A DNA stretch of 64,000 nucleotides from Rhodothermales bacterium (GTDB taxonomy: Bacteria; Bacteroidota; Rhodothermia; Rhodothermales; UBA10348): NCBI GenBank assembly GCA_017643395.1, contig JAEPNP010000001.1:1487001-1551000 (forward strand), read 5' to 3'. Below the pieces are notes generated by a model that saw only the letters and a program-made list of their open reading frames with translations, searched no databases and was not told the DNA's origin. Both the position numbers and the translations under genes were made by a program. Positions within the stretch are counted from its first letter, which is position 1. Every line of letters begins with the position of its first letter. This document shows positions 1 to 64,000 of the stretch, one piece after another.

Positions 1-343
1 GATCCAGGTCCAGAATCGGGTAGCCTACCAGCTGGCCGGGTCCGTGAAACGTGATGTCGCCTCCCCGGTCGATGTGGTGGAATTCAACCCCTTGCTCGGC
101 AAGGCGGGCATCGTCCCAAAGCAAGTTTTCCCGGCTGCCGCTCTTGCCGAGCGTGTAGACGGGCGGATGCTCCAGGAGCAGCATCACGTGTGGAAGGTGC
201 TCGGTCGGCTCGCTGCGCTTTGCCGCGATGAGTCGGGACTGGATGCGGCGTTGCAGGTCCCAGGTGGGCTGATACTGCAGAACACCCAGCCGACAGACCA
301 CAACCTCCTGCCGCGCATGGCCCGATGAATCCCGGGCGGCCAT
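1..343 (-). CDS. lipB: Lipoyl(octanoyl) transferase LipB, 3'-truncated by window edge
   Basis: This gene transfers octanoyl groups from acyl carrier protein to lipoyl domains of 2-oxoacid dehydrogenases and glycine cleavage H protein, in the cytoplasm. Translating the minus strand from the ATG at 343 gives about 114 residues ending at the window edge. They contain the family signature [20 protein letters not shown] and, before it, [15 protein letters not shown]; both are typical of LipB. The catalytic Lys and Cys lie further downstream, outside the window. The ATG overlaps the sprA stop codon by one base (TGATG), so lipB is probably translated by reinitiation after sprA. I saw no frameshift in the visible part. 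Confidence 0.93.
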
Positions 344-3300
344 CAGTTTGCGATGCTTACCCGGATGTTGAAATTGCCCTGGACCTGTGTCGCAGATGGC
401 TGACGGCTGTCCTCCGAGTCGAACTTCTCATACTTGAGCGTGAAGTTGGCCGACACCCGATTTGAGAACTGGTAGGAGACCACCGGGGAGAGGGTGAGAC
501 GTGTGTGGGCAGTGACCGGTGTCACGTTGTCGCCGGTGAGCACGTCGGCCAACTGGAATTCCGGGTTGTCGATCGCCGATTCCAGCGAGGTCCTCAGTCG
601 CAATCGACGGTCCACCGTGGTGCTGCGCGCGACCGTCAAACCAATGCTCGCCCGGTTGTTCAGTCGCTTGCCGCCAAAGAACGGAAGGCGCATTCCCGTC
701 TTCTGGTAGTTGAGGCTGAAGCTCAACTCACTCGTCTTGTTCTCGGAGACCTCGAGGTTGGACGTGCTCAGGCTGAAGCTGTTGGACTTGTTGTACTGCA
801 GCGCCGTGTTGATCTGCTTTTTCCAGCCGATGTCCATGCCGATGAGCGGCTGGTAGCGCTCGTTGATCCGCACGGACCCGGTCTGATACTCCGGGATGTC
901 GAATACGATGCGCCGGCTGCCCAGATCGACGGTCTGCACGGAGTCGTCGCCCGCGAAGGTGACGGTGTTGTAGTCGGCGGAATAGTCGGCGGAGTAGCCG
1001 TGCCGCAGCGAGAGGCTCTGCACAACGGCCCGGATCAGGGGCCAGTCGGACAGGCCGGAGTATGTGATCGACCAGTTCGGACGGGGGATGGGCAGCAGAT
1101 TGCGCTGGTCGATTGTGGTAGAGCCGCGCACAAACGCATCGCGGAAGTCCCGCACCACCGACTCGTTGGTCAAGACGACCCGGCCGTCCCCGTTTTCGTC
1201 GCCGAGCAGGATCGGGTCTTCCTCGGCCGATGCGGCCAGGTCTTCCACGTACGTGTCGAACTGCGCCTGGAAGAGGTCCAGGTACGACGCGCCGAAGGCC
1301 CATATGGAGGACTTGTTGGTGCCGTTCTGCGTCAGCGTGGTATCGACACCGATGACGGTGGTTGTGCCGTCAGCCACAACCGGTCGGTAGGTGAAGGTCT
1401 GGCCGTCCGTCCAGTCCACGTTCCAGTTCACCGAGACCTGCAGCGCCTGGCTCGGGTTGAGCGTGGTGCGTCCCTGGAAGCGGTTGGAGTTGTCGAGCTG
1501 GTCGGAGACCTGCAAACTCGGGTCGATGATGCGGTCCTCGATGTCGAACTGCCGGTCGAATCCGAAGCGATAGCCCAGCGACGGGCCGCGTCCCTGGAAG
1601 GCATCGAGGATGGAGTAGTAGTTGACCACCTCCGCCAGCGTGGAGTCTTGGTTCAATACAGGCTGGCCCACGTTGCTCGAGGTCGAACTCCGTGTACCGT
1701 TGTAGGTCACGCTGAAGTCGCGAATGCCGGTCAGGCCGAGCACCGTGCGGCGCGCCAGGACCTTCAGGTTGGGCAGCGGCAGCTTGAATCCGCCGCCCGT
1801 GGAATCGGCGGCCACCGCTGCCGAATCAGCCGGAGCCACCGGCTGGGGACGACGTGCATTGGGGTCGTTCGCCCGACGCCGCTCCTGCTCCCTTTGTTGC
1901 CGTTCCCGCTGCTTCTCAGAGTCGTGCGCGCGTTGCGCCTCCTCCATCGCCTTGTAGAATCCGAACTTGCGCCAGAACTCCTGGATGCGCAGCGAGACAC
2001 CGGCGCGAAGGTCTACCTGGTTGCGGATTGCGGCACCCGTATTTCGGCCCAGCGGACCGTTCTGCCAGTTGTAGGTCACATCGTATGCCACATCCTGGAG
2101 GGCAATCCAGTTGAGCGCGTTGATGTTCTGCAGTCTGGGCCGGAAGGTCGCCGTGAACTTCTGGTCGTGCCGCTCCGCACGGATGTCGGCGCCGCCGGTG
2201 AGCACCGAGCGCAGCACCTGGTCGAACGGCTTTACTTCCAGGGATTCGAGCTCGAAAAAGCGGCTCGCGTTGCTCGAGTCCACCAGCCCGGCGTCGATGG
2301 CCTGCTGCAGACTGAAGCCCGGGAACAGGGTGTCCGAGGCCGCGATGGCGAAGGTGGTATCGACACCGGCGGCGTTCAGGCTTTGCGTGGTGTTGGTGTC
2401 GAAGCTGAGGTTCAAAAATCCGAACGGGTTGTACTGCAGCGTGAAGTTGCGCTGGTGCCCGAACGCGTGCTTCTCGCGCAGCGGGAAGCGCACCGACAGC
2501 GGGATGGAGGACGTGTCCCCGGCGGCCAGGACCGGGCGCTCTCGGGTTTGCGAGAGGTTGCGGTTCAGCGTGCCGGAGGTCGACAGCGACTGCGGCAGGT
2601 AGTTGAATCGCAGGTCGGCCAGCATGCCTACCACCGGGATCGGATCCAGGAACCAGAACGGCTTCAGGGTGCGCGGCCGGCGGGTGCTGAAGCGGTAGCT
2701 CGCCGTCGATGACCAGCGCCAGTTGTCGTTGAGCACCTGGCTCGGATTGCGGCCCTCCGCATCGGAGTAGGAATAGGTCAGTCCGATGCCGTCTACGGTA
2801 TTGCGCAGCACCCGGGAGCGGGAGCCGGTCTTGGCAAAGCGCGTGGTGACGGACCGGGTAAAGCTGTATGTCTGCGCGGATTCGATGGCGTCGGTACGCA
2901 GTTCCTCCTTTTCGGGCTCTTCGAGGTCCTCTCGCTCGTCAATCTGGCTCAGCAGCTCCTCCAGCCGCACGTCGCCGCGGGTCGGGGCAAAGCGCGGCGT
3001 CTGCGTATTGGACTGCACCTGAACGTTGACCGGAATCGTCCAGCCAAACCGCTCCGGGATCAGCTTGTCCATGTTCACTTCGGACGTAACGCTCCAGTTG
3101 TTGATGCTGGTCTGCTCACGATCGCCCAGCGTGGAGGACAGCGAGCCGAACCCGTCGGTCTGGCGCTGGAAGTTGGCCTTGATGCGACCAAAGTCCGCCA
3201 GCTCTAGGTCCAGGTTTGCGAGTCCCGCCCAGCCGTTGGTCTCGTCGTAACCGGCCACGCGGAGCTCGTTAACCCACACCGAAATGTCCTCCAGGATGTC

Positions 3301-6300
3301 GTCGAAGGCGGTGGAGGTAGAGTCGGAAGCGTTCCGGATGCCGATGACCACGCTGTTCACACGCCCAAGCGACGGGGTGCCCTTAATGCCCAGGCGCGTG
3401 CCCGGAGGAGCGAATTCTTCGGCGTCCGGAGCGTCGGGTGAGACGAGCGTGTCTCCGACCACGTTGTAGAAGATGCTGTCCGGCGGGAAGGCCAGGCGGT
3501 CGCGTGCCACCTTGAGCTGATTCAGTGCGCCCAGGTCGATGTTGACCGAGTTGAGGTCCTGGATCTCGCCATTGAATTCCACGGCCGTTCCCCAGAGGGC
3601 ATCCGAGCTGCCGGCCGCTTCGCTGCTTGGTGTCAGCGGCTGCTCATATTCGTAGTAATCGTTGCTCTCGTTCGCGCCGATGCGCACGAACAGCTTCACC
3701 TTCTCACGCGCCTCTTCGATGGGCAGATTGGCGAGATCGGATCCATCTGCCAACTCCCCGTGCAGGTGCGTGAACATGCGCACATTGGAGTACTTGAGCA
3801 GGTCGAGCGCCGTGTTTTGTGTCTTGAAGATCGCTCGCTGCTTGCCGGGCAGCAGATTCTCTACACGCAACACGAGGGACTGCTCGCGCGCATTCTGCAC
3901 GCGGCCGGAGGCCAGGCGGGTCTGACTGACCACTGCGCCGATGGGCGGCGAGTAGAGGTCGGCGTTCTCCTCGTTGTTGATGGAGGAAATCGTCAGTCGG
4001 GTGTCGGCTCTCGCGGTATCCGCCACCGTCGAGCGCTCGAGGGTGATGCGCTCCGACTTCTGCCACTGACTGCCAACCAGCTCCAGGGCGGCAAACCGGA
4101 TGGTGACCGGCACCTGATGCCCAGTGGTCCAGATCCGGATGGACTCGATCAGACTGAAGTCCTGGATGTTGCCCACCTTCCGGGTGAACTCCTGCACGGG
4201 AATGCGCACCTGGTACCAGCCGGTGCCGACACCTTCAGCATCTGCAATTTCGCCGACCACGTAGTCATCCACGCGCCCGGGGGCTGCCAGGGAATCCAGC
4301 TTGGCGCGCTGCAGCGGCAGTTCGTACTGGAAATAGCTGTTGTCGGTGTCGACCGTGGAGTTGAGGTTGCGGTCTTCCGAGTCGGGGAATCGCGAGTTGC
4401 CGCGCTTGACCGAGGTGTTGGTCGCCAGCTTGGTCTGCGTCTCGAACGCATTCAGTTCGTGCCCGGCGAAGTACCGGGAGAATCGCTGCTGGAACGTGGC
4501 CCCGGTCGGGTAGAATGCCGGGTTCTCGTAGTACTCGCTGTTGCCGAAGTAGTGGTAGTCGTCGCCGGACGGGTCAACCAGCGCCTTTGCCACCTCCGCC
4601 CGGTAGCGCGGGTCGGGATCGCTCTGGTTGAGGCTCGAAACGAAGTCCGCAAAGTGCTGGGTCTCCGTAGAGAACGGCGGGTAGTCGCCTCCATAGGAAG
4701 CCAGACCGTCCAGTCCCAGGTCTTCGGTGCGATTGGTGGCGTCGTCGATGTCGACCACGCTGTTCTGGGTGGCGTTCGGTGACCGACCCCACTTCTGGAT
4801 GGATCCCTCGCTGACCGTTGACAGGGTGAGGCCGTCCTCGTTGTTCAGCTTCTCGTTGGGAAGGATGTCCTCGGAGATCGATCCCAGATCCACGTACAGC
4901 TTGGCCTGCGCGCCCGCGTCGTCCGCCGGATTCTCCGGGAAGGGCCGGAAGACGAACTCCACAAAATCGATGTTCTTCAGGCTGAAGTCCGTGAACCCCT
5001 CCGGCAGCCGCTGGGCCATGCCGCCCCATGTGTCCTCGGGCTTGGACAGGAAGTTCTTGAGCTCGGTGGTGTAGTTGTAGGGTCCGCGCTCCGAGGGGTT
5101 GAAGTAGATGTCCAGCGTTTCCAGCTGGTCGATGAGCTCTGCGCGCGTATCCCGGTTCGGGAAGACGTCATTGATCTGCAGCGGCTTGATGGCCTCCACG
5201 TTGTAGGCCACCGCCGGTACCTCGGCAAGCATGTTGGCGTTGATGCGGTACCAGGCGAACGTGCCACGCCAGGTCGTGCGCAGCGAGTCCGACACCGAGC
5301 CGCCCCGCACGCCCGCTCCGTCCACGGCACCAATCGAGTCCGGGGCCGCCGTCAGGGACCAGGTCCCGGGCTGCATGAGGGAGAACGTGTTCTCGAAGCC
5401 CTCGAAGTCGTCGATGTACGAGATGCCGGCCAGCTCATCGGCCGCAAAATCCCGGTCCGCCTTGCGCAGGTCCCTGCGTGTGCGCGTGAATGCGATGGTC
5501 TCCACGTGGTTGGGTCGCAGTTGCGCGAACTCACCCGTGAACGCCACCCGGGAGGGTTCTCTCGTCTGGATGAGCGGGAGCGCATCGACCGCGCGCGTCA
5601 GCCACCGGGGCTCGGCCTGGAAACTGCCGTCCACACCCCAGATGGTGTTCGATACAGGCTCCTCACCGATGCGGAATTTGTCGATGGGACTCTTCTGCGT
5701 GAGGCGCATGAGCGTGGCGCCGAGGCTGATGCGGTCATCCAGCGAGTAGTCGGCGCGCGCCCCGAGCAGGGTCTTCTTCTGCAGGTTGAAGAAGGAATTC
5801 TGCTCGTACTCGATGTTGATTTCGCGGCCGGCCGTCAGGAATGCAGGGTTGGTGATGGTCACCGTGCCGCCTGTGTAGTCGACGATGAAGTCTGCGTTTT
5901 CCTGCAGCGGTGTGCCTCCGGAGGTGACCCTGACGGAGCCCGGAATGAGGCCGGCATAGGCGCGCAGGTCATAGAAGTCGGAGACCGTGCCACTGTACTC
6001 GCCGCGGATGCGATACACGTCATGCTGCGAGTCCCGCCGGGCATTGGCCTTTTTCTGCGAGTACAGATTGCGGAAGACATACAGGTCCTCCAGCTCTTCG
6101 CTGCCGCCGGAGGCCGCGATCAGGTCCTGCATGCGGTCGCCGAACGGCTGGAGGTACGGGTAGATCAGGAGCCCATCGCCCGGTTCAATGGTGTAGTTGA
6201 CCAGAAAGTCGAACAGATCGTCCGGCTTGAGGGCCTGGTCCTCGTTGACCCGGTCGAGGCCGAGCATCTGAAGCAGCGTCTGCTGGCCGCCGACGCCGGG

Positions 6301-8331
6301 CAGCGTGCGCGAAGCGGTCTGGCCAGGCGGCTCGTAGTAGACCTGGAGCTGGAATTCGTTGGCGTTGATGCCGCGTCCCGGCAGCCGGTAGATGTTGCGC
6401 AGTTCCAGGTACCACGCGGCCGGATTGAAGTTGGACTCCGGCGCCGGCTGCCGTAGCTGCACCGGGCGGAGCAGCTTCATGACCAGCTTGTCCTCGTTCT
6501 GGCCGCCGTCGGAGCCACCGGTGTCGGTCGAGAAGTCGCCTACCTGGTAGGCGCGGCCGCCGGCCGTGTAGCGGAAGGAGACCGCCAGGGCCTCGGACTC
6601 CTGCAGACGCTGGCGCAGACTGATGTACCCGAGCACCTCGTCAAAGTCATAGTCCCGGCCACGTTCAAGACGCTTCATGCGCCCGATCTGGTAGTCCGAA
6701 GAACTCAGGTTCTTGGAAGACTCCAGATAGGAACCCGGCGTTGCAGCACCGTCGCGCAGTTGGGAGTCGACCTCTCCACCGGCTGCGTCATCGTACTGGT
6801 CGATGGCGTTTGAAGGCAGCCGCTCGGCCGTGTACCCGTCGGCTTGCGAGAGCAGTTCCTCGCTTTCGCCGAGGTCCACCATCGCGACAACCTGTCGCAC
6901 ATTGAGCTCCTCGGGCGTTGTGGGCTGAAGGCGCCAGACCTCGATCTCCTTGATGCCCTCGAAGCCGTCGGCCACGCGGATGTTGGGCGGATCGGCGAGC
7001 GCGTCCTCCCAACGGTTGCGGAAGTAGTAGCCCAGGAAAAAGTGGGTGTTGTCGTCGTAGTCCGTCGGCTTGAGGTCGTACTCGGTCGTCTCCGAGCCAC
7101 CGTCGATGGACAGGCTGTTCGACTGCCCCTCCTGCTGTGACATCACGGTGGTCAGGTGCACGCCGCCTACCTGGAACTCGGACTTGATGCCGAACAGGCT
7201 CTGACCGCCACGGATCAGGGTCGATGGGGTCTGCAGGAAGACGTTACCGGCCTCGATGGACTGCACGATCTCGTCATCGTAGCCCTGGTAATGCAGCTTC
7301 AGCTGGTTCTGGTAGTCAAACTGGTTCTGCGAGTCATAGTTGACGTCGATCTGCAGCTTGTCACCGATCGAGCCGGTGATGCCAAGGCGCAGGTCCTGCT
7401 TGAAGTCCGGATCCAGCTGACTCGGGCGGCCGGTGAAGGCCACCTGCTGGTCACTCTTGCGGTAGTCGAAACCGGCCCGGATATCGGCCTGTCCGTTGAC
7501 GCGCAGATCCACCTCGGAGGTGCCGAAAATGGTGGTGAATGCACTCTCGCGCCCACCGGGCACGACCACATTGAATCCGAGACCGCCTCTGCGGCGCTGC
7601 TCGAGCTGTCGCTGGTGCTCGACCACCAGTTCCTCCCAGCTCTCATTCAGGTCGTAGCGCAGTCGCAATTGCCGGTAGGTATTGAAATCCACCTCGACCG
7701 GGTAGCGCACATCCTGGCTTCCGACCTGCTCGCGCGTGGTGAAGCGGAGGCGGGTTGTATCGACCTCGGTCTGCTGGCGCCAGTAATTGCCGTATCGGAG
7801 TCCGAACGGCCTGCGATCGCGCGGGAAGAAGCGTGCGGACGGCAGGTCGCGTTGCCAGCGCGGCCGATAGCGGGCCGACAGACCGGTGTCCGGCGTGACA
7901 GTCAGCGAATCCAGTCGCAGGTCGGCAAGCAGGACGGCGAACACCGAGTCGGTGTCTGCGCGGGCGGCCAGCATCGGCCAGTCCCTCAGCGCTGCGTAGC
8001 GTGGGTCTTCCAGGGCCTCGCGGAGGCGCCGGAAATCGAGCACCGTGGAATCCGAGTCCGCGGCCACGCGCAGTCGGTCCAGTGCGATGTGTACGGAGTC
8101 GGTGTCGGAGACCGCGATGCGCGGCGTGCTCCACGTGCGCAATGCGCCGGTCTGATCGGGGGCTGCCTGTCCTACCAGGACCATCGCCACGACGGCACTG
8201 CCCATTACCAGGCCGAGAAGCGTGCGAGCGGCGCGTCCGGATGTACGGGTCCCGGTGCTGCCCTGTAGAAAGGCGGCCTCTGTCGGAGCCGAGGTGGAGA
8301 GATCCCGTTCTGGTGCGTTTCCGCAGGTCAA
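343..8331 (-). CDS. sprA: T9SS outer-membrane translocon / gliding motility protein SprA
   Basis: A 2662-residue protein, in the size range of SprA (about 2400 residues in Flavobacterium), which forms the giant outer-membrane channel through which T9SS cargo leaves the cell. Residues about 36-58 are a hydrophobic signal or anchor. The rest is rich in aromatic and Arg/Asp beta-barrel sequence (for example [19 protein letters not shown]) and ends with the alternating strands of an outer-membrane barrel. The first in-frame start is a TTG at 8331; no ATG or GTG precedes the hydrophobic segment, so TTG is the likely start. Two T9SS cargo genes (31553-33187 and 39022-41157) lie in the same window. 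lipB follows with a one-base overlap. The opposite strand is open for long stretches, which is a high-GC artefact. Confidence 0.93.
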
Positions 8332-8638
8332 GTCTGCAAGCCGTCCAGGGGGCGGATTGTTACGATTCGTAGCGGAGGCGCGCGGCGGATCTCAGGTTTG
8401 TTCGACAGACAGGCTGGTGACTCCGGCAGCGGCGGTCCGAAGGGGCGGGAAACTAGGCTCGAGGGGGTCGACCTTCAAGCAAAAAAGCCCCAGTGGCTGG
8501 ACGCTGACGCGGCTTGGTGGAGGGTATCGTCCGAAACGGCGGATGGAAAACCCGAACCGCCTATTTTTGTTCGGAAACGGTACACCGCAGCACCCTCGCG
8601 GTGCCCAACGAGAACTCACCCAACCGCTGTAGAATTCC
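8332..8638. other. Intergenic region between divergent sprA and SDR gene
   Basis: About 307 bases without a convincing gene. It holds the candidate sprA promoter and, toward the SDR gene, a perfect TAnnTTTG box (TATTTTTG, 8562-8569) that lacks a TTG at the right spacing. On the minus strand a very short hairpin AGCC/GGCT is followed by six T at 8480-8493; the stem is too weak to call a terminator. I compared it by eye with common riboswitches, tmRNA and RNase P RNA and recognised none. Confidence 0.5.
8448..8478 (-). promoter_or_regulatory. Candidate Bacteroidota-type promoter for sprA
   Basis: On the minus strand TTG (8478-8476) is followed after 20 bases by TAGTTTCC (8455-8448). This resembles the Bacteroidota pattern TTTG-N19-21-TAnnTTTG, with six of eight matches in the downstream box. 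It would give a leader of roughly 110 bases before the TTG start of sprA. It is a pattern match only. Confidence 0.3.
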
Positions 8639-9322
8639 ATGAAGGGACAGACCATTGCCGTGACCGGTGCCGCGGGGCGGCTGGGCCGCGAGCTGGTTGC
8701 CGAGCTGGTGCGTCGTGAAGCCAACGTCGCCGCCATCGTAATGAATGACGCGGAGGCGCGTCTGGTACCCTCCGGGCGGTCGAGCAGGGTGGAGTCATTC
8801 ATCATGAACGTCACGGAGAGCCGATCGGTCTGTGACGGTTTCGAGCGCATCGCGAGTCGATTCTCCGGACTGGACGGCCTGGTGCACACCGTAGGCGGTT
8901 GGGCGATGACGCCGCTGCTTGAGACCGGCCGTCAACGCTGGGACGACATGATGGCCCTGAATCTGACCAGTGCGTTCCTGTGCTTTCGGGAAGCTTCGCG
9001 CGTGATGGTGACCGGGGACGGAGGCTGGCTGGTCGGCATCTCTTCAGGCCAGGGCGCCGAGCGCGGTGCAGGCGGTCAGTCGGCCTACTCGGCCGGCAAG
9101 GCTGGCGTGCTGCGCCTGGTGGAAGCAGTCGGCGAGGAGTTGGCCGATCGCGGCGTGTCTACCCTCGCGGTGGCTCCTTCCATGATCCTGTTTGACGACG
9201 ACAGTGACTGGGACGGCGTGCCCGTGGGCGATGTGGTGGCGGCCTGCCTCAGCCCCTGGAGCGACGACCCGCCGGAAAGTGGCGGGCTGCGGCGGGCGTA
9301 CGGCACGCTGGAGCCGGGGTGA
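8639..9322 (+). CDS. SDR-family NAD(P)-dependent oxidoreductase
   Basis: A 227-residue classical short-chain dehydrogenase/reductase. The nucleotide-binding motif TGAAGRLG is at residues 9-16, the catalytic Ser at 135-136 (GISSGQG), and Tyr150-xxx-Lys154 in SAYSAGKAG. Length and motif order fit a soluble cytoplasmic oxidoreductase; the substrate cannot be told from sequence. It starts at an ATG at 8639 and is divergent from sprA. The last residues (TLEPG) and the stop codon lie inside the first unit of a tandem repeat that fills the downstream 800 bases, so the native 3' end may have been replaced by repeat expansion. It converges on the saccharopine-dehydrogenase-like gene at 10126-11301. 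Confidence 0.87.
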   Translation: MKGQTIAVTGAAGRLGRELVAELVRREANVAAIVMNDAEARLVPSGRSSRVESFIMNVTESRSVCDGFERIASRFSGLDGLVHTVGGWAMTPLLETGRQRWDDMMALNLTSAFLCFREASRVMVTGDGGWLVGISSGQGAERGAGGQSAYSAGKAGVLRLVEAVGEELADRGVSTLAVAPSMILFDDDSDWDGVPVGDVVAACLSPWSDDPPESGGLRRAYGTLEPG

Positions 9323-9501
9323 TTTGGCTCCGGTCGGGCGCGGCGGGGGGCTGCGGCGCCGGGGCGGTTTGGCTCCGGTCGGCGTGCGGGGCTGTGGCGC
9401 CGGGGTGATTTGGCTCCAGTCGGCGCGCGCGGGGCTGCGGCGCCGGGGTAATTTGGCTCCAGTCGGCGCGCGGGGCTGCGGAACCGGGGCCGGTTAGGAG
9501 C
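9311..9501. repeat. Tandem repeat family A, about 43-bp units, 4 full copies plus a decayed fifth
   Basis: The core GGGGyGrTTTGGCTCCrGTC recurs with its GGGG at 9316, 9361, 9402 and 9445, and in degraded form at 9486 (spacings 45, 41, 43, 41). Copies end in GCGCGGGGCTG-like sequence. The first copy carries the SDR stop codon. Unit length is close to four helical turns. The array is in non-coding DNA between convergent genes. Confidence 0.85.
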
Positions 9502-9540
9502 CCCTCCGGCCCGGCAAACCGTATGAGCCCCCGGCGCGCG

Positions 9541-9698
9541 ACGTGGAAAAGTGCCGCCGAATCCCATGTATGGCCCTGTTCGCGCCGGCGTCGAGTGGAA
9601 AAATGGGGTTGAGTCCACATCGCGCGACAGCCAGGAGACGGCGGGGTGGAAAACCGGTGCCAGATCCCATATCGGGGCGGCTCCGGTGGCCGGCGGCC
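9541..9698. repeat. Repeat element B, copy 1 (158 bp)
   Basis: This 158-bp element recurs at 9877-10034 with 8 mismatches (about 95% identity). It contains three bipartite boxes, GTGGAAAA-N10-RTCC(A)CAT, starting at 9543, 9595 and 9646, so the boxes are 52 and 51 bases apart (five helical turns). All eight differences between the copies fall outside the GTGGAAAA boxes. The middle box forms the dyad GTGGA/TCCAC. Three reading frames stay open here because of high GC, so I do not treat it as coding. Confidence 0.85.
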
Positions 9699-9720
9699 AA
9701 GCCCGGGAGCGCCCCCGCCG

Positions 9721-9855
9721 GCCAAAGCAACCCTCCGGCGGCCAAGCCGCGAGCAATCCCTGGCGGCCAAAGCAACCCTCCGGCGGCCAAGCCGCGAGCA
9801 ATCCCTGGCGGCCAAAGCAACCCTCCTGCGGCCAAAGCGCGAGCGATCCCCCCGG
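9721..9855. repeat. Tandem repeat family C, 45-bp units, 3 copies
   Basis: Units begin GCCAAAGCAACCCTCC at 9721, 9766 and 9811. The first two 45-bp units are identical; the third is diverged in its second half. Each unit is itself two half-units that both begin GGCGGCCAA. A further partial copy is at 10058-10080, after the second B element. There are no unique spacers, so this is not a CRISPR array. Confidence 0.88.
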
Positions 9856-9876
9856 CGGCCCGGCGCTGGGCGCGCC

Positions 9877-10034
9877 ACGTGGAAAAGTGCCGCCGAATCC
9901 CATGTATGGCCCTGTTCGCGCCGACGCCGAGTGGAAAAACGGGGTTGAGTCCACATCGCGCAACCGCCAGGACACTGCGGGGTGGAAAACCGGTGCCAGA
10001 TCCCATATCGGGGCGGCTCCGGCGGCCGGCGGCC
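9877..10034. repeat. Repeat element B, copy 2 (158 bp)
   Basis: Second copy of the element at 9541-9698, offset by 336 bases, in the same orientation. Its GTGGAAAA boxes are at 9879, 9931 and 9982 with the same 52/51 spacing as in copy 1. It is followed, as copy 1 is, by GCCGGCCAAAGCAACCCTCC, so the B element and the start of family C were probably duplicated together. Confidence 0.85.
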
Positions 10035-10125
10035 AACCCGCAAGCGATCCCCCGCCGGCCAAAGCAACCCTCCGGCGGCCGGCGGCCAACCCCGGGAGCG
10101 CCTGGACCGTCAGCGACCCGGCGGG

Positions 10126-11301
10126 CTATCGCGCGCCCTGAGTGGGCGAAACGAAACCGTCCTCCCACGCCTCCGAAATCTCGAGCCCGCGGGCCTTCAG
10201 CGCGTCGAGCAGCAATTGGCCGGGAATCACCACCTCAGGAGGAGCAACCCCGCCACCGGGCACGTTGCCGGCCGCGATGTGCCGCGCAATCGCTGCCGCG
10301 GGGATGGCGGTGCAATGCTTCATCGCACTGATGCCCTGCGTCGGGTCGGCGTACTGAATGAGCTCGTAACGCAGCGTACGCGGCACACCGTTCACCTTGC
10401 CGTGAATGACGATGCGCATGAGCACGACATCCCGCTGGTGGCCCCCAAGCCGCTGCCGCATCCGCCGAACAAGCACGTCTCGATAGGTCAGATGCGTGCG
10501 TACGTCGAGACTCTTGGCCTCGGCGAAACCCAATCCGATGACGAAGCGCATACGGTCCGCGTGGCCAGGCCATCGGATGGTCTTCAGATCCAAGGTTCGC
10601 ACCTTTCCTTTGAGGCGCTCCGGAAGGGTTGCCAGGCCGCCCGCCGTACAAAACGCCTCGAGGTCCTCGAAGCCCTCGCCGAATGAGATGTCCTCCAGCC
10701 GGGTGAGGGGCTCACACCTGGTGACCTCACCGTTCTCGATGAGTTCGACCGGGCCCGTGTAGTCGTCGAGCACCTTTTCGGCGGACCAGGAGAAATTGAA
10801 CTTGAATGGCGGCTTGGGATCCTGGGGAATCGCGCCCACCCGGATGAAGGCCGCGTCCGGGTCGTCAAAGCGGTCGACTCCGTGCAGGCAGAGCACGTTG
10901 ACCAGGCCGGGCGCGATGCCGCAGCCAGGTACCACCCAAAGCCCCGCAGACTCGGCCAGATTCTGAAGATGGGCCAGGTCCGCTACTTCGTGATCGGAGG
11001 TACCCAGGTCGCAGTAGTGGCAGCCGTGTTCGAGCGCCAACCTGACCAGTTCGGGGATGCGGTCATTGGGAATCGCTCCCACCACCGCATCACATCGCTC
11101 CAGAATTGGCGCCATGGCGTCCGCATCGCGGGCCGATACCTGATAACTGCGCAACTTGTCGGACGAAATACTGCGCGAGATGTCCGCGAGGGCGCGGGCA
11201 CTCGTGTCACAGATGTGGACGTCCGTGATCTCGTCTGAAGCCGCGAGGTCGCGGGCAATCGCGGAGCCGACGGCTCCCGCTCCGATCACAAGAATGCGCA
11301 T
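10126..11301 (-). CDS. Saccharopine dehydrogenase-like NAD(P)-binding protein
   Basis: A 391-residue protein with an N-terminal Rossmann fold (GAGAVGSA at residues 7-14), the helix and strand order of the saccharopine dehydrogenase NADP domain, and a C-terminal half of the Lys9/LYS1-like type (GCGIAPGLVNVLCLHG near 150-165). Relatives act in lysine metabolism (saccharopine dehydrogenase or lysine 6-dehydrogenase) or in polyamine synthesis (carboxynorspermidine synthase); sequence alone does not decide. It starts at the ATG at 11301, divergent from the phosphofructokinase across a 143-base control region with a palindrome. No lysine or polyamine gene is adjacent. Its 3' end faces the repeat island. 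Confidence 0.82.
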   Translation of the reverse strand: MRILVIGAGAVGSAIARDLAASDEITDVHICDTSARALADISRSISSDKLRSYQVSARDADAMAPILERCDAVVGAIPNDRIPELVRLALEHGCHYCDLGTSDHEVADLAHLQNLAESAGLWVVPGCGIAPGLVNVLCLHGVDRFDDPDAAFIRVGAIPQDPKPPFKFNFSWSAEKVLDDYTGPVELIENGEVTRCEPLTRLEDISFGEGFEDLEAFCTAGGLATLPERLKGKVRTLDLKTIRWPGHADRMRFVIGLGFAEAKSLDVRTHLTYRDVLVRRMRQRLGGHQRDVVLMRIVIHGKVNGVPRTLRYELIQYADPTQGISAMKHCTAIPAAAIARHIAAGNVPGGGVAPPEVVIPGQLLLDALKARGLEISEAWEDGFVSPTQGAR

Positions 11302-11328
11302 GGCACGACGTAGGGGATGGGCGATGGG

Positions 11329-11356
11329 TCAAGATAGGCCGGGCAGTCGTGAACAA
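11329..11356 (-). promoter_or_regulatory. Candidate promoter for the saccharopine-dehydrogenase-like gene
   Basis: On the minus strand TTG (11356-11354) is followed after 17 bases by TATCTTGA (11336-11329). The same TATCTTG box occurs upstream of ku at a similar spacing. It lies 28 bases or more before the ATG at 11301. Pattern match only. Confidence 0.3.
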
Positions 11357-11364
11357 GCCGTAAA

Positions 11365-11378
11365 CGGAAGCGCTTCCG
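11365..11378. promoter_or_regulatory. Perfect 14-bp palindrome between divergent promoters, candidate LacI-type operator
   Basis: CGGAAGCGCTTCCG is a perfect dyad with a central CG step and the AAGCGCTT core seen in operators of the LacI/GalR family (including catabolite-response elements). It sits midway between the candidate promoters of the two divergent genes, 9 bases from one TTG box and 12 from the other. No LacI-family gene is in the window, so the regulator is unknown. Confidence 0.45.
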
Positions 11379-11390
11379 GGGTCGGCGTCG

Positions 11391-11421
11391 TTGTCGCAAG
11401 CAGGGGCTCCGTCTATGTTTG
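11391..11421 (+). promoter_or_regulatory. Candidate Bacteroidota-type promoter for phosphofructokinase
   Basis: TTG (11391-11393), 20 bases, then TATGTTTG (11414-11421), an exact match to TAnnTTTG at the expected spacing. The ATG at 11445 is 23 bases beyond, so the transcript would have a very short leader. This is the best promoter match in the window. Confidence 0.52.
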
Positions 11422-11444
11422 CGCGGGCATAAACCGAGTTGCAC

Positions 11445-12638
11445 ATGGCGTACAAGGGCACCATTGGAATCCTCACCGGGGGCGGAGACGTCCCCGGCCT
11501 GAACCCGGCAATCCGGGCGGTCACCATCCGGGCCATCCGTGAAGGATACCGTGTGATCGGTCTTCGCCGAGGCTGGGCTGGTCTCGTCGACATGGTCCGG
11601 GAGCAGGGAGCCGACAACAGCGAGAACTTTGTGGAGCTCACCGAGAACGTGGTGAATCGCGCCGGACGTACCGGCGGCACGTTCCTTCATTCCAGCCGGA
11701 CCCGCCCCAGCCACCTGCCCCTTGCCCGCGTGCCAACACACGTGACCGGCTACGAAGACGAGTTCAACGACATGACGCCCGAGGTCATGAAGAACCTGGA
11801 GTGGCTCGGTGTCGACTACCTGATTCCGATCGGCGGCGACGACACGCTCAGCTACGGTCACCGGTTGCATCAGGAGGGGATGAAGGTGGTTGCCATTCCG
11901 AAGACGATGGACAATGACGTGCCCGGCACGGACTACTGCATCGGATTCGGGACCTGCATTACGCGCACCATCGAACTGGCGCACGCACTTCGCACCAGCG
12001 CGGGCAGCCACGAGCGCTTCTTGGTCATTGAGGTCTTTGGGCGATACGCCGGTTTCACGGCCCTGCTTCCAACCATGGCAGGGGCGGCGGACCGTTGCGT
12101 AATACCAGAGCACCCGGTAGACATTGAACAGCTCGCCGAGCTCATGGTCGCGGATCGCAACCGCCACCCGAGCAAGTATGCCGTAGTGCTGGTGTCAGAA
12201 GGCGCCACGATGGCGCACCACGATGGCATGAGTTTCGAGGGCGAGGAGGCCGATCAATACGGTCACAAAAAGCTCGGCGGCATCGGCGACAAGGTGGCTT
12301 CAGACCTCAAGGCGCTCAGCCCCAAGTACAACAACGGTCAGCGCATCAATGTGGTCAGTCAGCGGCTGGGGTATCTGGTTCGCTGCGGCGATCCCGACGC
12401 GCTGGATTCCATCGTGCCCATGGCGTTCGGAAACCTGGCGCTGGACCTGATCCTGCAGGGCACCTCAGGCAGGCTCGTCAGCGTTCGCAACGGTACGTAC
12501 GACAACGTTCCGATCGATGTGGTCATCGGCACGAAGAAGGTGGTCGATGTGGCCAAGTACTACAATACCGAGCGCCTGCGCCCGCAGTACAAGAGCTTCA
12601 ATCGCCGGCCGGTGTTCATTATGACCAGCGACGTGTAG
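11445..12638 (+). CDS. 6-phosphofructokinase, predicted pyrophosphate-dependent type
   Basis: A 397-residue cytoplasmic glycolytic enzyme that phosphorylates fructose 6-phosphate. The N-terminal GILTGGGDVPGLN (residues 8-20), SAGSHERFLVIEVFGRYAG and PKTMDND (152-158) are family motifs. The phosphoryl-donor site reads GGDDT (130-134) where ATP enzymes have GGDG, and PKT where ATP enzymes have PGT. In this family Asp and Lys at those places mark pyrophosphate-dependent or mixed-donor enzymes, so PPi use is predicted, not shown. I chose the ATG at 11445 over a TTG two codons earlier. It is preceded by a good promoter match and a palindrome, and it converges on an ABC permease. Confidence 0.92.
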   Translation: MAYKGTIGILTGGGDVPGLNPAIRAVTIRAIREGYRVIGLRRGWAGLVDMVREQGADNSENFVELTENVVNRAGRTGGTFLHSSRTRPSHLPLARVPTHVTGYEDEFNDMTPEVMKNLEWLGVDYLIPIGGDDTLSYGHRLHQEGMKVVAIPKTMDNDVPGTDYCIGFGTCITRTIELAHALRTSAGSHERFLVIEVFGRYAGFTALLPTMAGAADRCVIPEHPVDIEQLAELMVADRNRHPSKYAVVLVSEGATMAHHDGMSFEGEEADQYGHKKLGGIGDKVASDLKALSPKYNNGQRINVVSQRLGYLVRCGDPDALDSIVPMAFGNLALDLILQGTSGRLVSVRNGTYDNVPIDVVIGTKKVVDVAKYYNTERLRPQYKSFNRRPVFIMTSDV

Positions 12639-12668
12639 GTCGAGGGGCTCCCAGGCTTGCGCGCCCCG

Positions 12669-12689
12669 GCCGCGTGAACGCTCCGCGGC
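12669..12689. terminator. Hairpin between convergent genes, possible bidirectional terminator
   Basis: GCCGCG (12669-12674), a nine-base loop, then CGCGGC (12684-12689). It lies in the 63-base gap between the stops of the phosphofructokinase and the ABC permease, inside an outer inverted repeat GTGTAGG/CCTACAC (12633-12639, 12701-12707). There is no T tract, so its role is uncertain. Confidence 0.3.
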
Positions 12690-12701
12690 ATGACTCCGGC
12701 C

Positions 12702-14378
12702 CTACACCGCCGCCTGATCGGCGCTGGCACCCATCCATCGCACAACCAGCGTGGAGAGCCCTACCAGCACCATCAGCAGCACCGAGTACGCCGCCGCCGC
12801 GCCGAAGTCGTACAGCCTGAGCTGCGCCAGAATCTCCACGGAGATGGGCCTGTTCGCAAAGTTGTAAAGCAGAATCGAACTGACGAATTCCCCGAGTGCG
12901 GCTACAAACGTCAACAGAGCACCCGCCAGAATGGAAGGACCGAGCACAGGCAGCATGACCCGTCGAAGCGTGGTCAGCGTCCTGGCGCCAAGGTCCATCG
13001 AGGCCTCGGACAACCGAGGGTCATAGGCCTCCAGCCCAGCTATGGTGGCTCGTACCACCAGCGGGATGTTTCGGATGAAGTAGGCCAAAGGCAGCAGCCA
13101 GAACGTGCCCACCAGAACCTGTCCAAACCCGGCAACTGACGGCTGGTTGAACGTGACGATCAGGTTGATCGCGATCACGGTTCCGGGAATCGCGAACGGC
13201 AGCATGGCTACGGTGCGAAAGACAGCCCGGCCGCGAATGGTGCCCTGCTGAATCAGCAAGGCGGCAGCCACGCCGAATACCACGTTGGCTGCGGTGGCCA
13301 TCGATGCCATCACCAGTGAGTTGCGGATGGGCTCGAACACATCCGGCTGCGAAAAAAGCGCGCCGTAGTTGGCCAGCGTGTAGGCCTGTGGCATGACCTG
13401 ATACGTCCAGGATCCTTCCTTCACAAACGAGATGAGCACAATGACAGCGATAGGCAGCAGGAGCACCGTCAGCGTGATCGCTCCCAGCAAGACCGCAAGC
13501 GCCCGCGCCCAGCCGGAGCGGACTGGAAGTGGAGGTGCACCCGCTCCCTTGCTGGCGGTGCCTCGAGTCTTGCTGCGTCGATCCACCTCAATCAATGCCA
13601 AAAAAACCAGGCAGATGACCGTGAGCAGGCTGGCCACGGCGGCAGACATCTCCAGATTCCCGTTCGTCTTGTAGTTGTAGATCTGCAGCGTCAGGAAATT
13701 CTCGGTGCCGGCAAACAGGAGTGGCGCGGTGAATGACGCCATCGAAATCATGAACACCAGAAGCGATGCGCTCACCAATGCCGGGCGAAGGAGCGGCAGC
13801 ATCACCCGCCGGAACGTGGTGAATCCACCGGCGCCGAGATCGGCGGAAGCCTCGAGAACGGATCGATCGAGACTGCGCAGCGCCGCCGAGACGAACAGGT
13901 AGAAGTACACGTAGAACGAATAGACGTGCACCAACCACACGGCCCACAGTCCTTCAAACGCAAAGGGCACCGACTCCAGAGACAGCACTTCCTGAATCCC
14001 CCTGGGAAGTATGCCGGACTCGCCGTATAGGAACAGAAACGCCAGAACGCCGACCAGCGGAGGCAACGCCAGCGGCAACGCCGCGACCGCCATGAGCAGT
14101 CGCCTCATGGGAAAGGAAAACCGGAAAAATCCGTAGGCCATGGCCGTACCGATTACACCCGCTCCGAGAACAGAGGCCACCGAAATCCAGACCGAGTTCC
14201 AGAGGGCACGCACGTTTGCGTTGCCGCGACCTGCAAACATGTCTGAGAGCCCATCGGCCGAAAGCCCGGCCGCAAACATGCGCAGGCTTGGATACAGCAC
14301 GTACGCGAGCAGGATCAGCCCGACCGGCACGGCGAGCGCCCAGGATCGGCGACGATCCAGAAGCGCCGCAGCACTCAC
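12702..14378 (-). CDS. Two-domain ABC transporter permease (iron/thiamine type)
   Basis: A 558-residue inner-membrane protein with about twelve hydrophobic segments in two halves, each with a BPD_transp_1 domain. The EAA loops that contact the ATPase are EASADLGA (residues 176-183) and EASMDLGA in the second half. Fused permeases of this shape belong to the FbpB/ThiP group, which imports ferric iron, thiamine or similar solutes. No ATPase or solute-binding gene is adjacent, so it is an orphan here. The start is a GTG at 14378 that overlaps the recR stop by four bases (GTGA), making it the last gene of the dnaX-ebfC-recR operon. A hydrophilic linker near 270-290 separates the halves. Confidence 0.87.
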
Positions 14379-15010
14379 AGGCTGGCGCGGCCTTCCAGGG
14401 CGCGGGTCAACGTGGCCTCGTCGGCAAACTCCAGGTCTCCTCCAATGGGCAGCCCACGGGCGATGCGCGAGACGCGCACTCCGAACGGATCGAGCAGCTG
14501 CCCCAGGTAATACGCGGTGGTATCGCCCTCCACATTCGGGTTCATGGCGAGGATGATCTCGCCGATGGCCACCGGCGGTGCGTCATCGTCCAGCGGATCG
14601 GCGTGTCCGTCGTGCACACGCTGCACCAGCTCCCGAATGCGCAGGTCCTCCGGCCCAATTCCGTCCAGAGGGGAGATTACGCCGCCGAGTACGTGGTAAA
14701 GGCCGTCGAATTCGTTGGTACGCTCGATGGCGAGCACGTCATTCGGCTCCTCCACCACGCAGAGCAGGCTCCGGTCACGCCGCGGCGCGCGACAGATGGG
14801 GCAGGGCTGCTGGTCAGTGACGTTGTAGCACACCTCGCAGGTGGTCACGTTGTCCTTGACCGCCACCAGCGCCTCGGCCAGCGCCGTCACTTCCTCTCGG
14901 CTCATCTTGAGGATGTAGGAGGCCAGTCGGCGCGCCGTCTTGCGACCTATCGTCGGCAGCTTCGCAAACTGCTCGATCAGGGCCTCGACAGACTCCGAGG
15001 TAAACTGCAC
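14375..15010 (-). CDS. recR: Recombination mediator protein RecR
   Basis: A 211-residue protein that works with RecF and RecO to load RecA on gapped DNA. It has the N-terminal helix-hairpin-helix ([14 protein letters not shown]), a four-Cys zinc site at Cys58, Cys61, Cys70 and Cys73 (CEVC, CPIC), a Toprim domain from about residue 82, and the C-terminal [17 protein letters not shown] motif. The start is a GTG at 15010. It follows ebfC by six bases and overlaps the permease by four. The order dnaX-ebfC-recR is conserved across many bacteria and supports the call. Confidence 0.96.
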
Positions 15011-15016
15011 GGACTG

Positions 15017-15355
15017 CTACAGGCCCAGGTTGTTGAGATCCATGCCCGGGGGCAGGAAGGAGCCCGCTGCCTTTGACATTTCCTGCTTGGCCATTGCCGC
15101 AGCCTCATCCAGGGCTTTGTTGATACCGGCGATAATGAGGTCCTCCAGCATCTCCGGGTCCTGCGGGTCGATGACCTGCGGCTCAATCTTGATGGCCGTC
15201 ACACGCTGTGCGCCGTTGGCAGTCACCTGCACCATGCCGCCGCCTGCCTCCGCAATCACCGTGCGCTGCGCCAGCGCGTCCTGGGCTTCGGTCATCTTGC
15301 GCTGCATGTCCATCATGCGGCCGAACATATCGGCCATGTTGCCGCCTTCAGTCAT
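15017..15355 (-). CDS. ebfC: YbaB/EbfC family nucleoid-associated protein
   Basis: A 112-residue member of the small DNA-binding family that forms homodimers and sits between dnaX and recR in many genomes. The sequence DMFGRMMDMQRKMTEAQDAL and the following beta-rich GGGMVQVTANGAQRVTAIKI match the family. The first ATG is at 15355; an ATG six codons later (15337, MADMFGR) fits the family start as well and may be the true one. The C-terminal Gly/Leu tail is typical. Confidence 0.92.
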   Translation of the reverse strand: MTEGGNMADMFGRMMDMQRKMTEAQDALAQRTVIAEAGGGMVQVTANGAQRVTAIKIEPQVIDPQDPEMLEDLIIAGINKALDEAAAMAKQEMSKAAGSFLPPGMDLNNLGL

Positions 15356-15394
15356 CTTCAGGTCTCTTGGTTTTTGGGGTGGAGCCGAGCGGCC

Positions 15395-17449
15395 TCACCA
15401 TACGATTTCCCCGCCGAAGCGCTCCATCAGCAGCTTCATGGCCGGGTATTCTTCACAGATCTTGCGGAGGGCCTCCTGCGGGTCGACATCGCTGACCGTG
15501 ACATCCTCCTCGTGGCGCACGGTGCCATTGATTTCAAAGTCGATGCGCTGGACTTCCGGGCGTCCGATTTCGGCCAGTCCCTGGATGATCTCATCATGCG
15601 CCTCGCGCAGAACGCGGGCGTGGAATTCGTCCGGCACCACCAGGGTGACAGTCGTGGCGTCCCGGATCTCGGCCTGCGCATGCTGCAGCAACGCTCCCAG
15701 GTGGATCTTTGCGGTTCGCACTTTTTCGACGACGGCCTCCCATTCTTCCACGGACTCGCCCACGGCAGCCGGCGCCTCCATGACGGCCACATCCGCCTGG
15801 GCCTTTTCGTCCGGGCGGTCCAGTGCAGGCCTGCTCAGCGCCGGGGCTCCGAAAATGTCCATGGATCCGCCGCCTCCCTGGTTGAAAAGGGCAGGCTGTG
15901 CGGGCGATGGGCGCTGTGGCGCGGGCGATGGGCTGGGTGCCGGCTCCGAGCGCAGTGCGGGCTCGAAGGGCTCGGGTGGGGGCGGCGTTTCGGCGGCCTG
16001 CTCCGGCTCCGCTGCGGCGGGCTTCGGCTGCGCGGGTCTGGCGGTCGGCTGATCCTGCGGCGCGGCGGACGTCGCCGCCGGTTCGGGCTCAGGCTCCTGC
16101 TGGGCGGTCTCGGCGGGCGTCTCCGCTGCGGCGGCTTCGACGGCGACCGGCTTGGGCGCGCGGGGCTTCGCCACCGATCCCGAGGTCGCCGCAGGCTCGG
16201 GTTTGGCTGCCGCCGGCGTGGTCGATTCAACGGGCCGCGCCACCGGTGCCTCCGCCAGCGGCGCGTCGCTCGGCGCGGGCAGTCCCGCATCGCGGGCCAT
16301 CTTCTTCACCAACTCCAGCGCTTCCCGCAGGTCCGTGGTGGCGGGCATGGAAGCCATGCGGACCAGAGCGAGCTCCAGCCGGAGCCGCGGCTGGCGGGCC
16401 ACACGGAGTCCGTCGAGCGTGCGGTCTATGGTGGACAGGAGCCGCAGAATCTGGGTTTCCGTCAGGGACTGGGCGTCCCGTGCGTAGCGCTGCCGGGTGG
16501 CCTCGGCGGCCTCAATGAGGTCCGTGTCGGGCATGGTCCGGGCGACCAGCAGATTGCGCAGGTGCTCGGCAAGTCCATCCAGGAATTCCTGGAGGTCGTA
16601 CCCGCTGGACACCACCCGGTCCACAAGCGCAAGCATGCCCGCCGTGTCGCGGTGGGCGATGTGGGTGGTGACCTCAAAGAAGAGCTCCTCACTGACGACG
16701 CCCAGCGCCTCGACAAGCCGATCCTGCTGGAGGTCATCGCCGCAAAGCGATACGGCCTGGTCAAAAACGGAGAGCGCATCGCGCAGAGCCCCGTCTCCCT
16801 TTCGGGCAATCAACATCAGCGAGCCATCGTCGGCCGAGATGCCCTCCGACGTGCAGATCTCCGCCAGCCGGGATACGATCTCCTGGACCGGAATACGCCG
16901 AAAATCGAACCGCTGGCACCGACTCTGGATGGTGGGCAACACCTTGTGCGGTTCGGTGGTCGCGAAGATGAACAGGGCGTGGGCCGGAGGCTCTTCCAGC
17001 GTCTTCAGCAGCGCGTTGAACGCCTGCGTGGTCAGCATGTGGACCTCGTCCACGATGTAGACCTTCTTGCGATTGCCTTGCGGCGGGATGCGCACGGTCT
17101 CGCGCAGGTCCCGAATGTCGTCGACCTTGTTGTTGGAGGCCGCGTCGATTTCGATGATGTTGAGATTGCGGCCCTCTTCAAAGCTCCTGCACGACTCACA
17201 CTCCCGGCACGGTTCGGCGCTGTCCGTTCGTTCTTCCTGGGCCGTGGTGCAGTTGACGGCCTTGGCCAGAATGCGGGCGGCCGTCGTCTTCCCCACGCCG
17301 CGGGGACCCGTGAACAGGTAGGCCTGGGCCAGCCTGTCCAGGCGGATGGCGTTCTTCAGCGTCTCGGTCACGTGCTCCTGCGCCACAAGCTCGCCGAACA
17401 GCTGCGGGCGATACTTGCGCGCGGTGACCAGGAAACGGGTGTCGGGCAT
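15395..17449 (-). CDS. dnaX: DNA polymerase III subunit gamma/tau
   Basis: The 684-residue clamp-loader ATPase. Walker A is GPRGVGKT (residues 48-55), the zinc site is Cys67, Cys81, Cys84 and Cys87, Walker B/DExH is DEVH (134-137), and the AAA+ lid region follows to about 370. Residues about 390-560 are a Pro/Ala/Glu-rich linker of low complexity that joins the motor to a C-terminal tau-like domain of about 120 residues. I saw no obvious slippage heptamer for a frameshifted gamma form, but did not check every A run. It starts at an ATG at 17449 and heads the ebfC-recR-permease operon. The antisense strand is open over its whole length, which is a GC artefact. Confidence 0.96.
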   Translation of the reverse strand: MPDTRFLVTARKYRPQLFGELVAQEHVTETLKNAIRLDRLAQAYLFTGPRGVGKTTAARILAKAVNCTTAQEERTDSAEPCRECESCRSFEEGRNLNIIEIDAASNNKVDDIRDLRETVRIPPQGNRKKVYIVDEVHMLTTQAFNALLKTLEEPPAHALFIFATTEPHKVLPTIQSRCQRFDFRRIPVQEIVSRLAEICTSEGISADDGSLMLIARKGDGALRDALSVFDQAVSLCGDDLQQDRLVEALGVVSEELFFEVTTHIAHRDTAGMLALVDRVVSSGYDLQEFLDGLAEHLRNLLVARTMPDTDLIEAAEATRQRYARDAQSLTETQILRLLSTIDRTLDGLRVARQPRLRLELALVRMASMPATTDLREALELVKKMARDAGLPAPSDAPLAEAPVARPVESTTPAAAKPEPAATSGSVAKPRAPKPVAVEAAAAETPAETAQQEPEPEPAATSAAPQDQPTARPAQPKPAAAEPEQAAETPPPPEPFEPALRSEPAPSPSPAPQRPSPAQPALFNQGGGGSMDIFGAPALSRPALDRPDEKAQADVAVMEAPAAVGESVEEWEAVVEKVRTAKIHLGALLQHAQAEIRDATTVTLVVPDEFHARVLREAHDEIIQGLAEIGRPEVQRIDFEINGTVRHEEDVTVSDVDPQEALRKICEEYPAMKLLMERFGGEIVW

Positions 17450-17562
17450 GGTGGGTAGTGCTCGGAGGACGACCGCGAGCTGCCAATGTACGCGGTGGGA
17501 CCGAGGCTTACCGGAGCGTTTTTGGGCGGTTCCGGTCCAGACCGGGGAGGCGAGCGAGCTAC

Positions 17563-17958
17563 TCAGTCGGCCATGAGACGAAGCGGCAATACCGTGCGGG
17601 AGGGTGGAAATCCCTCACCGTCAGAAACATCCTCCTCGTAGACCTCGAGATGTCCGAGTTGGCTTTCCCGCACAACAAACTCCACGTCGAAACGGAACGG
17701 TCCGGCCCCGTCCACGCCGCCACCCATGGCGAAACCAGCCGCAAGCTGGGAGCCGTCCCGCGCCATCAGTCGCAACTGCACGTTCGACTCGAAGGTGCGT
17801 GAGCACCCGCGCACCTCCATCGGTGAGCGCACCTGCTGGCCGGCGCGCGGCTCGGTGACAATCACGTGGGCGGCGTCCAGTGGGGGGCACGGCACCAACC
17901 CGGCGGATTGGGACCGACAGCCGGCAGCAAGGAGGAGAGCGAACACAATCAAGCGCAT
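17563..17958 (-). CDS. Gmad2-domain lipoprotein
   Basis: A 131-residue predicted lipoprotein with a signal peptide and lipobox ending at Cys14 (LLLAAGC). The mature part has the pattern of the Gmad2 immunoglobulin-like domain: ITEP-type start (VTEPRAGQQVRSPMEVRG), a central SRTFESNVQLRL and a GPFRFDVEF strand. Gmad2 domains occur in spore-germination regulators and in secreted proteins of other bacteria; the molecular role is unknown. It lies upstream of dnaX on the same strand with a 113-base gap, and downstream of three GC-rich repeats. Confidence 0.75.
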   Translation of the reverse strand: MRLIVFALLLAAGCRSQSAGLVPCPPLDAAHVIVTEPRAGQQVRSPMEVRGCSRTFESNVQLRLMARDGSQLAAGFAMGGGVDGAGPFRFDVEFVVRESQLGHLEVYEEDVSDGEGFPPSRTVLPLRLMAD

Positions 17959-17981
17959 GCTGCAAATTGCCGTCTGCCGAC

Positions 17982-18098
17982 AGGGAGGTCAACCCCGGCG
18001 TGCCCGGGCACACCGGAACCGGGGAGGTCAACCGCCGGCGCAGCGGGCACACATCAGGATGCAGGCCGGTTAACCCCGGCACGCCCGGACCCACCGCC
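17982..18098. repeat. Three imperfect GC-rich direct repeats (about 37-40 bp)
   Basis: Copies at about 17982-18017, 18020-18059 and 18063-18098 share GGyyGGTyAACC-CCGGC-CCCGG-CAC. They fill most of the 149-base gap between two same-strand genes. They do not match the repeat families of the 9.3-10.1 kb island in sequence but have the same character: short, GC-rich, tandem, just outside a stop codon. Confidence 0.6.
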
Positions 18099-18107
18099 AC
18101 CTACCGA

Positions 18108-18527
18108 TTAGTCCGAGCGCGTGCCCAGGAACGTGGTCACCGCCGCGGATACCAACCCCTCGATCAGCAGGGCGCGGAAGTGAGATACCTGACCGCGGCT
18201 CATTCCCGTTGCGCTCAGCCCCAGCATTTCACTGGTTGCTGCGCGTGAATTCAGCAGCCATCGGAAATCGTCGGCAGAAATCGCCCCGGCGGCCAGCAGT
18301 CCGCTCCATTCGGCGAGATCATCTGCGGCTCCGTTGATGAAGCTCTGCGCGGTCTCCATGAGCTCGGCCCGGTACCCAGCCCAGTGGGTGCCGATGCCCC
18401 CGGAGACCGTCTTCAGGACCCTCCTTAGAAACAAACGAAAGTCCGGTCGCGATGGATAGGCTCTACCTGAGCGACTTCGCACCACGGACTCCAGTTCCGG
18501 AGAAAGCCTTGGAAGAGCGTTGTTCAT
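18108..18527 (-). CDS. Conserved-looking hypothetical protein
   Basis: A 139-residue protein I do not recognise. It has no signal peptide or clear membrane segment. Residues about 25-75 and 100-135 look helical and amphipathic, and it has no Cys. Its ATG overlaps the stop of the upstream lipoprotein by four bases (ATGA), so the two are almost certainly co-translated and may work together. The start at 18527 is the only good ATG. No function is proposed. Confidence 0.7.
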   Translation of the reverse strand: MNNALPRLSPELESVVRSRSGRAYPSRPDFRLFLRRVLKTVSGGIGTHWAGYRAELMETAQSFINGAADDLAEWSGLLAAGAISADDFRWLLNSRAATSEMLGLSATGMSRGQVSHFRALLIEGLVSAAVTTFLGTRSD

Positions 18528-18952
18528 TTCGGGGCGCCGATCTTGGCGAGTTCAAAGGCCTCCATGGCCGCAAATGACGCCTCGACCAGATCAATGGCCT
18601 GAGCGATGAAGGCCGGGCGCAATGTGGTGTCCGCCTGCCAGCGGGACAGAAAACCGCCGACCAGGTGTCCCTCCGCATCGAGCATGAGGTTCCACTGGGC
18701 GACTGCCGTGCCATTTCCTACGCGACCTTGAGCGGCTTCGCGGGCCGCAGCAAGTTGCTGCATTAGCGTGTTTGCGGCCTTCGTGTGCTCCTCATACGGC
18801 TGCTCGGCCTTCTCCATGAGGCGCACCGAGCGCCCCTTCAGCATCCCGAGTTCCCGCTTGGCCGCGGGAGAGTAGGCGGGACCGCTGGCAGCGCAGGCCG
18901 ACAGAAAAAGCAGGGATGCCAGGAGGGCCGGGATTACCCGAGGCAGAGGCAT
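18524..18952 (-). CDS. Hypothetical lipoprotein
   Basis: A 142-residue predicted lipoprotein: the signal ALLASLLFLSACAASG has a lipobox Cys near residue 19. The mature part is mostly helical with a four-helix-like pattern and no recognised domain. I chose the ATG at 18952, directly before the signal peptide, rather than upstream in-frame codons that would add 29 charged residues and overlap the divergent dinB gene. With this start the ATG overlaps the most upstream dinB ATG (CATG). It is coupled to the 139-residue gene downstream. Confidence 0.75.
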   Translation of the reverse strand: MPLPRVIPALLASLLFLSACAASGPAYSPAAKRELGMLKGRSVRLMEKAEQPYEEHTKAANTLMQQLAAAREAAQGRVGNGTAVAQWNLMLDAEGHLVGGFLSRWQADTTLRPAFIAQAIDLVEASFAAMEAFELAKIGAPK

Positions 18953-20090
18953 GGAAACGGAGGTGCGTTCGGTCGATACAACGGAAAAGCCTTCGCCCAC
19001 CCGACACGTGCCCGGCCGAAAAATCATCCACGTCGACATGGACGCGTTCTATGCGTCCGTGGAGCAGCGCGACGACCCCGCGCTGCGTGGCAAACCGGTC
19101 GCCGTCGGGGGCCAGCATCGGGGCGTTGTGGCGGCCGCTTCCTATGAGGCCCGCAAGTACGGCGTGCACTCCGCGATGCCGTCGCGCACGGCTGCCCGGA
19201 GGTGTCCCGGCCTGATCTTTGTCAAACCCCGGTTTGAGGTGTATCGCGAGGTGTCCGGCAAGGTGCAGGCCATCTTTCGTACCTACGCCTCGGACGTGGA
19301 GCCCCTGAGCCTGGACGAAGCCTATCTCGATGTGACCGAGCCTCTGAAGGGGCCTCCATCGGCCACCTTGATTGCGCTGGCCATCAAGCAGGAGATTTTC
19401 GAAACCACGGGTCTCACCGCATCGGCCGGGGTGAGCTACAACAAGTTCCTGGCCAAGGTGGCCTCAGGCCACAACAAGCCGGACGGCCTGACCGTGATTA
19501 CCCCGGAGGATGCGCCCGCGTTCATCGATGCGCTGCCCATCGGCAAGTTCTTTGGCGTGGGACCGAAGACCGCGAAACGCATGCAGGATGTGGGCATCTA
19601 CACGGGCGCGGATCTCAAACGATGGGAGGAGGAGCAGTTGGTCAGCCGCTTCGGCAAGGCCGGCAAGTACTATTTCCGCGCCGCGCATGGCCTGGATGAC
19701 CGTCGGGTGTCGAGTAGACGCGGCCGAAAGTCGCTAGGTGCCGAGCGCACGTTCCGCGACGACATCGCCGACCCACACGAGATGATGGACCGGCTGCGGG
19801 AGATCGCTCGCGTGGTTGCGGAGCGCATGGGTAACAAGCCGCTCGCGGGCCGCACAGTCACGCTGAAGATCAAGCACTTCGACTTCACGATCACCACCAG
19901 GTCCACCACGGTACCAGAGCCCGTCTCGACTGCAGACGAGATCCTGCCACTGGTGGAACGTCTGCTCTTCAAGGCACCCGCCCCGCCTGAAAAGGCGGTC
20001 CGTCTGCTCGGCATCACGATCTCCAAATTTGAGGACCGGGACGGCGCCGGCCGGCAGCTCGAGCTCGACCTGGCAGCTGGCGAAGCATAG
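18951..20090 (+). CDS. dinB: DNA polymerase IV (Y-family)
   Basis: A 379-residue translesion polymerase. The palm motif HVDMDAFYASVEQ carries the metal-binding Asp and the aromatic steric gate (Tyr). SLDEAYLDVT holds the second acidic pair; finger, thumb (GVGPKTAKRMQDVG helix-hairpin-helix) and little-finger domains follow in order. The ATG at 18951 overlaps the divergent lipoprotein ATG and adds about 19 non-conserved residues. A GTG at 19008 (giving VPGRKIIHVDMD) is closer to the family start and leaves room for a promoter, so it may be the real start. No polymerase-bound clamp motif was assigned with confidence at the C-terminus. Confidence 0.95.
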   Translation: METEVRSVDTTEKPSPTRHVPGRKIIHVDMDAFYASVEQRDDPALRGKPVAVGGQHRGVVAAASYEARKYGVHSAMPSRTAARRCPGLIFVKPRFEVYREVSGKVQAIFRTYASDVEPLSLDEAYLDVTEPLKGPPSATLIALAIKQEIFETTGLTASAGVSYNKFLAKVASGHNKPDGLTVITPEDAPAFIDALPIGKFFGVGPKTAKRMQDVGIYTGADLKRWEEEQLVSRFGKAGKYYFRAAHGLDDRRVSSRRGRKSLGAERTFRDDIADPHEMMDRLREIARVVAERMGNKPLAGRTVTLKIKHFDFTITTRSTTVPEPVSTADEILPLVERLLFKAPAPPEKAVRLLGITISKFEDRDGAGRQLELDLAAGEA

Positions 20091-20113
20091 CCTCGCCTAA
20101 CCGCGCTCCGAAA

Positions 20114-20629
20114 TCAGCGAACCCGAGCGTAGTTGATCTCGACCTCGCGGAATCCATCCGGAGAGCCCATCGCCAGAAAGAACGTGAGGGCGTCGTCGCC
20201 GGTCCGACGAATGGTAAGACCGTCGAAGTACAGCGCGCCCTCGTCTGCCATGATGAGCGGAAACAGCACGGCCTCGTCGGCCGCCTCCCAGGCCTCGAAG
20301 TCGGAGGAGAAATGCTTTACACGCAGGGTCGGTCGTCCTGCCGCCGTGTCGATCACCATGTGCTCCGACAACGAAATAGCACCACCGCGAACCAGGCGGA
20401 AGAGCCCGTGCATCTGACCGGCAGCCGGAGCCGTCCAGAGTTCGTCCACGGTGCCTCCCAGCCCATCGCCATGCCAGGTCCCGGTCAGGAAGCTGCTCAC
20501 CACGTCCAGAGAAACGTCCAGACCAGCGGTCGAATCCGTCAGCGCCAGGGTGTTTGCGGTCTTCGCGGTCTGGGCGGATGCCGACCCGACCATCAACAGG
20601 CCGGCGGTCAGCAGAACGGGAATTCTCAT
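20114..20629 (-). CDS. DUF6265-family secreted protein
   Basis: A 171-residue protein with a cleavable signal peptide (start at the ATG at 20629; residues 1-20, ending in SASA-QT). The mature part has the DUF6265 pattern: SSFLTGTWHG, then DELWTAPAAGQMHGLFRL, then FEAWEAADEAVLFPLI. The family is predicted to be an exported beta-barrel-like domain with no known activity. Its ATG overlaps the stop of the upstream DinB-VOC gene by four bases, and it ends the five-gene xth operon. It converges on dinB with a 23-base gap. Confidence 0.8.
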   Translation of the reverse strand: MRIPVLLTAGLLMVGSASAQTAKTANTLALTDSTAGLDVSLDVVSSFLTGTWHGDGLGGTVDELWTAPAAGQMHGLFRLVRGGAISLSEHMVIDTAAGRPTLRVKHFSSDFEAWEAADEAVLFPLIMADEGALYFDGLTIRRTGDDALTFFLAMGSPDGFREVEINYARVR

Positions 20630-21534
20630 GGCGTCGGGGGTGTTTCGCCCAATGTAGGTCCGATCAGATCCCAAAGGTTGCCGTAGAGATCCGCAAAAAC
20701 CGCCACCGTGCCATACGACTGCACGGCCGGCGCCCGCACGAATTCCACCCCTGCGTCCGAGTAGGCTCGAAAGTCACGCCAGAAGTCGTCCGTGTGCAGA
20801 AAAAAGCCCACCCGGCCGCCGGTCTGATTGCCAATCGCGGCTCTCTGGGAGTCTGTATTGGCCCGTGCCAGGAGGATGCGCGAAGCGGGTCCCGGCGGCT
20901 TGACGACCACCCAGCGCTTGTCCTGTTCGGGCTGATAGGTGTCCTCCAGCAAGGCGAATCCCAGCTTCCCGGTAAAGAACGCGACGGCCTCGTCATGGTC
21001 TCGAACCACCAGCGTTACCATGTCCAGTGCGGCGCCGGCCGTGACCAGGAGGCTGGTAGTTTTGATCTGTCCGGCGTGGCGTGCCGCATGCTCGCCGGCA
21101 TGCATGAGAAGTCCGATCACGGTCGATGGGAGCTGTGCCCCTCCGACCGCGCGGAAGTCTGTCACGGTCTCCGGGGACGTACCCCGAAGCTGGGCGAGCG
21201 CCTGATCGACGACCCGATGAAACCGGGCGAGTAACTCCTGGGCGGCAACTCGGGTGGAAGCATCCCGCTCCGCGGCAAGGTCGGTCCGCTGTGCCTCCGT
21301 CAGTGCTTCCCCCCGCGCGTAGGTGAACAATCGGTCGGTGCTGCCGGACAGGTGCGACAGATGCCACCCGATGGACGCGCATCCCTCCGGCCGCGTCCAG
21401 AGGTCAGGCTCGGCCAGACCCGCCAGCACGGCCCGGATCTCCTCCTGGGCGCCCAGGAGTGCGTGGGCTACAGGTTGCAGCACACCAGGCACCCCCTCTA
21501 CAGGGCCGCGGAGCCAGGGTTCAGGATTCGACAT
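20626..21534 (-). CDS. DinB-superfamily domain fused to a VOC (glyoxalase-like) domain
   Basis: A 302-residue two-domain protein. Residues 10-160 are a four-helix DinB-superfamily domain with the metal-ligand pattern His58/His61 (WHLSHLS) and His145, His149, His153 (HAGEHAARHAGQ). Residues about 170-295 are a VOC domain (MVTLVVRDHDEAVAFFTGKL, then GFFLHTDD). DinB-type enzymes include bacillithiol and mycothiol transferases, and VOC enzymes include glyoxalase and fosfomycin thiol transferases, so a thiol-dependent detoxification role is possible but inferred. I chose the ATG at 21534 because it gives a family-like start; it overlaps the upstream gene by 14 bases. Confidence 0.83.
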   Translation of the reverse strand: MSNPEPWLRGPVEGVPGVLQPVAHALLGAQEEIRAVLAGLAEPDLWTRPEGCASIGWHLSHLSGSTDRLFTYARGEALTEAQRTDLAAERDASTRVAAQELLARFHRVVDQALAQLRGTSPETVTDFRAVGGAQLPSTVIGLLMHAGEHAARHAGQIKTTSLLVTAGAALDMVTLVVRDHDEAVAFFTGKLGFALLEDTYQPEQDKRWVVVKPPGPASRILLARANTDSQRAAIGNQTGGRVGFFLHTDDFWRDFRAYSDAGVEFVRAPAVQSYGTVAVFADLYGNLWDLIGPTLGETPPTP

Positions 21535-22138
21535 GATCCGGCATTTGGTAGCGGAAGTCGCACGAATCGGCTCCTGCCGCGATGGTTTGTGTGCGTTCAA
21601 ACAGTACGCCCCACAGCTCGGCCATGCGCCAATCGAGGCTACAGGCTGCATGACGCGTCAACTCGGGCATGCCGTGATCGCGAAAGTATTCCGCGATCGG
21701 GCACCGGACCACATCGAACGCGATACCCTCACCGGACGCCAGGAGCTCCCGTTCAAACGGTGCGGTGAACACCGTGCGGAAGGAGAGGTCGAGCATCCAT
21801 TGTACTCGCGTCCTCAGGCGTCGGCTTCGAAGCCTTGAGACCCGGTTCAGAAGGACGAATACCGGCCGAAACAGACGCCAATGGGTGTCTTGGACCAGTC
21901 GGCCCGCTTCGTCGGCGTCGAGGCCGGCCTCCAGCGCGGATGCATACAGCGCGCGGCTCCAGTCGAAGTAGCGCAGGAGCAGGTTTACGCCAAACGAATA
22001 TCGGCTTTCTGTTCGGGCGTAGGCCCTGCGCATTTCCGCCAGAACGGTCTGCGCATCTACAGGGCGGTCTGCCAGCGCTTCCTGGGCCGCACGACGATAG
22101 GCGACGCCCGGGGGCAGAAGAAGTCTGCCGAAGCTCAC
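21521..22138 (-). CDS. L-2-amino-thiazoline-4-carboxylic acid hydrolase-like protein
   Basis: A 205-residue protein whose C-terminal half has the ATC-hydrolase family pattern: FDVVRCPIAEYFRDHGM (Cys146), an AACSLDW strand (Cys166) and TIAAGADSCDFRY (Cys193). Founding members open the thiazoline ring during cysteine formation, but many homologues are of unknown function. The start is a GTG at 22138 that overlaps the stop of the preceding 61-residue gene by four bases (GTGA). It is soluble, with no signal peptide. The three conserved Cys argue for retained chemistry. Confidence 0.75.
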   Translation of the reverse strand: MSFGRLLLPPGVAYRRAAQEALADRPVDAQTVLAEMRRAYARTESRYSFGVNLLLRYFDWSRALYASALEAGLDADEAGRLVQDTHWRLFRPVFVLLNRVSRLRSRRLRTRVQWMLDLSFRTVFTAPFERELLASGEGIAFDVVRCPIAEYFRDHGMPELTRHAACSLDWRMAELWGVLFERTQTIAAGADSCDFRYQMPDHVES

Positions 22139-22320
22139 CCCGACAATCCGAGCAGCCTGTGCTCGAGCTTGTTGAATTGGCCCTTGCTCAGAAACACGCG
22201 ATGCAGGCCATCCTCCAGCTGGACCTGTACCGTCGCCTTGCGCTCCGTGCCGATGTGGACCACGTGGCGCGTCTTCAGGTCGATATCGAGGAAGTAGTAG
22301 AGCGGGTTTCGATCAGCCAT
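22135..22320 (-). CDS. Small conserved-looking protein, 61 residues
   Basis: A 61-residue protein with alternating beta-strand pattern (YYFLDIDLKTRHVVHIG, then ATVQVQLEDGLHRVFLS) and a helical tail. I do not recognise the family. It is held between xth (three-base gap) and the ATC-hydrolase-like gene (four-base overlap), which is good evidence that it is a real gene of this operon. No signal peptide, no Cys. Confidence 0.7.
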   Translation of the reverse strand: MADRNPLYYFLDIDLKTRHVVHIGTERKATVQVQLEDGLHRVFLSKGQFNKLEHRLLGLSG

Positions 22321-22323
22321 GGC

Positions 22324-23103
22324 TCAGTCCAGTTGCACGAATACCGGCGCGTGGTCGCTGGGCTGCTTGCCCTTGCGTTCATCCCGATCTACAAAGGCGC
22401 CGGTGGTTCGAGCCAGCACGTCCGCCGTCACCAGAATATGGTCGATGCGCAGGCCGTCTCCCTTGGGAAATGCCAGTCTGCGGTAATCCCACCAGGAGTA
22501 GGGTCCGGGCACTTCCGGGATGCGGGCGCGGACCGCATCGTTCAGCCCCATGGCCACAAGGCGCCCGAACGCGTCCCGGACCTTGTGGTGGCACAGCACG
22601 GAGTTTGCCCACCGTTCCGGTTTGGCCACGTCGTCATCGGTGGGCGCGATGTTGTAGTCGCCGCACAGCACTACCGACTTGCCGGCTCCGATTTCGTCGG
22701 CAAGGAAGGACTCGAGCCGGTTCAACCACCGCAGCTTGTACGGGTACTTGTCGTCATCGGTCACGGTGCGTCCGTTCGGAACGTAGACATCGACGATGCG
22801 CAGCCCGCCGATATCGGCCGCGATCAGGCGAGCCTGCTCGTCTTCGGGCTCTCCGGGCAGTCCCATCACCACGTTGGTCGCAGGCTGTTTGGAGAGGATC
22901 GCGACGCCGTTGTAGGTGCGCTGCCCGTGAATGACGGCGTGGTAGCCCGCCTCTGTGATGGCCTCTACCGGGAAGTCGGCGTCCTCGACCTTGGTCTCCT
23001 GCAGGCACACGATATCAGGGTCGTGGCGATCCAGAAAGGCCAGCACGCGATCGTGACGGGCGCGGATGGAATTGACGTTCCAGGTGACGATGGAGAGGGC
23101 CAT
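22324..23103 (-). CDS. xth: Exodeoxyribonuclease III
   Basis: A 259-residue AP endonuclease/3'-5' exonuclease of base-excision repair. Family motifs are present in order: SIVTWNVNSIRARHDRV, CLQETKVEDADFP (catalytic Glu), VVLCGDYNIAPTDDDV (Asp/Asn), YSWWDYRRLAFPKGDGLRIDHILV and a final SDHAPVFVQL with the catalytic His. I chose the ATG at 23103, which starts at MALSIVTWN; upstream in-frame codons are not conserved-looking. It is the first gene of an operon with the small protein, ATC-hydrolase-like, DinB-VOC and DUF6265 genes. Confidence 0.95.
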   Translation of the reverse strand: MALSIVTWNVNSIRARHDRVLAFLDRHDPDIVCLQETKVEDADFPVEAITEAGYHAVIHGQRTYNGVAILSKQPATNVVMGLPGEPEDEQARLIAADIGGLRIVDVYVPNGRTVTDDDKYPYKLRWLNRLESFLADEIGAGKSVVLCGDYNIAPTDDDVAKPERWANSVLCHHKVRDAFGRLVAMGLNDAVRARIPEVPGPYSWWDYRRLAFPKGDGLRIDHILVTADVLARTTGAFVDRDERKGKQPSDHAPVFVQLD

Positions 23104-23234
23104 GGGAGCGGGTTTGGTACAGGTACAGAATCGGGAGCGCGTAGGAGAGTATTGGTGAGGTTGGGGGGAAAAGCACTGCGCACGGGGCAACCCGGCGTAC
23201 TATGTTCGAACATCAATCACAGACCGCCCTGCCC

Positions 23235-24920
23235 ATGAACGCGCGCTACGTCACCGCTGCCGTCGCCGCCTTGTGCCTCCTCGTGAGCTGCTCCCCGACG
23301 CCGCACGGTTCCGAACTGACGGTGCAAGTCACGCTGGCGGAATCCGCTGCCGCCGAGGCCGCGGCGCTCGGGCTCGACGGACCCTACACAGGTCGGGTGC
23401 TCGTGATCGTGTCCAGGACTGCTGATCAGGAGCCGAGGGCGCAGACAGGCGTGAGCGGCGTGCCCTACTGGGGGATGGATGTCTCCGATTGGCAGGCCGG
23501 CACGGCCCGATCCGTGCAGTCGGGCGACCCCGACGTTCGAGGCTTTCCCCTGGAGCACGTATCCGACCTCCCGGAGGGGGAATACACCATGCAGGCGCTG
23601 CTGAATGTGTACACCCGGTTCGACCGGTCGGACGGGCACACGGTCTGGATGCATCTGAACAGCGGTGCCGGTCAGGACTTGTGGGAAGCGCCTGGCAACC
23701 TGATTTCTGAGCCGATGCAGATCCGTGTGACGGGGAGGGGGCAGACCATCGAGCTTGCCCTGACGGAGGCCATCCAGCCGGACACTCCCCTGGCCGATGG
23801 GCAGGTGCTGCAGCAGGGCAACTACCAGGACACCGACTGGGTGAAGTACGTCAAGATCAGGAGTGAGCTGCTCTCGGAGTTCTGGGGACAGGACATGTAC
23901 ATCGGTGCCAACGTGCTCTTGCCGGCGGGCTACGCTACCTCCAATGAGCGCTATCCGGTCCTGTACATGCAGGGACATTTCCCTGGAGGCCGGGCACCCC
24001 TCGGATTTGGAAGCGAGCGTGGCCGCAGCGTCGGATTCCAGGAATTCTGGTCCTCGGGGCAGGCGCCCGGCATGATCGCCGTATCGATCCGGGATGCGAA
24101 TCCGTACTACGACACCGCCTACTCGGTGGACTCGGAAAACGTAGGACCGTACGGAAGAGCCATCACCGAGGAGCTGATACCCTACCTGGAGGACCAGTTC
24201 CGCATGATCCCTGCCGCCTGGGCTCGAGCCACGGCAGGCGGTTCGACCGGCGGATGGGAGGCTCTGGCTGCGCAGATCTACTACCCGGACACCTTCGGTG
24301 GTGCCTGGGGGTGGTGCCCGGACCCGGTGGACTTCAACTACTACCAGATCGTCAACATCTACGAAGACGAGAATGCCTATTTCACCGGCAATGAGTGGCA
24401 CCGCGTCGAGCGCCCGAACGCGCGGCGGTTTGACGGAAACGTGCGCTCCACGGTGCGGCAGGAGAACCACATGGAGTTGGCGGCCGGTCCGAATTCCCGT
24501 TCAGGCGGCCAGTGGGCCATCTGGGAGGCGGTGTTCAGCCCGGTCGGTGACGACGGATATCCTGAGCCCATCTGGGATCCCGTCTCCGGGTCCGTAAACA
24601 GGGAGACCGCAGAGTTCTGGCGAGCCAACTATGACCTGCACCACTACCTGCGCACGAATTGGGAGACGGTCGGCCCCAAGCTCAACGGCAAGCTCCACAT
24701 CGCCACCGGAGACATGGACTCCTACTACCTGGACAACGCGGTCTACCTCCTGGATGAGTTCCTCGCATCGAAGCCAGGTTTTCAGTACGAGGTCCAGTAC
24801 GGGCGGCGCAAGCCGCATTGCTGGACGGGATACAGCCCGTCAGGCTCCGGGGAAGACATGACCAACCGCGAATTCGTGGAAATCGTCGGCGCTTACTTCC
24901 AGAAGAACCGGCGAGCCTGA
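23235..24920 (+). CDS. Secreted alpha/beta-hydrolase (esterase-D-like) lipoprotein
   Basis: A 561-residue exported hydrolase. The ATG at 23235 is followed by a lipoprotein signal (CLLVSC, lipobox Cys at residue 19). The N-terminal 200 residues form a beta-rich domain; the C-terminal part is an esterase-D/putative esterase fold with a nucleophile Ser near residue 337 in AGGSTGGWEAL and RYPVLYMQGHFPGG before it. HCWTGYSPSGSGEDM near the end probably holds the catalytic His. The substrate is unknown; carbohydrate esters or peptides are possible. LigD starts 17 bases downstream, so the two may share a transcript. Confidence 0.85.
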   Translation: MNARYVTAAVAALCLLVSCSPTPHGSELTVQVTLAESAAAEAAALGLDGPYTGRVLVIVSRTADQEPRAQTGVSGVPYWGMDVSDWQAGTARSVQSGDPDVRGFPLEHVSDLPEGEYTMQALLNVYTRFDRSDGHTVWMHLNSGAGQDLWEAPGNLISEPMQIRVTGRGQTIELALTEAIQPDTPLADGQVLQQGNYQDTDWVKYVKIRSELLSEFWGQDMYIGANVLLPAGYATSNERYPVLYMQGHFPGGRAPLGFGSERGRSVGFQEFWSSGQAPGMIAVSIRDANPYYDTAYSVDSENVGPYGRAITEELIPYLEDQFRMIPAAWARATAGGSTGGWEALAAQIYYPDTFGGAWGWCPDPVDFNYYQIVNIYEDENAYFTGNEWHRVERPNARRFDGNVRSTVRQENHMELAAGPNSRSGGQWAIWEAVFSPVGDDGYPEPIWDPVSGSVNRETAEFWRANYDLHHYLRTNWETVGPKLNGKLHIATGDMDSYYLDNAVYLLDEFLASKPGFQYEVQYGRRKPHCWTGYSPSGSGEDMTNREFVEIVGAYFQKNRRA

Positions 24921-24937
24921 CGGCGACGGCATCAAGC

Positions 24938-27223
24938 GTGGCTAGGGAATCCCAGTGGGTCAAGGTCGGCAAACGTGAGGTGGAGCTCTCCAACCTCACC
25001 AAGACGCTGGACCCCACGGTGCCGGTGGTCAAGGCGGAGATCGTCAACTACTACCTCTCTGTGGCTCCGACCTTCCTGCGTCACGCGCGGGGCCGACCGC
25101 TCAGCCTCGTGCGCTACCCTGACGGCATCGAAGGCGAACAGTTCTTTCAGAAGTCCCGACCGGACTGGGCGCCGGAGTGGATCGGCTCGGTGCGCCTGGA
25201 CAAGAAGTCGCAGGACTACATGGTGGCTGACGCCACGGCCGACGTGGTCTGGCTGGCCAACCTCGCCTGTCTGGAATTGCATGTCACGCAGGGGCGCATT
25301 CCTCATCCCCATCGCCCGGATCAGATTGTCTTTGATCTCGATCCGCCGCCGGACTTCCCGTACACGCGCGTGATCGAGCTCGCGGCGGGCCTCGGAGAGC
25401 AGCTCCGTGGCTACGGCTACCATCCCTTTTGCAAGACCTCCGGCCAGAAGGGCATCCACGTCGTGGTACCGATCGAACCGCGCTGGGAGATCGAGAAGGT
25501 GATGGAGGCCGCGCACGAGGTGACGGGCGCGTTCGTGCGCAGGCACAAGGACGAGACCACGCTCAACTGGAGCCAGAAGGCCCGCGAGACCCGCGTGCTC
25601 ATCGACCTCAATCGCAATCGCAAGGGTCAGACAGCCGTGGCCGCGTACAGCCTGCGCGGCAAACCCGGTCTGCCGGTGTCCATGCCGCTCACCTGGGAGG
25701 AACTGGCCACGCTGGAGGACGCGTCGCCCTACAACTACGCGACGGTGCCGCGCATCCTGGAGGAGAAAGGGGATCCCTGGGAGGCCATGGCCGCCTATGC
25801 CGTCGCGATTCACACCGACCGCGCCCCTGCGGTGGCTGCAGGGGATCCGGAGACGCTGAAGGCCTACGAGAAGAAGCGCGACTTCGACATCACCTCAGAG
25901 CCCGGGCCGGTGCTGGGGAGCGAGGACATGGCCCGTTTCACCATCCATCGGCATCACGCGACAAACCTGCACTACGACCTTCGGCTGGAGCAGGACGGCG
26001 TGCTGAAGTCCTGGGCGCTGCCGCGCGGCCTGCCCCATGAGCCGGGCGTCAAGCGGCTGGCCGTGGAGGTGGAGGAGCACCCCATCAAGTACCTGACCTG
26101 GGAAGGCGTCATCCCGAAAGGCGAGTACGGGGCGGGCCCGATGTGGGTCTACGCCACCGGCCGGTACACGGTCACCAAGGAGAAGAAAACCGGGTTTTAC
26201 TTCCGACTGCACTCCGAGCAGATCAATGCGGACTACCGGATGCACCGCACGCAGGACAAGCAGTGGCTGCTGGAGCGCGTGCACGAGCCCGACCGGGAGT
26301 GGCTGAAAGGCTCGATTCCGCCGCTTCTGTGTGAGAAGGTGGACGCGGTGCCCATCGACGACAACTGGCACTATGAGGTCAAGTGGGACGGCATCCGGGC
26401 CATCATCACGGTGATTGAACAGCAGGTCACAATCTGGAGCCGCAATGGCAACGACATCACCGACCAGTTTCCTGAGCTTTCGGCCGATGGCCTTAACTGC
26501 ACGACCGGTGTGTTTGACGGCGAGATCGTGGTGCTGGACGATGCGGGCCGCCCCGAATTCGGCCGCGTCATCAAACGCCTGCACGCTCGGGGAGAAGGAG
26601 CCGTGGCACGCGCGGCCAAGAAGCACCCCGCGGTCTGCTACCTGTTCGATTGCCTGTATCTGGACGGCCGGCCCGTGGTCAAGGACCCAATCGAACGTCG
26701 ACGCGCCTGGTTGGAGGACCTGATCCGCCCCGACCACGCGTTTCGCTTCAGCCAGACCGTGGCAGACGGCGACCTGCTGTTCAAGGCCGTGAAGCAGCAG
26801 GGCCTGGAAGGGATCGTGGCCAAGCGCAAGGAAAGCCGCTACATCGCCGGTCGCAGAAGCGGAGACTGGCTCAAGATCAAATCCGAGCACGAGGTCACAC
26901 TGCGCATTATCGGATTCACCCGCGGCAGCGGCGCGCGCTCAGAGACGGTCGGTAGTCTGGTTGTGGCGGAGGACACGGACGATGGGCTCGTCTACCGAGG
27001 ACATCTCGGCACTGGATTCACCGATCGTGCCCTGGACGAACTGCAGGCTGCCCTCATGGATCTGGAGCGCATGGACAGGCCGGATCTCGCGCCGGACGAT
27101 CAGGACAAGAGCGCCGAGTGGATCAAGCCCCAGGTCTATTGCGATGCCATCTACTCGCAGCTGACCTCCAGCGGTATGCTGCGCCAGGGAGCGTTCAAGC
27201 GGTTGCGACCGGATCTGGAATAA
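24938..27223 (+). CDS. ligD: Multifunctional ATP-dependent DNA ligase LigD (polymerase-phosphoesterase-ligase)
   Basis: A 761-residue end-joining enzyme with all three LigD domains in the order polymerase, phosphoesterase, ligase, as in Mycobacterium and unlike Pseudomonas. Residues 1-290 are the archaeo-eukaryotic primase-like polymerase with metal ligands Asp133/Asp135 (FDLDPPPD) and SGQKGIHVVV. Residues 330-430 are the 3'-phosphoesterase with HATNLHYDLRLE and EEHPIKYLTWEG. Ligase follows with the nucleotidyl Lys482 in EVKWDGIRA, FDGEIVVLD and EGIVAKRKE/DWLKIK. The start is a GTG at 24938; a frame opens earlier but gives non-conserved sequence inside the esterase gene. It overlaps the convergent AraC gene by 29 bases. 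Ku is 2.9 kb downstream. Confidence 0.95.
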   Translation: MARESQWVKVGKREVELSNLTKTLDPTVPVVKAEIVNYYLSVAPTFLRHARGRPLSLVRYPDGIEGEQFFQKSRPDWAPEWIGSVRLDKKSQDYMVADATADVVWLANLACLELHVTQGRIPHPHRPDQIVFDLDPPPDFPYTRVIELAAGLGEQLRGYGYHPFCKTSGQKGIHVVVPIEPRWEIEKVMEAAHEVTGAFVRRHKDETTLNWSQKARETRVLIDLNRNRKGQTAVAAYSLRGKPGLPVSMPLTWEELATLEDASPYNYATVPRILEEKGDPWEAMAAYAVAIHTDRAPAVAAGDPETLKAYEKKRDFDITSEPGPVLGSEDMARFTIHRHHATNLHYDLRLEQDGVLKSWALPRGLPHEPGVKRLAVEVEEHPIKYLTWEGVIPKGEYGAGPMWVYATGRYTVTKEKKTGFYFRLHSEQINADYRMHRTQDKQWLLERVHEPDREWLKGSIPPLLCEKVDAVPIDDNWHYEVKWDGIRAIITVIEQQVTIWSRNGNDITDQFPELSADGLNCTTGVFDGEIVVLDDAGRPEFGRVIKRLHARGEGAVARAAKKHPAVCYLFDCLYLDGRPVVKDPIERRRAWLEDLIRPDHAFRFSQTVADGDLLFKAVKQQGLEGIVAKRKESRYIAGRRSGDWLKIKSEHEVTLRIIGFTRGSGARSETVGSLVVAEDTDDGLVYRGHLGTGFTDRALDELQAALMDLERMDRPDLAPDDQDKSAEWIKPQVYCDAIYSQLTSSGMLRQGAFKRLRPDLE

Positions 27224-28358
27224 TGGCCGCCGGTCGACTCACCGGAATCCGGGCGCGCTGGTCGATGGTCATGTTTGCGTACTCCCGGGGCGTGACGCCC
27301 GTGTATTGCTTGAACACCCGGTTGAAGGTGGCTTTGGAATTGAACCCCTGATCCATGGCGACGCCGACCAGCGTAAGCGCACTCTCATGCTTCAGCGCCT
27401 CGCAGACGGCATCCACCCGGTAGGCGTTCACCAGTCCCCGGAAATTGGTCCGAAGTCCCTCATTGATTGACTGGGAAACGAGCGCCTTCGGCCGGTTCAT
27501 CAGGGCGGCCAGGTCGTCGAGGCAGAACGACGGGTTCAGGTAGGGTCGCTCCGTCGCCATGACGTCGAGCAGGGCTGCCACCGGCAGATTCGAGGCGGGA
27601 CCCTGGAGACGCTCTCTGGGTCGGTCTTCGAACGCGATGCCCGGCGGCTGGGGGTTCATGAAACCCGCCAGGGACAGATAGTACAGCGTTGCGGTCGTGA
27701 TGGCGAAGGGCCACCAGGCCTGCAACGTGTCCAGGCGCACCGAAACGAGATCCAGCAGTCCAAACACCCATGCGGTGGCAACACCCACGGAAATCGCCAA
27801 TACAAAGGAGCGCAGCCAACCCAGCTGGATCGGCTCGACGTCCACGAACTCGCTGTCCAGCCAGACCCGATATCGCCGCAGAAGACCCCACGACCGCCAC
27901 AAATAATACCCCAGTGACAGGCCCGTCAGTACTGCCAGCGCCGGCTGTACAAACGGCAGATCTACACGGTCTGTCCATTGGAAGACGAACTCGGCGTCAC
28001 GGCTGAACACCAGTAGTCTGTAGCCCGCATACAACGTCCAGGGGGCGACGTGCAGCAGGTCACTCCGCCTGAAGTGGAACCGTGCATTGGTTCGAGACCT
28101 CAGGTAAAACCAGAACAGGGGTCCAATCAGAAGTCCAGTATCCAGGGGCAGAAACGGCCACTGCGCCCAGAGTACATCGGATCCGAGAAAGCTGAGTACG
28201 TACGGCAGAAGCCGCAGCGCTCCTGCCAGCACGAGGCCGGCAAGGAGCGCATCGGAGATGGTCTTTCTTCTGCCCGAGCGCACGGCGAGCAGGACTGCAA
28301 ACAGCAGTCCGTGCACGATGCCGAACGCGATGGGCAAGACGAACCAGAGGGACGGCAT
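27195..28358 (-). CDS. AraC-family regulator with N-terminal seven-transmembrane sensor
   Basis: A 387-residue membrane-bound regulator. About seven hydrophobic segments cover residues 5-255, followed by a cytoplasmic AraC DNA-binding domain at about 290-375 with two helix-turn-helix units (FCLDDLAALMNRPKALVSQS and VAMDQGFNSKATFNRVFKQY, ending in TGVTPREY). This layout is common in Bacteroidota and senses an unknown signal at the membrane. It starts at an ATG at 28358, two bases after the stop of the GIN-domain gene, so the two are one operon. Two direct repeats 21 bases apart lie upstream of that operon and could be its own binding site. Its 3' end overlaps ligD. Confidence 0.88.
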   Translation of the reverse strand: MPSLWFVLPIAFGIVHGLLFAVLLAVRSGRRKTISDALLAGLVLAGALRLLPYVLSFLGSDVLWAQWPFLPLDTGLLIGPLFWFYLRSRTNARFHFRRSDLLHVAPWTLYAGYRLLVFSRDAEFVFQWTDRVDLPFVQPALAVLTGLSLGYYLWRSWGLLRRYRVWLDSEFVDVEPIQLGWLRSFVLAISVGVATAWVFGLLDLVSVRLDTLQAWWPFAITTATLYYLSLAGFMNPQPPGIAFEDRPRERLQGPASNLPVAALLDVMATERPYLNPSFCLDDLAALMNRPKALVSQSINEGLRTNFRGLVNAYRVDAVCEALKHESALTLVGVAMDQGFNSKATFNRVFKQYTGVTPREYANMTIDQRARIPVSRPAAIIPDPVATA

Positions 28359-28360
28359 GC

Positions 28361-29248
28361 CTAGCGGGAGAAGAGCGAAACAGTCTTGCCGGAGTCGGCG
28401 CGCGCGACGGTGTAGAGCAGCCGCTCTTCCTCACCTTCCACTCGATAGACTCGGGTGCCGATTGGCCACGTCTCGGTGCGCGCCGCGCGCGGACCGAGCC
28501 CGAAACCGTACCCGAATCGAGCACCCTCGGGGCCTTCCACCCGGAGCTTGGACCACCACAGCCGGTTGTTCTTGATGCGAATCAACACACGGGCCACGCG
28601 GGGCGCGGCCGCCGTCTTGTACTCCGCGGCCGGCCGCACCTTCTCCGTGGCGCCCGACACCCTGGGGTTGCCATCCACGACAATGGTCGCGTCTTCGTCG
28701 GCCACAAGCGCCAGTTCGTCGCGCACCTTGAGCTGGACCTTGCCGCGGCCGGTGACGGAAACAACGGCACGCTTCACCGCGAGGCGAGACGCGTCGATTG
28801 AGCCCTGCTTCGTGGCCACTGTCAGTTCGTCTACCTCCCCGCCGAGCACGAGCAGGTCCCCGACGCCGACGTCCAGCGTGAGTCGTGGCCCCGAGGGTTC
28901 AAGAAGGCGCACCGTCGAGTACCCGGACGTCTCCAGCGCGGCGAGCAGGGGGGTCGTGACATGAATGATGGCCTTCTGGGTCGGTTCGATCCACGCCTCC
29001 TGCGTGATTTCGAGTTTGCCTCCGCTGACGCGCGTACCGATGTAAGGCAGAATGTTTTTGTCGACGGTGATCTCGATGCCTGGGGCAGCGCCCGTACGGA
29101 TCTGGACTTCCGCGACAAAGTCGAGAGAGATGGCCGAAAACTGGGAGAGCGGTCGGGTCTGGGTGGTGATGTCACCGTTCCCGTCTACTCGCTGGGCCTG
29201 CGCAGTGAGCGGCAGGAAAGCGAACAGGATCAATAATGAGGGCTTCAT
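28361..29248 (-). CDS. Exported GIN-domain (DUF2807) protein
   Basis: A 295-residue exported protein. It has a signal peptide at residues 1-19 (ILFAFLPLTAQAQ) and a right-handed beta-helix-like GIN domain: FSAISLDFVAEVQIRTG, ITVDKNILPYIGTRVSGG, then repeated short strands (LTLDVGVGDLLVLGGEV). The last 80 residues are basic and contain RIKNNRLWWSKLRVEGP, which is outside the usual domain. The family is widespread in Bacteroidota and of unknown function, often next to regulators. I chose the ATG at 29248 because it starts the signal peptide. It is co-transcribed with the AraC-type gene. Confidence 0.85.
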   Translation of the reverse strand: MKPSLLILFAFLPLTAQAQRVDGNGDITTQTRPLSQFSAISLDFVAEVQIRTGAAPGIEITVDKNILPYIGTRVSGGKLEITQEAWIEPTQKAIIHVTTPLLAALETSGYSTVRLLEPSGPRLTLDVGVGDLLVLGGEVDELTVATKQGSIDASRLAVKRAVVSVTGRGKVQLKVRDELALVADEDATIVVDGNPRVSGATEKVRPAAEYKTAAAPRVARVLIRIKNNRLWWSKLRVEGPEGARFGYGFGLGPRAARTETWPIGTRVYRVEGEEERLLYTVARADSGKTVSLFSR

Positions 29249-29302
29249 GGGAGTTGCCGTTTGTGATGAAACCAACCTCCGATTCCGGCCATCGCCCATC
29301 GC

Positions 29303-29333
29303 CCCAAAACATAGCGCGCGAGGCCCAAAACAT
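29303..29333. promoter_or_regulatory. Two direct repeats CCCAAAACAT, 21 bp apart
   Basis: CCCAAAACAT occurs at 29303-29312 and 29324-29333, exactly 21 bases apart, that is two helical turns, in the gap between the GIN-domain gene (minus) and cutC (plus). The second copy runs into the dyad AACATGTT. On the minus strand the first copy overlaps TATGTTTT, close to a TAnnTTTG box. Direct repeats with this period are typical of AraC-type operators, and an AraC gene is in the adjacent operon. Confidence 0.38.
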
Positions 29334-29356
29334 GTTCTGAGCCCTCCCGTTCGGAC

Positions 29357-30013
29357 TTGAGACCCTATCCGCTGCCTGTGATTCTTGTCGAGAGCTGTTG
29401 CGAGTCCCTGGAAGACGTCGAGGCGTCCATCGAAGCGGGGGCCGACCGGATTGAGCTCTGCGCGGCGCTGCAGACGGGAGGCCTGACGCCGGATCCCGAA
29501 CTGCTCACACGGGCCGTATCCCTTGGTACGCCGGTCATGGTGCTGGTTCGGCCACGCACCGGGGATTTTTGCTACACGCTCCAGGAGCACCGGCAGGCCG
29601 TGCTCGATGTGCGATTCGCGGTTGCCTCGGGCGCCGCGGGCGTCGTCGTAGGCTGTCTGACGGGCGATGGGCAGGTTGCCGCCGAGCAACTACGTGACCT
29701 GGTCGACGCCGCTCAAGGCAGGCCTGTCACGTTCCACAGGGCATTCGACGACACCGCAGATCAGTGGGCAGCCTACGAGGCATGTGCGCAGGCCGGCGTT
29801 TTGCGCATTCTAACGTCCGGCGGAGCGGCGAGCGCGCTGGCCGGAGCAAACAGGCTGCGTGAGCTCGTCGCGGCCGACGGCCCTGGCATTCTGGTCGCGG
29901 GTGGCGTGAGGGCATCGCACGTGACAAGGCTTGTCCAGGCAACGGGAGCCCGGGAAATCCACGCCCGGGCATCTGCGATCCCGGACCTGATCCGGGCGCT
30001 GCGCAACTCCTGA
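29357..30013 (+). CDS. cutC: CutC family protein
   Basis: A 211-218-residue TIM-barrel protein historically linked to copper homeostasis; its biochemical role is still not settled. Motifs are ILVESCCESLEDVEASIEAGADRIELC at the start (typical of CutC), VMVLVRPRTGDFCYT, VTFHRAFDD and RILTSGGAASAL. The longest frame starts at a TTG at 29357; a GTG at 29378 gives a start closer to other CutC proteins and is my preferred alternative. It is divergent from the GIN-AraC operon across a 108-base gap with the direct repeats. Confidence 0.9.
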   Translation: MRPYPLPVILVESCCESLEDVEASIEAGADRIELCAALQTGGLTPDPELLTRAVSLGTPVMVLVRPRTGDFCYTLQEHRQAVLDVRFAVASGAAGVVVGCLTGDGQVAAEQLRDLVDAAQGRPVTFHRAFDDTADQWAAYEACAQAGVLRILTSGGAASALAGANRLRELVAADGPGILVAGGVRASHVTRLVQATGAREIHARASAIPDLIRALRNS

Positions 30014-30029
30014 GAACAGGTCCGTTTAC

Positions 30030-30058
30030 TTGGATTCGGGCTCAAGGCCCTATCTTGC
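30030..30058 (+). promoter_or_regulatory. Candidate promoter for ku
   Basis: TTG (30030-30032), 18 bases, then TATCTTGC (30051-30058). This resembles the box upstream of the saccharopine-dehydrogenase-like gene. The ku ATG is 37 bases further and has a good Shine-Dalgarno GGAGG at 30084-30088 with a six-base gap, which is unusual for this window. Confidence 0.3.
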
Positions 30059-30094
30059 CACGAATCATCGGCCCCCGCGGCCCGGAGGAATACC

Positions 30095-30940
30095 ATGCGC
30101 GCACTCTGGAAAGGGCACATCCAGTTTTCGCTGGTCACCATTCCCGTCAAGATCTACGGCGCCATCGAGGCCAGCCAGAAGATCAGCTTCAACCAGCTTC
30201 ATGCGGACGATTTTGGCCGCGTCAAGTACGAGAAGAAGTGCAAGAAATGCGGCAAGGTCCTCAGGACCGACGAGATCGTCAAAGGCTACGAGATCGAGCC
30301 CGACACGTACGTGGTCGTCGAGAAGGAGGACTTCGAGAAGCTCAAGATGAAGAGCCTCCGGGTCATCGAGATCGAGGGCTTCGTCAAGGAAGACGAAGTG
30401 CACGCCACCCTGTTCGACACGCCGTACTTCGCCGGGCCCGACGGACCCGTCGCGGCCAAGACCTATGCGCTGCTCGTCGAGACGCTGAAGGAATCCGGCA
30501 TGCTCGGCGTGGGTCGTGTTGTGCTGCGGGACCGCGAAAGCGTCATGCTCCTGGCTCCGAATGAGCAGGGATTGATGCTCTACAAACTGCGCTACCCGGA
30601 AGAATTGCGGGCGATGGACAAGGTGCCCGAGATTGACTCCGCTGTGGCCGACAGGGATCAGCTGAAGCTCGCGCGCACGCTGGTGGACACCATGGCCACG
30701 ACGCTCGACAAGCTTGAGCTGAAGGACCGGTACAATGACGCGCTGCGTGAGATGATCGTGGCGAAGGCCGAAGGCAAGGAGCTCGTCACGTCTGAAGAGG
30801 CGCCGAAAGAGGTGGTCGACATCATGACCGCGCTGCAGGCGTCCATCGACGAGGCCAAGGAAAACCGGAAACCCATGAAGAAGGCGGGCGAGGAGAAGGC
30901 CGTCGAAGCCGACGAGGAGCCCGCGCGTAAGACCGGCTGA
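30095..30940 (+). CDS. ku: Non-homologous end-joining protein Ku
   Basis: A 281-residue bacterial Ku, which forms a homodimeric ring on DNA ends and recruits LigD. The N-terminal ALWKGHIQFSLVTIPVKIY, the KCKKCGKVLRTDEIVKGYEI segment and the central RVVLRDRESVMLL are diagnostic. The last 40 residues are Lys/Glu-rich and probably unstructured, as in many bacterial Ku proteins. The start is an ATG at 30095 with GGAGG six bases before it. LigD is on the same strand 2.9 kb upstream but separated by genes on both strands. A TPR gene starts one base before the ku stop (TGATG). Confidence 0.96.
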   Translation: MRALWKGHIQFSLVTIPVKIYGAIEASQKISFNQLHADDFGRVKYEKKCKKCGKVLRTDEIVKGYEIEPDTYVVVEKEDFEKLKMKSLRVIEIEGFVKEDEVHATLFDTPYFAGPDGPVAAKTYALLVETLKESGMLGVGRVVLRDRESVMLLAPNEQGLMLYKLRYPEELRAMDKVPEIDSAVADRDQLKLARTLVDTMATTLDKLELKDRYNDALREMIVAKAEGKELVTSEEAPKEVVDIMTALQASIDEAKENRKPMKKAGEEKAVEADEEPARKTG

Positions 30941-31551
30941 TGCCGCGCATACTTCAGCTAGTCACCAATCGGAAAGGGGCCTATCGCAGGGCCAAGGGGG
31001 AGCGGACTGCCGAGGAGGAGTCCCAGCTGAACCTGTTCGCGCAGCGCCAGGCCGCCACCGTAGTTCGACTGGACGCTGCCCTGTCGCCATTCGATTCCGC
31101 CCTGATGAAGGACCGCACGGGGGCAGGCTCGGATGCGCGGGACGCATACCTGCAGGCCGTGCGAGACGGAGACCGGGTGGCCGACGCCTGTTGCAACCTG
31201 GGCATTCTGGAGGCCGCGGACGGCGCCTATGACGACGCCGTCGAGTGGTTTGCGCGCTCGCTTGCGGCCGATCCGGAGCACGTCGAGGCCCACTACAACC
31301 TGGGCTGCCTGTATCTGGACATGGAGATGTTTGCGCCTGCCCGTGTGCACCTGGCGGTGGCTGCGGCGCGGGATCCCGAGAGCGCCGAGCTGCAATTCAA
31401 TCTGGCGGTCGCGCTGGCAGGCGTTGGGCAGTTCGCGGCCTCGGTCGCGGCGCTTCGGCAGTTCCGGAAACTCAGTCCGGATCCTGACCGGGACGAGAGT
31501 GCCCAGAAACTGCTTGGCGAGCTCGAAAAGGCGCTTCAGGAGCGCGCCTGA
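30940..31551 (+). CDS. Tetratricopeptide repeat protein, cytoplasmic
   Basis: A 203-residue protein with at least three TPR units between residues 85 and 190 (ADACCNLGILEAADGAYDDAVEWFARSL, then AHYNLGCLYLDMEMFAPARVHLAVAA and a third). The N-terminal 80 residues are charged and lack a signal peptide; they include EEESQLNLFAQRQ. It is coupled to ku by a TGATG overlap, so it may act in the same process, but no end-joining partner of this kind is known to me. It converges on a T9SS cargo gene with one base between the stop codons. Confidence 0.8.
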   Translation: MPRILQLVTNRKGAYRRAKGERTAEEESQLNLFAQRQAATVVRLDAALSPFDSALMKDRTGAGSDARDAYLQAVRDGDRVADACCNLGILEAADGAYDDAVEWFARSLAADPEHVEAHYNLGCLYLDMEMFAPARVHLAVAAARDPESAELQFNLAVALAGVGQFAASVAALRQFRKLSPDPDRDESAQKLLGELEKALQERA

Positions 31552-31552
31552 G

Positions 31553-33187
31553 CTACCGCACGACCAGGCTTCGGGTGTGCACGCGTCCGCGTTCGGTAAG
31601 CCGCACGAGGTACAGACCAGAAACCCAGCGCGACGTGTCCAGCGTGAATCGCACGCGTCCGGTGAGGGATTCCTGCTCCTCGAGTTCGAACATCACGCGG
31701 CCCAGCAGGTCCACCACCTCCAGCGAGACCCTTGAGCCTTCCGCCACATCGGCGGCCACGTTGGCCAGTCCCCGAGCCGGCGTCGGGTAGACCGTAAAGA
31801 CCCCGCCGGTTTCCGGCTCGACGGGGACCTCGCCCTGCAGGTTGCGAGGTGTCAGAATGGTGCCGGCGTTGGAGCGGATGAACGCTACGTCCTCTCTCAG
31901 CTTGCGCACGGAGTCGAGATTGGAGGATCCTCGGGACCAGACAAGGCCGACAGTAAATTCGGCCTCACCGAGCGGAGGCAGACAGAATGGCCCGCGGCTC
32001 ATCCACATGCCCCTCGACCCCGGGTGATTGATTTTACCGTGCGGGAGACGGGTGTTTCCTTCGGACCAGTACGCGCCGGTCACCGGATCGCCGGGATACA
32101 TGTAGCGGATCGGCCGATCCGGATTGCCACCCAGGCCTCCCGGGTATCCCACACCACCCTCCAGCAAGGGCTGTCCGAGCTCGAATCGGGCCGTCATGGC
32201 CCGGTAAACACCCCGCACCCCGTAGGCGCGGCTGCGGACTCCCCCTCCTCCAAAGCGTTCCATGGTGGAGGTGGGCATCCAGTCGCTTTCTCCTTCCGAG
32301 CAGGTACCATCGCGGTCGAGTCCCTGTGCCTCCAGAAAGAACCAGCCTGTGGCAGGCGGGGCAGGTCCGTATCCCCCCTCGTCATCATCGTCGGCGTTGT
32401 AGTAGAACTTCAGGCCCAGGGAGGTGTCCGTTCCCGCATAGTCGTCGGTAAAGTTTCCCAGGTCTGACGCGGTTCGAATTCCGAAGTAGGCATCCGCAAT
32501 GGGCGATGTGTTCTTGTTGCGAACCTGAAAGCGATAGAAGAGAGCATTTCCCAAAACGCCCGGAACGTCAAATCCGTACGCGGTCATGCGAACCTCAACA
32601 CCGAGGGGCCTCGGCGATTCCGTTCTCGGGTGCACGTTCCCCGCGTCGTTCAGAATCCACCACGCCTGCCAGTCGCCGCGCACTGCGGGATAGTCTCCGT
32701 CGGCCGGCTGGTACCCCACCCGGCCGTTCTTCTCGACGTATGGCGCGCCGAGCCCGACGGGCCACTCTTCGACGTCTTCGGTTCGGCTTTCAGGATTCAC
32801 GCCCTCATCTGCCCGCGTCACGTACCAGATGCGATCGAAGCGCCCACAATCCTCCGGGGGGGTGACGCCGTAGGCCAGCGGCCCGGGGAAGAACTCTGTA
32901 CTGCGGTTGCGGGTGACGGCTGCGAGGGTGTCGCCGTTCACGGTGCCCGCGACCGCGAAGGTGGCTTCCCCTCCAGCCTCGATCCCTGATCCGGCAGGTA
33001 TGACGAGGTTTCCCCACCAGTGGAGGTGCCCGGTATTCTCCAGGGTGGTGGCTACCGTGCCGGACCGGACGGCCAGACTTGCCTGACCCGCCCCACAGCG
33101 TCCGAAGGCGGTAGAATCCACCGGGACCGTCTGGGCGACGCACGGAAGCGCGCACGCAAAAAGAACCAGAAGCACGATGCGAGGCAT
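31553..33187 (-). CDS. T9SS-secreted protein with C-terminal sorting domain
   Basis: A 544-residue exported protein. A signal peptide occupies residues 1-18 (LLVLFACALPCVAQ). The central part is Tyr/Trp/Gly-rich with no enzyme motif I recognise. The last 80 residues are a type A T9SS sorting domain: FTVYPTPARGLANV, VDLLGRVMFE and SGLYLVRL before the terminal LVVR. It should therefore leave the cell through the SprA channel encoded at the left of this window. It starts at an ATG at 33187 and is followed on the same strand only by the convergent TPR gene. Confidence 0.83.
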   Translation of the reverse strand: MPRIVLLVLFACALPCVAQTVPVDSTAFGRCGAGQASLAVRSGTVATTLENTGHLHWWGNLVIPAGSGIEAGGEATFAVAGTVNGDTLAAVTRNRSTEFFPGPLAYGVTPPEDCGRFDRIWYVTRADEGVNPESRTEDVEEWPVGLGAPYVEKNGRVGYQPADGDYPAVRGDWQAWWILNDAGNVHPRTESPRPLGVEVRMTAYGFDVPGVLGNALFYRFQVRNKNTSPIADAYFGIRTASDLGNFTDDYAGTDTSLGLKFYYNADDDDEGGYGPAPPATGWFFLEAQGLDRDGTCSEGESDWMPTSTMERFGGGGVRSRAYGVRGVYRAMTARFELGQPLLEGGVGYPGGLGGNPDRPIRYMYPGDPVTGAYWSEGNTRLPHGKINHPGSRGMWMSRGPFCLPPLGEAEFTVGLVWSRGSSNLDSVRKLREDVAFIRSNAGTILTPRNLQGEVPVEPETGGVFTVYPTPARGLANVAADVAEGSRVSLEVVDLLGRVMFELEEQESLTGRVRFTLDTSRWVSGLYLVRLTERGRVHTRSLVVR

Positions 33188-33227
33188 GGCGCGAAACGTA
33201 CCCTACGCGCCCGCGGCATGCCCGGTG

Positions 33228-33500
33228 CTAGCCCACCTGCGGTCCGTTTTCCGGTGTGGCCGGTTGAGGGTGGCGCGCCTTCAGCAACCCGTACAGGCTC
33301 ACCAGCAGCCAGAACCCTTCGATCACCGCAGCCGAGAGGTTGAAATCGAAGTACAGCGTTACCAGAATCAGCGCTGCACCAACCGCATTCGCCGCCGAAT
33401 ACCGGGCCTCCCGTGCGCTCCAGCGATCGGTCTGCAGCAACACGTAGGACCCGAGGATCAGAGCCACGCCTACGAGCCCCAGCGCGTCAATCACACCCAC
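33228..33500 (-). CDS. CBU_0592-like small membrane protein
   Basis: A 90-residue protein with three hydrophobic segments (residues 5-22, 37-52, 57-75) and the family pattern LGLVGVALILGSYVLLQ, NAVGAALILVTLYF, AAVIEGFWLLVSLYGL. The function is unknown. The start is a GTG at 33500 within the last codons of the upstream ACT-domain gene (14-base overlap), which indicates coupling. Confidence 0.72.
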   Translation of the reverse strand: MGVIDALGLVGVALILGSYVLLQTDRWSAREARYSAANAVGAALILVTLYFDFNLSAAVIEGFWLLVSLYGLLKARHPQPATPENGPQVG

Positions 33501-33846
33501 GGTAGCCGGCCTCCTTCAGGGCTTTCCGGGCGATGCGCTGCAGCTCGCCCGGCACGCAGACATAGTCGGTATCGAAGCTGCCGAACGCAAGGATCGGTAT
33601 GCGGGCATCGGCCAGAACGCGGCTCAACGCGGCGAGAATTCCGATGGCGTCGTGCGGCAGTTCGTCGTCTACCCTGAACATGCGCCAGGGTCCCGATGTG
33701 CGCGCCTCCACGGGAGGATCATCCGACAGCGTAATCACGGTGGTCTCGTCCGGCGTGCGCATCACACAGAAGGCATCATCCGGCCCTGTTGCACCGGCAG
33801 GTAAGCGCCAGGCCCAGTAGACCCCCTTGAACCACTGCAATTGCAT
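33487..33846 (-). CDS. ACT-domain protein
   Basis: A 119-residue protein with one ACT-like regulatory domain: SGPWRMFRVDDELPHDAIGI, LAALSRVLADARIPILAFGS and FDTDYVCVPGEL. Stand-alone proteins of this type bind amino acids and are related to the CASTOR-like group; the ligand is unknown. I chose the ATG at 33846 because the N-terminus before it reads as intergenic and overlaps the divergent amidohydrolase. It is followed by the CBU_0592-like gene. Confidence 0.78.
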   Translation of the reverse strand: MQLQWFKGVYWAWRLPAGATGPDDAFCVMRTPDETTVITLSDDPPVEARTSGPWRMFRVDDELPHDAIGILAALSRVLADARIPILAFGSFDTDYVCVPGELQRIARKALKEAGYRGCD

Positions 33847-33900
33847 GCGGCAATGGTACGTCACTTCGTAGCATGCCGCAGAGTTCATCGCCCGAAAAAC

Positions 33901-35478
33901 ATGCGTTGTCTGCTGCTGGTTGCTCTGCTTGTTGCCTTTCCCGCCAATGCCCAGGACCAGGGGCCATCCATGGGGGACGGACCGTTTGAGCGTCTGGTGA
34001 TTCGTGGGGGTACCGTGATCGATGGCGCGGGCGCCCCGCCCATCGGGCCGGTGGATATCGTGGTCGAGGGCAACCGTATCGTGGAGATCCGCAACGTGGG
34101 GTATCCCGGCGTACCGATCAGGCCGGAGCGCCGGCCGGCGGCGGGCACGCGGGAGATCGACGCGTCGGGCATGTACGTCCTGCCGGGTTTCGTGGACCTG
34201 CACGGCCATACTCACAAGCCCGGATCTGGGCAGGACACTCCTGTGGACTACATCCGGGCGCTTTGGCTGGCCCACGGCATTACCACGACGCGCGAGCCCA
34301 GCGGAGGCGATCCGGACTGGCTCCTGGAGCAGAGGCGCCTCTCCGAGGAGAACGCGATCACCGCGCCCCGCTTCTTTACGTATCCGGTGTTCGGCAGCGG
34401 GTGGAATCGCCGGATCACATCGCCGGAGGACGCGCGCGAATGGGTGCGCTGGATCGCCGCCAAGGGCGCCGACGGGATCAAGTTCTTCGGCGCTCCCCCG
34501 CCCATCATGTACGCGGCGCTCGATGAAATGCAGAAGCAGGGACTTCGCGGAACCGAGCACCACGCGCAGCTGGATGTGACCCGCATGAACGTGCTGCAGA
34601 CCGCATCGGCCGGATTGACCTCCATGGAGCACTGGTACGGTCTGCCCGAGGCGCTCTTTGAGGATCGCATCATCCAGCACTACCGACTGGACTACAACTA
34701 CCTCAACGAGGCCCATCGCTTCGGGGAGGCCGGCAAGCTGTGGAAGCAGGCTGCCGAACCCTTCAGTCCCCACTGGAATGCAGTGATGGACTCGCTGATT
34801 GCGCTGGACTTTACGATTGATCCGACGATGGTGGCGTACCTGGCCAGTCGGGATCTGGAGGCGCAGTCCCGTCGGCCCTGGCACGCGGTGTACACCCTGC
34901 CGAGCCTCTGGCGCTTCTACCGTCCGGCGCGCGAAGCGCACGGCTCCTACTGGTTCTACTGGACCACCGAGAACGAGATGGACTGGAAGGAGAACTACCG
35001 CCTGTGGATGACCTTTCTGAACGAGTACAAGAACCGGGGCGGGCGGGTAACACTGGGCAGCGACTCCGGCTATATCTACAACCTCTACGGCTTCGGGTAC
35101 ATCCAGGAGATGGAGCTCCTGAGGGAGGCGGGATTCCATCCGCTGGAGGTCATCCGTTCAGCCACCATTCTCGGAGCCGAGGCCCTGGGCGCGGACGACG
35201 AAATCGGCTCCATCCAGGTAGGGAAGCGGGCGGACTTTGTGATCGTGCCCGAGAATCCGCTCGAAAACCTGAAAGTGCTCTACGGGACGGGGGCCGTGCG
35301 ACTGAATGACGAGACCGGAGAGGTGGAGCGGGTCGGTGGCGTGCGGTGGACCATCAAGGACGGCGTGATCTTCGATGCGCGTCAGTTGCTGGGGTGGGTG
35401 CGCAGTCTTGTGGACGCGGCCAAAATGTTGGAGGGCATTCCGTCCGGCCCGATGCCCATGTTCATCGAGACACACTGA
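33901..35478 (+). CDS. Exported amidohydrolase-superfamily protein
   Basis: A 525-residue metal-dependent hydrolase with a signal peptide (LLLVALLVAFPANAQ). Metal ligands visible are the HxH of VDLHGHTH, a Lys in GIKFFGAPP, His in EHHAQLD and SMEHWYG, and Asp in TLGSDSG. These fit a binuclear imidazolonepropionase/prolidase-like enzyme; the substrate is unknown. I chose the ATG at 33901, which starts the signal peptide. It is paralogous to the gene at 61173-62750, which has the same length (525 residues) and shares the block GSYWF-W-T-E---WK--Y--WM-FLNEYKN. The DUF5916 gene follows by 53 bases. Confidence 0.87.
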   Translation: MRCLLLVALLVAFPANAQDQGPSMGDGPFERLVIRGGTVIDGAGAPPIGPVDIVVEGNRIVEIRNVGYPGVPIRPERRPAAGTREIDASGMYVLPGFVDLHGHTHKPGSGQDTPVDYIRALWLAHGITTTREPSGGDPDWLLEQRRLSEENAITAPRFFTYPVFGSGWNRRITSPEDAREWVRWIAAKGADGIKFFGAPPPIMYAALDEMQKQGLRGTEHHAQLDVTRMNVLQTASAGLTSMEHWYGLPEALFEDRIIQHYRLDYNYLNEAHRFGEAGKLWKQAAEPFSPHWNAVMDSLIALDFTIDPTMVAYLASRDLEAQSRRPWHAVYTLPSLWRFYRPAREAHGSYWFYWTTENEMDWKENYRLWMTFLNEYKNRGGRVTLGSDSGYIYNLYGFGYIQEMELLREAGFHPLEVIRSATILGAEALGADDEIGSIQVGKRADFVIVPENPLENLKVLYGTGAVRLNDETGEVERVGGVRWTIKDGVIFDARQLLGWVRSLVDAAKMLEGIPSGPMPMFIETH

Positions 35479-35531
35479 GCGCCGCCTGAGCGGTATCCTC
35501 CCGTGCACTTCCCTTACCTCAACCAGAAAGC

Positions 35532-37742
35532 ATGACACGAGCGGCGCTGATGCTGGCCGTCCTCCTTCTTGGGACCTCTGCGGACTCCCGGGCTCAGGAC
35601 GCATTCTCCATAGAGGCCACCCAAATCCAGAATGCGCCTCGCGTGGACGGTCATCTGGATGACCCGGTCTGGTCCGGTATCGACCCGGTCGAAAACTTTG
35701 TGCAACGCTGGCCAGAAGAAGGCGCTGAACCAACCGAGCGAACGTGGGTGAAGGTGGCCTACGACCGGGACAACCTGTACTTCGCCTTTCAATTCTCTGA
35801 CGCGAACCCCGAGTTGATCCGCGCCAAGAACATGGAGCGTGGTGGGCGCAACGATCGTGATGACCACGCCTACATCGGGCTGGACACGTTTCTGGATGGC
35901 CGGAACGCCTACCTGTTTGAGATGAACGCATTGGGTACCCAGGACGACGCGCTCATCGCCGACGAGCATATGACAATCGATTCCTACAGCTGGGACGCGG
36001 TGTTCGAATCCGAGACGGTCATCGACGAAAACGGCTGGTCGATGGAAGTCAGGATTCCGTTCCGGCAGCTACGGTTTCCGGATGGCGAAGAACTCACATT
36101 CGGCCTGTTCATGCGGCGCACCGTGAACCGGAAGAACGAGATCCAGAATTGGCCTTTGGTGCCGCTGACCTACGGGTCCGGATACTCCGACGACCTGAAG
36201 ACGGTGTCGCGCTATGGACGACTCACAGGGATCAGAAATATTCGCCGCGGCCGGAATGTTGAGGTCAAGCCGTACGTTATCACGGGCGGCCAAACGCGCC
36301 GCCCGGACCTGTCTATCGAGGACACGGACAGCGAGTTCTCGTACGATGCCGGGTTTGATGTCAAGTACGGTATAACGTCCAATCTCTCCCTGGACCTGAC
36401 CGTCAACACGGACTTCGCGCAGGTGGAAGCGGACAACACGCAGCTGAACCTCACGCGATTCAGCCTCTTTTTTCCTGAGAAGCGGGAGTTCTTCCTGGAG
36501 CGCTCGGGCATCTTCGAGCACGGTGACTCGAGGCAAACCCAGACCTTCTTTTCGCGGCGTATTGGAGTGTTTGAGTCGATCCTGTTGGGAGGTCGCCTGA
36601 CGGGCCAGGTGGGTCGCTTCAACGTGGGGCTCATCAACATCGAGACAGGGCCGGATGAAGGCACCATCGCGGACAAGCTCGGCCGAGCGTTCGGGGCCGA
36701 ATCGGCCAACAACGCGGTAGCCCGCATCCAGACCAATTTTGGCCGACGGGGGTCCGTGGGAGCCATCGTGACCAGTCGGGCGCAGGGCGATGCGTGGAAT
36801 CGGGCTGTCGGACTGGACGCTCGGCAGCGGTTCGGGTCGGCGAGCAGCGCTGATGTGTGGTATACCCGCGTGACGGACGCAGACCCGTCCAACGAGGACT
36901 GGGCAGGAAGCGTCGCCGTGAACCTCCGCAACGATCTGTACGGAGCGAGCCTGTCCTACACGAGCGTGGGGGAGAACTACCGGCCGGCGCTCGGCTTCGT
37001 CCGGCGACGGGATATGCGTCGCACCGTGGCGACGGGCACCTACTCACCCCTGTTTGAGGACGGTCCGTTCCGTCAGGCCACGTTTCACACCATGGGAATT
37101 CACTACGACGGGCAGGACGGCAATCTCCAGTCGTGGCTGTCGCTGGTGTCGATGACCTTGACATCGCGAGCCCGCATGTCCGTCAATGTCTCCGGGTCCC
37201 GGGAATTTGACCGATTGACCGGGTCGTTCTTCATCCGTCCCGATGCCGAGATAAGCGCGGATGACTACTACTTCACCCGGGTCAGTTCGAGGGTGAACAC
37301 AGACCCCGGCAAGAAGCTGTCGGGGAGTGCGTCGGTCTCGGCCGGCGGCTTCTACGGGGGGCACCGCACGGACTGGTCGGTGGGCGCAGGGTGGCGTCAG
37401 TCAAAACACCTGACGCTCGGGGGAAGTATTCGAAACAGCATCGTGCGCCTTCCTGTCGACAATGGAGATTTCAGCGCCACCACCGTGTCGGTGGATGTCC
37501 TTGCCAGCGTGAGCCGAAAGCTCTTTTCCAAGGCGCTGATCCAGTATGACAACTTCTCCCGGAACGTCAGCGCAAACGTTCGGATAAACTGGATTCATAC
37601 CCCTGGCTCGGACCTCTTCCTGGTCTTCAACACCTCGTACCACCTGGCCGAAGATGGGGAGGTGCTGTTTGATCCGCGTGCGGACATCCTGATGAACAGC
37701 CGAGTCGGCGTGGCCAAACTGACCTACCTGGTGTTGCTCTAG
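35532..37742 (+). CDS. DUF5916 outer-membrane protein with N-terminal CBM9-like domain
   Basis: A 736-residue exported protein. A signal peptide (residues 1-21) is followed by a carbohydrate-binding family-9-like domain of about 200 residues (RVDGHLDDPVWSGIDPVENF, then DDHAYIGLDTF and WSMEVRIPFRQLRFP). The remainder is a DUF5916 barrel with FFPEKREFFLERSGIFEHGD and a final strand pattern ending in an aromatic-free LTYLVLL. The family is common in Bacteroidota and is thought to sit in the outer membrane; ligand unknown. It is likely co-transcribed with the amidohydrolase upstream and converges on a VOC gene with an eight-base gap. Confidence 0.88.
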   Translation: MTRAALMLAVLLLGTSADSRAQDAFSIEATQIQNAPRVDGHLDDPVWSGIDPVENFVQRWPEEGAEPTERTWVKVAYDRDNLYFAFQFSDANPELIRAKNMERGGRNDRDDHAYIGLDTFLDGRNAYLFEMNALGTQDDALIADEHMTIDSYSWDAVFESETVIDENGWSMEVRIPFRQLRFPDGEELTFGLFMRRTVNRKNEIQNWPLVPLTYGSGYSDDLKTVSRYGRLTGIRNIRRGRNVEVKPYVITGGQTRRPDLSIEDTDSEFSYDAGFDVKYGITSNLSLDLTVNTDFAQVEADNTQLNLTRFSLFFPEKREFFLERSGIFEHGDSRQTQTFFSRRIGVFESILLGGRLTGQVGRFNVGLINIETGPDEGTIADKLGRAFGAESANNAVARIQTNFGRRGSVGAIVTSRAQGDAWNRAVGLDARQRFGSASSADVWYTRVTDADPSNEDWAGSVAVNLRNDLYGASLSYTSVGENYRPALGFVRRRDMRRTVATGTYSPLFEDGPFRQATFHTMGIHYDGQDGNLQSWLSLVSMTLTSRARMSVNVSGSREFDRLTGSFFIRPDAEISADDYYFTRVSSRVNTDPGKKLSGSASVSAGGFYGGHRTDWSVGAGWRQSKHLTLGGSIRNSIVRLPVDNGDFSATTVSVDVLASVSRKLFSKALIQYDNFSRNVSANVRINWIHTPGSDLFLVFNTSYHLAEDGEVLFDPRADILMNSRVGVAKLTYLVLL

Positions 37743-37750
37743 GCCAGCGG

Positions 37751-38203
37751 CTACTCCCCGAGCCCGCAGCTGACTCTGAACATGTGCCCATCGGGGTGCC
37801 GCAGGTGGAATTCCCGCACGCCCCACGGCTCGTCCGTCGGAGGCCACGTCACGACACAGCCGTTCTCCACGGCAATCTCGTGATAGCGGTCCACCTCAGA
37901 TCGCGAGGTGACCCACCAGGTCATCCACACGCCGTCGGTGTCGTCCGCTCCGGGGCAGGACGGCATGCGCGTACCCTTGGATCCCTGGCAGTCCACGCAC
38001 AGGAAGATGGTGGTCTTGCCCTGTCGCACTCCGCCGAATCCTGCCTTTCCGTGCTCGTTTTCAGTCGCCGCTTCCGGTCCGTCTCCAATCAGGCCTTCCT
38101 GATTCCAGGTGAAGGAGCGTTCCCAGTCGAACAGTTCGAAGAAGGCAAAGCTCTGCGCGATGTCGCTCACGTTCAGTACAGGCGTGACTCCGTCTACAGC
38201 CAT
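37751..38203 (-). CDS. VOC-family protein
   Basis: A 150-residue single VOC unit (two beta-alpha-beta-beta-beta modules): VTPVLNVSDIAQSFAFFELF at the start, TIFLCVDCQGSKG in the middle, and VREFHLRHPDGHMFRV at the end. It may be a glyoxalase or resistance-type binding protein; the metal ligands are not certain. Its ATG overlaps the stop of the SUMF1-like gene by one base (TGATG-type), so the two are coupled. Confidence 0.82.
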   Translation of the reverse strand: MAVDGVTPVLNVSDIAQSFAFFELFDWERSFTWNQEGLIGDGPEAATENEHGKAGFGGVRQGKTTIFLCVDCQGSKGTRMPSCPGADDTDGVWMTWWVTSRSEVDRYHEIAVENGCVVTWPPTDEPWGVREFHLRHPDGHMFRVSCGLGE

Positions 38204-38958
38204 CAGTCCAGATCTCGGGCGCAGCGAAAGCCGATTGCGTTGCTGCGCACGTCTTTGAGTGTGCCGGCGCGCCAGTAGGTGCGCGCCACTTCCAGTTCCA
38301 TGGTAAAGTCGCCGCCGCGAAGAATGCGAATATCGAACGTCTCGAGATCGTAGCGCGACGGCTCTTCACCAGGCTCGGGATAGTACTGATAGTAGGCACC
38401 GATCCATTCGGACACGTTTCCACTCATGTCGTACAGCCCGAACTGGTTGGGCTTCTTGCGGCCGACCTGTGCGGGGTGGGCATTGGCGTTCCCCCGATAG
38501 CGCACGTAGTCGCCGGCCTCGGCCTCATCGTTCGTGCCGGCCCAGACTTGCTTATCCACGCCTCCGCCGGCCGCGAATTCCCATTCGGCTTCGCTGGGCA
38601 GACGGCCCCCTATCCAGGCGCAGAATGCGCTGGCGTCCTCCCAGTCCACATCAACCACCGCGCGATCTCCCCGCACGCCGTCCACGTCTCCGGGCATCCT
38701 GCGTTCGGTGGCTCGTGCAAAGGCGTCGTATTGATGATACGTGGTCTCGTAACGGGTCAAGGCATAGGGGGTGAGATCCACCTCATGAAGCGGCAGGGCG
38801 TCCGGGTTCTCGATCATCGCCGTGTCGCCCATCACGAAGCGCTCGCCAGGAATGGTCACCCACTCGATGCCGATGCGTTCGGCTCTGCGGGATTCCTTCA
38901 GGGAAGCGCAGCCGGTAAGCAGGGCGGCGGTGAACAGGGTCAGAACTAGTCGGCGCAT
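38203..38958 (-). CDS. SUMF1-like lipoprotein lacking formylglycine-generating cysteines
   Basis: A 251-residue predicted lipoprotein (lipobox LLTGCAS) with a formylglycine-generating-enzyme fold: WVTIPGERFVMGD, RLPSEAEWEFAA, GLYDMSGNVSEW, RILRGGDF and a terminal SNAIGFRCA. The Cys pair of true sulfatase-modifying enzymes, which lies between the GG and GFRCA motifs, is absent here. Enzyme activity of that kind is therefore unlikely. The T9SS ring proteins GldK and GldJ have the same fold and are lipoproteins, but are longer; a structural role is possible, not shown. It starts at the ATG at 38958. Confidence 0.85.
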   Translation of the reverse strand: MRRLVLTLFTAALLTGCASLKESRRAERIGIEWVTIPGERFVMGDTAMIENPDALPLHEVDLTPYALTRYETTYHQYDAFARATERRMPGDVDGVRGDRAVVDVDWEDASAFCAWIGGRLPSEAEWEFAAGGGVDKQVWAGTNDEAEAGDYVRYRGNANAHPAQVGRKKPNQFGLYDMSGNVSEWIGAYYQYYPEPGEEPSRYDLETFDIRILRGGDFTMELEVARTYWRAGTLKDVRSNAIGFRCARDLD

Positions 38959-39021
38959 GGAGACGGTCTGGATGGAGGACTCCCCTGAAGGACAGCGCTG
39001 AGGCGAAAAAGTCGCCGGTTG

Positions 39022-41157
39022 CTACCGAACCACGACACCTGCGACCACAGAAACGGCTCCGGCAGACTCGGTCTGTACGTAGTAAACGCCATCTGGAAAG
39101 TCCGCCAGGTCGATGGGGTGGCGCACCTCACCTGCGCCCTGCCAGCTTCGGGAGTGCGACAGGCGCCGACCCAACACGTCAAACACGTGCACGGTCAGTT
39201 CACCTCCAGGATGGTCCAGCAGGAGGGTTGCGTGCTCCGCGGCCGGGTTCGGAAACAGGGAAAGCCGCGCCGGGGCGATGGGGTCCGGATCGACTCGAAT
39301 GGTGGAGGGGATGGCTATGGAGTACACGCCGCGGCACGTGCCCGCAAGCAGCTCTCTCCAGAACGCATCGTATGTCAGCGTTTCCGTGCAATCCGGCAAA
39401 CCCGCATCGGCCGGCTCAAACAAAAAGCCGTCCGCGGAGCGAAACACCCCCTCCCAGGAGGCCACCCAGATCGCTCCGTCGGGAGTCTCGACGATCTCCA
39501 CTGGATTCACATCCGGTAGTACGGCGCGCCAGGTCGTGTCGGGCAGGTCGAGGCGGTAGACGCCGGCCGGGCCAAGGCTTCTGTCAAACGGGAAGGCTAT
39601 GCCCGCAAACAGCGCACCGCCGGCGGACTCCAGAATCTGTTCGGCAGCGGCGGGGAGTTTCCCGCCGACGGACTCGTAGGTGCTGGATGCCGGGGTCGGC
39701 CAGCGCAGAATCTCCCAGTCATTGGCCAATGGATAGAGCATGCTTACGTACAGTGCCCCCGACTGCGACAGGTGTGTACCCCAGATCGGTGGGTCGATCC
39801 GGGACCCGGCGGGCACTCCGAGCGCGGAAAAGAACTGTCCGTCCTGGCTGGAGAACACGTCCCAGAGCGACCACGTCGTGAGCACGTCACCGATTGCAGC
39901 GTTGTAGGCCAGATTGTCGATAAACCCGTGCGGGATGCTACCGCCCAATTCGGGGTTCGGGAGCAGCGTCCAGGTGCGGCCGCCGTCGGTGCTGCGATGC
40001 AGGCCGGAGGCGGTCGTGCCGAGCCACACTTCATCCGGTGACCCCGCGGTTGTGATTGCTGACAGGTTGGGCTCCCCCCGAAAGCCCATCGATGTCCAGG
40101 AAATGCCACCGTCATCGCTGCGGTACAGGCCGTCCGAAGCGGTGCCCGCCCACCAGGTGCCTGTGCGTGGTTCGGGAAAGAGTGCGGTCACTGACGGAGA
40201 GCCAATGCCTTCAAGCGTCGCGATCTCCCAGTTCGCGCCCTGGTCCCGGCTCACGTGCAGGTTGCTTCTGGCTGCCATCAGCCGGATTGCCCCAAGAACC
40301 GACGCCTGCCCGGGGTGACCGGATGAGCGAACCCCTGTCAGGTAGGTTCGCTCGGAGAGGTTGATCTGCTCCTCGCATGGGCCGCCGGACAGAGGACGGC
40401 TATACAGCGTCGCTCTGCTGCTCAGGACTGCCTGATCGCCGATTACTGCCAAGAGGTCATCCGCAAAGCAGGGCAGCCAGCCGTGCAGGGACCATGTGCG
40501 TCCCTGATCCGGGGACGTGAACAACCCCGTCCGGTTGTTGTGGCTTCCGACCATCCAAACCTGCCCTGCAGCGATTCGGGCGTGACCGCGCGGCGTAGCG
40601 GATGACCCCAGGGCTACCGTCTCCCAGGTGACTCCGCCGTCCTCCGACATGGCAAGGTTGAGACCGGAGTTGGCGGGTGAGACAATTACAACGGAGCCTG
40701 CCGCGGACGCCCAGCGCATTCCGTTGGTGCGGGTGAACGCGTATGCCGCTTCCCCAAGTCGCCAGCTCCAGATTCCGTCATTCGACACGAGCACGGCACG
40801 ACCGGTCTCTCGGTGGATGGCCACCGAGCGGCCGGACACGGAATCTGGCAAGGGCGCCTCAATCCATGTCGTCCCCCCATCGACCGAATACTGTGGCGGG
40901 CTGGCGGACGCCACGGTGTCGGCACCGGCAAATCCGAAGTACCTGCCGTTTGTCAGGTAGCGCCATGACCGAAGCTCGTCGTCACTCACGTAGGAGTGCG
41001 CCCCGGTCAATGTGACTACCGCCGTGCCGCGTTCCGGCCAGGCGTACACGGCGCGAACGGTTCCGCCGGCCGGACCACCGGTGGCCGTCCAGCGGTCACT
41101 CTGGGCCACGGCGGTGGATGCCCAGGCCAGGGCCGCCAGCAACCAGAGGGCGCGCAT
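39022..41157 (-). CDS. T9SS-secreted beta-propeller (BNR/sortilin-like) protein
   Basis: A 711-residue exported protein. The signal peptide (MRALWLLAALAWASTAVAQ) starts at the ATG at 41157. The body has repeated bladed-propeller units of the type DGG-TW (SVDGGTTWIEAP, SEDGGVTWETVA, SPDQGRTWSLHG, SRDQGANWEIAT, SDDGGISWTSMG, STDGGRTWTLLP), as in sialidase-like and YCF48-like repeats. The C-terminus is a T9SS sorting domain (LSLFPNPAAEHAT, FDVLGRRLS, PDGVYYVQ, terminal VVVR). Like the 31553-33187 gene it should leave through SprA. It starts one base after the S9 peptidase stop. Confidence 0.87.
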   Translation of the reverse strand: MRALWLLAALAWASTAVAQSDRWTATGGPAGGTVRAVYAWPERGTAVVTLTGAHSYVSDDELRSWRYLTNGRYFGFAGADTVASASPPQYSVDGGTTWIEAPLPDSVSGRSVAIHRETGRAVLVSNDGIWSWRLGEAAYAFTRTNGMRWASAAGSVVIVSPANSGLNLAMSEDGGVTWETVALGSSATPRGHARIAAGQVWMVGSHNNRTGLFTSPDQGRTWSLHGWLPCFADDLLAVIGDQAVLSSRATLYSRPLSGGPCEEQINLSERTYLTGVRSSGHPGQASVLGAIRLMAARSNLHVSRDQGANWEIATLEGIGSPSVTALFPEPRTGTWWAGTASDGLYRSDDGGISWTSMGFRGEPNLSAITTAGSPDEVWLGTTASGLHRSTDGGRTWTLLPNPELGGSIPHGFIDNLAYNAAIGDVLTTWSLWDVFSSQDGQFFSALGVPAGSRIDPPIWGTHLSQSGALYVSMLYPLANDWEILRWPTPASSTYESVGGKLPAAAEQILESAGGALFAGIAFPFDRSLGPAGVYRLDLPDTTWRAVLPDVNPVEIVETPDGAIWVASWEGVFRSADGFLFEPADAGLPDCTETLTYDAFWRELLAGTCRGVYSIAIPSTIRVDPDPIAPARLSLFPNPAAEHATLLLDHPGGELTVHVFDVLGRRLSHSRSWQGAGEVRHPIDLADFPDGVYYVQTESAGAVSVVAGVVVR

Positions 41158-41158
41158 G

Positions 41159-43198
41159 CTAGCGGCTGGCCTCCTGAACAGTAGCCCGGTACTTGTCAAA
41201 CCAGGCCAGCACGTGCCCGGTCTTGGCAATCAGGTTGCTGGGTCGGCTCGCGATGCCGTGGCTTGCATCAGGAACCCGAACCAGCGAGGCCTCAACGCCC
41301 TTGATCTTGAGAGCGCCGTAGTACTGCTCGGTTTCCGACATCGGTGTGCGGTAGTCCACTTCTCCGGTGATCAGCATGGTGGGTGTCGTCACGTTGCCGA
41401 TGAGCGAAATGGGCGATCGGGCCATGTAGTGATCCTGGTGTTCCCACGGCGGACCGGGGAACCAGTACTTCCAGAATGTCGACAGCCCGTCCGCGTTGAG
41501 TACGAAGCTGTACCAGTTGATGACGGGCTTCTGCACCACCGCGGCCCGGAAACGGTCTGTCTTGCCGATGATCCAGGATGTCAGCACGCCACCCCCGGAG
41601 CCCCCGGTCACGTACAGTTGGTTCTCGTCCACGTAGCCGCGCTCCAGTACGGCATCCACTCCGCTGATGAGATCATCGTAGTCATTGCCGGGATAGGCGT
41701 GGTGAATCAGGTTGCCGAACTCCGCGCCGTAGCTGGTCGAGCCCCGTGGATTGGTGTACAGCACCACGTAGCCCTTGGAGGCGTAGAGTTGGGCTTCTGC
41801 TGAGAAGTGCGGTCCGTAGCTGGAAAACGGTCCGCCGTGGATCTCCAGAATGAGCGGATACTTCTGCGATGGGTCGAATCCGGGAGGGGTGATGATCCAG
41901 CCGTGTACACGCCGGTCGTCGAAGGAGGAGTCGTACCAGATTTCTTCCACCTCACCGAGTTCACGCGCTCCCAGCAGATCCTCATTCAGGAACGTCAGCT
42001 GCCGGGTTCGCCCGTTGGCGGCGCCTACCCACAGATCCGCCGGTCGTTGCGGGGTGCCGGAGGTAAATGCATAGGTGCCGTTGCCCGCAAAGGAGGCCTG
42101 ACCACCTGAGTAGGGACGGCCGATGGACAGTCCGCCCACATTGCCGTTGAGCGTCGTCAACGTGCCGTCAAGCGTCACCCGGGCGACTCGCCCCATGCCC
42201 TCGTCCGTGTAGGAGATGTACAACGCGCGTCCATCTGCCGACCACTCCGCGCTGCCTACCGAGCGGTCAAACTCCGGAAGCAGTTCGCGGCTTCCGGATC
42301 CGTCCGCGTCCATCACGTACAGACGGTTCTGCATGTAGCCCATGTACGTGTCATCGTAGCCGCGATAGGCAATCTGTCCGTTGCTGGAGACCCGCGGGCT
42401 GGCGTCGGGGCCATAGCGATCGGTAAGCGCGGTGAGGTCTCCGGTAGCAAGGTCCAGGCGATATACCTCCGAATCGCGCGCCTCGACTTCGTAGTCCGCC
42501 CGCCGGTTGGCGCTGAGTATCAAGGCGTTGCCGTCGGGAGTCCACGACGGGGTGCCGCCATGACTTTGCGGGCCGAACGTGACCTGCCGCGGGGTGCCAC
42601 CTTCGGCGGGCAGGATGAAGAGCTGGCTGCCACCCTGCTCCACAAACCCCTGCCTGCCGTCACTCCGGTAGTTGATGTCATCGATGAAGGTCCACTCCGG
42701 ACCCCAGTCCGCTCCGCGCGGCTTGCGGGGCATTTCGACCGCGATATCCGGGTCTGCATTCGGCACGAACATGCTGAGTGCGATCCGGGTGCCGTCCGGA
42801 GACCAGGCCAGACTGGAAGGTCCGCGTTCGAGATCCGTCAGCTCGGCCACGTCGCCCGTATCCATCCAGCGCACGTACACCTGACTGCGACCGTCCTTGC
42901 TGGATACGTAGGCCAGCCGATCTCCGCGAGGACTCCACCGCGGCTGGGATACGCCGTAGGTCCCATCGGTGAGAGGCCGATGCCCGGAGCCGTCCGCGTT
43001 GATGATCCAGAGCGCGGTCCGGGACCCGTCAGTCATCACATCGAAGCCCGAGCGTACGTAGACAATGCGCGATCCGTCCGGCGAAATCTGCGGCTGCGTG
43101 GCGCGTTCGAGTTCGAATACATCCCGCGGCAGAAATACTTCCTGAGCGCTCGCCGTCGGCACGGTGAGCAGAGCGATCAACAGAACAAGAGGGCGCAT
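41159..43198 (-). CDS. Exported S9-family peptidase (acylaminoacyl/dipeptidyl type)
   Basis: A 679-residue serine peptidase with a signal peptide (residues 1-18). Residues 30-400 are a beta-propeller with repeated Pxx-SPDG/SADG blades (PQISPDGSRIVYV, PRWSPRGDRLAYV). Residues 430-679 are the alpha/beta-hydrolase domain with nucleophile Ser534 (TGGSGGG), Asp615 (GEVDYRTP) and His647 (DASHGI), all present. It should trim oligopeptides in the periplasm or outside. It is upstream of the BNR protein (one-base gap) and downstream of the DUF1648 gene, with an eight-base-stem hairpin in the 30-base gap. Confidence 0.93.
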   Translation of the reverse strand: MRPLVLLIALLTVPTASAQEVFLPRDVFELERATQPQISPDGSRIVYVRSGFDVMTDGSRTALWIINADGSGHRPLTDGTYGVSQPRWSPRGDRLAYVSSKDGRSQVYVRWMDTGDVAELTDLERGPSSLAWSPDGTRIALSMFVPNADPDIAVEMPRKPRGADWGPEWTFIDDINYRSDGRQGFVEQGGSQLFILPAEGGTPRQVTFGPQSHGGTPSWTPDGNALILSANRRADYEVEARDSEVYRLDLATGDLTALTDRYGPDASPRVSSNGQIAYRGYDDTYMGYMQNRLYVMDADGSGSRELLPEFDRSVGSAEWSADGRALYISYTDEGMGRVARVTLDGTLTTLNGNVGGLSIGRPYSGGQASFAGNGTYAFTSGTPQRPADLWVGAANGRTRQLTFLNEDLLGARELGEVEEIWYDSSFDDRRVHGWIITPPGFDPSQKYPLILEIHGGPFSSYGPHFSAEAQLYASKGYVVLYTNPRGSTSYGAEFGNLIHHAYPGNDYDDLISGVDAVLERGYVDENQLYVTGGSGGGVLTSWIIGKTDRFRAAVVQKPVINWYSFVLNADGLSTFWKYWFPGPPWEHQDHYMARSPISLIGNVTTPTMLITGEVDYRTPMSETEQYYGALKIKGVEASLVRVPDASHGIASRPSNLIAKTGHVLAWFDKYRATVQEASR

Positions 43199-43200
43199 GG

Positions 43201-43223
43201 CGGCATCATGGTGGGTGATGCCG
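43201..43223. promoter_or_regulatory. Perfect dyad CGGCATCA-N7-TGATGCCG
   Basis: An 8-bp perfect inverted repeat around a seven-base loop fills most of the 30-base gap between the DUF1648 stop (43229) and the S9 peptidase start (43198). It could be an RNA hairpin that limits readthrough or a two-fold operator. There is no T tract. Confidence 0.4.
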
Positions 43224-43228
43224 ACAAT

Positions 43229-43756
43229 CTACTGCGCGGCGCCGGAGAGTGTCTTTATGAGCTTGTTGCTTGTGGTCAGGGCGCGCAGCGCCAGCACCAT
43301 GGTTACGACGACGAAGGCGGCGATCGACAGCATCGACCAGAGCGGCAGCCCGTCCTGCACTCCGATCGACGCCTGGTAGCCGCCCCATTGAATGGCGACG
43401 AACATGAGGTTCATGGCCAGCGTGATGCCCCACATCATGCCCATTTGCTGATCCACGACTGTCTGCTTCTGCTCAGCGGACAGCTGCTGATAGCGCTTGG
43501 GGTCAGGGGTATTGATATGGTCGGGGTGCCGCCGCATGAATCGGGCGAGTCCGTACATCATTCCCGTCAGCAGTACCGCAAGACCCGGTATAAGCATCCA
43601 TGCGAACCAGCTCCGTTCGGTCCACCGATCGGGTGTACCATCGATCCCGTAGTGGATGGGCACGCGCTCAGGGAGCGTGTCAAACACGAAGACGCTGCCG
43701 CCGACCAGCAGCGCCAGGAGCAACAGGTTGCCGGCGTGGTAGAGTGATCTGTCCAT
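43229..43756 (-). CDS. DUF1648-domain membrane protein
   Basis: A 175-residue membrane protein with about four segments. Residues 28-50 have the DUF1648 pattern (ERVPIHYGIDGTPDRWTERS). Relatives include SdpI-like immunity proteins and membrane components of unknown role. It starts at an ATG at 43756 and is followed by the S9 peptidase. No neighbour clearly suggests an antibacterial toxin. Confidence 0.75.
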   Translation of the reverse strand: MDRSLYHAGNLLLLALLVGGSVFVFDTLPERVPIHYGIDGTPDRWTERSWFAWMLIPGLAVLLTGMMYGLARFMRRHPDHINTPDPKRYQQLSAEQKQTVVDQQMGMMWGITLAMNLMFVAIQWGGYQASIGVQDGLPLWSMLSIAAFVVVTMVLALRALTTSNKLIKTLSGAAQ

Positions 43757-43833
43757 GGGGCTCTGAAAAAATCAGGTCGTAGGGGATACGGGAGTACCCC
43801 CACCGAAGTGACGCTCGCGTGCACGTTTTGCGG

Positions 43834-44352
43834 TCAGTGGCCGCCGTGGTAGCCGCGCGCCATCCTGTACTGGTGGACCTGTTCGGACGTGAGTATGTCC
43901 ATCATCGCGAGGTGGGCGCGAAGGTGTTCCGCCCGGATCGCGGCTCGCTGGGCTCCGGCCGCGCTGGTGAGATCCACCAGTTGCTGCTCATCAATCTGAC
44001 GCCCGGCGAAGGCAGCATCCAGGTCTCTTTCGAGGGCGATGAGGCGTTTGCCCATGGCCTGAGTCGCGGTCTGCATACGCTCGAACAGCGCTTGGGTCTG
44101 CTCCAGTTGCGGATCCGTGAGCCTCAGCGTCTCCGCCATCTCCAGCACGTGTTTGGGGCCGGGATACCCGTTCAGTTCTGCGGGCAGCGCGAAGCCCATA
44201 CCGTTTCCGGCCTCCAGATCGGCAATCTCCTGGTCACTCAGCGCCTTGATGGCGCGCGATTGCAGGTCCACATACGGGCTCGCGCCGTGGTCGTGCTGGG
44301 CTACGGCGGGAGTGACCAGCAGGAGGCCGAGTGCGAATACTGTCAATCTCAT
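43834..44352 (-). CDS. Exported Spy/CpxP-like helical protein
   Basis: A 172-residue exported protein with a signal peptide (residues 1-18) and His-rich ends (QHDHG at the mature start, YHGGH at the C-terminus). The rest is helical and resembles Spy/CpxP-type periplasmic proteins or metal sensors (LRLTDPQLEQTQALFERMQ, LTSEQVHQYRMARG). His clusters suggest metal binding, by inference. Its ATG overlaps the stop of the upstream 261-residue gene by four bases. Confidence 0.75.
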   Translation of the reverse strand: MRLTVFALGLLLVTPAVAQHDHGASPYVDLQSRAIKALSDQEIADLEAGNGMGFALPAELNGYPGPKHVLEMAETLRLTDPQLEQTQALFERMQTATQAMGKRLIALERDLDAAFAGRQIDEQQLVDLTSAAGAQRAAIRAEHLRAHLAMMDILTSEQVHQYRMARGYHGGH

Positions 44353-45134
44353 GTCGTGCGAACCCGGTTGCGTGTTTCTGAATCCTCGGCTGACGAGAAG
44401 CCGTCCGTGTCCGTCAGAATGCCCGCGCCTTCCTCGGCGGGCTCGGCTGGGGCCCTGTACGCCGCGGGAGAACGGGTCGGCCCGACTGCAAGGTCCGTTA
44501 ACTCCTCTGCCAGAGCATCCACCTTGCGCTCCGCTGTTTTCTTCTGCGCCGGATACACCACCCAGGCAACGAGCGAGTAGACCAGGGCTACCGTTGCGAA
44601 GATTCCTGCTGTAATCAGGACCTCGGGCTCGAGCAGGTATCCCAGAAGTCCGAACAGTCCGGCCCCACCGGCGAACCCGATGCTCATCCAGGAGAAGACC
44701 TTGACGGCGCCCGACCAGTCGTTTCGCACGTGAATGACCGTGTTCTCCCCCGCCGGCTCGACAATCACCTCGCGCTGGTTGTTACTCCAGCGGTGCGTGC
44801 GACCGATGGACTCCACGGTGCCCTTCTGATTCAGGCGGGAACGGATGGTTTGCACCATGCGACCCCAGAGGTCTTCATCGACCTCCCCGGGAATCACCAC
44901 GGTGCGCTCCACGCCAAGAGGAATACCCCAGTGGGTTCCAGCCGGCTTCGGCCTCTTGGAGGTTTCCAGCGCAGCGTCCACCCACTTGGGGTCTATGCCG
45001 GCCGCATCAGCCGCCTCCCTCAGCTCCTGGAGGGACAAGCGGGACTCGCTGGTTTCGATGGAAGCTGCCTCCAGCTTGGCGGCGGTAGCCAACAGGTCTG
45101 AAGCCTGCTGATGAGAAAAGGAGCGCTCTTTCAT
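44349..45134 (-). CDS. Hypothetical membrane protein, 261 residues
   Basis: I do not recognise the family. Residues 1-60 are helical (ATAAKLEAASIETSESRLSL, DAAGIDPKWVDAALET), which resembles an N-terminal helical adaptor. Residues 145-195 hold two hydrophobic segments, and the tail from 215 is acidic and low in complexity. It starts at an ATG at 45134, divergent from the calcium/sodium exchanger (50 bases), and is coupled to the Spy-like gene. Confidence 0.72.
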   Translation of the reverse strand: MKERSFSHQQASDLLATAAKLEAASIETSESRLSLQELREAADAAGIDPKWVDAALETSKRPKPAGTHWGIPLGVERTVVIPGEVDEDLWGRMVQTIRSRLNQKGTVESIGRTHRWSNNQREVIVEPAGENTVIHVRNDWSGAVKVFSWMSIGFAGGAGLFGLLGYLLEPEVLITAGIFATVALVYSLVAWVVYPAQKKTAERKVDALAEELTDLAVGPTRSPAAYRAPAEPAEEGAGILTDTDGFSSAEDSETRNRVRTT

Positions 45135-45183
45135 GGTCCGTGTGGTGGACCGAAATTACGACCTCCTTCCCTCGCAGTTGCAC

Positions 45184-46125
45184 ATGATCAACGATCTCGG
45201 CCTCATCCTGGCAGGGCTTGTCCTGCTTGTCTCCGGCGCCGAAGGCCTGGTGCGCGGAAGCTCGTCGCTGGCCCGTCGCCTCGGACTTACTCCCCTCGTG
45301 ATCGGCCTCACCGTTGTCGCGTTCGGAACCAGCGCGCCCGAGATGGTGGTCTCGGTGAGTGCCGTGCTGCAGGGCGTCGGCGACATCGCGGTGGGGAACG
45401 TGGTCGGATCCAATATTGCCAATATCGGACTGATTCTGGGGATAACTGCACTCATCTGTCCCATCCCGGTAAGCCTGTCCCTGCTCAAGCTGGACGCTCC
45501 GGTGATGATCCTTGCGACACTGGGCGTCGCGGGCATTCTTCTCATGGGCGGGGTCAGTTTCGGCGCTGGAGCCGGCCTCGTCGTTGCGCTCGGCGTGTAC
45601 ACCGCATGGAACGTGCGCATGGCGCGCCGCACAGCGCCAGAGGAAGCGGCGCCTTTTGACGAAGAGATCGCGGACCGCTCGGCGTCTGTCGGCAAGGACG
45701 TGCTCTATCTGGTGGCAGGTTTCGCTGCCCTTGTCCTCGGTGCCCGGGTGCTCGTGGACGGCGCGAGCGACTTTGCCCGCGGGCTGGGCGTGTCGGAGGC
45801 TACGATCGGCCTGACTGTGGTTGCTCTCGGGACCAGTCTCCCGGAGCTGGCGGCCTCCATTGTGGCCGCCATCCGGAAACAGACGGACATTGCGGTGGGC
45901 AACATCATCGGCTCCAACATTTTCAATCTGTTGGGCATCCTTGGCACCGCCGCCATGGTCGGTCCGCTCGCCGCACCCGGTATCTCCCGCCTGGATCTGG
46001 CAGCGATGGTGCTCCTGTCCGTGGCGGTCATCCCCCTGATCTGGACGGGACGTCGCCTGATCCGCACCGAGGGAGCGGTTCTGCTGGCGCTGTACGTGAT
46101 CTATCTCATACTGGTCTGGGCTTGA
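45184..46125 (+). CDS. Calcium/sodium antiporter (CaCA, YrbG-like)
   Basis: A 313-residue inner-membrane exchanger with about ten segments and the duplicated family motif: VVAFGTSAPEMVVSVSA and GNVVGSNIANIG in the first half, VVALGTSLPELAASIVA and GNIIGSNIFNLLG in the second. Such proteins extrude Ca2+ in exchange for Na+ or H+. I chose the ATG at 45184; an in-frame ATG at 45133 would overlap the divergent gene. It converges on a four-segment membrane protein with a 15-base gap. Confidence 0.92.
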   Translation: MINDLGLILAGLVLLVSGAEGLVRGSSSLARRLGLTPLVIGLTVVAFGTSAPEMVVSVSAVLQGVGDIAVGNVVGSNIANIGLILGITALICPIPVSLSLLKLDAPVMILATLGVAGILLMGGVSFGAGAGLVVALGVYTAWNVRMARRTAPEEAAPFDEEIADRSASVGKDVLYLVAGFAALVLGARVLVDGASDFARGLGVSEATIGLTVVALGTSLPELAASIVAAIRKQTDIAVGNIIGSNIFNLLGILGTAAMVGPLAAPGISRLDLAAMVLLSVAVIPLIWTGRRLIRTEGAVLLALYVIYLILVWA

Positions 46126-46140
46126 TGCCCGGGCCGCCTG

Positions 46141-46551
46141 CTACCGCGCGCCCACCTTCTTGCCGGCCAGCTCAGAGCCCAGGTAAGCCAGCGGCAGCGA
46201 GACTACAGCACCGACAATGCGGTACCAGTCCGGCTCCAGAGCGTTGGAAGCAAATGTGCCGACAACCAGCACAATGAGGGCAATCGCGCCCACCGCGAGG
46301 CCGTGTCCTCCGGGTCTGCGGCCCGCAAGCACGCCCGCAACCGCCCCTCCGAGCACAATCGACAGGAGCATGCCGACCATCGAGATCGGCACCAGCGCGG
46401 CGGAGGGGCCTTCCACCAGGCCACCCCACGCCAGGAGAACGGCGCCCATCAGGCCCCCGGCGAACACCACATAGCCGACTATGATCGCCAGAATGGACCG
46501 CAGTACGGCCAGTGGCTGGAAACGCAGGGCAGAGTCGGGAGGAGGAGGCAT
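46141..46551 (-). CDS. Hypothetical four-segment membrane protein
   Basis: A 136-residue protein with four hydrophobic segments (residues 15-45, 50-75, 82-102, 110-130) and a short polar N-terminus. No family recognised. It starts at an ATG at 46551, 105 bases after the stop of the cystathionine beta-lyase-like gene on the same strand, so it may be the last gene of that operon. Confidence 0.7.
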   Translation of the reverse strand: MPPPPDSALRFQPLAVLRSILAIIVGYVVFAGGLMGAVLLAWGGLVEGPSAALVPISMVGMLLSIVLGGAVAGVLAGRRPGGHGLAVGAIALIVLVVGTFASNALEPDWYRIVGAVVSLPLAYLGSELAGKKVGAR

Positions 46552-46656
46552 AAGGTTTCGAGAGGTTCAGTCGGCCCTACGATTAATCCCGGCGGACCGT
46601 TTCAAGCGAGCAGGCGGGCAGACAGCCGGCCACGATTGTGTCAGTCGGGGCATGGG

Positions 46657-47820
46657 TCAGATGCGGCTCAGAGCTTGCTCAAGGTCCGCAATCAAGTCTT
46701 CCGCATCCTCCAGGCCGACGGAAATGCGGATGTCTCCCGCCGAGATGCCCATTTCCGCAAATCGCTCGGGCGCATGCTCCTTCGCGTAGGAAATGGCGGG
46801 GGCGTATACCAGGCTGTCGTGGCCGCCCCAGGATACGGCGCGGTTGAACAGGCGGAGCCCATCGAAGAACCGCTTCACCCGGGCGATGTCATCCGTAGCC
46901 AATTGGAAACCCATCAGCGCAGTGAACCCGGACATCTGTCGAGCCGCCAGTTCGGCCTGCGGGAAGGAGGGCAGCCCAGGGTAACGCACGGTCCGAACGG
47001 CCCTGTGCTGTTCCAGGTACTCGGCGACTCGGAACGCGCTTTCCTGGTGTTGCCGCATGCGGGCGGGAAGCGTGCGCAGACTGCGAAGCATCAGCCATGC
47101 TTCAAACGGGGCCATTTTGGCGCCGAGAAGTTCGCCCTCGCGAACGGCCAGCGCGTCCAGGTCCGCCCGGGATCCGAGCACGGCACCTGCCACTACGTCG
47201 CTGTGTCCACACAGATACTTGGAAGCACTGTGCACCTCCAGGTCTGCTCCCAGGGCCAGGGTTTTCTGGAAGACGGGCGTGGCCCATGTATTGTCCACGA
47301 TGACGCGGGCGCCGCGCTCATGGGCAAGCCCGGACACAGCCTCGATATCCTGGAGGCCGAACACGGCGCTCGACGGCGACTCCAGGTAGACCAGCCGGGT
47401 GCGGTCTGTCCAGGCCTCACGGACATCCTCAACCGTGCCTCCCACAAAGGTGGTGCGACAGCCCGTTTTTTCGGGCAGATAGCTGCTCATGAACGACCTG
47501 GCCGGACCATAGACGTTCGTTAGGGTGATGATGTGGTCACCGGCTGAGAGGCAGTGAAGAATGGCCGCCGAAATGGCCGCCATCCCACTTCCAAACAGGC
47601 GCGCCCGCTCGGCGCCCGCCAGCGCCGCGAGTTTTTCTTCGGCCAGGCTGACCGTGGGATTCATCTGCCGGGAGTAGATGGCGGTGCCCGTGCGGTCGTC
47701 AAACGCCGCATCAATCGCATCCCAGCTATCGAATCCGAAGGTCGACGTCTGGTGCAGCGGCGGCGCGGCAGCCCCGTGCGGATGCACAGGGTCCTGGTTG
47801 AGCAGCGTGTCTGGTTTCAC
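46657..47820 (-). CDS. Cys/Met-metabolism PLP enzyme, cystathionine beta-lyase-like
   Basis: A 387-residue PLP-dependent enzyme of the trans-sulfuration family. Lys201 (HSASKYLCGHSD) binds PLP, and YSRQMNPT and GSGMAAISA are the other cofactor and substrate motifs. The active-site segments VYGPARSF and SWGGHDSL resemble cystathionine beta-lyase more than gamma-synthase or methionine gamma-lyase (the latter has a Cys here). The product would be homocysteine, pyruvate and ammonia if that is right. The start is a GTG at 47820 that overlaps the NhaC stop by four bases (GTGA), so it ends a five-gene coupled operon. Confidence 0.88.
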   Translation of the reverse strand: MKPDTLLNQDPVHPHGAAAPPLHQTSTFGFDSWDAIDAAFDDRTGTAIYSRQMNPTVSLAEEKLAALAGAERARLFGSGMAAISAAILHCLSAGDHIITLTNVYGPARSFMSSYLPEKTGCRTTFVGGTVEDVREAWTDRTRLVYLESPSSAVFGLQDIEAVSGLAHERGARVIVDNTWATPVFQKTLALGADLEVHSASKYLCGHSDVVAGAVLGSRADLDALAVREGELLGAKMAPFEAWLMLRSLRTLPARMRQHQESAFRVAEYLEQHRAVRTVRYPGLPSFPQAELAARQMSGFTALMGFQLATDDIARVKRFFDGLRLFNRAVSWGGHDSLVYAPAISYAKEHAPERFAEMGISAGDIRISVGLEDAEDLIADLEQALSRI

Positions 47821-49241
47821 TTGGGGCGGTAGTAACAGCCGATTCCGGTGATGGCCAGCACAGGGGCCACGACGAAATTGACCAGCGACAGGAATTGCCA
47901 GTGCCAGTAGTCGGCGACCGGCACGCCGAGCGTGGCCACCATAAAGAGCGCGGTTGCGTGCCAGGGCACCAGGCTTTCCAGCATGGTGCCGGTGTCCTCC
48001 AGCGATCGGGACAACACCTTTCGCGGCACGCCGAGCGCGTCGAACCGCTTGCCGAAGGCATCACCCACGATGAAGCTGGTGGCGTACTGATTGGAGGTCA
48101 TTGCGTTCGTGACGGCGGTGGCACCCAGAGCCGCGAGCACAGTCGCCGACTGCGTGCGGGCAAAGCGGAATACGCGGTTTACCACCACAGGCATGGCATC
48201 GATGCGGTCGATGGCGCCGATGTAGAAGAACACCAGGAATGCCGTGAAGATGGCGGCGCTCATCGAGTACAGGCCGCCGCGCTCCACGAGGACCCGGACC
48301 CCATCGGGTATGGTGGCCATCCACGTAGCCATATCAGCCGAAAAGCCGCTGTTGAGCGCGGTCAGCACATCAGCAAGTGGGAACGGCTGGAGCAGCACCG
48401 CCAGGAGGGTTGCCACCAGGATCGAGCTGATGAGCACCGGGATGGTAGGATAGCGTCTCATGGAGCCCCAAAGCACCACTGCAGGAGGCAGCAAGAGGAG
48501 CGGGGAGAACGTGAACATCTCTCCCAGGGCGGCGGTGAAGGCGTCGGCATCCGCTGTGGAAGCGCCGGACCCCGGCGGATCGGTCAGTCCCAGCGCGATG
48601 TAGAGTGACAGCGCAATCACGGCAGAGGGCACCGTGGTCCATAGCATGGACCGGATGTGTTCGAACAACTCCACATCCGCCCCGAGGGCAGCGATGTTCG
48701 TAGTGTCCGACAGGGGAGAGAGCTTGTCACCGAAATAGGCACCACCGATGATGGCGCCGGCCAGGATACCGGGATTGGCTTCCGCGGCCAGGCCCACGCC
48801 CATGATCACAACGCCGATGGTGCCCGCAGATCCCCACGACGTGCCCGTCAACGTGGAAAAGACGACCGGCACGAGAAAGGCCAGCGGATACAGGACCGAC
48901 GGCTGTATAACCGCAATGCCGTAGAAGACCAGCATGGGAATGGTGCCGGACACCATCCACGCCGCGATCAGCAGGCCGATTGCGAACAGGATGAAGAGCG
49001 CCGGCATGGCCTTGGCCAGCCTGGCAACGACGGAAGCCTGAATGTCCGCCCACGCATGCCCCAGCCAGCGCAGGTGGGCAACGGCAAAGGCAGCGGCACC
49101 CACAAAGACCAGCTCGAGGGGAAACGGAGGCTGATCCAGAAAGAGGGGCCGGGCCATGAGCCCGTACGCAATGAGCAGAAGCAGAAAGGCCACTGGAGTT
49201 GCCGCCTGCCAGAAGGGCACCGACTCCTCGTGCGAACTCAT
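47817..49241 (-). CDS. NhaC-family Na+/H+ antiporter
   Basis: A 474-residue inner-membrane carrier with about eleven segments and the family sequence IGGAYFGDKLSPLSDTTNIA (residues 165-184), followed by an internal repeat near the C-terminus (VTNAMTSNQYATSFIVGDAF). NhaC members exchange Na+ for H+ or carry small acids. Its ATG overlaps the DUF2911 stop by four bases. The link to a cystathionine lyase on the same operon suggests a pH or acid stress setting, but that is inference. Confidence 0.9.
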   Translation of the reverse strand: MSSHEESVPFWQAATPVAFLLLLIAYGLMARPLFLDQPPFPLELVFVGAAAFAVAHLRWLGHAWADIQASVVARLAKAMPALFILFAIGLLIAAWMVSGTIPMLVFYGIAVIQPSVLYPLAFLVPVVFSTLTGTSWGSAGTIGVVIMGVGLAAEANPGILAGAIIGGAYFGDKLSPLSDTTNIAALGADVELFEHIRSMLWTTVPSAVIALSLYIALGLTDPPGSGASTADADAFTAALGEMFTFSPLLLLPPAVVLWGSMRRYPTIPVLISSILVATLLAVLLQPFPLADVLTALNSGFSADMATWMATIPDGVRVLVERGGLYSMSAAIFTAFLVFFYIGAIDRIDAMPVVVNRVFRFARTQSATVLAALGATAVTNAMTSNQYATSFIVGDAFGKRFDALGVPRKVLSRSLEDTGTMLESLVPWHATALFMVATLGVPVADYWHWQFLSLVNFVVAPVLAITGIGCYYRPK

Positions 49242-49831
49242 TCTGCGGCTGCCAGCGGCATGTGGATGCGGGTAAATCCCCAGGCCATGGTCAGCGTATC
49301 GTCGGCATGGCTGAAGGTGAGTTCCTCGACGTGCCCGCCGAGGCGGACCCGCGGCACTTCAAAGCTGCCCACCTCCTGCGCGCGCACGCCGGATGATATC
49401 ATGTTGCCCCAGTGCCGGGTGGACTGTGTAGCGAAGATGCGCCACATGGTCTGGCCCGTCTGCGCATACAGGGAGTACCGACCCGGCTCAAGTCGCAAGG
49501 AACCCAGCGTGACCGGGCCGTCCACGAACAGTCGGGTAGGTTCGTTGGCACCCATGCGCCACAGGAGGCCGTCCGGTACCACACCCCCCTGCCCGAACAA
49601 TCGGCGACCGTTGGAGGACGGTGCACCGTAACAAAGGCGGGCCTGCGCATCGCCCAGATCCATGTCCACTGAACGCAGCGGACTGGCCCGGGACATGTAG
49701 CTGGATGGGCTGGTCCAGTCCTTGAAGCAGGGCCCGAGCGCGGTAGAAGTGGGGAAGAAGTAGGGCCCCCTCGCGAAATACAGCAGCCCCACAATCAACA
49801 GGGGGGCTGCGAAGAGCAAGACCCGCTTCAT
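49238..49831 (-). CDS. DUF2911-family protein
   Basis: A 197-residue protein with an N-terminal signal or anchor (VLLFAAPLLIVGLLYF). The body is the DUF2911 pattern: ASPLRSVDMDLGDAQARLCYG, GRRLFGQGGVVPDGLLWRMG and LEPGRYSLYAQTG. The function is unknown; the family is frequent in Bacteroidota. I chose the ATG at 49831, which overlaps the previous stop by four bases, over an upstream in-frame start. Confidence 0.86.
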   Translation of the reverse strand: MKRVLLFAAPLLIVGLLYFARGPYFFPTSTALGPCFKDWTSPSSYMSRASPLRSVDMDLGDAQARLCYGAPSSNGRRLFGQGGVVPDGLLWRMGANEPTRLFVDGPVTLGSLRLEPGRYSLYAQTGQTMWRIFATQSTRHWGNMISSGVRAQEVGSFEVPRVRLGGHVEELTFSHADDTLTMAWGFTRIHMPLAAAE

Positions 49832-50475
49832 TCGTACCCCTTCAGATAGTCGGGTACCGGCACGTCTCGGTGACGGCCGGGGTCGTCGGTCAAGGGGCCC
49901 CACGCGGTGCGGGTTTCTACGACACCGGCCCAGACGGGCAGTGCATAGTCCTCTTCATCGTCGCCCGGAGGTCCAGTGCGCGCCTTGACTGTGGCCTCAT
50001 CAATGCTGACTGCCACAATGGAGGTGGCGTTGAATTCCTTGTCGCTTGGACCTCGCGCATCCGCCCATCGACCGGGCATCAAATGCTCGCTGACCGCTTC
50101 CATGCATGCCATTTTCTCCTCAGCGTCCTCCACCAGTCTGCCGGTCCCGAAAACGACCGCCGAGCGGTAGTTCATCGAGCTGTGAAACACAGACCGGGCC
50201 AGCACCAGGCCGTCCAGCATGGTGACGGCGATGGCCAGCGGCGCGCCGGTCGCAGCATGTTTGATCAGACGACTGGCCTTCGCACCATGGATGACAATCT
50301 CATCTCCGTGACGTGCGTGGATGGTCGGGATGACGAACGGCTGGCCGTCAACCTCGAACGCGACATGGCAGATGGGCGCAGCATCCAATACGGCATGCAG
50401 ATCTTCGCGATCGTACGAGGCGCGATCGGGGATGCGTCGCAGGCGGCTTCGGTCCGGAATGTCGCGTCGATTCAC
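49828..50475 (-). CDS. Pyridoxamine 5'-phosphate oxidase-like flavin-binding protein
   Basis: A 215-residue split-barrel protein with an N-terminal CHVAFEVDGQPFVIPTIHAR, a central HGAKASRLIKHAATGAPLAI and a VLARSVFHSSMNYRSAVVFG strand. This is the flavin- or heme-binding PNPOx-like group, often F420- or FMN-linked, not the vitamin B6 enzyme itself. The start is a GTG at 50475 directly abutting the DinB stop. It is the second gene of the operon. Confidence 0.84.
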   Translation of the reverse strand: MNRRDIPDRSRLRRIPDRASYDREDLHAVLDAAPICHVAFEVDGQPFVIPTIHARHGDEIVIHGAKASRLIKHAATGAPLAIAVTMLDGLVLARSVFHSSMNYRSAVVFGTGRLVEDAEEKMACMEAVSEHLMPGRWADARGPSDKEFNATSIVAVSIDEATVKARTGPPGDDEEDYALPVWAGVVETRTAWGPLTDDPGRHRDVPVPDYLKGYE

Positions 50476-50937
50476 TCAGCTCAGGGGGTGGGTCGCGGCG
50501 GGCGCGCCGCGCACGAATGCGATGTAGTCGGTGGGCTCGGGTACGAGTCCGCTGTCTCTCATCAGCAGAGAGACCTGACCTCGATGATACGCGCCGTGAA
50601 GGGCAACGTGGCACAGAATATCCTGCAGAGATGTCTGGAACGGCCGGCCCGCGGAGTTGGTGTAGGCGACGCTGCGTTGCAGATCGTCGGTTTCTACGAC
50701 ATCGCGAAATCGTGCGTGCAGTTCCGGAATGGTCTGGGCGATGGCCTCCAGATCCGGCTCGGGCCAGACTGCGGTGGACTGCGGCCGGGCCTGAATGCGA
50801 TCCAGCCAGAGGATTTCGGCGGCGATCACATGGGCGAACCAGCGCATCGCCCGTTCGGGGGGCTGATCGGCGGTACGCAGGGCGGCCAGCACGCGCTCGT
50901 CTGCCCAGCGATTGTGGTCAAAAATCCGGTTGAGCAT
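50476..50937 (-). CDS. DinB-superfamily four-helix protein
   Basis: A 153-residue protein with the DinB-superfamily pattern: HNRWADERVLAALR, a WFAHVIAAEILWLDR helix with a His ligand, and the HVALHGAYHRGQVSLLMRDS motif with His ligands near residues 110-118. Such proteins are often metal-dependent thiol transferases or hydrolases. I chose the ATG at 50937, the natural start of the first helix. It is the first gene of the coupled operon that runs to 46657. Confidence 0.85.
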   Translation of the reverse strand: MLNRIFDHNRWADERVLAALRTADQPPERAMRWFAHVIAAEILWLDRIQARPQSTAVWPEPDLEAIAQTIPELHARFRDVVETDDLQRSVAYTNSAGRPFQTSLQDILCHVALHGAYHRGQVSLLMRDSGLVPEPTDYIAFVRGAPAATHPLS

Positions 50938-51009
50938 GGGTAAATGTGCAACCCTTCGGCTGCTCAGGGTTATATGCGCGCTCTTTCCCGGAACGTAACG
51001 GCATTCGGC

Positions 51010-51516
51010 ATGACTCGCTTCCTCTTCTCCATGGTACTTGCGGCACTCGTTCTGACGGGCTGCAAGGAAGAAGCCGGCGTTCAGTCCGACGACGCGCCTG
51101 AAACCCAGCCCCCAGCGACCTTGAGCTCTGCGAATCTTGCTGCCAGCGCAGCCTTCATGTCTGAAATGGCCGACGCCGACAATGTCCAGGCGACCGGAAC
51201 CGGGCTCCTGTACGAGGTCATTACCGAAGGAAGCGGCGAGAATCCGAACGCTGCATCGATCGTGACGGTGCACTACGAAGGCGCGCTGCCCGACGGCACG
51301 GTGTTCGAGTCCTCGTTCGGCGGCCAGACCATCACCTTCCCGCTCAGCCGGGTGATTCCAGGCTGGACCGAGGGTGTGCAACTCATGTCGCCAGGCGCCA
51401 AGTACAAATTCTACATCCCGCCGGAGCTGGGTTACGGTCAGATGGGAACGCCGGGCGGACCCATTGGGCCCAACCAGGCCCTGGTGTTTACGATCGAGCT
51501 GTTCGAGTTCGAGTAG
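51010..51516 (+). CDS. FKBP-type peptidyl-prolyl isomerase lipoprotein
   Basis: A 168-residue predicted lipoprotein (lipobox LVLTGCKE, Cys near residue 17). The FKBP domain spans residues about 60-168 and has VTVHYEGALPDGTVFESSFG, VIPGWTEGVQLMSPGAKYKF and YIPPELGYG. It folds prolyl bonds in exported proteins. I chose the ATG at 51010 because it starts the signal peptide. It is divergent from the DinB operon (72 bases). Confidence 0.92.
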   Translation: MTRFLFSMVLAALVLTGCKEEAGVQSDDAPETQPPATLSSANLAASAAFMSEMADADNVQATGTGLLYEVITEGSGENPNAASIVTVHYEGALPDGTVFESSFGGQTITFPLSRVIPGWTEGVQLMSPGAKYKFYIPPELGYGQMGTPGGPIGPNQALVFTIELFEFE

Positions 51517-51586
51517 GCGTCGGCGGACGGGGTGAGCACCACCCCCACGCACGACTATCTTCGGGGCCGAAAACCTTCGCCCCCCG

Positions 51587-53140
51587 ATGAAACGAATCCT
51601 GCTGGCCGCTTCGGCGGCACTTGTTCTGAACGCGTCCGCCCAGCAGGCGGAGATCATGTATGCCGCCCTGGGAGAGTTCTCCCGGCCGATCCAGACTGAT
51701 TCGCACGAAGCGCAGGCGTGGTTCGACCAGGGCATCCAGATGATGTACGCCTTCGCCAAGGACGAGGCGCCTGCGTCGTTTGAGGAGGCCGCCCGGAGGG
51801 ACTCTACGTGTGCGGCCTGTTGGTGGGCCGTCTCCTGGTCCTACGGCCCATACCTGAACGGCCGCATGCGGGAAAGCGACAATCAACCGGCGTACGAGGC
51901 CGCGCAACGTGCCCTCATGTTGCGGGAAAACGCCGCGCCGGTGGAGCGTGCGCTGATCGACGCCATGGCCGTGCGGTACGCGCCGGAATGGGATTCGGAT
52001 GATCGGGCTCGCCTGGACACCCTCTTTGCCAACGCCATGTCGGACGTCGTGGCGCGTTTCCCGGATGACCTGGACGCCGGTACGCTGTATGGCGAAGCGC
52101 TGATGCTTCTGGAGCCGCGGCGGGGCCGCTGGTCCATTGACGATCCAGACGTCATTCACATCCACCAGGTGCTGGAGCGCGTGCTGGAGGCGGACATCAC
52201 GCACCCGGGAGCGTGTCATCTGTACATCCACGCGACCGAGTCGACCACCGAGCCGGGCAAGGCGGAGGCCTGCGCGGAATATCTCGGGGACGCCATTCCC
52301 GGAGCGAGTCACATCAACCACATGCCGTCCCACACCTTCAACAGGATCGGGCGATGGGGGGACGCGGTGCGCGGCAACATTCAGGCCTGGCATTCGGACC
52401 AGAAAGCCGCGTACAACCAGGGCTTCGCCATCTATCCGAGCCACAATCTGCACATGCTGCTGTTTGCCGCGTCCATGGACGGGCAGGGTGCCGTAGCGGT
52501 GCAAGCCGGCAGGGACTACGCCAAGATCGTTTCAGGCGGCCAGTTCTACGAAGCGCTGGCCCTGCTGCGCTTCGGACGGTTCGATGAGATTCTGGAGATG
52601 GTCGATACTCCGGAGAACCCCACCTTTCGCGGGTTGTGGGACTTTGCTCGGGGCTATGCGCACCTCAAGGTGGGTGACCCCGACAACGCCCGGGTATACG
52701 TAGAGCGGTTGGATCGGGCCATCAGGGAGCATCCCGACGCGGGATTTCGCGGGCACCCGTTGCCGGACCTGCTCGGTATCACAGGCGGCATCCTGAAGGC
52801 CGGCATCGCCCGGCACGAAGGAGATCTGGATGCGGCGATAGAGATGCTTGAGGCTGCGGTGATCGTGGAAGACTCGCTGCGATACGATGAGCCTGAGCCG
52901 CTGAACTTCTCGGCCCGCCACTGGCTTGGTGACGTGCTGCTGGATGCCGACAGGCCCGAGGACGCCGAGGCGGTCTTCCGGGCAGCCCTTGAGGATCATC
53001 CCAAAAACGGCTGGAGTCTGCTCGGCCTGCACCAGGCACTGGAAGCCCAGGGCAATATGGAAGAGGCAGCGGTCGTTGCGCAGCAACTGGAGTCTGCCTG
53101 GGCCCGCTCTGATACCTGGATTCAGCGCGCGGTGTTCTAG
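51587..53140 (+). CDS. Exported TPR protein with conserved His motifs
   Basis: A 517-residue exported protein with a signal peptide (residues 1-18). Several TPR units are spread through it (AQAWFDQGIQMMYAFAKDEA near the start, PEDAEAVFRAALEDHPKNGW near the end). Between them are His-rich segments HPGACHLYIHATES and SHINHMPSHTFNRIGRWGDA that I remember as conserved in a group of uncharacterised TPR proteins. They could bind metal or form a catalytic site. CAACWW has two Cys. It is 70 bases after the FKBP gene on the same strand. Confidence 0.82.
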   Translation: MKRILLAASAALVLNASAQQAEIMYAALGEFSRPIQTDSHEAQAWFDQGIQMMYAFAKDEAPASFEEAARRDSTCAACWWAVSWSYGPYLNGRMRESDNQPAYEAAQRALMLRENAAPVERALIDAMAVRYAPEWDSDDRARLDTLFANAMSDVVARFPDDLDAGTLYGEALMLLEPRRGRWSIDDPDVIHIHQVLERVLEADITHPGACHLYIHATESTTEPGKAEACAEYLGDAIPGASHINHMPSHTFNRIGRWGDAVRGNIQAWHSDQKAAYNQGFAIYPSHNLHMLLFAASMDGQGAVAVQAGRDYAKIVSGGQFYEALALLRFGRFDEILEMVDTPENPTFRGLWDFARGYAHLKVGDPDNARVYVERLDRAIREHPDAGFRGHPLPDLLGITGGILKAGIARHEGDLDAAIEMLEAAVIVEDSLRYDEPEPLNFSARHWLGDVLLDADRPEDAEAVFRAALEDHPKNGWSLLGLHQALEAQGNMEEAAVVAQQLESAWARSDTWIQRAVF

Positions 53141-53189
53141 GCGGCTCTCCAGCGCCGGCCGCGGAGCCCTCTTCCTGGATGTCGCCGTC

Positions 53190-53621
53190 CTAGGCGCGCT
53201 CGTTGTCTGCGCGCCAGCTCTTGATTGCCTTTTTGATATCGTCTTCCGACGTGCCTTCGGCCGCGGCCCTTGCGGCCAGTTCCGGGAATTCCTCATCTGA
53301 GGCAAAGCGCAGACCGATGATCTGCCGCATGGTCAGATTTCCGTTCAGCGGCGTTCCGGTGAGTTCCTGGTGGCGCAGCCGCTCCTCCGTGCGGATGACG
53401 CGATCCTGGACCTTGAGCGCGAAGACCCGTGCGTAAAAGCCGGCCAGGAGCAGGCCGACCGAAAGCGCCAGGATCAGCGTGGCGCTGTAGAGTCCATCGC
53501 CATCCACGCGTATCAGATTGACGACGGAGCCGATCACGGTGGCCAGCACCAGCAGTGCCAGGAAGTAGTGATACATCGGCACAAAGCGCCGATGGTTTGC
53601 ATAGTTCTGGGAGTCGGACAT
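53190..53621 (-). CDS. DUF6526-family membrane protein
   Basis: A 143-residue protein with two hydrophobic segments (residues 17-40 and 45-67) and the family tail IRTEERLRHQEL, GLRFASDEEFPELAARAA, KKAIKSWRADNERA. The function is unknown. It starts at an ATG at 53621, just after (minus strand) a short duplicated piece of the SUI1 gene. It converges on the TPR gene. Confidence 0.82.
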   Translation of the reverse strand: MSDSQNYANHRRFVPMYHYFLALLVLATVIGSVVNLIRVDGDGLYSATLILALSVGLLLAGFYARVFALKVQDRVIRTEERLRHQELTGTPLNGNLTMRQIIGLRFASDEEFPELAARAAAEGTSEDDIKKAIKSWRADNERA

Positions 53622-53631
53622 GGGGGTGCGT

Positions 53632-53734
53632 GTTGTGGGGTCAGCCGCCGGAGCGTTTGACGTCCCAGCCGTAGGGAGCGAGAGTTGTGGGGTCAGCCGC
53701 CGGAGCGTTTGACGTCCCAGCCGTAGGGAGCGAG
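53632..53734. repeat. 51-bp perfect tandem duplication of the SUI1 3' end
   Basis: Bases 53632-53682 and 53684-53734 are identical (51 of 51) with one base between. The right-hand copy holds the last 14 codons of the SUI1 gene including its stop; the left-hand copy repeats the same codons beyond the stop, out of frame with it (period 52). Perfect identity points to a very recent event or an assembly fault. Confidence 0.9.
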
Positions 53735-53980
53735 TGCCTGGACGACCCGGTCACGGTGGTCGCCCTGGATTTCAATGACGCCGTCTTTGACGGTGCCGCC
53801 GGAGCCGCAGGTCTGTTTGAGTTTCTTGCCCAGCTCCTTCAGCGCGTCCCCCCGGAGGGGCACGCCGGTCACCACCGTGACGCCCTTGCCTCGGCGGCCT
53901 TTGGTTTCCCGTCCCACCCGCACTCTGGCTGCGGATGGTGGGGCGTGGGTGGAATAGACCTGGCGGCTGTTCGATTTCAT
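53693..53980 (-). CDS. SUI1/YciH-family translation factor
   Basis: A 95-residue member of the eIF1/SUI1 family present in some bacteria as YciH. It has KGVTVVTGVPLRGDALKELG, LKQTCGSGGTVKDG and the C-terminal IQGDHRDRVVQALAPYGW. Bacterial members are thought to check start-codon or ribosome fidelity. Its ATG at 53980 overlaps the VOC gene stop by four bases. The 3' end has been duplicated in tandem beyond the stop. Confidence 0.92.
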   Translation of the reverse strand: MKSNSRQVYSTHAPPSAARVRVGRETKGRRGKGVTVVTGVPLRGDALKELGKKLKQTCGSGGTVKDGVIEIQGDHRDRVVQALAPYGWDVKRSGG

Positions 53981-54753
53981 TCGGGCATCGGTACGTAAGC
54001 GATGGCGAGCAGATGGGCTCCCTGCGGGTCCTGGATGGCGACCATGCGTCCAACGGTCTCGACGTCGAACGGTCCCGCGACCACCGTGCCGCCGTTGGCC
54101 TGGACGGCCTCTGCCGTGGCGTCCGCGTCTTCGACTGTGACGTAGGCCGCCCAGTGAGCGGGGATGCCTTCGTCCATTGGGGGGATGACCCCGCCGAACC
54201 CCACATCGCCAATCTTGATGATGTTGTAGGGGCCCGTGCCCATGTTGTTCACCTCGGTGTTCCACCCGAAGAGTTGGGTGTAGAACGAGATGGACCCTTC
54301 CACGTCGGGCGTCTGAAGCTGAAACCAGGAGAACTGTCCAGGAGTCACGAAGGACTGGGTGTAGTCCACGGCCGGACCGAGCTGGTCCCACTTCATGACG
54401 AAGATGATGGCACCGCCGGGGTCGGCAATACCGGCAAAACGACCGACCTCGGGAACGTCCATGGCCGGCACGAAATTCTGGCCGCCCAGCTCCGTGGCTC
54501 GGGATACAACCGCATCGACATCATCGACCGTGATGTAGAGGATCCAGCACGGCGGCACGTCATCCATGGGGGCCTTCATCATGCCCGACATGGGTATGCC
54601 CCCGATCTTTCCGACGTGGTACATGCCATAGCCCATGTCCATGGCTTCCAGTTCCCAGCCGAAAATCGCCTTGTAGAAGTCGGCGGCCGCTGCGGCGTCA
54701 GACGTATGCAGTTCCGGCCACGAAATGGCCCCGTGGGTGCGAAATGGATCCAT
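53977..54753 (-). CDS. Two-domain VOC-family protein
   Basis: A 258-residue protein with two VOC domains. The first has ISWPELHTSDAAAAADFYKA and VGRFAGIADPGGAIIFVMK, the second FSWFQLQTPDVEGSISFYTQ and VGRMVAIQDPQGAHLLAIAY. Duplicated VOC proteins of this type are often predicted glyoxalase or hydroxylase relatives (27 kDa antigen/CFP30B-like). The second unit matches the first by eye, which supports tandem duplication of the domain. I chose the ATG at 54753. It is coupled to SUI1. Confidence 0.87.
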   Translation of the reverse strand: MDPFRTHGAISWPELHTSDAAAAADFYKAIFGWELEAMDMGYGMYHVGKIGGIPMSGMMKAPMDDVPPCWILYITVDDVDAVVSRATELGGQNFVPAMDVPEVGRFAGIADPGGAIIFVMKWDQLGPAVDYTQSFVTPGQFSWFQLQTPDVEGSISFYTQLFGWNTEVNNMGTGPYNIIKIGDVGFGGVIPPMDEGIPAHWAAYVTVEDADATAEAVQANGGTVVAGPFDVETVGRMVAIQDPQGAHLLAIAYVPMPE

Positions 54754-54814
54754 GGTTCCTGGGGGTTGGCGTGATCCGTCCAATTTGGCCGCTGCGCATG
54801 CAGGGCGCAACCGG

Positions 54815-55333
54815 CTAGTCCAGGTATCGCGCCCGCAGCACTCCCATGTGATGCCGCTCGTGACCGGCCATGATGTAGAGCAACGCGCGCACGGTAAACC
54901 GGCAGTCGGACGCGATCCCGTCCCGGTTCATTATCGCCTCATCGAAGGCCCTGAATTGCTCGAGGTTTGCTCCGCGAAGCATGTAAAGCTCGTCGATGAT
55001 GGAGGTGAGCGAGCGATTCCGGTAGGGCGCTGCTTGAGCAAATTCGTCCTGGTCCATTCCAGGGATGGATCCGGCTGCGCCGCGGGCGAAGTGCAGGGCG
55101 CGAAACCCGAACACCCGCTCCGAGTCGACAACATGCCCCAGCAGTTCGGTCACCGTCCATTTGCCAGGGGCGTACCGGTAGTCTGCCATCGACTCCGGAA
55201 TCTCCTTTAGAGATAGGTAGTGGGTTTCCCGCTGGATGGTCAGGGTTTCGACAATGGGTCCCACGGGCACGCGTCCGATGTAGCCTGCGTAGTAGTCGGC
55301 GTATTCGTCAGGCGAAGGGCGGCGGTCTGGCAT
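54815..55333 (-). CDS. DinB-superfamily protein
   Basis: A 172-residue DinB-superfamily protein with a YAPGKWTVTELLGHVVDSER helix (His ligand) and a MAGHERHHMGVLRARYL motif near the C-terminus with three His. The W-T/H-V-DSER pattern resembles the bacillithiol-transferase-like subgroup. Its ATG overlaps the stop of the next upstream gene by one base. This is one of three DinB genes between 50.4 and 56.4 kb. Confidence 0.87.
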   Translation of the reverse strand: MPDRRPSPDEYADYYAGYIGRVPVGPIVETLTIQRETHYLSLKEIPESMADYRYAPGKWTVTELLGHVVDSERVFGFRALHFARGAAGSIPGMDQDEFAQAAPYRNRSLTSIIDELYMLRGANLEQFRAFDEAIMNRDGIASDCRFTVRALLYIMAGHERHHMGVLRARYLD

Positions 55334-55839
55334 CAGGAATCAGTAGACAGGGGTTCGGTTGAGAATGCAGTAGCCTCGCGAAGAAACGTGAGCTGTGCGC
55401 GCATCTGGTCGGATCCGAGGCTGCGGCCGAAGCGGGCCGCCAGGTACACAGCCATCCCCAGAAGCAGGGCCGCCGGACCGGCCCAGAGGGCAAAGGGAGG
55501 GTTGCCCAGGAGGTATTGGGAGGCGCCGATTGTTACGCCCATAATGCCCAGAAACGCAAGCGCCATGTACGCCGCCATGAAGGCGGACCAGACTGTCGGG
55601 TGGGGGCTGAACAGCCCAAGGATTTCGACCTCGTCGCCATCGGACTCCAGGGAAAGATGGAGCTGTGGGGACCAGAAATGCCGCTCCTGCTCCCGGATCT
55701 TGATGACGGCTGACTTTTCGTAGGTGGTGCCCACAAACGACGATGAGTCCGAGAGGCCTCGGTTCAGCGCCCCCAGAAAGCTGTCCAGGGATCCGCTGGC
55801 ATGTCCCTCGATCCGGGGCCGCATCGACAAATCAGCCAT
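55333..55839 (-). CDS. Hypothetical protein with two membrane segments
   Basis: A 168-residue protein of unknown family. Residues 1-80 are soluble and beta-like (YEKSAVIKIREQERHFW, LHLSLESDGDEVEILGLF), followed by two hydrophobic segments (about 86-110 and 118-135) and a helical tail. It is held between two DinB genes with an eight-base overlap on one side and one base on the other, so it is co-translated and probably linked with them. Confidence 0.72.
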   Translation of the reverse strand: MADLSMRPRIEGHASGSLDSFLGALNRGLSDSSSFVGTTYEKSAVIKIREQERHFWSPQLHLSLESDGDEVEILGLFSPHPTVWSAFMAAYMALAFLGIMGVTIGASQYLLGNPPFALWAGPAALLLGMAVYLAARFGRSLGSDQMRAQLTFLREATAFSTEPLSTDS

Positions 55840-56320
55840 GGTCCCGGTACAGTCTCTTGATGAGCTGGATCTGGCCTACGTGGTAGGTGTCGTGTAGTAC
55901 CACGCCGGACAACAGGTCCATGAACGTCCAGTGCTCGGCGCCGCCCCAGACGTCGTCCAGGCGGCCGGCGTCGAATTCCTCAACGACGCCCAGCAGCGCG
56001 GTGTGCTCGGACTTCAGCAGCGCGACATCCGCCTTCCACGCACCGTCCTCGACGATCTCGGGTTGAGCCGGCCAGTCGGCGGGCTTGCGCGGAAATCTTC
56101 CTCTTGGGCCCTGAAGGATGCGGTTACGGACTGCGTACTTCCAGTAGGCGAGGTGCAGGACCAACTCCCAGATGCTGTGACGACCGGGTGCGGGCCTCCA
56201 TGCGGCCTGGGCGGCGTGCACTCCACGCGTCGCGCCAAATACGCTCGGACCGCCGTGCCACAGTCCACCCTTTGGCGGATCAAGCCACCGTTTCAGGTCT
56301 GAAAGACGTGGGTCAGGCAT
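55832..56320 (-). CDS. DinB-superfamily protein
   Basis: A 162-residue DinB-superfamily protein with RHSIWELVLHLAYWKYAVRN (His ligand), EHTALLGVVEEFDAG and the C-terminal SGVVLHDTYHVGQIQLIKRL with two His. I chose the ATG at 56320, which starts MPDPRLSDL; an upstream ATG at 56377 would overlap the start of the divergent kinase-like gene and leave no room for a promoter. It heads the DinB-hypothetical-DinB operon. Confidence 0.83.
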   Translation of the reverse strand: MPDPRLSDLKRWLDPPKGGLWHGGPSVFGATRGVHAAQAAWRPAPGRHSIWELVLHLAYWKYAVRNRILQGPRGRFPRKPADWPAQPEIVEDGAWKADVALLKSEHTALLGVVEEFDAGRLDDVWGGAEHWTFMDLLSGVVLHDTYHVGQIQLIKRLYRDHG

Positions 56321-56375
56321 GGGCACCCAGGGAAGGGCCGGTCGTTGGTGGAGGCCAAAGTATCTCCGCCGATCC

Positions 56376-57341
56376 ATGTCCGACAACTTCCCGCTCCTTT
56401 CCCTGGAGGACCCTGACTCCATTATCGCCTACGTGCAGCAGGCAGGATGGATGGAGGAGGTTACCCGTGTCGAGAAGGCGGGTGAGGGTAACATGAACCT
56501 GGTCGTGCGCCTGCATGGACCGTCGGGATCATTGATTCTCAAGCAGAGTCGCCCATTCGTCGAGAAGTATCCGTCCATCCCGGCTCCTCCGGACCGGCTG
56601 CTTGTTGAGGTCGCGTTCTACGAGGCCGTAGGCGGCGAGCCGGTGGTACGACAGGCCATGCCAGCGCTGATTGCGGTTGATCGCGCACACCGCATAGCGG
56701 TGATGGCCGATCTCGGGGAAGCCTCGGACTGCACAGACGTGTATGCAGGCGCGCCGCTGGAGGCCGCACCGCTGATGGCGTGGCTGACGGCCCTGCACGA
56801 CAGCGATCACTCTTCGGAGCTGCGAGACCGATTGCGCAACCGCGAGATGCGTGCCCTGAACCACGCGCACATCTTTGATCTGCCGATGACCGGCGCTCAC
56901 GGCATGGATCTGAACACAGTGACGCCGGGGCTGCAGCAGGCAGCCGAGACGTTCCGGAACGACACGGTCGTGCAGGCTCGTGTCAGCGCTCTGGGCGAGC
57001 GGTATCTGGACGATGGTCCGCGCTTGTTACACGGCGACTACTACCCGGGAAGCTGGCTGCGCACTGCGGAGGGTCTCCGCATCATCGATCCCGAATTCGG
57101 CTTCTTTGGGCCCGCAGAATTTGATCTGGGTGTCTTCAAGGCGCATCTGATCATGGCTGGCCTGGATGCCTCGGGCGCGCTGGAGCATTACGGCCGTGCA
57201 TTCGACCACGAGCTGACCGATGCGTTTGCCGGCACCGAAATCATGCGTCGGCTGATCGGCGTGGCACAACTGCCCATGAACCGCAGCCTGGAGGAGAAAG
57301 TCTCCCTGCTGGAGACGTCCGCCCGGTTGATTACCGGGTGA
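56376..57341 (+). CDS. Methylthioribose kinase-like phosphotransferase
   Basis: A 321-residue protein of the choline/aminoglycoside kinase superfamily with MtnK-like features: EGNMNLVVRL and LILKQSRPFVEKYPS (ATP binding), LLHGDYYPGSW (catalytic loop) and IDPEFGFFGPAEFDLGVFK (metal-binding loop). The last sequence is close to that of S-methyl-5-thioribose kinase (methionine salvage). It is shorter than typical MtnK (about 400) and no salvage gene is nearby, so the substrate may differ. It starts at the ATG at 56376 and its last 11 bases overlap the convergent lipoprotein gene. Confidence 0.85.
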   Translation: MSDNFPLLSLEDPDSIIAYVQQAGWMEEVTRVEKAGEGNMNLVVRLHGPSGSLILKQSRPFVEKYPSIPAPPDRLLVEVAFYEAVGGEPVVRQAMPALIAVDRAHRIAVMADLGEASDCTDVYAGAPLEAAPLMAWLTALHDSDHSSELRDRLRNREMRALNHAHIFDLPMTGAHGMDLNTVTPGLQQAAETFRNDTVVQARVSALGERYLDDGPRLLHGDYYPGSWLRTAEGLRIIDPEFGFFGPAEFDLGVFKAHLIMAGLDASGALEHYGRAFDHELTDAFAGTEIMRRLIGVAQLPMNRSLEEKVSLLETSARLITG

Positions 57342-57969
57342 TCCGGAAGTCGCTGTAGCGCTCCTGCACGATCATGGCACCGCCCGGAAAGTCCACCACC
57401 TGGCGTCGACGAACAGGGAGTCCATCGTCCAGGATCATGGTTGCACTGGACGTGCGCTGGCCTTCCACCAGGATGTCGAATGTGATTCCGGCATCCTCTT
57501 CCTGCTCGTCGGTCTCGAATCGGACGGCCTCGACCCATTCTGCAATCCCGCCGTCTGCATGCTCGGGCGGAGACACCGTGGTCAGCGCTGCGAGATTGTG
57601 CAGGATGCCCATGCGCGTGAAGCCGAGCACCATGGCGCGAAAGGTGTCGTCGGGGCGGGCCACGGCGTCCGACATTTCGCTGGTCGCCATGCGCAGCGAG
57701 TCGGCATCGGTTTCCATGGTCATCTGAATCTGACGACCGATGAAGTGTCCTTCGGCTTCCAGGGTGACGTCACCGCCCTGGGTGAGCGTGACCACGCCTG
57801 AAAGGTCGCCTTCAATGACCCCCTCCGATACCACCTGGAAGTCAAACGCCACGGTTTCTGCCTGGAGCAGGCGGTCCTCGAGGTCCTCAAAGGCTGTCTG
57901 GGGGTCGTCGGCAGCGCCTGAACAGGCGGCCAGCAGCAACAGCAGGACAAGGGGGACGAAACGCAGCAT
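57331..57969 (-). CDS. Hypothetical lipoprotein
   Basis: A 212-residue predicted lipoprotein (LLLLLLAACSGAA; lipobox Cys near residue 16). The mature part has the layout of an LppX/LolA-like or DUF2092-like beta-sheet carrier: AETVAFDFQVVSEG, GDVTLEAEGHFIGRQIQMTM and TSSATMILDDGLPVRRRQVV. Lipid binding is possible by fold resemblance only. It starts at an ATG at 57969. Confidence 0.75.
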   Translation of the reverse strand: MLRFVPLVLLLLLAACSGAADDPQTAFEDLEDRLLQAETVAFDFQVVSEGVIEGDLSGVVTLTQGGDVTLEAEGHFIGRQIQMTMETDADSLRMATSEMSDAVARPDDTFRAMVLGFTRMGILHNLAALTTVSPPEHADGGIAEWVEAVRFETDEQEEDAGITFDILVEGQRTSSATMILDDGLPVRRRQVVDFPGGAMIVQERYSDFRITR

Positions 57970-58092
57970 GACTTCGGTGGGAGAAATCTGTCTTGCGGGT
58001 TGCGCCGGCCTCCGGGCGGTGAACCCGGCCCGGAGGCCTCGCGCGAACTCTGCGGGACTAACCCGCGCCGGGACGTGCCCGGCAAGGCGCTG

Positions 58093-58380
58093 TTACCAGC
58101 GACGGCCACCACCGCCACCACCACCCTGCGGGCGACGGGGACGATCATTGGCTTCGTTAACGCGGAGCGGACGGCCGCCCAGGTCGTGTCCGTCGAGGGC
58201 GTCCATGGCGGCAGTAGCGCCATTGTCGTCCATCTCCACGAAGCCGAAGCCACGGGAGCGACCGGTTTCACGATCGGTGATTACAACTGCGGACTCCACG
58301 GTTCCATGGGAAGCGAAGAGGTCCTCGAGATCGGCGTCGGTTGTACGCCAGGGCAGATTGCCCACGTAAAGCTTTTTCAT
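58093..58380 (-). CDS. RRM-type RNA-binding protein
   Basis: A 95-residue single RRM protein: RNP2 is LYVGNL (residues 4-9) and RNP1 is RGFGFVEM (43-50). A short basic Gly-rich tail (RPRRPQGGGGGGGRRW) follows. This group is found in cyanobacteria and Bacteroidota as cold-induced or stress RNA chaperones. It starts at an ATG at 58380. The divergent gap to the transferase contains a perfect Shine-Dalgarno-like sequence. Confidence 0.93.
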   Translation of the reverse strand: MKKLYVGNLPWRTTDADLEDLFASHGTVESAVVITDRETGRSRGFGFVEMDDNGATAAMDALDGHDLGGRPLRVNEANDRPRRPQGGGGGGGRRW

Positions 58381-58517
58381 TGAGTAACTGAGCCCCCCAG
58401 AATGGGTGGGCCATGCCCCCAGTCCCTGACGTTCACCCTGTGTGACGGCGAAAGGGGGGAGCCTGATTGAACAACGCGCCGCGAATCGACAGACTCGTGC
58501 ATTGTTCCGCACCCTCG

Positions 58518-58526
58518 AAAGGAGGT
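58518..58526 (+). promoter_or_regulatory. AAAGGAGGT, perfect Shine-Dalgarno match 21 bases before the ATG
   Basis: AAAGGAGGT at 58518-58526 matches the 16S tail consensus over nine bases. The first good start codon for the transferase is the ATG at 58548, 21 bases later, too far for normal use. An in-frame ATA at 58530 lies three bases after the match. The site may serve another function. Confidence 0.4.
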
Positions 58527-58547
58527 CGTATACTCACCTTTCAAAAC

Positions 58548-59063
58548 ATGACTCCGGACAAGGTCAGCATCATCGTACCCGCCGCGGGCCGCTCGGAACG
58601 GTTCGGAACCAGAGACAAATTGGTGATGGCGTGGGGCGATACGACGGTGCTGGGAGCCGTCCTGGCGGAGGCGGAGCGGGCCGGTGCCAGGGAGGTGATC
58701 ACGGTGGGTCCTGAGCTCAATCCCGAGGGTCCCATGGAGGCGAGCATCGCCGAGGGCGTACGGCGTGCACACCGGGACGCGGGCGGGTTTCTCGTCTGGC
58801 CGGGGGACATGCCGCTCATTACCGCAGAGGCAGCCGTCAACGTGATGGAATCGGGCGATGAGCACTGTGCCGTTCGCCCGCGCTTCAACGGGATTCCCGG
58901 CCACCCGGTGTTCTTCGGCTCTGCGTTCAGAGAGAAGCTCGAGCGTCTCAGCGAACCCGCACGCATTCTGCTGAAGGAGGTGATCTGGCTGAACTGGACT
59001 GACGATTCGGTCATCGCCGACATCGACACCACGGACGACTACCGGCGGCTTCGACATGCGTGA
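58548..59063 (+). CDS. MobA-like NTP transferase (molybdenum cofactor type)
   Basis: A 171-residue nucleotidyltransferase-fold protein. The N-terminal PAAGRSERFGTRDKLV is the NTP-binding loop, GGFLVWPGDMPLITAEA has the metal-binding Asp, and GIPGHPVFFGSAF is the family motif near residue 122. MocA/MobA-like enzymes attach CMP or GMP to molybdopterin. XdhC follows with an eight-base overlap, the usual pair for maturing xanthine or CO dehydrogenases. I chose the ATG at 58548, although an upstream Shine-Dalgarno lies far away. Confidence 0.88.
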   Translation: MTPDKVSIIVPAAGRSERFGTRDKLVMAWGDTTVLGAVLAEAERAGAREVITVGPELNPEGPMEASIAEGVRRAHRDAGGFLVWPGDMPLITAEAAVNVMESGDEHCAVRPRFNGIPGHPVFFGSAFREKLERLSEPARILLKEVIWLNWTDDSVIADIDTTDDYRRLRHA

Positions 59064-60054
59064 CGTGTTTGCGACCATGAGTCGCTGGTCCCTTCAGGAG
59101 ACGCCGTTCGCCCTGGCCCGAGTGGTCGAGACCTGGGGATCGGCTCCGCGTCGCCCGGGGGCAGCTCTGCTGGTGTCCGCTGAGGGAGCGGTGGCCGGAT
59201 CCGTTTCAGGAGGATGCATAGAGAGTGCCGTCATTCAGGAGGCTCAGGCATGCCTCAGGGACGGCCGCATGCGCTTCCTCTCGTTCGGTGTGTCCGCAGA
59301 GACCGCCTGGCAGGTTGGACTCAGCTGCGGCGGGCAGATTTCCGTGCTGGTGCAGCCGTTCGATCCGGTTTCGGAAGTCGGGAGAGCCTGGATGCAGGGG
59401 TTGGCATCGCGCGAACGGGTATGGGTGCGTACAGCCCTTGACGGCTCTGGGCAGTCGGTGACTTCTGCGGCAACCGAGGTGGTGGCGGGCTGGGACACCG
59501 CACCTGCCACCCCGGCACAAACCGGTTTGTTCGACGGTGTATTCGTGCACGAGATCCGCGCGCCGGCACGGCTGCTGCTCCTTGGTGGCGCCGACATTTC
59601 GGTGCATCTCTCGGCGATGGCCTCCAGGGCCGGGTTCGAGGTGCTCATCGTGGATCCTCGGGCCGTGTTTACAGACCCCGAGCGATTCGACGTGGCTCCG
59701 GCCCAAATCCTGACAGCCTGGCCGCAGGAGGTGCTTGAGGAGTTGAAGCCCGACGACGATACGTTCGCCGTCCTGCTCACGCATGACCCCCGCATCGACG
59801 ACCCGGCGCTAAGGATCCTGCTGCAGGCAGATGTGGCCTACGTCGGAGCGCTGGGCGGGCGCAAAACCCGCGAGGCCCGCAATGCCCGGCTGGCCGCCGC
59901 TGGATTCAGCGAGGACCTCATCGCCCGAATCCATCAGCCCGTCGGTTTGGCCATCGGCGCGCGGGATCCGGCGGAGATTGCGGCCTCGATCCTGGCGGAG
60001 CTGATTGCTGTGCGGAACGGTGCGACAGGCAGCCGGAACGGCCTGCACGCGTGA
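59056..60054 (+). CDS. XdhC-family molybdenum cofactor protein
   Basis: A 332-residue protein. The N-terminal part is XdhC/CoxI-like (FALARVVETWGSAPRRPGAA, GSVSGGCIESAVI with a Cys) and the C-terminal part a Rossmann domain (LLLLGGADISVHLSAMASRA, VGALGGRKTREAR). XdhC proteins bind molybdenum cofactor and help insert it into xanthine-dehydrogenase-type enzymes. No such molybdoenzyme is in the window. Its start overlaps the transferase stop by eight bases. Confidence 0.92.
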   Translation: MRDVFATMSRWSLQETPFALARVVETWGSAPRRPGAALLVSAEGAVAGSVSGGCIESAVIQEAQACLRDGRMRFLSFGVSAETAWQVGLSCGGQISVLVQPFDPVSEVGRAWMQGLASRERVWVRTALDGSGQSVTSAATEVVAGWDTAPATPAQTGLFDGVFVHEIRAPARLLLLGGADISVHLSAMASRAGFEVLIVDPRAVFTDPERFDVAPAQILTAWPQEVLEELKPDDDTFAVLLTHDPRIDDPALRILLQADVAYVGALGGRKTREARNARLAAAGFSEDLIARIHQPVGLAIGARDPAEIAASILAELIAVRNGATGSRNGLHA

Positions 60055-60084
60055 CGTGTTTGCCGGCTCCGACCCCCGAGTGAC

Positions 60085-60903
60085 ATGGAAGCCTTTCTCA
60101 CGTTTTTTGAAGAACTGACCACACTGCAGAAGCTGTTGTGGGTCATGGCCTCCCTGGCGTTTGCGTGGGTGCTGGAGGGCAGCATCCCCCTGGCGCGGCT
60201 GAACTATCGAAAGTGGAGGCATGCGGGAGTCAACTTCGTCTTCCTCGCCACCACCATGATCATCAATGCCCTGTTCGGGCTTGCCACGGTGGGACTCTTC
60301 CTCTGGATTGAGCAGAGCCAGTTCGGGCTGCTGAACTGGGTGAGCCTGCCCATCTGGGTCGAATTGATTATTGCCGTGATGGCATTCGACCTCATCGCCC
60401 AATACGTGGTGCACTGGATGCTGCACCGGTACAAGTGGATGTGGAAGTTCCACATGATCCACCACTCGGATACCAAGGTGGATGCGACCACAGGGACGCG
60501 GCATCATCCGGGCGACTACTTCATGCGCGAGATGTTTGCCCTCATGGCCATCATCGTGGTCGGGGCGCCGCTGGCGTTTTACCTGTTCTACAGGATCCTG
60601 ACCATCTTCATGACCTACTTCACCCACGCCAACATTTCCATACCGGCGTGGCTGGACCGGGGCATCAGCTGGGTGTTCATCTCACCGAACATGCACAAGT
60701 TCCACCACCACTTCGAGCGGCCCTGGACGGACTCGAACTACGGCAACATCTTCAGCCTGTGGGACCGGGCGTTCGGGACCCTTGTGTACGAAGATCCCCG
60801 CCAGATCCGGTATGGACTGGACGTGCTGGATGATGCCACCGACGAGCACGTGGCGTATCAGTTCAAGATTCCGTTCGACAAGAGCATCAAGACGGACTAC
60901 TGA
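60085..60903 (+). CDS. Sterol desaturase/fatty acid hydroxylase-family protein
   Basis: A 272-residue inner-membrane di-iron enzyme with about four hydrophobic segments and the eight-His signature split over three motifs: HWMLHR, HMIHHSD, and later HKFHHHFE with a HH at TRHHPGD. Relatives hydroxylate fatty acids, sterols or carotenoids. A carotenoid or hopanoid role would fit this lineage but is not shown. It starts at an ATG at 60085, 30 bases after xdhC, and may be part of that transcript. Confidence 0.9.
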   Translation: MEAFLTFFEELTTLQKLLWVMASLAFAWVLEGSIPLARLNYRKWRHAGVNFVFLATTMIINALFGLATVGLFLWIEQSQFGLLNWVSLPIWVELIIAVMAFDLIAQYVVHWMLHRYKWMWKFHMIHHSDTKVDATTGTRHHPGDYFMREMFALMAIIVVGAPLAFYLFYRILTIFMTYFTHANISIPAWLDRGISWVFISPNMHKFHHHFERPWTDSNYGNIFSLWDRAFGTLVYEDPRQIRYGLDVLDDATDEHVAYQFKIPFDKSIKTDY

Positions 60904-60926
60904 TTCCAGCGGCCCCGGGGCTCGTG

Positions 60927-60945
60927 CAGTCTCGCGTTGAGACTG
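60927..60945 (+). terminator. 7-bp-stem hairpin after the desaturase gene
   Basis: CAGTCTC, loop GCGTT, GAGACTG forms a perfect 7-bp stem starting 23 bases after the stop codon. A run of four T follows six bases later (60952-60955). It could be a weak intrinsic terminator or the first arm of the folded region that follows. Confidence 0.42.
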
Positions 60946-60956
60946 GCCCGGTTTTG

Positions 60957-61014
60957 GGGGCTTGTCATGGTGTCGGCGCGTCTCCCGCGTCGGTCTCCCC
61001 TCGCGACAGGCCCC
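60957..61014 (+). ncRNA. Strongly folded leader-like region, nested double hairpin
   Basis: GGGGCTTGTC (60957-60966) pairs with GACAGGCCCC (61005-61014) over ten bases with one G-U. Inside it CGGCGCG (60974-60980), loop TCTCC, CGCGTCG (60986-60992) forms a second stem of seven with one G-U. Two nested stems with G-U pairs in a 127-base gap are unlikely by chance. It sits 17 bases before the ATG of a 44-residue membrane peptide, as a leader or a separate small RNA. No known riboswitch class was recognised. Confidence 0.45.
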
Positions 61015-61031
61015 AACCAACCGCCGAGACC

Positions 61032-61166
61032 ATGAAAGCATTCCTGAAGTTCAGCGCAGGCGTAGCCTTTTCGCTGCTGATTATCGCAGCGTTTTCGTGG
61101 TATGCGTTCTCGGCTACGACCGAGTTGGGGACTTCTGGGTGCCTGTTGCCGCTGGTTTGCGGCTGA
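61032..61166 (+). CDS. Small membrane peptide, 44 residues
   Basis: A 44-residue peptide with a short basic start (MKAFLKF), one hydrophobic segment (about residues 8-28) and a C-terminus with two Cys (SGCLLPLVCG). No family recognised. It begins at an ATG at 61032 directly after the folded region. The compact form, signal-like start and the structured leader argue that it is real; its length means the call could be wrong. It converges on the second amidohydrolase with six bases between stops. Confidence 0.45.
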   Translation: MKAFLKFSAGVAFSLLIIAAFSWYAFSATTELGTSGCLLPLVCG

Positions 61167-61172
61167 GGGGAT

Positions 61173-62750
61173 TCAGTCTCCGGTCGGCTGCCCTACCGCT
61201 TTCTGCGCCTCCACCATGTCGGCCACGTCCTGCAGCAGCTGCTTGGCGTCGAAGACCATGCCGTCCTTGATGGTCCATTTGACGCCGCCCTTGCGCACGA
61301 CATCGCCCTCGTCATTCAACCGAATGGCTCCGGTGCCGTAGAGCACCTTGAAGTCGGCCAGCGGGTTTTCCTCGACGATCAGCATGTCGGCGCGAAGTCC
61401 GGGCCGCACCACACCATATTCGATGGGCTCGCCAGACGCCTCAAAAATCTCCTCCGCACCGTGCATGGTCGCGGCGCGGACCACCTCGAGCGGGTGGAAT
61501 CCGGCCTCCTGAAGCATCTCCAGTTCCAGGATGGTGCCGAAGCCGAAGAGCTGGTAGATGAAGCCCGAGTCGGAGCCCACCGTCACGCGGCCGCCCTTGT
61601 TCTTGTACTCGTTCAGGAACTGCATCCAGACCTGGTAGAATTTCTTCCAGGCGATCTCATCGGCCGTCTTCCAGTGGAACCAGTACGAGCCGTGATTCTC
61701 GCGGCTTGGTGCGAAGAACGCGGCGAGGCTGGGCAACGTGTAGGTGTCGTGCCAGTCGGCGTTCTTGGCGCTCATGACGTTGCGACCCGCGGAGTAGATG
61801 GTCATCGTTGGATTGATGATGAAGTCGTGCTCCAGGAATTCGTCCAGCAGCGCGTTCCACTTCTCTCCGCCCGGGGTGACCATGTCCCACTGTCTCGCCA
61901 CCTGGCCAAAACGGTGGTACTCGTCCATGTAGTTCATGTCGACGGGCCACGTCTGCACATCGGCGTTGTCGTACATGGACTCGAAGAGGCCGTAGTAGTG
62001 CGTCATCGAGGTCATTCCAAGGCGCGCGGCGTCGATGGCATTCATCTGCGCCACGCCAGTCTGCCCGAGGTGCGCCGTCTGACCCATTCCGTGCTTGTTA
62101 GCCTCGTCAATGAGGGCCTCCATGATTTCCGGGCGATAGGCTCCGAGTTTCAATCCCTCCACGCCCTTGGAGTGGGCGTACCGAACCCACTCTCGGGCGC
62201 CCTCAGGCGTATCGACATCGCCTTCCCAGTCTTCTCCCTGCCCCGGGCGCGCATAGACAACCATGCGGGGTGCGGCGATTTCGCCGCGGGCGCTGCGCTC
62301 GCGCTCTGAAAGGCTCCATTCCATGGGCCCGAATCCGACCCCACGGCCGGTGGTGATCCCGTGGGCCAACCACAGCTTGTAGACGTACTCCGCCTCCGGA
62401 GCCTTGGGTACGCCGCCGGTGTGCAGGTGATTGTCCACGATGCCGGGCATGATGTACATGCCGTGGGCATCGATCTCGCGTGTGGCTCCCTGAGGACGCC
62501 GCTCAGGGTCGATGGGCACACCGGCGTATCCGACGCCCACGATGCGGGTGATCGTGTTGCCTTCCACGACTATGTCGACCGGCCCCCGTGGTGGCCCACC
62601 CGTGCCGTCGATCAGAATTCCGCCGCGGATGATCAGCCTCTCATGAGGGCCGTCTTTCTCTTCGGGCGTGAGGTCCGGGGCGGGTTTGACCTGGGCAAAA
62701 ACAGATGCGGCGCCAAAGAGTAGCGCCAGAAACAGAGCGGTGGTACGCAT
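61173..62750 (-). CDS. Exported amidohydrolase-superfamily protein, paralogue
   Basis: A 525-residue metal-dependent hydrolase with a signal peptide (LFLALLFGAASVFAQ). It has the HxH of VDNHLHTGG, Lys in GLKLGAYRPE, His in TAHLGQTG and SMTHYYG, and Asp in TVGSDSG. It has the same length as the gene at 33901-35478 and shares long blocks such as FLNEYKNKGGRVTVGSDSG and LQEAGFHPLEVVRAAT. I chose the ATG at 62750; an open frame that extends to the right edge is spurious, since it runs through the next gene. Confidence 0.87.
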   Translation of the reverse strand: MRTTALFLALLFGAASVFAQVKPAPDLTPEEKDGPHERLIIRGGILIDGTGGPPRGPVDIVVEGNTITRIVGVGYAGVPIDPERRPQGATREIDAHGMYIMPGIVDNHLHTGGVPKAPEAEYVYKLWLAHGITTGRGVGFGPMEWSLSERERSARGEIAAPRMVVYARPGQGEDWEGDVDTPEGAREWVRYAHSKGVEGLKLGAYRPEIMEALIDEANKHGMGQTAHLGQTGVAQMNAIDAARLGMTSMTHYYGLFESMYDNADVQTWPVDMNYMDEYHRFGQVARQWDMVTPGGEKWNALLDEFLEHDFIINPTMTIYSAGRNVMSAKNADWHDTYTLPSLAAFFAPSRENHGSYWFHWKTADEIAWKKFYQVWMQFLNEYKNKGGRVTVGSDSGFIYQLFGFGTILELEMLQEAGFHPLEVVRAATMHGAEEIFEASGEPIEYGVVRPGLRADMLIVEENPLADFKVLYGTGAIRLNDEGDVVRKGGVKWTIKDGMVFDAKQLLQDVADMVEAQKAVGQPTGD

Positions 62751-62798
62751 GAGAGGTGGGGACTGTGTGGAGCCCGAAAGTAAACGATGCGCGGTGGG

Positions 62799-62826
62799 TT
62801 GGGGAAAGGCGAGCCCCCTAGATTGC
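62799..62826 (+). promoter_or_regulatory. Candidate promoter for the flavoprotein gene
   Basis: TTG (62799-62801), 17 bases, then TAGATTGC (62819-62826), the ATG following at 62850. The boxes resemble the other candidates in the window. The match is partial. Confidence 0.25.
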
Positions 62827-62849
62827 GGCGAGTCATTCAAACAGCCGAA

Positions 62850-64000
62850 ATGGATCGAGCCCCAGTCATCGTTGTCGGTGCCGGCCTCGCCGGGTTGACC
62901 TGTGCGCGTCTGCTGCAGGACGCAGGCATCGCCGCGGTCGTGTACGAAGCTTCCGATGCCGTCGGTGGTCGGGTTCGCACGGACGAGATGGACGGCTTCC
63001 GACTGGACCGGGGATTTCAGGTGTTGCTGACGGCATACCCGGAGACCCAGGCCTTGCTGGACTACGAGGCGCTGGAACTGAGGACGTTTTTCGACGGCGC
63101 TTTGGTGCGCACGGAAGCGGGGTTCGAGCGCATCGCAGATCCGTTTCGGCAGCCGGGTGCTGCCCTGGCGACCGTATTGGCCGGCGTGGGCTCGCTGGCG
63201 GACAAGATGAAAGTCGCCCTGCTCCGTCAGGGTGTGCGTTCCGGCGAGCTCGAATCCGTGTTTGAGCGGGAAGAAATGACCACGGCCAACGCGCTCTCCG
63301 AGCGGTGGGGTTTCTCGCCGAGGATGATCGACACCTTCTTCCGCCCCTTCCTGGGAGGCATTCTCCTGGACGGCGACCTTCAGGCGTCCAGCCGCATGTT
63401 CGAGTTTGTCTTCCGCATGTTTTCGGAGGGGCAAGCCGCCGTTCCGGCCCGCGGCATGCAGGCCATTCCGGAGCAGTTGGCCGATGGGCTCACGGTGCAC
63501 CTCAACACGCCGGTTGGCTCCCTGCAATCCGGCGAGGTGGTCCTGCAGGACGGTACCAAGGTGCCTGTCTCTGCGGTGGTTGTTGCCACGGCGGCTCCGG
63601 CCGCCGCGCGATTGGTGCCGGAGGTCGTGCATACGTCTGGAAGACGGGTCACAAACCTGTATTTCTCTGCCCCCGAAGCGCCTGTATCCGACCCCGTTCT
63701 GGTGCTGAACGGAACGGGCAGCGGCCAGGTCAACAATCTGGCTGTGATGACTAATGCCGCACCCGAATATGGTCCCGGCGAACGCGCGCTGGTTTCGGTA
63801 ACGGTGCTCGGGGCACTCTCGGGCTCCCCGCAGGACGTGCAGGACGAATTGAGTCAGTGGTATCCAGCTGCGGTGGCGTGGCAGCATCTGCGCACCTACG
63901 ACATCGAGTACGCCCTTCCTGAGCAGGCTCCGCCGTTTCTGTCCCCACCGCATCGGGCCGTGAAATATGCCGACGGCTTGTTTGTCTGCGGTGACCATAG
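62850..64000 (+). CDS. FAD-dependent amine-oxidase/phytoene-desaturase-like protein, 3'-truncated by window edge
   Basis: At least 383 residues. The Rossmann loop VVGAGLAGLTCARLLQDAG and VYEASDAVGGRVRTD bind FAD, and RLDRGFQVLLTAYPE is typical of the amine-oxidase/protoporphyrinogen-oxidase/desaturase superfamily. The C-terminal FAD motif begins at VCGDH at the window edge, so only a short piece is missing. Substrate unknown; carotenoid chemistry is possible because the desaturase-type gene is nearby, but this is inference. It is divergent from the second amidohydrolase (99 bases). The start is the ATG at 62850. Confidence 0.87.
   Translation, partial: MDRAPVIVVGAGLAGLTCARLLQDAGIAAVVYEASDAVGGRVRTDEMDGFRLDRGFQVLLTAYPETQALLDYEALELRTFFDGALVRTEAGFERIADPFRQPGAALATVLAGVGSLADKMKVALLRQGVRSGELESVFEREEMTTANALSERWGFSPRMIDTFFRPFLGGILLDGDLQASSRMFEFVFRMFSEGQAAVPARGMQAIPEQLADGLTVHLNTPVGSLQSGEVVLQDGTKVPVSAVVVATAAPAAARLVPEVVHTSGRRVTNLYFSAPEAPVSDPVLVLNGTGSGQVNNLAVMTNAAPEYGPGERALVSVTVLGALSGSPQDVQDELSQWYPAAVAWQHLRTYDIEYALPEQAPPFLSPPHRAVKYADGLFVCGDH

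Follow-up and report, generated by a model that had tools for sequence, protein, structure and literature searches.

A dispersed triple-palindrome element in a Rhodothermales genome and its linkage to a gene for a phospholipase D-type protein

The window analysed in this study, a stretch of 64,000 nucleotides from the 4.5-Mb, 21-contig genome of a Rhodothermales bacterium (G000), contains a dense island of repeats between two convergent genes, which raises the question of whether these repeats are a purely local expansion or include an element that the genome carries elsewhere. The preliminary description had placed the island at 9311-10080. The location was right, while the gap itself spans 9323-10125 and position 9311 still belongs to the final codons of the left gene. 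The features of the locus, with gene calls made here and throughout by our own codon-usage script, are as follows.

8639..9322, + strand: left neighbour gene, from ORF and gene calls; the name SDR is that of the preliminary description
9323-10125, no strand: whole island, an 803-bp gap between two convergent genes, missing at the same junction in relatives
9313..9489, no strand: family A, tandem array in the left flank of the island, period about 41-43 bp; GC skew of the left flank +0.19
9541..9672, no strand: triple-dyad element, copy 1, with dyads at 9541-9569, 9593-9621 (weak) and 9644-9672
9690..9850, no strand: family C, tandem array, period 45 bp, 3.6 copies
9877..10008, no strand: triple-dyad element, copy 2, with dyads at 9877-9905, 9929-9957 (weak) and 9980-10008
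10026..10096, no strand: family C, partial further copies in the right flank, from repeat comparison
10126..11301, - strand: right neighbour gene, from ORF and gene calls; the name saccharopine-dehydrogenase-like is likewise that of the preliminary description

The repeat density of this gap is real, and the three highest-scoring tandem arrays of the window in Tandem Repeats Finder (278, 243 and 241) are those of the island. The next array (206), at 53632-53734, is a perfect 52-bp tandem repeat of two copies, in which the weight matrix described below finds no dyad. Family A, first given as about 43 bp in 4.5 copies, is present with a period of 41 bp (or 84) and 4.2 copies (or 2.1) from 9309/9313 to 9489, and, judged by eye, the sequence around the stop codon of the left gene was its seed. 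Family C has the period of 45 bp assigned to it, with 3.6 copies in place of three and an additional copy of 76% identity at 10050. Element B does occur twice; its length, however, is 171 bp and not 158 bp (9533-9703 and 9869-10039, offset 336 bp, identity 94%), and the three palindromes inside each copy had been overlooked. The word GTGGAAAA occurs three times per copy, always inside an arm of a dyad 28-29 bp long. The dyads of copy 1 score 26.4, 2.5 and 24.1 bits with spacings of 52 and 51 bp, and those of copy 2 score 26.4, 4.4 and 24.1 bits; a sequence model, R1, matched the outer two dyads of copy 1 and all three of copy 2. The two copies differ at 0 of 42 arm positions, 1 of 33 centre positions and 6 of 45 spacer positions. 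The judgement that the island is non-coding also held, in that the gene caller, trained on this genome, placed no gene there, though long ORFs cross several frames. Beyond the island, the window has a single matrix hit (36792, 10.1 bits), which is probably a chance match. Families A and C and the doubling of element B are ordinary repeat expansion, one of the readings offered at the outset. Element B itself is not a product of chance, because its dyads recur elsewhere in the genome.

The recurring unit is a 29-bp dyad with the consensus A.GTGGAAT..GG...CC..ATTCCAC.T. A pattern derived from it matched the genome 40 times, against once for the pattern read backwards, and a sequence model trained on 43 sites yielded 184 matches with E no higher than 10 in an Infernal search that scored 150 of 2002 candidates. 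The dyads are thus dispersed over the genome, and the condition named at the outset, an island unique to this contig, is refuted. Sixty stretches picked around the model or pattern hits were combined with the window (536 kb in all, with densities that are not genome averages), and a weight matrix retrained on them found 249 dyads of at least 10 bits in the 61 stretches and none in the reversed-sequence control. The commonest distances between dyads were 52 bp (85 cases), 103 bp (20), 51 bp (19) and 53 bp (18). When neighbours at 49-55 bp were joined, 100 runs resulted, comprising 77 of three dyads, 16 single dyads, 3 of four, 2 of five and 2 of two. All three dyads reached 10 bits in 53 of the 77 triplets. 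The rule that admits weak neighbours contributed 23 middle members and only 1 end member, which shows that weak middle dyads are more than noise and that the rule has not simply made runs longer; both triplets of the window are of this weak-middle type. Element B is therefore one of at least 77 dispersed triplets, and its 52-bp spacing corresponds to five helical turns, which puts the dyads of a triplet on one helical face.

Several individual loci may be recorded here. At L224 (10738-11685), a 315-residue ORF without a Pfam match lies between two similar triplets in a cassette-like arrangement; the triplets are direct by eye, while the orientation fit assigned them opposite signs. L209 has three triplets (3807-4431) in the region upstream of a lexA homologue. 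Dyads also occur about 0.1-2.6 kb from the ends of contigs C1, C2, C3, C4, C5 (both ends), C7 and C8, and the islands may break the assembly.

The elements are located almost exclusively between genes: 237 of the 249 dyads are intergenic, 5 lie in genes and 7 at the edges of stretches. Whether such islands always fall between convergent genes had been put forward as a check, and they do not: 23 of the 61 island gaps are convergent, 30 tandem and 8 divergent. Compared with the remaining gaps in these stretches, convergent gaps are nevertheless enriched for islands (odds ratio 4.2, p=7e-6). The islands have a median G+C content of 0.716, compared with 0.640 for other intergenic DNA. Moreover, where both flanks were at least 60 bp long, the GC skew of the left flank exceeded that of the right in 46 of 47 islands of this genome and in 17 of 18 islands of G225, regardless of gene orientation; the strand is rich in G and T on the 5' side of the triplets and rich in C and A on the 3' side, as exemplified by the flanks 9323-9540 and 10009-10125 of the window. 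The AT skew behaved likewise in 35 single-triplet islands. No neighbour function was common to the islands, the most frequent Pfam family (secretion tail) occurring in no more than 7 of the 124 flanking genes. A long inverted repeat spanning the islands was not found either, as the flanks of 25 single-triplet islands were no more complementary than shuffled sequences (median z 0.47, one above 3).

The island junctions were then compared with those of relatives. Judged by ORFs, the genes flanking the island of the window touch or overlap each other in G221 and G222; in G224 and G225, alignment ends place them about 25 bp from each other, and no dyad lies between them in any of the four. In the congener G222, of which 1.47 of about 4.7 Mb (about one third) was compared, eight of eight conserved island junctions had no dyad, and their median gap was 74 bp against 616 bp in G000, whereas the gaps of 83 other junctions were kept (median 39 bp in G000, 44 bp in G222). 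Because all eight conserved junctions are empty in G222, the islands are lineage-specific gains. Conservation of island positions between genera was considered and rejected, since only one flanking gene was common to the 24 islands of G225 and those of G000, and there the island lies on the other side of the gene.

The dyad itself is confined to few genomes. A scan of 244 genomes of the class with GTGGAAW-N11-WTTCCAC, allowing at most one mismatch, gave 172 hits in G000 (control 0), 27 in G225 (control 0), 18 in G222 (control 3) and 6 in G221 (control 0), and most remaining genomes were near their controls. The matrix found 62 dyads in the stretches fetched from G225 (control 0) and 21 in the G222 sample (control 6). 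Exactly three dyads were present in 7 of the 33 runs of G225; the others were 5 fours, 2 twos and 19 singles, many of them of another class. A stricter two-site pattern, applied to 84,980 species, retrieved 67 stretches, of which 6 came from JANJTM01, a Rhodothermales MAG, and 3 from JAJCYP01. Clostridial and Lysobacterales loci from the pattern scan were set aside, as their palindrome layouts differ by eye; the clostridial MAG loci L121, L132, L141, L169, L173 and L174 carry alternating TTCCAC/GTGGAA boxes at similar spacing in several places, possibly a convergent system. A phage or plasmid origin was also considered and was dropped, as no protein match was obtained among plasmid or phage records. 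In viral contigs, none of the 57 stretches that fit the peptide patterns was confirmed, and 11 viral pattern hits had no triplet.

The sequences of the elements were then examined for what has been preserved. Spacers are 37% identical between islands, which is near random, and flanks 34%, while spacers within an island are 81% alike; no pair of triplets from different islands resembles a recent duplicate. Among 16 duplicate pairs within islands, three of which share an island, so that not all of the pairs are independent, the differences amounted to 15 of 672 positions in arms, 32 of 528 in centres and 84 of 733 in spacers. Arms had thus diverged by 2.2% after duplication and spacers by 11.5% (p=2e-12). 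These values exclude 6 of 22 pairs for unequal spacer length or low similarity, two of which differ at 6 of 42 arm positions through a shift, and include one pair, at L210, whose arms and spacers are equally diverged. Since the arms are less diverged than the spacers after duplication, and the spacers are near random between islands, the arms appear to be under selection where they stand. Because the matrix recognises sites by their arms, it could miss decayed copies, and a BLAST check was made for these: of its 7 matches beyond the called triplets, 5 include or adjoin a called single dyad, and the other 2 lie at one place, L205 1232-1282, which may be a decayed piece.

Palindromes of this kind might act as hairpins in RNA or as cruciforms, for instance as small RNAs or terminators. 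Each dyad could give a stem of up to 9 bp, and many islands lie at gene ends. However, the arms showed no covariation over 14 pairs in 102 non-redundant dyads (z +0.9 to -3.4), and no Rfam match was obtained up to E=1. A hairpin function is accordingly very improbable in our estimate, and the earlier suggestion of a source of small RNA is not sustained. Because the arms do not covary, the dyad is most likely recognised as double-stranded DNA, and its reader would be a dimeric protein.

A candidate for this reader was found beside the islands. The absence of a transposase noted at first is correct for the island by its gene calls, but at other places in the genome the element is linked to a nuclease-type gene. 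This gene, with a phospholipase D-like (PLD) domain (PF13091), flanks an island in both G000 and G225, which by itself is, on a rough estimate, about what chance would give. A 134-residue query from the PLD core detected, among 27 genomes of the family, two copies in G000, three in G225 and one in G222, and none in any other genome. These three genomes are the three richest in dyads of the family, a coincidence of 1 in 2925 if random. In G221, with its six pattern hits, the gene was not found in an assembly that is 88% complete and in 630 contigs. All six gene copies have dyads within 500 bp; the fair test is provided by the four copies that were not used in picking the gene (C7, C51, C63 and C110). 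Five of the six have dyads on the likely start or upstream of it, and in four of these a dyad shares positions with the likely start codon or directly adjoins it, the starts having been chosen by us and that of L414, a GTG inside a dyad, being uncertain. The exception is L419, where a triplet lies 169 bp downstream of the gene. As a background rate, among the 481 genes of stretches chosen for their islands, only 8 carry a dyad between -150 and +60 relative to the called start. At L418 one dyad was found by the matrix (13.6 bits) and the class-C triplet was read by eye, as was the third dyad at L416. Strong tblastx matches among the six loci, taken with 1.5 kb on each side, cover the gene only, and weaker, short matches occur outside the genes. 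Genes for tRNA-Thr, tRNA-Pro and tRNA-Phe lie within about 300 bp of the genes at L416 and L417 and of the island at L232.

The encoded protein, here called HTH-PLD, appears to combine a helix-turn-helix-like N-terminus with a C-terminal, single-HKD phosphodiesterase domain of the phospholipase D type, and is 197 to 247 residues long with the starts that we chose. Its PLDc_2 domain (PF13091) was recognised at E=9e-15, and the motif HxK(x)4D(x)nGSxN is invariant in all six copies (H144, K146, D151, G157, S158 and N160 of L419). In the N-terminal region, W17, T18, W23, D30, A35, G39, C40, N44, V45, R48, F52 and R53 (L419 numbering) are invariant. This region looks like a helix-turn-helix, to judge from the arrangement of residues, from a Sigma70_r4_2 match that one protein of three gave below threshold (E=0.057) and from helices predicted at low confidence. 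In profile comparisons, the top match was a virion nicking-joining enzyme (30ie, E=2e-9), followed by the endonuclease 1byr (E=5e-7) and, weakly, by TrmBL2 (E=0.03). An AlphaFold2 model from two sequences had a mean pLDDT of 45, and the fold and the putative dimer are therefore proposed from sequence.

Furthermore, paralogues of the gene adjoin different kinds of site. The arrays of G225 comprise three half-site classes, GTGGAA, GTTGAA, and ATTGGAA with ATGTCGAA; classes B and C were identified by word counts and by eye. The three HTH-PLD genes of G225 (C8, C63 and C51) adjoin one dyad class each. In G000, the paralogue on C7 has GTT-type dyads, which also form an array at L257 4126. The putative recognition helix carries A-N in both proteins of the GTT class and S-N in three of the GTGGAA class, a hint, among six proteins, that this difference may track the site class.

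Among known systems, the nearest way of working is that of REP sequences and their RAYT transposases, of which the defining enzyme and the stem-loop were not found here. In published accounts, REP and BIME elements are dispersed intergenic palindromes in clusters, some with transposase genes (PMC3733652; PMC2817692), and a REP is a stem-loop-forming palindrome with a GTAG or CGTC tag (PMC3733652). The dyads are similarly intergenic, dispersed and clustered, in 61 islands. In contrast, the Y1 transposase (PF01797) has no match in G000 or G225 (4 of the 27 family genomes match, G222 included), the consensus contains neither tag, the arms do not covary, the dyads come mostly three per element, and the linked gene is of the PLD type. 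A RAYT/REP system was rejected on these grounds. The elements do not form a CRISPR array, as the dyads are degenerate, mostly three per run, and the spacers are 81% alike within islands. Nor do they match a MITE, where likeness over the whole length would be expected, given the low identity of spacers and flanks between islands; the intergenic DNA of the congener has diverged too far for element ends to be located.

The protein also has partial counterparts. BfiI is described (PMC10388346) as a homodimer with a PLD domain and two DNA-binding domains that engages two sites. HTH-PLD likewise appears to join a PLD domain to a DNA-binding domain, and its profile matches the Nuc-type endonuclease 1byr; its DNA-binding part, unlike that of BfiI, would be N-terminal and HTH-like. 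Moreover, the hundreds of conserved chromosomal sites seen here would presumably not be tolerated by a cutting restriction enzyme. TrmBL2 is an HTH protein that acts as chromatin, coats the chromosome and is described as binding unspecifically (PMC4877046). The putative N-terminal HTH and a weakly matching C-terminal domain of HTH-PLD recall TrmB and TrmBL2, although Pfam TrmB scored 22.0, 14.4 and 11.7 bits in the three proteins scanned, all below the cut-off of 22.2, and HTH-PLD differs from TrmBL2 in its intact HKD motif and its specific triplet sites. The nearest named PLD families by HMM are the defence proteins DISARM DrmC, DpdK and MkoB (best E 6e-10 in NCBIfam and 3e-11 in PADLOC), but the scores fall far short, with 39 bits where the curated cut-off is 133 and 35 bits where it is 100. 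ParB at parS and Noc are dimeric DNA-binding proteins that bind dispersed dyads for chromosome-wide tasks; they differ in the dyad, in the number of dyads per locus, here three, and in the protein family. A gyrase site was considered because the element is near the length of the gyrase motif, about 130 bp (PMC6379681), and was rejected by eye, as no comparable periodicity of the 10-bp profile was seen. In the open-licence papers searched, those found for phospholipase D together with repetitive extragenic palindromes were unrelated, judged by titles; among the matches listed for Rhodothermus palindromic repeats, judged by title and start of abstract, none is of this kind, and for intergenic repeats of Rhodothermaeota only work on Porphyromonas appeared.

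Taken together, element B is probably a dispersed binding platform for the HTH-PLD protein, which would also control its own gene. A dimer of HTH-PLD would match the symmetry of the dyad, and three dimers would sit on each triplet, on one helical face, with a period of 52 bp. The gene itself would be repressed through a triplet lying over its promoter and start codon. Elements would be acquired lineage by lineage in gene junctions, convergent ones most readily, and after their gain selection on the dyad arms would hold them. The triplet unit, its dispersal and gain by lineage, the low divergence of its arms, the absence of hairpin covariation, and the co-distribution and physical linkage with the gene are results of the computation; dyad binding, dimerisation and autoregulation by the protein are inferences. 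Beyond these, HTH-PLD might spread the elements, cut at them or organise the chromosome.

Two versions of this binding platform have to be weighed. In one, which we regard as a real possibility falling somewhat short of an even chance, the role is structural only: the triplets would be nucleoid tethers or transcription insulators and HTH-PLD an architectural factor, its phosphodiesterase idle or used for self-control only, with new sites rare and selection keeping the number of sites and not their place. Such a role is favoured because the elements are conserved in place and there are no young copies; the arms are the least diverged part, decayed copies are few, the location of islands is not conserved, and islands are enriched between convergent genes. 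It is also in line with the weak profile match to the archaeal HTH chromatin protein TrmBL2 (PMC4877046), although that match is indeed weak, and loss of the HKD motif, invariant in all six proteins, would be expected if the domain were idle. As to the organiser or transcription barrier suggested in the preliminary description, conserved dyad triplets do fit a protein-bound element, but the sites are not specific to convergent genes. In the other version, possible though on balance doubtful, the elements form a non-autonomous mobile family, MITE- or REP-like and now mostly old, with HTH-PLD as the transposase. The intact HKD motif, the lineage-specific gains and the gene copies in six contexts favour an enzyme by which the elements are made or moved. 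The strong tblastx matches limited to the gene, the dyads over its own start, the ORF between two similar triplets at L224 and the nicking-joining enzyme as best profile match point the same way, whereas spacers are near random between islands, the young copies that active copying should leave are absent, no fixed element ends were seen, and flanks of different islands are dissimilar. The more weakly founded part of our proposal is that the elements owe their origin or spread to the phosphodiesterase activity, in an economy like that of REP and RAYT but with a PLD enzyme in charge, and do not have a structural role only. Both roles may hold, as in domesticated transposases.

Explanations without such a platform fare less well. 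If the triplets were ordinary operators, forming a large transcription-factor regulon over neighbouring genes, the dyads at the likely (author-chosen) start codons of four HTH-PLD copies and the island upstream of the lexA homologue at L209 would be readily understood. Promoters are not expected in the 23 convergent islands, however, only 8 islands are divergent, and the neighbours share no function, which makes this explanation unlikely. To an assembly artefact or a mere GC-rich repeat expansion we give almost no credence. Several contigs of G000 do end near dyads, the flanks are GC-rich and often repetitive, and expansion does account for families A and C; against this, the triplet architecture is common to three assemblies (G000, G222 and G225) and the reversed control was empty.

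In conclusion, the triple-palindrome elements and their likely nuclease-like partner would form a chromosome-wide system of sites that seems to be of a new kind. We propose only tentatively that it represents a new DNA-mobilising or DNA-marking class, in which HTH-PLD, a small phosphodiesterase outside the known transposase types, recognises, spreads and polices triple-palindrome sites and its paralogues have co-diverged with their site classes. The PLD superfamily, known for defence proteins, enzymes of lipids and nucleases that stand alone, would be linked by this system to specific sites across a chromosome, and the system would offer a clean test case for the gain, multiplication and retention of dispersed palindromes. 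The five-turn spacing of the triplet leads to a sharp biochemical prediction, namely three dimers on one face of the helix, and the paralogues with matched site classes would constitute a natural experiment on DNA specificity.
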